A DNA stretch of 16,951 nucleotides from Nanohaloarchaea archaeon PL-Br10_U2g5. Its GTDB lineage: Archaea > Halobacteriota > Halobacteria > Halobacteriales > Haloferacaceae. The position numbers and the translations under genes were made by a program. The DNA lies in the NCBI GenBank assembly GCA_001564205.1, contig LKMY01000016.1, positions 1 to 16,951 of the forward strand, given 5' to 3'. Positions 1 to 16,951 of this stretch are shown in pieces (positions within the stretch are counted from its first letter, which is position 1; each line of letters begins with the position of its first letter). The notes under the pieces were generated by a model, which was given only the letters and a program-made list of their open reading frames with translations, was not told the DNA's origin and did no database searches.

Positions 1-66
1 ACGCTCTCCGCGCGAGAGGCGGGAGGAGTCAGCGTCGGGAGCGAAGCGGAGGCGTCCGAGCGGTGA
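1..66 (+). CDS. C-terminal end of an upstream gene (partial)
   Basis: Frame 1 is open from the window edge to a TGA at 64-66 and reads TLSAREAGGVSVGSEAEASE then R. The stop overlaps the GTG start of the next gene as GTGA, the usual sign of translationally coupled archaeal genes. The 21 visible residues have no recognisable motif. In haloarchaea the gene before this methyltransferase is often the 16S rRNA dimethyladenosine transferase KsgA, so that is the first guess, resting on gene order only. Confidence 0.4.
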   Translation, partial: TLSAREAGGVSVGSEAEASER

Positions 67-644
67 GCGACCCCGACCTCGCCGAGCGTCGCGGGCTCGA
101 CCCCACCGTCTACCAGCCGGCAGAGGACTCCGGACTCCTCGCCGAGGCGGCGATCGAAGCGGCCCACGGTCGCGTGCTAGAGGTCGGGACGGGTTCCGGC
201 TGGGTCGCAGCACAGATCGCCACGGAGCGCGGCTCCGACGTGGTCGGCAGCGATCTCAACCCCCATGCGGTGCGACAGGCGCGCGATCGGGGCGTCGAGG
301 GCGTCGTCGCCGATCTCTGCTCGCCGTTCCGCGCGAACGCGTTCGATACGGTATGTTTCAACCCGCCGTACCTCCCGACCGATCCCGACAACGAGTGGGA
401 CGACTGGATGGAACACGCCCTGTCGGGCGGTGAGTCGGGAAGAGCGCTGATCGAGCCGTTCCTCGCGGATGTCAGCCGTATCCTCGCGCCCGGTGGCGTC
501 GTCTTACTCCTCGTCTCCTCGCTGACGGGATACGACGAGGTGTTGTCGCTCGTCGAAGATGCAGGGTTCACCCACGGGGTCGTCGTCGAGGAGTCGTTCC
601 CGTTCGAGACGCTCACCGTGCTCCGACTCGACCGGCGATCCTGA
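63..644 (+). CDS. HemK2/Mtq2-like protein-(glutamine) methyltransferase
   Basis: A 193-aa class I SAM-dependent methyltransferase. The SAM-binding glycine loop VLEVGTGSG lies at residues 38-46, an acidic motif II follows (SDLNPHAV), and the NPPY signature sits at residues 100-103. NPPY is typical of enzymes that methylate an amide or planar nitrogen. Together with the short length and the lack of an N-terminal PrmC helper domain, this fits the archaeal/eukaryal HemK2-Mtq2 group, which methylates the Gln of the GGQ motif of class I release factors (aRF1). The start is GTG, chosen because it overlaps the upstream stop by four bases (GTGA), so the gene is probably cotranscribed with and coupled to its upstream neighbour. 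It converges on the next gene with a 36-bp gap. The substrate is inferred from the family. Confidence 0.85.
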   Translation: MSDPDLAERRGLDPTVYQPAEDSGLLAEAAIEAAHGRVLEVGTGSGWVAAQIATERGSDVVGSDLNPHAVRQARDRGVEGVVADLCSPFRANAFDTVCFNPPYLPTDPDNEWDDWMEHALSGGESGRALIEPFLADVSRILAPGGVVLLLVSSLTGYDEVLSLVEDAGFTHGVVVEESFPFETLTVLRLDRRS

Positions 645-680
645 CCGTGCGTCGATCTCTCAGAGCTGCTTGACATCCTC

Positions 681-1637
681 CTACTCGGCGGCGGGTTCAC
701 TCGCCCCACCGCACTCGGCGGGCTCCACCGACACCTCCCGGACCTTCTCACCGGGCTCCCCGAACCGGCCGGGGTGGATCACTCCCGCCAGCGCTTCGAG
801 CGTGTCGACGACGCGGTGACTGTGGCGGTTCAGATAGGCGGTACCGTCCATCGCGTACACGCGGTCGTTACGGACCGCCGACAAGGCGTCGAACGACTCT
901 CTATCGAGGAGATCCGTGGCCGCCCGCTCCGCGCCGGCGACGTCGTAGCCACAGGGTCCGACGACGATCACTTCGGGATCGAACTCTCGCACTGCCGCCG
1001 GACTGACCTTTCCCGCACGCTCGCCGGCGGCCGCGAGCCCAGACTGACCGCCCGCGATCTCGATCAGGTCGGGTATCCAGAGCCCGCCGTGGCGGAGCGG
1101 ATCGACCCAGTCGAACACCGCGACGCGCGGGCGGGCTCCGGCTCCGCCCTTGCGATCCGCTGAATCGGTGGACGGGACTGCATCGGCGACCGCCTCGATC
1201 CGGGCGTCGAGGTCCGTTCGAAGCTCCCTCGCGGCGTCGCGTCGGTCGACCGCTTCACCGATGCGCTCGATGTTCGCGAGCACGTCGTCGAGGTCGTCGG
1301 CGTGAACGTCGAGCACCGCGGCGTCGAGAGCGAGTCGCTCCATCGCCTGCCGAGCGAGGCTCTCGTCGAGCGCGCAGACGGCACAGACGCCCTGCGTGAG
1401 CACGGCGTCGGGATCGGCCGCGGCGAGCGCCTCCCCGTCGAGGTAGTAAACCTCATCGTGGGCGACGATGCGCTCGATCGAATCGGGATCGTCGTCCAGT
1501 TCGGAGACGAGCCCGGTGAGAGTCGGTCGCTCGATCACCGACGGGGGGTAATCACACTGGTGCGACACCGCGACCGGCGCGGCGCCCAGCGCCGCGGCGA
1601 CCTCCGTAGCAGAGGGGAACAGCGAGACGACGGCCAT
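681..1637 (-). CDS. BtuF-like cobalamin-binding protein without signal peptide
   Basis: A 318-aa protein of the periplasmic-binding-protein fold of helical-backbone type (BtuF/FhuD/TroA). It opens directly with the first beta strand, MAVVSLFPSATEVAAALG, so there is no signal peptide or lipobox and it should be cytoplasmic. Characteristic motifs are HQCDYP (residues 26-31) and TQGVCAVC (81-88), which give three conserved-looking cysteines (28, 85, 88), then a second lobe with PRVAVFDWVDPLRHGGLWIP. Soluble members like this are usually annotated as cobalamin-binding proteins and are common in haloarchaea. The ATG at 1635-1637 is the only start before the first strand. It is divergent from the methionine synthase operon across 114 bp. 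A role in cobalamin handling is inferred. No transporter permease or ATPase is nearby. Confidence 0.75.
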   Translation of the reverse strand: MAVVSLFPSATEVAAALGAAPVAVSHQCDYPPSVIERPTLTGLVSELDDDPDSIERIVAHDEVYYLDGEALAAADPDAVLTQGVCAVCALDESLARQAMERLALDAAVLDVHADDLDDVLANIERIGEAVDRRDAARELRTDLDARIEAVADAVPSTDSADRKGGAGARPRVAVFDWVDPLRHGGLWIPDLIEIAGGQSGLAAAGERAGKVSPAAVREFDPEVIVVGPCGYDVAGAERAATDLLDRESFDALSAVRNDRVYAMDGTAYLNRHSHRVVDTLEALAGVIHPGRFGEPGEKVREVSVEPAECGGASEPAAE

Positions 1638-1720
1638 ACCGACCGATTCGGATCCGAGCGTGTTAACAGTTCACTTTCGGCGCTGTATAATAACTTCAAT
1701 GCATAAAATACATTAGCAAA

Positions 1721-1727
1721 TATTATA
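1721..1727 (+). promoter_or_regulatory. TATA box of the methionine synthase operon
   Basis: TATTATA lies 25-31 nt before the ATG at 1752, as expected for a haloarchaeal promoter giving a leaderless transcript. It is the best-placed box in a clearly AT-rich block (1681-1735) within otherwise GC-rich DNA. Confidence 0.5.
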
Positions 1728-1738
1728 CATCGGCATAT

Positions 1739-1748
1739 CGAACGTTCG
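1739..1748. promoter_or_regulatory. Perfect 10-bp palindrome at the metE start
   Basis: CGAACGTTCG is its own reverse complement. It lies between the TATA box and the start codon, where a bound dimeric repressor would block initiation. No regulator is known from the sequence, so the operator role is a guess. Confidence 0.25.
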
Positions 1749-1751
1749 GTG

Positions 1752-2753
1752 ATGACTGAACGAGTCGCAGCCACGCCGGGGCTGTACCCGCTTCCGGACT
1801 GGGCGAAAGAGACGCTTTCGGACCTCAAGGGCCACCAGAAGGGTGACCTGTTGAGCGGTGACGAGAGCGAGGCGATAGTCGAGCAGTACGACGAGGTGCG
1901 CGCGGAGTACGTCGGCGACCAGCTAGACGCCGGCCTCGACCGGGTCGTCGAGGGGCAGGGTCGCTGGGACGACATGATCGCACACCCCCTGACGGTCCAC
2001 GACAGCGTCGAGACCGGGGGAATCGTCCGCTACTACGACAACAACAACTTCTACCGCGATCCGCGGGTCGTCGACGACCTCGATTTCTCCGGCGACGTCG
2101 CGGCCGAACTGGAGTCCGCGGTCGAGCTCATCGACGGCGACGCCCCGCTCGCGGCGACGCTCCCGGGTCCGTACTCGCTCGCACAGCTCGCGACCGACGA
2201 ACACTACGGCGACGCCGCGGAGTTTCAGGCCGCTATCGCCGACTTCCTCGCCGGCGAGACCGAGGCGTTTCCCGCCCACGAGACGCTGTTCCTCGTGGAG
2301 CCGTCTCTCGTCACTGACGCACCCGCCGAGGGCGAGGAATCGGTCGCGACAGACGCGATTGCGACGGTCGCCGACGTGACGGACGCCGAGGTCGTCGTCC
2401 AGACCGCGTACGGCGCGCTCGACGAGAAGCTGTACGCCCACCTCGTCGACGAGGCGGGCGCGGACGCGCTCGGCTTCGACCTCGTCGCGGGCGACCGCGA
2501 CGACACGGTGTACAACGTCCAGGAGTACGGCGCAACCGACTCGCTCGCGCTCGGGCTCGTCGACGGGCAGAACACGCTCGTCGAAAAGCCGGAGACGCTC
2601 GCCGAGCGCGTCGAATGGTTCGAGTCGCAGGTCCCCGCCGAAGGATTCGAGACGACGTATCTGACGCCGAACACCGAGCTGTTCTATCTCCCTTCGAACA
2701 AGTACCGCGCGAAGCTGAACGCCCTTGCCGCCGCCGTGGAGGTGCTCGACTAA
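1752..2753 (+). CDS. Split methionine synthase, N-terminal barrel-like subunit (MetE-related, zinc ligands absent)
   Basis: A 333-aa TIM-barrel protein of the UROD/MetE superfamily. TLPGPYSLAQLA is the counterpart of PITGPYTLGFWA in the next gene, which shows the two are paralogous barrels. The zinc-ligand positions of the catalytic barrel are not kept: HVCYGD in the partner corresponds to QTAYGA here, and SPDCGL to TPNTEL. In full-length cobalamin-independent methionine synthase (about 750 aa) the N-terminal barrel likewise lacks the zinc site, so this probably plays the N-terminal-domain role, such as structure and methyl-donor binding. The ATG at 1752 is preferred over the GTG at 1749 because the TATA spacing fits and the sequence starts MTERVAATPG. 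It overlaps the next gene by three bases (TAATG). Confidence 0.75.
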   Translation: MTERVAATPGLYPLPDWAKETLSDLKGHQKGDLLSGDESEAIVEQYDEVRAEYVGDQLDAGLDRVVEGQGRWDDMIAHPLTVHDSVETGGIVRYYDNNNFYRDPRVVDDLDFSGDVAAELESAVELIDGDAPLAATLPGPYSLAQLATDEHYGDAAEFQAAIADFLAGETEAFPAHETLFLVEPSLVTDAPAEGEESVATDAIATVADVTDAEVVVQTAYGALDEKLYAHLVDEAGADALGFDLVAGDRDDTVYNVQEYGATDSLALGLVDGQNTLVEKPETLAERVEWFESQVPAEGFETTYLTPNTELFYLPSNKYRAKLNALAAAVEVLD

Positions 2754-3823
2754 TGGTCCGAACTCCCGAAGCAAACCGCGAACAGTTCCGCCCGCACGAC
2801 CACCCGAACGACTCGTTCCTGCTGACGACCGTCGTCGGCTCCTACCCGAAGCCGAAGTGGCTCAACCGAGCCGACGAGCTCGTCGACGATCCCGAGTCGA
2901 AGTTCGACGCGGCCGACCTCGAAGAGGCCCACGACGACGCCTGCCGACTCATCACCCACGAGCACGAGCGCGCGGGGCTTGACACGGTCGTCGACGGCGA
3001 GATGCGCCGCAACGAGATGGTCGAGTTCTTCGCCGAGCGCATCGACGGCTACGAGTTCAACGGCCCCGTCAAAGTGTGGGGTCACAACTACTTCGACAAG
3101 CCGTCGGTCGTCGAAGACGTCAGCTACGACGAGCCGTGGCTCGTCGACGAGTTCGAATTCACCTCGAACGTCACCGAGCGTCCCGTCAAGGTGCCGATTA
3201 CGGGCCCCTACACGCTCGGCTTCTGGGCGTTCAACGAGGCGTACCCCTCCACCGAGGAGCTCGTCTACGACCTGGCCGACCTCGTCAACGAGGAGGTCGA
3301 GAAGCTCGTCGAGGCCGGCGCGCGCTACATCCAGATCGACGAGCCCGCGCTGGCGACGACGCCCGAGGACCACGCCATCGTCGGCGAGGCCTTAGAGCGG
3401 ATCGTCTCCGGGATTCCCGAGGACATCCGCATCGGCCTCCACGTCTGTTACGGCGACTACTCGCGGATCTACCCCGAGATCAACGACTACCCGATAGACG
3501 AGTTCGACGTCGAGCTGTGTAACGGCGATTACGAGCAGATCCCGACGTTTCAGGATCCCGAGTTCGAGCCCGACCTCGCGCTCGGCGTCGTCGACGCACA
3601 CACGGCCGAGATCGAATCGGTCGAGGAGATCAAAGCGAACATCCGCCAGGGGCTCCGCGTCGTCCCGCCGGAGAAGCTCACGATCTCGCCCGACTGCGGG
3701 CTGAAACTGCTCCCGCGCGAGATCGCGTACGGGAAGACGGAAGCGATGGTGACCGCGGTCCGCGAGGTCGAAGCCGAGATCGACGCCGGCGAGATCGACC
3801 TCGACAACCCGCTCGACGACTGA
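2753..3823 (+). CDS. metE: Methionine synthase catalytic subunit (MetE C-terminal barrel, zinc site intact)
   Basis: A 356-aa cobalamin-independent methionine synthase catalytic barrel. It transfers a methyl group to homocysteine bound to a catalytic zinc. The expected zinc ligands are all visible: His230 and Cys232 (GLHVCYGDY), Glu254 (DVELCNGDY) and Cys315 (ISPDCGLK). The IDEPAL motif is at residues 195-200. The length is half that of bacterial MetE, and the missing half is the upstream gene. The ATG at 2753 shares bases with the upstream stop (TAATG), so the pair should be translated in a coupled way in near-equal amounts. A longer in-frame extension back to 2615 lies inside the upstream gene and is rejected. 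The methyl donor in haloarchaea cannot be read from the sequence: it may be a folate/pterin or a corrinoid. Confidence 0.85.
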   Translation: MVRTPEANREQFRPHDHPNDSFLLTTVVGSYPKPKWLNRADELVDDPESKFDAADLEEAHDDACRLITHEHERAGLDTVVDGEMRRNEMVEFFAERIDGYEFNGPVKVWGHNYFDKPSVVEDVSYDEPWLVDEFEFTSNVTERPVKVPITGPYTLGFWAFNEAYPSTEELVYDLADLVNEEVEKLVEAGARYIQIDEPALATTPEDHAIVGEALERIVSGIPEDIRIGLHVCYGDYSRIYPEINDYPIDEFDVELCNGDYEQIPTFQDPEFEPDLALGVVDAHTAEIESVEEIKANIRQGLRVVPPEKLTISPDCGLKLLPREIAYGKTEAMVTAVREVEAEIDAGEIDLDNPLDD

Positions 3824-3835
3824 ATCGGCGCCGAT

Positions 3836-3860
3836 ACGTTTTGTTTCACCGGTATCTTTC
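3836..3860 (+). terminator. T-rich end of the methionine synthase operon
   Basis: The stretch just after the stop holds runs such as CGTTTTGTTTC and ATCTTTCC in a GC-rich setting. Archaeal termination typically occurs at such T tracts. A small hairpin (CAGCC, 4-nt loop, GGCTG; 3870-3883) follows. Confidence 0.3.
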
Positions 3861-3929
3861 CTGCTGAGCCAGCCGTCAGGCTGCTTTGTGAGCGAGAGCG
3901 GGAGTACGTGTGTCAGTGTGGTTGATCGG

Positions 3930-3982
3930 TCGTTTATAAGCGATCGAGCGGTGTTGCTGTCGGATATTTATAACTGATCGAG
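3930..3982. repeat. Two direct copies of a TATA-containing 15-mer
   Basis: TTATAAGCGATCGAG (3934-3948) and TTATAACTGATCGAG (3968-3982) differ at two bases and start 34 bp apart, about three helical turns. The first is part of the near-palindrome TCGTTTATAAGCGATC (3930-3945), which recurs with one change at 4239-4254, on the far side of the hairpin-rich stretch. The motifs could be tandem TATA promoters firing into that stretch or the ends of a mobile unit. Confidence 0.5.
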
Positions 3983-4004
3983 AACTCCGCAGTGAAGGCC
4001 TCCA

Positions 4005-4134
4005 AAGCCCCAGCGGCTGCGGACGGCGCACGCTCGCTGCGCTCCTCGTCACTCGCATTGCTCGTTCCTGTGGTGCTTACGTCGCCTGCGCTGTCCGCAG
4101 CGCCTGCCCCTTTGAATCCCACCCGCCCCGCACA
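4005..4134 (+). other. 5' module of the hairpin-rich intergenic element, with a long-range stem
   Basis: No plausible gene lies in 3824-4440. Within this part GCGGCTGCGGACGGCGC (4013-4029) can pair with GCGCTGTCCGCAGCGC (4088-4103), giving a long, slightly imperfect stem around a roughly 58-nt loop. It runs directly into repeat copy A. This module is absent from copy B. Function is unknown; a structured RNA or a non-autonomous mobile element are the main options. Confidence 0.4.
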
Positions 4135-4254
4135 GCACCGCACCTCGTACCTCCCCAGCCTCGTCGGTCGCCTGCGGCGACCGACTCCCTCGCGGGCTCC
4201 TCGCGCCCGTTGGGCGCTCGGAGGCGCGCCACCGCCGTTCGTTTATAAACGATC
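4135..4254 (+). repeat. Dispersed hairpin repeat, copy A
   Basis: One of two copies of a structured repeat in this window; the other is inverted at 10287-10422. In order it has the conserved block ACCTCCCCAGCCTC (4149-4162), then hairpin H1 with a perfect 10-bp stem and 3-nt loop (4163-4185). The block TCCCTCGCG (4186-4194) follows, then hairpin H2 (4197-4223) with stem CTCC/GGAG, a TC/TC internal loop, stem GCGCCC/GGGCGC and loop GTT. Next is the block GCGCGCCACCGC (4224-4235), and finally palindrome H3, TCGTTTATAAACGA (4239-4252). The blocks are nearly identical in the two copies, whereas the stems differ in sequence but stay paired. Confidence 0.75.
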
Positions 4255-4410
4255 ATCGCGGCCGCCCATGGCCATTTAAATACCGTATCGCCGCTACCGA
4301 TCTGAAATACCCACTCCTGTCGTCACTCACCGCTGTGTCTGTACTGAGCGATTACAGTATATAAAGAGGCCAACTGAAACCCAACGGAACCACTGAGCCA
4401 GCGGCATCAC

Positions 4411-4419
4411 TTATAAATC
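4411..4419 (+). promoter_or_regulatory. TATA box for the TIM-barrel gene at 4441
   Basis: TTATAAATC lies 22-30 nt before the ATG at 4441, which is ideal for a leaderless transcript. Two further AT boxes lie upstream, ATTTAAAT (4274-4281) and GTATATAAAG (4357-4366), either of which could start a leadered transcript. Confidence 0.55.
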
Positions 4420-4440
4420 GACGCCGCTCGCACCGCCGAC

Positions 4441-5190
4441 ATGGACATCGGCCTCACCGTCGGCGACGACCTCGATCGGCTCGCGGCGGCGTCGGAGCGG
4501 TTCGACTTCTACGAGCTCGGGATCGGTGAGCCGACGCTCGTGCCGGGCGACATCGACCCCGACCGACTCGACCGGGCGCTCGCCGGCCGCGACCTGCTCG
4601 TTCACCTGCCGTACAGCCAGCCGCTGACGAGCTACGCGCCAGAAGTCAACGAGGCGATCGTCGCCTACCAGCGTCGGCTGCTCGACGCCGCCGGCGACCT
4701 CGGCGCGGAGAAGGCGGTCCTTCACGCGACCTCCGCCGACCGCGACGACGTCGACTTCCGGGACGTCGCTGCCGACCAGCTTCGCCGCGTCGCCGACGCC
4801 GGCCGCGAGGCGGGCGTTGAGGTCGTCGTCGAAAACGTCGGTCACCAACACAAGGGGCTCCAGCTCTCCGTGCTCGGCGAAATCGCCCGCGAGACCGACA
4901 CGCCGATCTGTTTCGACGTCGGTCACGCGTACATGGAGGGCGGCAACAAAGCGATCAAGCGGTTCCTCCGGGACCACGGCGACCGAATATCGCATCTCCA
5001 CTGTCACGACGTTCGCCGCCGCGGCGACACGCACATTCCGGTCGGAGCCGGTGAGGTCGACTACGACATCGTCGAATCGGAGCTTGCGGGATTCGACGGC
5101 ACCGTCGCCTTAGAGGTGTTCACCGACGACGAGACCCTTCTTTTCGACTCCGCCGAGCGCGTGACAGACCGGCTCGGTTCGAGCTTTTAA
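4441..5190 (+). CDS. Sugar phosphate isomerase/epimerase-like TIM-barrel protein
   Basis: A 249-aa protein of the xylose isomerase-like/AP-endonuclease-2 barrel superfamily. The likely metal-site residues fall at the ends of successive strands: His55 (LLVHLPYS), His95 (AVLHATS), Glu131 (VVVENVGH), Asp159 and His162 (ICFDVGHAY), His187 and Asp190 (HLHCHD), His198 and Glu225 (VALEVF). Such proteins bind one or more divalent metals and isomerise keto-sugars or, in other branches, cut DNA at abasic sites. The short length and the FDVGH motif favour the sugar isomerase branch. The substrate cannot be told. The ATG fits the TATA spacing, and the gene appears monocistronic, ending 32 bp from a convergent neighbour. 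Confidence 0.75.
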   Translation: MDIGLTVGDDLDRLAAASERFDFYELGIGEPTLVPGDIDPDRLDRALAGRDLLVHLPYSQPLTSYAPEVNEAIVAYQRRLLDAAGDLGAEKAVLHATSADRDDVDFRDVAADQLRRVADAGREAGVEVVVENVGHQHKGLQLSVLGEIARETDTPICFDVGHAYMEGGNKAIKRFLRDHGDRISHLHCHDVRRRGDTHIPVGAGEVDYDIVESELAGFDGTVALEVFTDDETLLFDSAERVTDRLGSSF

Positions 5191-5200
5191 AAAAGCGGTG
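5185..5200 (-). terminator. T-tract terminator for the minus-strand gene ending at 5223
   Basis: Read on the minus strand there is a run of six T (5194 to 5189) followed by four A, about 30 nt after the stop of the minus-strand gene. Short T runs serve as archaeal terminators. It lies at the stop codon of the convergent plus-strand gene. Confidence 0.35.
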
Positions 5201-5222
5201 GGCCGGAGTCATCGCTGCGGTC

Positions 5223-6068
5223 TCAGTCGTCGTCCGTTTTCGCATCGTTGGGGTCGTCTCCGCTGCCAGCCTCGCTTCCATCCCCAGCGTCGCCTCCGCT
5301 GCCAGCGTCGCCTCCGTCGTCAGCCTCGTGGTCATCGCGCTCGGTGGCCGCGTCCGGGTCGTGTTCGGCGTCTGCGTCGTCGTCGAACTGTCGTTTGATC
5401 GATTCCAACTCGGAGTCGATATCGACCTCGGGCGCCGGATCGTCTTCGGCATCGTCACGGTTCTCTACGTCCCGATCTGCGGCGGCCTCGGACTCGTCAC
5501 CCGGCTCGGTCACGTCGATCTGGATTCCACCGTCGCCGTCGTCTGAGTCCCGTCTGCCTCTGTCGCCGGTGCGTCGACCGTCACTGCGCCGACCGTCGGC
5601 TTCGCGGCGGCTCTCCTCGATCCGTGCTTCGATCTCCGCGGTGAGGTCGCGCGCGTCGGAGATGATCGAGCGAGAGGCCGCCTCCTCCGGCAGGTCAGCC
5701 TCCGACAGCGCCGTGCGAAGCTCCGAGAGCGATCGTGCCAATCCAGCGCTCGCGCCGTCACGGACACTGTCGAGGCGGTCGCCGGTTCGCTCTGCTCCCT
5801 CGGCGAAGTCTCGCGCGGGGTCGGCCAGCCGAAGCGTTCCCTGGAGCAGTTCGAGCGACTTGATCGTCGTTTCGAGGAGCGCGATGACCGTCGGAATGGT
5901 GTACTGTTCGGTGAATCGAACGAGCTCCGAGAGCCGCGGCGGTCGCGGGGGGCCGCGGCGGTCGCGCTCGGTCTCTCGGAGGTCGCGGCGGAGCTCGGTC
6001 AGGACGCTTTCGAGCTCGTCGAGCCGCGCTTCGAGGTCGTCGTCGCGGCGATCGTCGCGGGAACTCAT
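5223..6068 (-). CDS. Haloarchaeal coiled-coil protein of unknown function with acidic tail
   Basis: A 281-aa protein not tied to a known function. The N-terminus (residues 1-50) is a charged coiled coil beginning MSSRDDRRDDDLEARLDELE. A proline/arginine linker follows, then a hydrophobic helical region around RFTEQYTIPTVIALLETTIK and further amphipathic helices to about residue 150. The C-terminal half is low-complexity, Asp/Glu/Gly-rich and probably disordered, ending in Gly-Asp-Ala-Gly type repeats. There is no signal peptide or clear transmembrane segment. The ATG at 6066-6068 is preferred to an upstream in-frame ATG because a TATA-like box (6091-6098, minus strand) lies 23-30 nt before it and the upstream extension would overlap the preceding gene. 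The architecture resembles haloarchaeal DUF proteins recalled from memory. Confidence 0.7.
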   Translation of the reverse strand: MSSRDDRRDDDLEARLDELESVLTELRRDLRETERDRRGPPRPPRLSELVRFTEQYTIPTVIALLETTIKSLELLQGTLRLADPARDFAEGAERTGDRLDSVRDGASAGLARSLSELRTALSEADLPEEAASRSIISDARDLTAEIEARIEESRREADGRRSDGRRTGDRGRRDSDDGDGGIQIDVTEPGDESEAAADRDVENRDDAEDDPAPEVDIDSELESIKRQFDDDADAEHDPDAATERDDHEADDGGDAGSGGDAGDGSEAGSGDDPNDAKTDDD

Positions 6069-6090
6069 ACGTCTTCGTTGGGAGTCCGCG

Positions 6091-6098
6091 GATAAAAA
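6091..6098 (-). promoter_or_regulatory. TATA-like box for the coiled-coil gene
   Basis: Minus-strand TTTTTATC lies 23-30 nt before the ATG at 6068, in the 47-bp gap after the acetyltransferase. This suggests its own leaderless promoter even though it is close behind a gene on the same strand. Confidence 0.45.
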
Positions 6099-6115
6099 CC
6101 CAGCCCGCTGGCTGC

Positions 6116-7348
6116 TCAGAACCACTCGCGCAGATCGGTCCGGCGCGGCGGGAACAGGGCTCTGAGATCGCCCGCGACCGCGTCGTCGACGGTGAGATCG
6201 GCGTATGTGCGTAGCTCGGTAACAGTTCGGTAGCCCGCGTACAGCTGTGAGAGGGCCCCAACTCCCGTGGTCACGTCCACCGACACGTCGGTGTCCTCGT
6301 GGATCACGTCGACCACACCGTCGGTGACGGTGACCCGAAGCAGCCGGTCGTGCCAGCCGGCGAGCGGCTCATCGACCGCGAGCGTGAACGTCGTCTCGAC
6401 GGCTGGGTCGGGATCGAGCGCCTCCAACGCGCCGGCGACGTCGACGAGCCGAAACATCGGTCCACTCCGGATCTCCTCGGTGACCGCTTCCGGATCCGCG
6501 ACCCGGTCGAGGACGCTGCGGTCTTCGGGCAGTCGGAGCCGAACCGTCTCGACCTGTGAGTCGTGATTCCGACAGAAGCGGAAGACGTGGTCCCACGCAG
6601 ACGGCTCGGCGACCGCGGCGTCGGAGACGACCATCGTCGTGCCCTCGTCCGGAGCGTCGCCCTCTTCGAACGTGTACGACCAGAGCGCGCGAAGCTCGCC
6701 GTCGCGCTCCCATCCGTACACGAACGGATCCGTTTTCCAGCCGCGGAGGGTACGCTCGCGCCACCAGTCTTCGGTCCGCGCCATGGTGAAATCGGTGTGG
6801 TCAGCCGTCGCCGAAAGCACCGCCGCGGCGGCCGCGTGGTCGTCCGCATCGAGCCGACGGAACCGGCCCGCCGGCTCGTCTCCGTCCGCAGTACCGCTGG
6901 CGTCCCCGGCGTCGTCGACGAACTCGAACTGCTCCGGCGGCGCTCGAATCCGTCGGTATCGGCTCACAGTCGCCCAGCCGTATCGTCGGTAAAAGCCGTG
7001 TTCGAAGGGCCACAACACCGAGAAGTGAACGCCGTCTCGGCGGTACTCCGCGAGCGATTCGCGGAGCAGCCGCTTGACGTGTCCCTGCCGGCGGTGCTCG
7101 GGCGGCGAGGCGACCGCCGAGAGACCGGCAACGTCGCGGTCGACACCGCGGATTCGGAGCGTGAAATCGTGGTGTCCGCAGACTGCGGCGGGGTCGGCGC
7201 CGTCGAACAGCCCGCGATAGTCGGCGAGATACTCGCGGTTGTCGTCCTCTGCGTCCGGATCGTAGGGACCTTGCTCCGGAGAGAACGCGTATCGCATGAA
7301 CGCGCGAAACTCGTCGCTGCGTTCGTCGGGGAACGGTCGATACTCCAT
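6116..7348 (-). CDS. Eis-like GNAT N-acetyltransferase
   Basis: A 410-aa protein with the three-part Eis layout: an N-terminal GNAT domain, a second GNAT-like domain and a C-terminal sterol-carrier-protein-like domain. The acetyl-CoA loop is SPPEHRRQGHVKRLL (residues 81-95). It is followed by the family signature WPFEHGFYRRYGW (113-125), whose Tyr123 matches the general acid Tyr126 of mycobacterial Eis. The protein ends in Phe410, matching the C-terminal Phe carboxylate that acts as general base in Eis. Eis enzymes acetylate amines, including aminoglycosides; the substrate here is unknown. The ATG at 7346-7348 is chosen because the protein starts on the first strand (MEYRPFPDE) and a GTTATG box lies 25-30 nt upstream. 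It follows the ene-reductase gene by 69 bp. Confidence 0.85.
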   Translation of the reverse strand: MEYRPFPDERSDEFRAFMRYAFSPEQGPYDPDAEDDNREYLADYRGLFDGADPAAVCGHHDFTLRIRGVDRDVAGLSAVASPPEHRRQGHVKRLLRESLAEYRRDGVHFSVLWPFEHGFYRRYGWATVSRYRRIRAPPEQFEFVDDAGDASGTADGDEPAGRFRRLDADDHAAAAAVLSATADHTDFTMARTEDWWRERTLRGWKTDPFVYGWERDGELRALWSYTFEEGDAPDEGTTMVVSDAAVAEPSAWDHVFRFCRNHDSQVETVRLRLPEDRSVLDRVADPEAVTEEIRSGPMFRLVDVAGALEALDPDPAVETTFTLAVDEPLAGWHDRLLRVTVTDGVVDVIHEDTDVSVDVTTGVGALSQLYAGYRTVTELRTYADLTVDDAVAGDLRALFPPRRTDLREWF

Positions 7349-7371
7349 ACCGGATCTGGCACGCGGAACCC

Positions 7372-7379
7372 GCATAACT
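7372..7379 (-). promoter_or_regulatory. TATA-like box for the acetyltransferase
   Basis: Minus-strand AGTTATGC lies 24-31 nt before the ATG at 7348, in the gap after the ene-reductase, so the gene probably has its own leaderless promoter. Confidence 0.4.
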
Positions 7380-7417
7380 CTTCGCGGAGTGTGCGGTGTC
7401 CTCCCGTGCGTTCTCGG

Positions 7418-8512
7418 CTACTCGAACCGCCCGCGCCGGTACTGCACCGGCCACTCGATGTCGGCACCGAGTTCGTGGGCGGCTTCCAACGGCCAGTACG
7501 GATTCCGAAGCAGTTCGCGGCCGAGCGCGACGAGATCCGCTCGTCCGTTCCGAACCAGCGCGTCGGCGTGTGTCGGCTCCGTGATCCCGCCGACTGCGGC
7601 GACAGGCACGTCGGTGGCTTCTCGGATCGCCTCGGCGTAGGGGACCTGATACCCCGGACCCGTGCCCGGGAGCTGTTGGTCGGGATGGATACCGCCGCCG
7701 GAGACGTCGATCAGGTCGGCGCCGGCCTCGGCGAGCAGCGGCGCGAGACGCACGGAGTCCTCGATGCCCCACGAGTCGCGGTCCGGAAGCCAGTCAGTCG
7801 CAGAGATCCGCACGAAGACGGGTTTGTCCTCGGGCCACACGTCTCGGACGGCTGTGACGACCTCGCGAAGCAGTCGGGTGCGGTTCTCGAAGCTGCCGCC
7901 GTACTCGTCCTTACGGTCGTTTGCGGCCGGTGAGAGGAACTGGTGGAAGAGGTAGCCGTGGGCGGCGTGGACCTCCGCAACCTCGAAGCCGGCGTCGAGC
8001 GAGCGCGCCGCGGCGTCGGCGAACGCGTCCACCACGTCCTCGACGTCGCCGGTGTCCATCCGGCGCGTCTCGGCAAGCGCATCGGCCTCGGGGTCCGGAT
8101 ACGGCTCGTCGGTCGCCGATATCGTCTCCCACCCGTCTTCGTGGCTTCCGGGGATCGGACCGCCACCCTCGGCGGGCGGGTGATGTGAGGCTTTGCGGCC
8201 TGCGTGTGCCAGTTGTATTCCGGGCGTCGCACCCTGTGACCGGACGAACTCGACGATCGGTTCGAGCGCCTCGGCGTGTTCGTCCGACCAGATCCCGAGA
8301 CAGCCGGGGGTGATTCGTCCGCGCCCTTCGACGGCGGTCGCTTCGGTCATGACGATCCCGGCCCCGCCGACAGCGCGGCTACCAAGGTGGACCCGGTGCC
8401 ACTCGTTCGCGAACCCGTCGTCCGCGGAGTACTGACACATCGGCGAGAGCATCACCCGGTTGCGAAACTCGGTGTCGCGCAGGGAGAACGGTGTGAAAAG
8501 CGACTCTGTCAT
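7418..8512 (-). CDS. Old yellow enzyme, YqjM-type NADPH:flavin ene-reductase
   Basis: A 364-aa FMN-dependent TIM-barrel oxidoreductase. Cys26 and Tyr28 in SPMCQYSADDG are at the same numbers as in Bacillus YqjM, which marks the thermophilic-like OYE class. The substrate-anion pair is His182/His185 with Tyr187 (VHAAHGYLFHQF), followed by NDRKDEYGGSFENR. FMN phosphate contacts lie in VGGI and ALGRELLRNP, and the C-terminal YRRGRF supplies the arginine finger used in dimers of this class. These enzymes reduce activated C=C bonds of enones using NAD(P)H; the natural substrate is usually unknown. The length matches the family (about 340-370 aa). The ATG begins the standard MTESLFTPFSL opening. Confidence 0.9.
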   Translation of the reverse strand: MTESLFTPFSLRDTEFRNRVMLSPMCQYSADDGFANEWHRVHLGSRAVGGAGIVMTEATAVEGRGRITPGCLGIWSDEHAEALEPIVEFVRSQGATPGIQLAHAGRKASHHPPAEGGGPIPGSHEDGWETISATDEPYPDPEADALAETRRMDTGDVEDVVDAFADAAARSLDAGFEVAEVHAAHGYLFHQFLSPAANDRKDEYGGSFENRTRLLREVVTAVRDVWPEDKPVFVRISATDWLPDRDSWGIEDSVRLAPLLAEAGADLIDVSGGGIHPDQQLPGTGPGYQVPYAEAIREATDVPVAAVGGITEPTHADALVRNGRADLVALGRELLRNPYWPLEAAHELGADIEWPVQYRRGRFE

Positions 8513-8655
8513 CGCCGTGATCCAGTGCGTCCGGCGGGTAATGCGCTCCGGTTCCCCGCGCGGATCGCCGCTGTCACGATCGCTCGCGACATTGCGGTTG
8601 CCGGCGGCGTCGCTGTCGCGTGAACGTCGCTCCTGGTCAGTTTAGGCCGACCGAA

Positions 8656-8664
8656 ATCTATAAC
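8656..8664 (+). promoter_or_regulatory. TATA box for the 53-aa microprotein gene
   Basis: ATCTATAAC lies 26-34 nt before the ATG at 8690, consistent with a leaderless or nearly leaderless transcript. Confidence 0.45.
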
Positions 8665-8689
8665 AACACACGTCTCTGAAGGGACGGTA

Positions 8690-8851
8690 ATGAGTACAGG
8701 GGACCGAATCGAAGTCGGCGCCGACGAGTCGGCGGACGCACGGCCGACGGTCGCGGCGAGTCGCTGCTCGCCGGACCGGACGGTGTTCACGGAACAGGGG
8801 AACACGGACGCGTGGATCGCGACCGACCTGACGGTCGAACTCGAACGATAG
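8690..8851 (+). CDS. 53-aa haloarchaeal microprotein (DUF7331-like)
   Basis: A small gene read directly: ATG at 8690, TAG at 8849-8851. The acidic N-terminal half (about residues 1-25) looks disordered. The second half contains CSPDRTVFTEQGNTDAWIAT and then DLTVELER, which resembles the conserved core (VFTE-x-GNTDgWIA-x-D) of a haloarchaeal small-protein family I recall as DUF7331. The TATA box at 8656-8664 and the strict codon pattern support translation. There are no cysteine pairs of zinc-finger type, no signal and no membrane segment. Function is unknown. It sits alone between a divergent ene-reductase and the amidohydrolase, with 190 bp after it that hold no visible gene. Confidence 0.7.
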   Translation: MSTGDRIEVGADESADARPTVAASRCSPDRTVFTEQGNTDAWIATDLTVELER

Positions 8852-9041
8852 TCACCTCCGTGGCGGTGCGCTCCGACTGATATCCTCGTCACCACCGGAC
8901 GAACGTCGTATTTGCTCGGAATCGGTATCTTTCTTCCACTTTTCGAGAACACCCTCTTGGAACCGCAGCCGCGTTGTCTCGAATCCGGCGACCGGCGCCA
9001 CCCACTCGAAGTGTTATGAGGGGCCGGGTCAAGGGGCATCT

Positions 9042-10232
9042 ATGCACGCGATACGGAACGGAACCGTCCACACGGCGACTGATCGCGGAACGATCGACGG
9101 GGACCTCCTCCTCGACGACGGCGAAATCGTCGCGGTCGGTGACATCGAAATCCCGGCCGAAGCGACCGTCATCGATGCCAACGGCTGTCACGTGACGCCC
9201 GGACTCGTTGACGCCCACAGCCACGCGGGGATGGCCGAGTGGGGCGAACCGGAAGACGGAGATATCAACGAAGGAACTGACGCGGTGACGCCCCACGTGA
9301 ACGCGCTTGACGGCTTCCACCCGCGCGACGAGGAGCTGAAACACGCGTTCCAGAACGGCGTCACGTCGGTCTCGGCCCGAATGGGCTCGGGAAACGTGAT
9401 CGGCGGCGTCATCTGTTCGATGAAGACGCACGGTCGAACCGCGGACGAGATGCTCATCCGCGAGGACGGGATGAAAGCCGCGATGGGGGAGAACCCGAAG
9501 CGCTTCCACGGCGAAGAGCAGGGTCGACAGCCCTCGACGCGTCCGGGCGTCGCAGCGACGCTCCGGCAGGCGCTGATGGCGGCCGAAGACTACGTCGACG
9601 GTCGGGCGCACGCCCGTAACGAGGGCGAGCCGTTTGAGCGCGACCTCGGGATGGAGAACCTCGCGCGGGTCCTCACCGAGGGGTTCCCGCTGCGCGTCCA
9701 CGCGCACCGCGCCGACGACATCATGACGGTGTTCCGGATCGCCGAGGAGTTCGGGATCGACGCGCTCTCGATCGAGCACGCGACGGAAGGCCACTTGATC
9801 GCCGAGGCGTTCGCCGAGCGCGATGTCCCCGCGGTGGTCGGACCGTCGCTGTACTCCGGCGCGAAGTACGAGCTCCGAAACATCACCTTCGAAACTCCTG
9901 CGATCCTCCACGAGGCCGGTGTGACAGTCGCGATCCAGACCGACGCGCCCGTGCTCCCGCAACAGCACCTCGACGTCTGTGTCGGGCTCGCGGTGCGCGA
10001 GGGGTTCCCGGAGGACGCGGCGCTGGCGGCCGTCACGCGGCACCCGGCGGAGATACTTGGTATCGACGACCGCGTGGGGACGCTCGAACCGGGCACCGAC
10101 GCCGACGTGGCGGTGTGGGACGGCGTCTTCCACGAGAACGGGAGCCGGACGGAACACGTGTTCGTCGACGGGGAACACGTCTTTGACCGCGAACGCGACG
10201 CGGTCGACCCGCGCGAGGAGTACGACTGGTAG
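9042..10232 (+). CDS. Amidohydrolase, imidazolonepropionase-like
   Basis: A 396-aa metal-dependent hydrolase. It has the small beta-sandwich at both ends (VIDANGCHVTPGLVDAHSHA; VGTLEPGTDADVAVWDG) wrapped around a TIM barrel. Metal ligands are His59 and His61 (DAHSH), His220 and/or His222 (RVHAHRADD), His246 (SIEHATEGH) and Asp301 (IQTDAP). Lys128 in SMKTHG is at about the place of the bridging carboxylated lysine of some subtypes. It resembles HutI/ATZ-type amidohydrolases, which open cyclic amides or remove amino groups; the substrate is not evident, and no histidine-degradation genes are nearby. GTTATG at 9013-9018 is at TATA distance from the ATG. The reading frame ends EEYDW, and the stop codon lies inside the first unit of a 24-bp tandem repeat. 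Confidence 0.85.
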   Translation: MHAIRNGTVHTATDRGTIDGDLLLDDGEIVAVGDIEIPAEATVIDANGCHVTPGLVDAHSHAGMAEWGEPEDGDINEGTDAVTPHVNALDGFHPRDEELKHAFQNGVTSVSARMGSGNVIGGVICSMKTHGRTADEMLIREDGMKAAMGENPKRFHGEEQGRQPSTRPGVAATLRQALMAAEDYVDGRAHARNEGEPFERDLGMENLARVLTEGFPLRVHAHRADDIMTVFRIAEEFGIDALSIEHATEGHLIAEAFAERDVPAVVGPSLYSGAKYELRNITFETPAILHEAGVTVAIQTDAPVLPQQHLDVCVGLAVREGFPEDAALAAVTRHPAEILGIDDRVGTLEPGTDADVAVWDGVFHENGSRTEHVFVDGEHVFDRERDAVDPREEYDW

Positions 10233-10294
10233 GCGGTAGCGGTCGATGATTGGTAGGCGGTAGCGGTCGATGATTGGTAGGCGGTAGCGGTCGA
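10227..10294. repeat. 24-bp tandem repeat, 2.8 copies, spanning a stop codon
   Basis: The units start at 10227, 10251 and 10275 and are identical over TGGTAGGCGGTAGCGGTCGA plus TGAT; the third stops after 20 bases. The first unit contains the last codon and stop (TGG TAG) of the amidohydrolase, so the repeats are tandem duplications of the gene's end. The last arm, GCGGTCG, forms half of hairpin H3 of repeat copy B. Confidence 0.9.
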
Positions 10295-10422
10295 TACGAC
10301 CGCAGGTTGCGGTGGCGCGCTCCGGTGAGCGCCTTAGAAAGGCGCGAACCGAGCGCGAGGGAGGTCGGACGGGCGCTTATAAGCGCCCGTCCGACGAGGC
10401 TGGGGAGGTGTGAGGGCGGTGC
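10287..10422 (-). repeat. Dispersed hairpin repeat, copy B (inverted relative to copy A)
   Basis: Read on the minus strand this repeats copy A. It has GCACCGC (10422-10416), ACCTCCCCAGCCTC (10409-10396), then H1, a perfect 32-bp palindrome (10395-10364) centred on TTATAA. The block CTCCCTCGCG follows. H2 (10356-10317) has stem GCGCTCGGT against ACCGGAGCGC with one bulge, a TC/TC internal loop, stem GCGCCTT/AAGGCGC and loop TCT. Then come GCGCGCCACCGC and H3, a 7-bp stem with 3-nt loop (10303-10287). Every stem differs from copy A while the pairing is kept. Confidence 0.75.
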
Positions 10423-10423
10423 G

Positions 10424-10463
10424 GAAGTAGCGTAGCGGGAAGCGAAGTAGCGTAGCGGGAAGC
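10424..10463. repeat. 20-bp direct repeat, two perfect copies
   Basis: GAAGTAGCGTAGCGGGAAGC occurs at 10424-10443 and 10444-10463 with no mismatch. Internally each unit also has AGTAGCGTAGCG, a shorter near-repeat. It lies immediately beside repeat copy B. Confidence 0.9.
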
Positions 10464-10480
10464 AAAGCCGCGTAATGCAG

Positions 10481-10530
10481 CGTGGAGAAGCGTGGAGAAG
10501 CGTGGAGAAGCGTGGAGAAGCGTGGAGAAG
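10481..10530. repeat. 10-bp tandem repeat, five perfect copies
   Basis: CGTGGAGAAG is repeated five times without interruption, flanked by CAG before and CGTCGAAGG (a degenerate sixth unit) after. It lies just after the stop of the minus-strand gene at 10540. The purine-rich strand is the plus strand. Copy number is likely to vary between strains. Confidence 0.95.
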
Positions 10531-10539
10531 CGTCGAAGG

Positions 10540-11091
10540 TCAGTGGAACCCGCGGTCGACATCGTCCTCGTCTATCAGGTCTTCCAGCTCCGACGACAGC
10601 AGTTTTTCGGCCTCGTCGAAGGTGTCGGAGAGCTCGTCGAGCTCGTCCGGCCGCCCGTCGAACGCGTAGTCCATCGGGCCGAACGCGGGAGAGTCGACGG
10701 CCTCCATCACGTCTTCGAACAGGTGATCCGGGCTCGTCGGCGCCTCGGCGTGGACTCGTAGGGTCTCCCGCAGTCGCGTCGCCATCTCTTCCGCCTGCTC
10801 GGCGTCTTCCGGAGCCGACCGCACCGCGAACCGTCCCGCCGCCTCCTCGTCCGGAAGCAGCGGATCGAGGTCGCCGTCGACCCGCCGGGCGACTCGAGCC
10901 CCGACGCCGCGGAGGTCCCGCGGGTTCTTCGCGTACGTCTTCAGGTGGTAAACGCCGACGCTCGGATGGCCGAAGTAGAGGTCCTCTCCGAGCCCCTCGC
11001 GTCGGGAGCCGGCGACGGCGCGCCAGCCGTCGGGGTCGGTCGAATCGCTCGCGACGTCCGCGAGGATATCGTCCCAGTCTCGTACACGCAT
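10540..11091 (-). CDS. Conserved haloarchaeal protein of unknown function
   Basis: A 183-aa acidic soluble protein with no signal or membrane segment. A recognisable stretch is EDLYFGHPSVGVYHLKTYAK (around residues 35-54), followed by VGARVARRVDGDLDPLLP. The last third is helical and very acidic (DELSDTFDEAEKLLSSELED) and ends EDDVDRGFH. The opening MRVRDWDDILADV and the YHLKTYAKNP core match a haloarchaeal hypothetical protein family as I remember it; no function is known to me. The ATG at 11089-11091 is chosen because family members begin MRVRDW. ATGs at 11106 and further upstream are in frame and cannot be excluded, and no clear TATA box separates the options. It is the last of three minus-strand genes. 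Confidence 0.7.
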   Translation of the reverse strand: MRVRDWDDILADVASDSTDPDGWRAVAGSRREGLGEDLYFGHPSVGVYHLKTYAKNPRDLRGVGARVARRVDGDLDPLLPDEEAAGRFAVRSAPEDAEQAEEMATRLRETLRVHAEAPTSPDHLFEDVMEAVDSPAFGPMDYAFDGRPDELDELSDTFDEAEKLLSSELEDLIDEDDVDRGFH

Positions 11092-11160
11092 GTTGGTCTC
11101 ATTCATCGGCGAGTCCGCTTGAGCATGTCGGTGACTCGACTCGCGGATCACTGCGCCGCC

Positions 11161-11220
11161 GACCGCCACACCATAGACTCACTCATCGCAGATCGCCGCA
11201 CCATCGACTCACTCATCGCC
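11161..11220. repeat. 30-bp imperfect direct repeat, two copies, spanning a stop codon
   Basis: Units 11161-11190 and 11191-11220 match at most positions and share GACTCACTCATCGC exactly. The second unit carries the stop (TCA at 11209-11211, minus strand) of the membrane protein gene, and the first repeats that context after the stop. It is therefore a tandem duplication of the gene's 3' end, as at 10227-10294. Confidence 0.8.
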
Positions 11221-11583
11221 GGCGCGGTGCTCCGTGAAGAACAACGACAGTGCGATCGCCAGCAATCCGACGCTGAATACGCCGTTTACGGCCCCGAGAA
11301 CCAGAAAATCCCTGCCAGCCAACACCCAAACGACGCCGAGCGCCATAACGTGTACCACGCCGACGAGGTACAGCGCCGAACTCCACATGCGAGTGAAAAA
11401 CAGCCCGATTCCGAACAGAAAGCTCCCTCCGATCGCGAGGAACTGCGGCATCGACGTCAGCGTCCAGATGTACAGATTGACGGCGGCGATTCCGACGGAA
11501 CACAGCAGCCCGACCCAGTAGCGGGCATCCCACGAGCCGACCTCGTCGGTCCGAAACAGGGATCGAGAGTCGGTGCCGGTCAT
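11209..11583 (-). CDS. Small four-helix membrane protein of unknown function
   Basis: A 124-aa integral membrane protein. After a polar N-terminus of about 20 residues there are four hydrophobic segments: WVGLLCSVGIAAVNLYIWTL, FLAIGGSFLFGIGLFFT, ALYLVGVVHVMALGVVWVLA and VLGAVNGVFSVGLLAIALSL. A short acidic end follows (EHRAGDE). A polar histidine and methionine within helix three (VVHVMA) are the only notable internal polar residues. The ATG at 11581-11583 is chosen because it gives a short natural N-terminus (MTGTDSRSLFRTD), and the extension to 11631 is a poor Arg/Gly-rich run. The neighbour upstream is another small four-helix protein. No family is recognised, and no transport or enzyme motif is visible. 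Confidence 0.7.
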   Translation of the reverse strand: MTGTDSRSLFRTDEVGSWDARYWVGLLCSVGIAAVNLYIWTLTSMPQFLAIGGSFLFGIGLFFTRMWSSALYLVGVVHVMALGVVWVLAGRDFLVLGAVNGVFSVGLLAIALSLFFTEHRAGDE

Positions 11584-11670
11584 ATCCGACCAACTCCGCC
11601 CGCCGTCAAAACCGTTCTGGCGAAACACCATCCCGGCGGAGTCACGTCGGTTCAGGAGGTAATCGAAGCC

Positions 11671-12039
11671 CTACCGGTCGTAGACGGGTTTCCGCTGTCG
11701 CTGTGCGTACTGGTACGCCGCCCGCGCGAGCAACAGCGATCCGCCGATCAGGATCACCATCGAGAACGTCGAGTCTGTGCCGAGGAGGAAATCGACGCTC
11801 CCCCAGAAGATCAGCCCGAGGTACAACAGTACGCGAAACCGGAACGTGTCGAACCCCTCACGGAACAGCCCCCAGAGCACGAGGAGGGCGATGTACAGAC
11901 TGACTGCGCTGTCGGCGAGGGCGGCGACGCCCTGCTCGTCGAAGCGCAGGTAGCCGCTGAACACGGACAGCGTCGCCATTACGAGGATGACGACGGCGAG
12001 GGCGGGGCGACCGTAGCGGTCGTACAGCGAATCGCTCAT
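11671..12039 (-). CDS. Small four-helix membrane protein of unknown function
   Basis: A 122-aa integral membrane protein. The short basic/polar start MSDSLYDRYGRP leads into helix one (ALAVVILVMATLSVFSGYL). Then come LADSAVSLYIALLVLWGLF, FRVLLYLGLIFWGSVDFLLG and TFSMVILIGGSLLLARAAY, and a basic tail (QRQRKPVYDR) likely to be cytoplasmic. No catalytic or transport motif is visible. It shares size and helix number with the next gene downstream but no clear sequence similarity. The start is well supported: TATATA at 12061-12066 lies 22-27 nt upstream on the minus strand, and GGAGGT abuts the ATG. It is the first gene of the small minus-strand group and is divergent from the Dna2-like gene. Confidence 0.75.
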   Translation of the reverse strand: MSDSLYDRYGRPALAVVILVMATLSVFSGYLRFDEQGVAALADSAVSLYIALLVLWGLFREGFDTFRFRVLLYLGLIFWGSVDFLLGTDSTFSMVILIGGSLLLARAAYQYAQRQRKPVYDR

Positions 12040-12058
12040 ACCTCCACTGAGTAGGCCG

Positions 12059-12067
12059 GGTATATAA
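12059..12067 (-). promoter_or_regulatory. TATA box for the minus-strand membrane protein gene at 12039
   Basis: Minus-strand CCTTATATA-type box (plus strand GGTATATAAGG, 12058-12068) centred about 24 nt before the ATG. Placement suits a leaderless transcript. Confidence 0.5.
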
Positions 12068-12089
12068 GGCAGCTACGGCTTCGGGCGAA

Positions 12090-12105
12090 CGGACCGATCG
12101 GTCCG
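12090..12105. promoter_or_regulatory. Perfect 16-bp palindrome between divergent genes
   Basis: CGGACCGATCGGTCCG is its own reverse complement. It lies upstream of the minus-strand TATA box and about 110 bp before the start of the Dna2-like gene, a typical position for an operator shared by divergent promoters. The binding protein is unknown. Alternatively it could act only as a DNA hairpin. Confidence 0.35.
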
Positions 12106-12216
12106 GCCGCCGCTCGGAATCCGGCTGCCGGCGAACGTCGTCAAAGACGACCCCGTTCCACCCTGTCAGACCTCTCTCACCGACAGCGTTTTTCCGTGCG
12201 GGCGCAGATGTGGGGC

Positions 12217-14919
12217 GTGAACGTTCGGGGGCCGATCCTCTCCGTCGGAGACGAACGGACGGTGTCGACGTCGTACGGCGAGCGGGACCTCCGCGAGCTT
12301 CGTGTCCGGCCGGAACGCGGGGCCGCCGACGCCGTCGACGTAACGCTGTGGGGGAAGTGGACTGAGACCGCCGAGCACGCCGAACCGGGGATGGAGCTAC
12401 TCGTCACCGACGCCGACGAAGACGAGTTCGGCGGCGAGACGGGATACGCGACGACCGGCGACTCGTGGGTCGTCCTCGAACCCGACTTCCTCGTCGACGT
12501 GACCGGGATCCGCTCGTGGGTACAGTGCCCGCGGATGTACTACTTGAACAAGCTCTCGGGGATCCCGCTCAACTACCCGGTGATCAAGGGGACGATCGTC
12601 CACGAGGTGTTCGGCGACCTGCTGCGCGGGATGGAGATGGACGAGTCCATCGCGGACCGCGTCGAGGAGGCCGGCCTCGAACTCGGCCTGCTGGGATACG
12701 AGCCCGAGGAGGTCGCCGACGAGGTGCGTCGCAACGCCGCCGCGATCGAGGGCTGGCTCGCGCAGGGGACGCTCACCGACGAGGACACGTGGCGGTCGGA
12801 GTTCACCCTCATCTCGCCGACGTTCGGATTAAAAGGGCGTGCGGACGCCCTTCGACGGGGAACGCCCGTCGAGTTAAAAACCGGAAAAAACACCAAACGC
12901 GAGCCGCGATTCCACGACAAGGTGCAGGCGGCCTGTTACGCGCTCATGCTCGACGAGCGCGGCGTCGACCCGGATATCGGTACCCTCCTGTATACGAAAA
13001 ACACCGCGCTCGACCGCAACGAGGAGTCGGGCGATCTCGCACCGGCGAAAGAGTTCTCGGTCGGTCGCGGCTTCCTGGAGTTCGTCGTCCGCGAGCGAAA
13101 CGCTCTCGCAGCGATGGAGTGGCGCGGGCTCAACGACCGAAGCGAGCGCCCGACGGTTCCCACGGGATACGAGGCCGACGCGACCTGCCAGTACTGCTTC
13201 GAGCAGGACACCTGCATGGTCGTCTCCGGCCGCCTCGATCAGGAGTCGAAGGCCGGTCAGGTCGGGACCGCGGTTCCCGACGAGGAGCGCGACTACTTCG
13301 ACCGTTTTTATACAGCCTTGGAAGAGGAGCGCCGCGAGACCCACGCGGAGTACCGGAAGCTGTGGGAGCAGACGCCCGCGGAACGCGCCGCAGATGACCG
13401 TGCGCTGATCGATCTGGAGCCCGTCTCACAGACGGAGATCGCGGAGAACCGCTGGCGACTCCGCGCTCGCAAACCTGACGACGCCGTCTCCAAGCTCCGT
13501 GAGGGCGACGTGGCGCTCGCGAGCGACGGCGACCCCGTGAGCGGCCACGGAGAGCTCGGCCGCATCGTCGAACTCGGCGAGGCGGTCGTCGTCGAGACGG
13601 ACGAGCCGGTCGAGCTTCGACGGCTCGATGTCTACCCCTCCGAGATCTCCGTGGATCGCTCGCTCACGGCGCTCCACGACGCGATCTTAAAAGGTAGCGA
13701 GGAGCGAAAGGACGTCCTCTTCGGTCGCCGCGAGCCGGTGTTCCGGCCGCCCGGTGATCGTCCCACTGATACCTCCGACACCCCCGGCGCCTACATCGAC
13801 AACAACGACGCCCAGAACGAGGCGGTGTCGCTCGCCGTCGACGCCGAAGACTGCGCGCTGATCCACGGCCCGCCCGGCACCGGAAAGACGTACACCATCG
13901 CGCGGACGATCCGCGCGCTCGTCGACGAGGGGAACCGCGTGTTGCTGTCGGCGTTCACGAACCGCGCCGTCGACAACGCGCTCGAAGCGCTGCGGGATCA
14001 GGGGTTTGACCACGTGCTACGAGTCGGGACCGAAACCGGCGTCCGTGACGACATGCAGGACATCCGGCTCGTTCAGCGCGGCGACCCGAACGCGAAGGCC
14101 GCAGAGCTGCGCGACGCGCCGGTCATCGCCGCGACGACCGCCGCCTGCGGCTCCCGCGTGATGCGAGAGTGCGAGTTCGACGTGGCGCTCGTCGACGAGG
14201 CCTCACAGCTTACGGAGCCGGGAACCCACGCCGCGATCAACCTCGCGGGCCGGTTCGTCCTCGTGGGCGACCACGAGCAGCTACCGCCCGTGGTCCGCGC
14301 CGAGAACGACCTCCAGACGTCCCTCTTCGAGCGGCTCATCGAGCGCTACCCGGACGCGAGCGTCATGCTCGATCGGCAGTACCGGATGAGCCAACGGATC
14401 CAGGCATTCGCCTCCACGGAGTTCTACGACGGCGCACTCCGTCCGGCGACGCCCGAGGTCGCCGGCCAGACGCTCGCCGACCTCGGTGTCGACCCCGCAG
14501 ACCTCCCCGACGGGCTCGCCGACGGCGTGGGATTCGTCGACCCCGACGGGACCCGCGACGGGAATCGAAACGTCCGGGAGGCCGAGCGCGTCGCCGAAAT
14601 CGTCGACGCCTACGTCGCCGCCGGCGTCGAGCCGGACGACATCGGCGTCATCGCCCCGTTCCGCGCGCAGGTCGCGGAGATCGGCAAACGGACCGCAGTC
14701 ACGGTCGATACGGTCGACCGCTTCCAGGGCTCCTCGAAGGAGGTGATCCTCGTCTCGCTGGTCGCCTCGGGGGACCTCGACGGGCCGATATTCGATGACC
14801 ACCGACGGATGAACGTCGCGCTCACCCGCGCGAAAAAACAGCTGACGCTGGTCGGCGACGCGGACGCGCTCTCGTCGGACCCCTTTTATCACCGGATGCT
14901 CGACTGGGCGCGGCGCTGA
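12217..14919 (+). CDS. Dna2-like Fe-S nuclease / superfamily 1 helicase
   Basis: A 900-aa enzyme joining three parts. Residues 1-95 look like an OB-fold-type beta domain. A RecB/Dna2-type nuclease follows, with Asp210 (GRADAL), Glu219-Leu-Lys221 (VELKTGKN) and Gln237/Tyr241 (QAACY). It is framed by the Fe-S cysteines Cys104 and Cys324-x2-Cys327-x5-Cys333, the Dna2/AddB/Cas4 arrangement. The SF1B helicase has Walker A GPPGTGKT (551-558), motif Ia SAFTNRAVDNAL, Walker B VDEAS (659-663), motif III VGDHEQLPP, motif IV RQYRMS, motif V VDRFQGS and motif VI NVALTRAKK. In eukaryotes Dna2 trims flaps and resects DNA ends. GTG 12217 (MNVRGPIL) is preferred because a T-rich box (12188-12195) is at TATA distance and the conserved sequence begins there; in-frame GTG 12196 and ATG 12208 remain possible. 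Confidence 0.88.
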   Translation: MNVRGPILSVGDERTVSTSYGERDLRELRVRPERGAADAVDVTLWGKWTETAEHAEPGMELLVTDADEDEFGGETGYATTGDSWVVLEPDFLVDVTGIRSWVQCPRMYYLNKLSGIPLNYPVIKGTIVHEVFGDLLRGMEMDESIADRVEEAGLELGLLGYEPEEVADEVRRNAAAIEGWLAQGTLTDEDTWRSEFTLISPTFGLKGRADALRRGTPVELKTGKNTKREPRFHDKVQAACYALMLDERGVDPDIGTLLYTKNTALDRNEESGDLAPAKEFSVGRGFLEFVVRERNALAAMEWRGLNDRSERPTVPTGYEADATCQYCFEQDTCMVVSGRLDQESKAGQVGTAVPDEERDYFDRFYTALEEERRETHAEYRKLWEQTPAERAADDRALIDLEPVSQTEIAENRWRLRARKPDDAVSKLREGDVALASDGDPVSGHGELGRIVELGEAVVVETDEPVELRRLDVYPSEISVDRSLTALHDAILKGSEERKDVLFGRREPVFRPPGDRPTDTSDTPGAYIDNNDAQNEAVSLAVDAEDCALIHGPPGTGKTYTIARTIRALVDEGNRVLLSAFTNRAVDNALEALRDQGFDHVLRVGTETGVRDDMQDIRLVQRGDPNAKAAELRDAPVIAATTAACGSRVMRECEFDVALVDEASQLTEPGTHAAINLAGRFVLVGDHEQLPPVVRAENDLQTSLFERLIERYPDASVMLDRQYRMSQRIQAFASTEFYDGALRPATPEVAGQTLADLGVDPADLPDGLADGVGFVDPDGTRDGNRNVREAERVAEIVDAYVAAGVEPDDIGVIAPFRAQVAEIGKRTAVTVDTVDRFQGSSKEVILVSLVASGDLDGPIFDDHRRMNVALTRAKKQLTLVGDADALSSDPFYHRMLDWARR

Positions 14920-14943
14920 TCCGGTCTCGAATCTCTGCCGTTC

Positions 14944-15990
14944 CTACAGCTCAGAGACCGCCGCAAGCGCCGTGTCGATGCCGGGAGCGTCGAACCATTC
15001 AGACTCCGTGTATGCGTTCGTTCCCGCCGCATACATCGCTGAGACGGCGTCGACGACCTCGGCCGGGAGCGGCTCCGGCTCCGCCTCACACAGCTCCCGC
15101 CAGTCGTCGATCTCGCGGCCCGCGATCGCGGCCTTCGCGTCGCTCACGGCGTCGACCCAGCCGGGGTCGTTCGCCTTGTACCACTGCCGGACGACCTCTT
15201 TCGAGACTCCCCGTCCGCCGTACGAAAAGCGGTTCTCGTCGAAGGTTCCCACCACGTCGGCGACGCGCAGCTCGCCGTCGGTGTACAGACACTCGATCTT
15301 CCCGTCCTCGTGGACGAATCCCACCTCGTCGGCGCGCTCGGTGACGACGCGGTTCACGTCGCGCGCGAGCGATTCGAGCGCCTCGATGTCGGCGATGCCC
15401 GCGATCCGGTCGGCCTCCGCCCGAGTGAGATAGCGGTCCTGCTCTTCGTACTTCGTCGAGAACTCCACGACCGGCTTCGGGAGATCGACCGGCTCGTCCG
15501 GCCAGTCGTCGTCGGTTCCGAGCTCGGCGGCGAGTCCGAAGTCGGCAGGCTTCGTCCGCCGTCGGAGGCTGGAGCCGACCGGGACGCGGTTCCGGAAGAC
15601 GACTTCGAGCGGGACGAGGTAGTTGCCCGCGCCCGCAGCGTGGAACGCGTCGTAATCGTAGCCCATCTCCGGGCCGTCGTACGGAAGGCCGGGCACCTGC
15701 GTCAGATCGATTGCCATCTCGGTCGGCGGAGCGCTCGCTTGCGCGAGACGCGTTGTCTCCCCGCGCCCCGGGTCAACGACGCCGCGGTAGTGGGTCGGTA
15801 TCCCCTCGTCTGCTAACAGCTCGAAGTTGAACGCCCCCATCGTACAGAGGCTCGCGCCCTTCTCCGGGATCGGGTCGGGCATCTGTCCCCAGTCGAACAC
15901 CGAGTAGGCGTCGGTGAAGACGAATCGGCCCCGGCCGAGTGCATCGGCGCTGGCGGGTTCGTCAACGCGGAACTCCTTGACGCTCGTCAT
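14944..15990 (-). CDS. purC: SAICAR synthase (phosphoribosylaminoimidazole-succinocarboxamide synthase)
   Basis: A 348-aa enzyme of purine synthesis that condenses CAIR with aspartate using ATP. Visible signatures are the N-terminal ATP-grasp-like part [21 protein letters not shown] with [18 protein letters not shown], and [29 protein letters not shown] and [20 protein letters not shown] supply the aspartate/nucleotide-site residues, followed by [12 protein letters not shown]. It is longer than bacterial PurC (about 240 aa), in line with the long archaeal/haloarchaeal form. The ATG at 15988-15990 ([19 protein letters not shown]) is chosen; the reading frame extends upstream to 16233, but that part is Arg-rich and overlaps the next gene's start. 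The 3' end converges on the Dna2-like gene with a 24-bp gap. Confidence 0.92.
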
Positions 15991-16160
15991 ACTGCATCGG
16001 GCGACCGCCTCCCCAATGAATCTTTCACTTACGTGGTCACCTTTTCTGTTCAAATCATCGATCGATCCACGTTTGTGAATCCATCTATGGCACCGACCGC
16101 TACGCGTCGGCCGCGAGTCCGCATCGAAAGGATCACACTCGTCGCCGCGCACCCTCCGGT
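15991..16160. promoter_or_regulatory. Divergent purC/trm56 intergenic region
   Basis: This 170-bp region must hold both promoters. It includes a relatively AT-rich centre (16018-16090) with ATGAATCTTTCAC near purC and CATCGATCGATC (a self-complementary ATCGATCGAT) in the middle. No box matches the haloarchaeal TATA consensus at the exact leaderless distance from either start, so at least one transcript may carry a 5' leader. Confidence 0.3.
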
Positions 16161-16754
16161 ATGCACGAGTCACGCGAGGTCGTCGTCCTCCGATACGGTC
16201 ACCGACCGGGCCGCGACGATCGCATGACGACACACGTCGGACTCACGGCGCGGGCGCTCGGCGCGGACCGGGTGATACTCCCCGACAACGCCGGCCAGTC
16301 CGCGGAGACGGTCCGCGACATCACCGACCGGTTTGGCGGCCCCTTCACGGTCGAACTCCGTGAGGATCAGAACGCGATCGTCCGCGACTTTGAGGGGGTG
16401 GTCGTCCACCTCACGATGTACGGCGAGCGCGTCCAAGACGTCGAAGCCGAGATCCGAGAGGCGGCCGGATTCGACGACGAGAGCGACGCGGCGTCGCTTC
16501 GAGATCTCCTCGTCGTCGTCGGGGGCGAGAAGGTGCCGTGGGCGCTGTACGAGCGCGCCGACTTCAACGTCGGCGTGACGAACCAGCCGCACTCGGAGGT
16601 CGCCGGTCTCGCCGTCTTCTTGGACCGGCTCTTCGAGGGCGACGAACTGAATCGAGAGTGGAGCGACGGCGACCGCCGAGTCGTCCCCGAAGCGGTCGGC
16701 AAAACGGTCGTCGACGCGGACGGCGAGGATACCGAGGACGCTGACGGTGAGTAA
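16161..16754 (+). CDS. trm56: tRNA (cytidine(56)-2'-O)-methyltransferase, aTrm56
   Basis: A 197-aa SPOUT-class methyltransferase specific to archaea that 2'-O-methylates C56 in the T-loop of tRNA. Diagnostic parts are the N-terminal [20 protein letters not shown] (residues 7-26) with [14 protein letters not shown], and the C-terminal trefoil-knot SAM site. The knot lies in [20 protein letters not shown] and [20 protein letters not shown]. The length is close to the usual 170-200 aa, with an acidic haloarchaeal tail ([13 protein letters not shown]). The ATG at 16161 is required because the Arg-rich N-terminal motif begins six residues later; an internal ATG at 16224 would remove it. It is divergent from purC. 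Confidence 0.92.
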
Positions 16755-16888
16755 GACGGTGAGGGCGGAGATAACGGGAGCTCGGGCAGATCGGTTACCG
16801 ACCGCTGAGCCGGTCCCGAAGCGATCCGTTCGTTATTAAGCCGGGTCCACCGCGGTAACTACGGCGATCCGATAGGATACACGCTCCG

Positions 16889-16951
16889 ATGATATCAGGG
16901 TCGCAGTCGCGTAAGACGCACCTACAACAGCTAAATATTGGATTACTAATA
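16889..16951 (+). CDS. Possible start of an AT-rich gene running off the window
   Basis: An ATG at 16889 opens a frame that stays open to the window end, reading MISGSQSRKTHLQQLNIGLL then I. The last codons (AAT ATT GGA TTA CTA ATA) are AT-rich and unlike the rest of the window. This may be the front of a gene of foreign origin, or the AT-rich part may instead be the promoter of a gene just beyond the edge. GATAGGATAC (16871-16880) and TTATTAAG (16833-16840) are weak TATA candidates, neither at an ideal distance. Confidence 0.25.
   Translation, partial: MISGSQSRKTHLQQLNIGLLI

Follow-up and report, generated by a model that had tools for sequence, protein, structure and literature searches.

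The two hairpin repeats of the window (the whole stretch of 16,951 nucleotides analyzed here) belong to a family in which, at stable sites, individual slots have their hairpin exchanged for another as a complete unit. The first-pass annotation had suggested that the two copies, A and B, might be members of a repeat family, and a search of other haloarchaeal genomes with the conserved blocks indeed yielded a high-copy, mostly intergenic family of multi-hairpin elements. We assign a probability of roughly 0.6 to the reading that these are REP-like, non-coding, mostly intergenic DNA elements, found in Halorubrum and certain relatives, in which other copies supply the sequence that overwrites a hairpin. 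Each copy can be described as a row of hairpin slots (H0, H1 and H2) linked by conserved unpaired blocks, where, in a given slot, one hairpin has often been overwritten by another; the overwriting itself is observed, and other copies are its probable source.

When the sequence was re-read, the blocks common to copies A and B were found in the same order, as had been described, and the H1 hairpins, reported as a 10-bp stem in copy A and a perfect palindrome in copy B, were recovered at 4163-4185 and 10364-10395 (32 nt), respectively. The TC/TC internal loop of H2 is likewise present in both copies; in copy B it reads TTC/TCA, i.e. TC/TC next to a T-A pair. Copy A does not start at 4135, where its beginning had been placed: the element extends back to about position 4000 and includes a further large hairpin, H0. 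The stretch previously called copy A makes up the 3' half of the full element, whose CTCCAAAGCCCC block and H0 come before the linker and the core, and copy B is the core only, without H0 and with simple repeats on both sides. The features are the following.

3933-3939 and 3967-3973, plus strand: two TTTATAA boxes 5' of copy A; similar boxes flank loci L123 and L127 at the orthologous site
4000-4011, plus strand: conserved block CTCCAAAGCCCC, the 5' limit of long-form copies; the same block is found in many copies
4003-4114, plus strand: H0 of copy A, a large hairpin with closing stem CAAAG...CTTTG; the stem sequence varies among copies
4115-4149, plus strand: C-rich unpaired linker with variable CCGCA/CAGCA units
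4150-4162, plus strand: block 1 of copy A, CCTCCCCAGCCTC
4163-4185, plus strand: H1 of copy A, 10-bp stem and 3-nt loop
4186-4194, plus strand: block 2 of copy A, TCCCTCGCG
4192-4230, plus strand: H2 of copy A; its internal loop is TC/TC, read as GA/GA on the complement
4224-4235, plus strand: block 3 of copy A, GCGCGCCACCGC, the 3' end of the element
4242-4281, no strand assigned: pair of AT boxes about 32 bp apart, TTTATAAA at 4242-4249 and ATTTAAAT at 4274-4281
10396-10408, minus strand: block 1 of copy B
10364-10395, minus strand: H1 of copy B, 32-nt perfect palindrome
10354-10362, minus strand: block 2 of copy B
10314-10356, minus strand: H2 of copy B
10309-10320, minus strand: block 3 of copy B

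The sequence CTCCCCARCCTC is matched exactly at 4151-4162 (plus strand) and 10396-10407 (minus strand) and, with one mismatch allowed, has 3 matches in the window compared to 0.17 expected in shuffles. For GCGCGCCACCGC, found at 4224-4235 (plus) and 10309-10320 (minus), the 2 matches compared to 0.94 expected (at least 2 in 48 of 200 shuffles) are weak evidence when taken alone. Both cores did better than dinucleotide shuffles: folding of the copy A core gave z = −2.5 and −2.4 for the two strands, and that of the copy B core gave z = −6.1 and −6.9. According to Pfam, copy A lies between a methionine synthase-type gene (2615-3823, plus) and a xylose isomerase-like TIM-barrel gene (4441-5190, plus), and copy B between an amidohydrolase gene (9042-10232, plus) and an ORF without a Pfam match (10540-11169, minus). 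Three short tandem repeats, perfect or near-perfect, surround copy B (10227-10295, 24-bp unit; 10424-10467, 20-bp unit; 10479-10533, 10-bp unit) and occupy the place that AT boxes and H0 have in other copies. The window also encodes a Dna2-like protein with superfamily 1 helicase domains (12196-14919), with no link to the repeats.

A scan of public genomes gave at least 118 stretches with two exact blocks separated by a gap of 12-42 nt; almost all come from records with Halorubrum in their name, the rest including some in Halorussus, Halobellus and Haloprofundus. With a gap of 10-60 nt, the pattern was present in 64 of the 170 genomes compared at the family level, that is, in every one of the 52 genomes in the Halorubrum genus group (between 3 and 124 copies each) and in 12 genomes beyond it (e.g. 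86 copies in G075, 60 in G172 and 12 in G162); the reversed pattern, used as a control, had zero matches throughout these 170 genomes. Outside that family, Halorussus halobius carries 42 copies. A covariance model of the core had matches at E ≤ 1e-6 in 51 of 292 genomes of the class, in a scan with strict filters and at most 13 candidates scored per genome, such that copy counts saturate. BLAST against genome G128 detected additional diverged copies besides the 70 exact ones, and in most genomes the two orientations of the copies are about equally frequent. The protein encoded downstream of copy A has a match in all 52 genomes of the Halorubrum genus group, the best being 88% identical, which places the window in Halorubrum or a near relative. 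A plasmid or phage element was rejected as an identity for the repeat, given that blastn of the copy A core gave no match in plasmid and phage collections at E 1e-5, a search that diverged copies could escape. No description of this repeat family was found in the open-access literature, subscription papers being mostly outside that search.

Some copies are unusual in form. In G075, which represents another genus-level lineage, the listed H1 have long GC stems, with loops made of a variable number of 5-nt CCGCA-like units. The H1 at G119:C1:29945-30011 is built of long G and C runs and is probably an assembly error or a slippage product. At L316:1129-1526, a 63-bp unit is repeated in tandem (6.3 copies, 99% identity) directly 5' of an element; the unit consists of the 5' block and an AT box, and partial units precede other copies.

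Conservation of the unpaired blocks across the family and preserved pairing of the stems, both claimed previously from two copies, hold in the alignment and in arm-shuffle tests. The 252 copies contain 181 unique H1 sequences, of which the 179 that are at least 21 nt long were tested by shuffling the 3' arms among copies. With their own arms, positions 1-9 were paired at a frequency of 0.899 (mean 0.643, maximum 0.669 in 500 arm shuffles), and positions 4-10 at 0.844 (mean 0.503, maximum 0.545). In an alignment of 45 sequences, comprising copy A of the window and 44 of 45 references (L087 was left out), 90.0% of the cells were paired compared to 73.9% with the 3' letters shuffled, and the covariation score was 0.389 compared to 0.135, neither value being reached in any of 500 shuffles. 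Both sides changed at 19 of 27 pairs, and pairing fell to 23-46% when partner columns were slid by 1-3 positions. The alignment was drawn from 117 cores, reduced to 78 with distinct H1 after a filter on H1 and H2 length, so that very long and very short hairpins are absent from these covariation counts. As to copies with unpaired stems, which had been named as grounds against selection on a fold, pairing is imperfect in some copies, and no copy among the 252 pairs at fewer than 4 of the 7 outermost H1 positions, all 7 being paired in 185 copies, 6 in 28, 5 in 33 and 4 in 6. Single compensated base pairs do occur, with 85 pairs of unique H1 differing at one stem pair with both sides changed and 71 pairs of unique H1 showing a one-sided difference at a single stem pair.

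Slow compensatory mutation is not, however, the main reason why copies differ. Genome G128 and genome G004 (H. tebenquichense) are about 95% identical, and 30 of their copies (from 70 and 56, respectively) could be matched as orthologous by aligned flanks on both sides, with median flank identities of 0.946 and 0.948. At these sites H1 identity reached at least 0.9 in 7 cases and lay between 0.75 and 0.9 in 4; in the remaining 19 it was under 0.75. The median H1 identity, 0.68, equals that of random copy pairs (0.68). Where the hairpin could be cut out, H2 was at least 0.9 identical at 5 of 22 sites and H0 at 9 of 23. The same is seen in the loci at the place of copy A: L123 and L127 (compared among plus-strand loci only) have an element with the same blocks and similar TTTATAA flanks but with other H0, H1 and H2. 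Corrected for a background of 0.073, the 7 retained hairpins out of 30 suggest, as a rough estimate, that half of the hairpins are replaced in approximately the time of 2% flank divergence.

It could be argued that short-read assemblers joined different repeat copies and so mimicked stem replacement, the more so because G004 is a draft with N in some of its hairpins (2 of 30, both counted as replaced). This explanation is highly improbable: both flanks are syntenic at every paired site, and the effect is stronger between two genomes whose copies lie on chromosome-length contigs. That comparison, performed to exclude draft-assembly error, paired G128 with G156 and yielded 41 shared sites from 70 and 99 copies (99 of the 113 G156 copies were used), with flanks 90.1% identical. 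H1 was at least 0.9 identical at only 3 of 41 sites, H2 at 0 of 28 and H0 at 2 of 34, all near the random level.

Whole-hairpin replacement explains why stems differ among copies and are still paired. The earlier interpretation of the co-varying stems as a sign of selection on a fold is thus not supported as stated: both arms change together at orthologous sites because the whole hairpin is replaced, and therefore much of the covariation is cassette exchange, which delivers stems that pair with no need for stepwise compensation. The kept TC/TC loop and the conserved blocks nevertheless make selection on the fold plausible, although covariation alone is no proof of it here. Among 154 unique H2, the TC/TC loop with stems on both sides is found in 86, and CT, GA, CC, GG, TT, AC and CA in its place were found in 0 cases each, which is evidence that the fold itself matters.

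As for the source of the new hairpins, 44 N-free hairpins from sites of replacement were compared with other copies: an identical H1 exists at another place in the same genome for 17 of them and in the other genome for 6; at 0.9 identity or above, donors were found for 37 of 44 in the own genome and for 35 of 44 in the other. The probability that two random copies have identical H1 is 0.0137 and 0.0078 within the two genomes and 0.0077 between them. Because H1 identity is hardly higher within than between genomes, directional homogenization is weak.

The types of H0, H1 and H2 are unlinked among copies in both G128 and G004, as judged by the number of copy pairs alike at both slots compared to the mean of shuffles. 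For G128, these numbers were 7 vs 9.7 for H1-H2, 4 vs 6.4 for H0-H1 and 10 vs 6.7 for H0-H2 (72 of 500 shuffles as high); for G004, 11 vs 15.7, 8 vs 9.9 and 14 vs 10.7 (96 of 500 shuffles as high), respectively. The outer and inner halves of one H2, by comparison, are linked (202 alike vs a mean of 146 and a maximum of 204 in 300 shuffles). In five G128/G004 pairs (L185, L215, L223, L233 and L250), H0 was kept at 0.90 or above while H1 was below 0.75. The absence of linkage between slots, together with the near-random identity of H1 at shared sites, indicates that hairpins are exchanged as separate cassettes, with breakpoints that probably fall in or near the conserved unpaired blocks.

Hairpins are also gained and rearranged. 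A 47-bp two-hairpin unit in block 2 of L327 is absent from the orthologous L303, a clean insertion, and a second two-hairpin insert is present in L328, within its H2 end. In L325, H0 has been lost and block 2 contains a train of hairpins with 6-nt linkers. The linker TGGCAGCC had hairpins on both sides in 10 of its 29 occurrences in the loci sampled. Two-hairpin inserts with the TGGCAG linker, in conserved blocks or beside H0, were seen in L327, L328, L325, L016 and L029 and may represent a separate miniature mobile element. In three H1 hairpins of G156 (15 sequence pairs), the loop is inverted relative to hairpins with the same stem, which fits a DNA-level event within the hairpin.

Under the overwriting scenario that we favor, replication would stall at hairpins, or hairpins would favor strand exchange, and the short homology for template switching or short-tract gene conversion would come from the conserved blocks; one hairpin would thereby be replaced and its neighbors left. 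Haloarchaea are polyploid and have active gene conversion. Selection would probably act on the blocks and require that each slot hold some hairpin able to fold, whatever the sequence of its stem. An alternative, which we consider unlikely, is a genome-wide hairpin-exchange system in which a dedicated enzyme acting on hairpins folded in one strand swaps, inverts and inserts them as wholes among tens to more than 100 chromosomal sites, the conserved single-stranded junctions being maintained because of a scaffold function.

The strand that folds bears on a further alternative. On the strand considered in the first-pass annotation, stem mismatches comprised 27 A.C and 6 G.T (18:5 in H1 and 9:1 in H2), or 20 and 6, respectively, when distinct contexts were counted; a smaller earlier set of copies gave 22:1, and the larger set is preferred. 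An A.C mismatch on this strand is G.U or G.T on the complement, and the excess of A.C over G.T is thus a hint that the folded strand is probably the complement, although the H0 stems, with no asymmetry (18 G.T, 21 A.C), and the one-sided H1 differences, also without asymmetry (31 involving G.T, 27 involving A.C), disagree. Read on the complement, the TC/TC loops are tandem G.A, a known stable motif. On the complement strand, 62 of 187 copies have a TATA-like box that precedes the core by 13-30 nt, compared to 1 of 752 control windows; a second peak lies some 30 bp beyond the first. The usual TATA-to-start spacing would place the predicted start within H2, so that this is no clean promoter for the whole fold; still, a TATA-like box at a fixed distance leaves room for a transcribed function.

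The complement strand could give rise to a structured non-coding RNA (or single-stranded DNA) whose hairpins may have any sequence that folds. Together with G-rich unpaired blocks and the tandem GA motif, these hairpins would form a scaffold that binds a protein or RNA. The 27 to 6 mismatch ratio, the retention of GA/GA loops, the enrichment of the box and the strong covariation would fit such a molecule, although cassette exchange can also produce covariation, and the symmetric H0 mismatches, the one-sided H1 counts, the start predicted inside H2 and the lack of orientation preference relative to genes (tandem 23 vs 21) count against it. Rfam gave no match at either copy, also against this reading; cmscan of the window at E ≤ 1 returned only mir-278 at 8233-8294, below the gathering score. 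On balance, we regard the RNA as possible but somewhat unlikely. Several G tracts are apparent by reading on the complement strand, and a G-quadruplex role was considered for them and set aside; in the part of the literature source consulted, abundant repeated G4 motifs are reported only in a methanogen family (PMC8044849).

With regard to genomic placement, 128 copies were examined using a home-made gene caller; 10 overlapped a called ORF, 19 were at a locus edge and 99 were classified. The latter comprised 44 in convergent gaps, 23 in tandem with and 21 against the complement strand, and 11 in divergent gaps, compared to 76 convergent, 71 divergent and 150 tandem among all gaps longer than 150 nt in the same loci. 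Copies prefer gene ends, without an orientation preference, as is the case for REP elements. Between close species, copy sites are fairly stable: five G004 copies that had not been matched to a G128 copy were examined, and four of these have an element at the orthologous G128 site, whereas the fifth site is element-free, with 475 bp of unrelated sequence instead. No clean empty site, as used to look for target-site duplication, was found among these 5 sites. Across the genus, an element is located within 1.5 kb upstream of the gene following copy A in 5 of 28 loci (30 were returned, and L125 and L146, without upstream sequence, were set aside; the match in L129, counted among the five, is loose and reversed). 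For the copy B gene, an element lies in the 1.2 kb that follow it in 2 of 19 loci. A general cis-regulatory role for neighbor genes was rejected because the element is at the orthologous place in few species (5/28 and 2/19). Spread of whole copies to new sites would be REP-like and old or slow, judging from copy numbers that are uneven between genomes and from sites that are poorly conserved across the genus.

Two known element classes had been named as candidates alongside non-coding RNA. The REP-like non-coding element stood as the best reading, whereas the terminal inverted repeats of a MITE are absent: by reading, the 5' end CTCCAAAGCCCC does not match the reverse complement of the 3' end, GCGGTGGCGCGC. 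A REP/REPIN-type element in the strict sense would be moved in trans by a RAYT-like Y1 transposase that recognizes hairpins on one strand. Copy number, intergenic position, avoidance of divergent promoters and the presence of Y1 transposase domains (PF01797) in 11 of 13 genomes are compatible with this possibility, but no Y1_Tnp match was found in G008 (42 copies) or G013 (50 copies), for which assembly completeness was not given. Furthermore, the hairpin of REP elements is conserved in sequence, and here it is the variable part: a conserved palindrome was not found, with 181 unique H1 in 252 copies, and the unpaired blocks are conserved instead. Transposition by such an enzyme appears quite improbable.

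Among known systems, as far as the sources seen in part describe them, the REP, BIME and REPIN elements of bacteria appear closest to the haloarchaeal family in genomic habit, being high-copy extragenic hairpins, but their palindromes are conserved and tied to RAYT genes, whereas the haloarchaeal stems vary (PMC3116915). In behavior, the closest appear to be the GC clusters of yeast mitochondria. These GC-rich palindromes are non-coding; they merge and shuffle, and a given homologous site may carry them in different forms (PMC4478555, in the part available); shuffling and merger of palindromes at homologous sites are likewise found in the haloarchaeal family. The GC clusters are short mobile clusters in an AT-rich organelle genome (PMC4478555), whereas the haloarchaeal family consists of longer elements on archaeal chromosomes whose fixed slots exchange hairpins. 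Sponge mitochondrial hairpin elements are interspersed hairpin repeats as well, sometimes double or triple, but from the portion consulted they show the opposite pattern, with conserved stems and varying loops (PMC2800124), the stems being variable in the haloarchaeal family. The PATE and SMR repeats of Haloquadratum, haloarchaeal non-coding repeats with palindromes, seem closest in host, and the short repeats there insert into palindromes of others, resembling the two-hairpin inserts described above. The palindromes of PATE are near-terminal and related to IS605-type transposons; exchange of cassettes is not among the features described in the part of that source seen (PMC3119063). The intergenic repeats of HF1-like haloviruses, so far as the excerpt describes them, are alike in name and host group, but are AT-rich, have promoter activity and are located in a virus genome (PMC7230728).

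The family is a natural example of stems that stay paired yet differ between relatives for reasons other than slow compensatory mutation. Tested for covariation in the standard way, it would be called a conserved RNA, although cassette exchange explains much of the signal. These elements also provide a measurable system of very short-tract exchange between archaeal chromosomal repeats.
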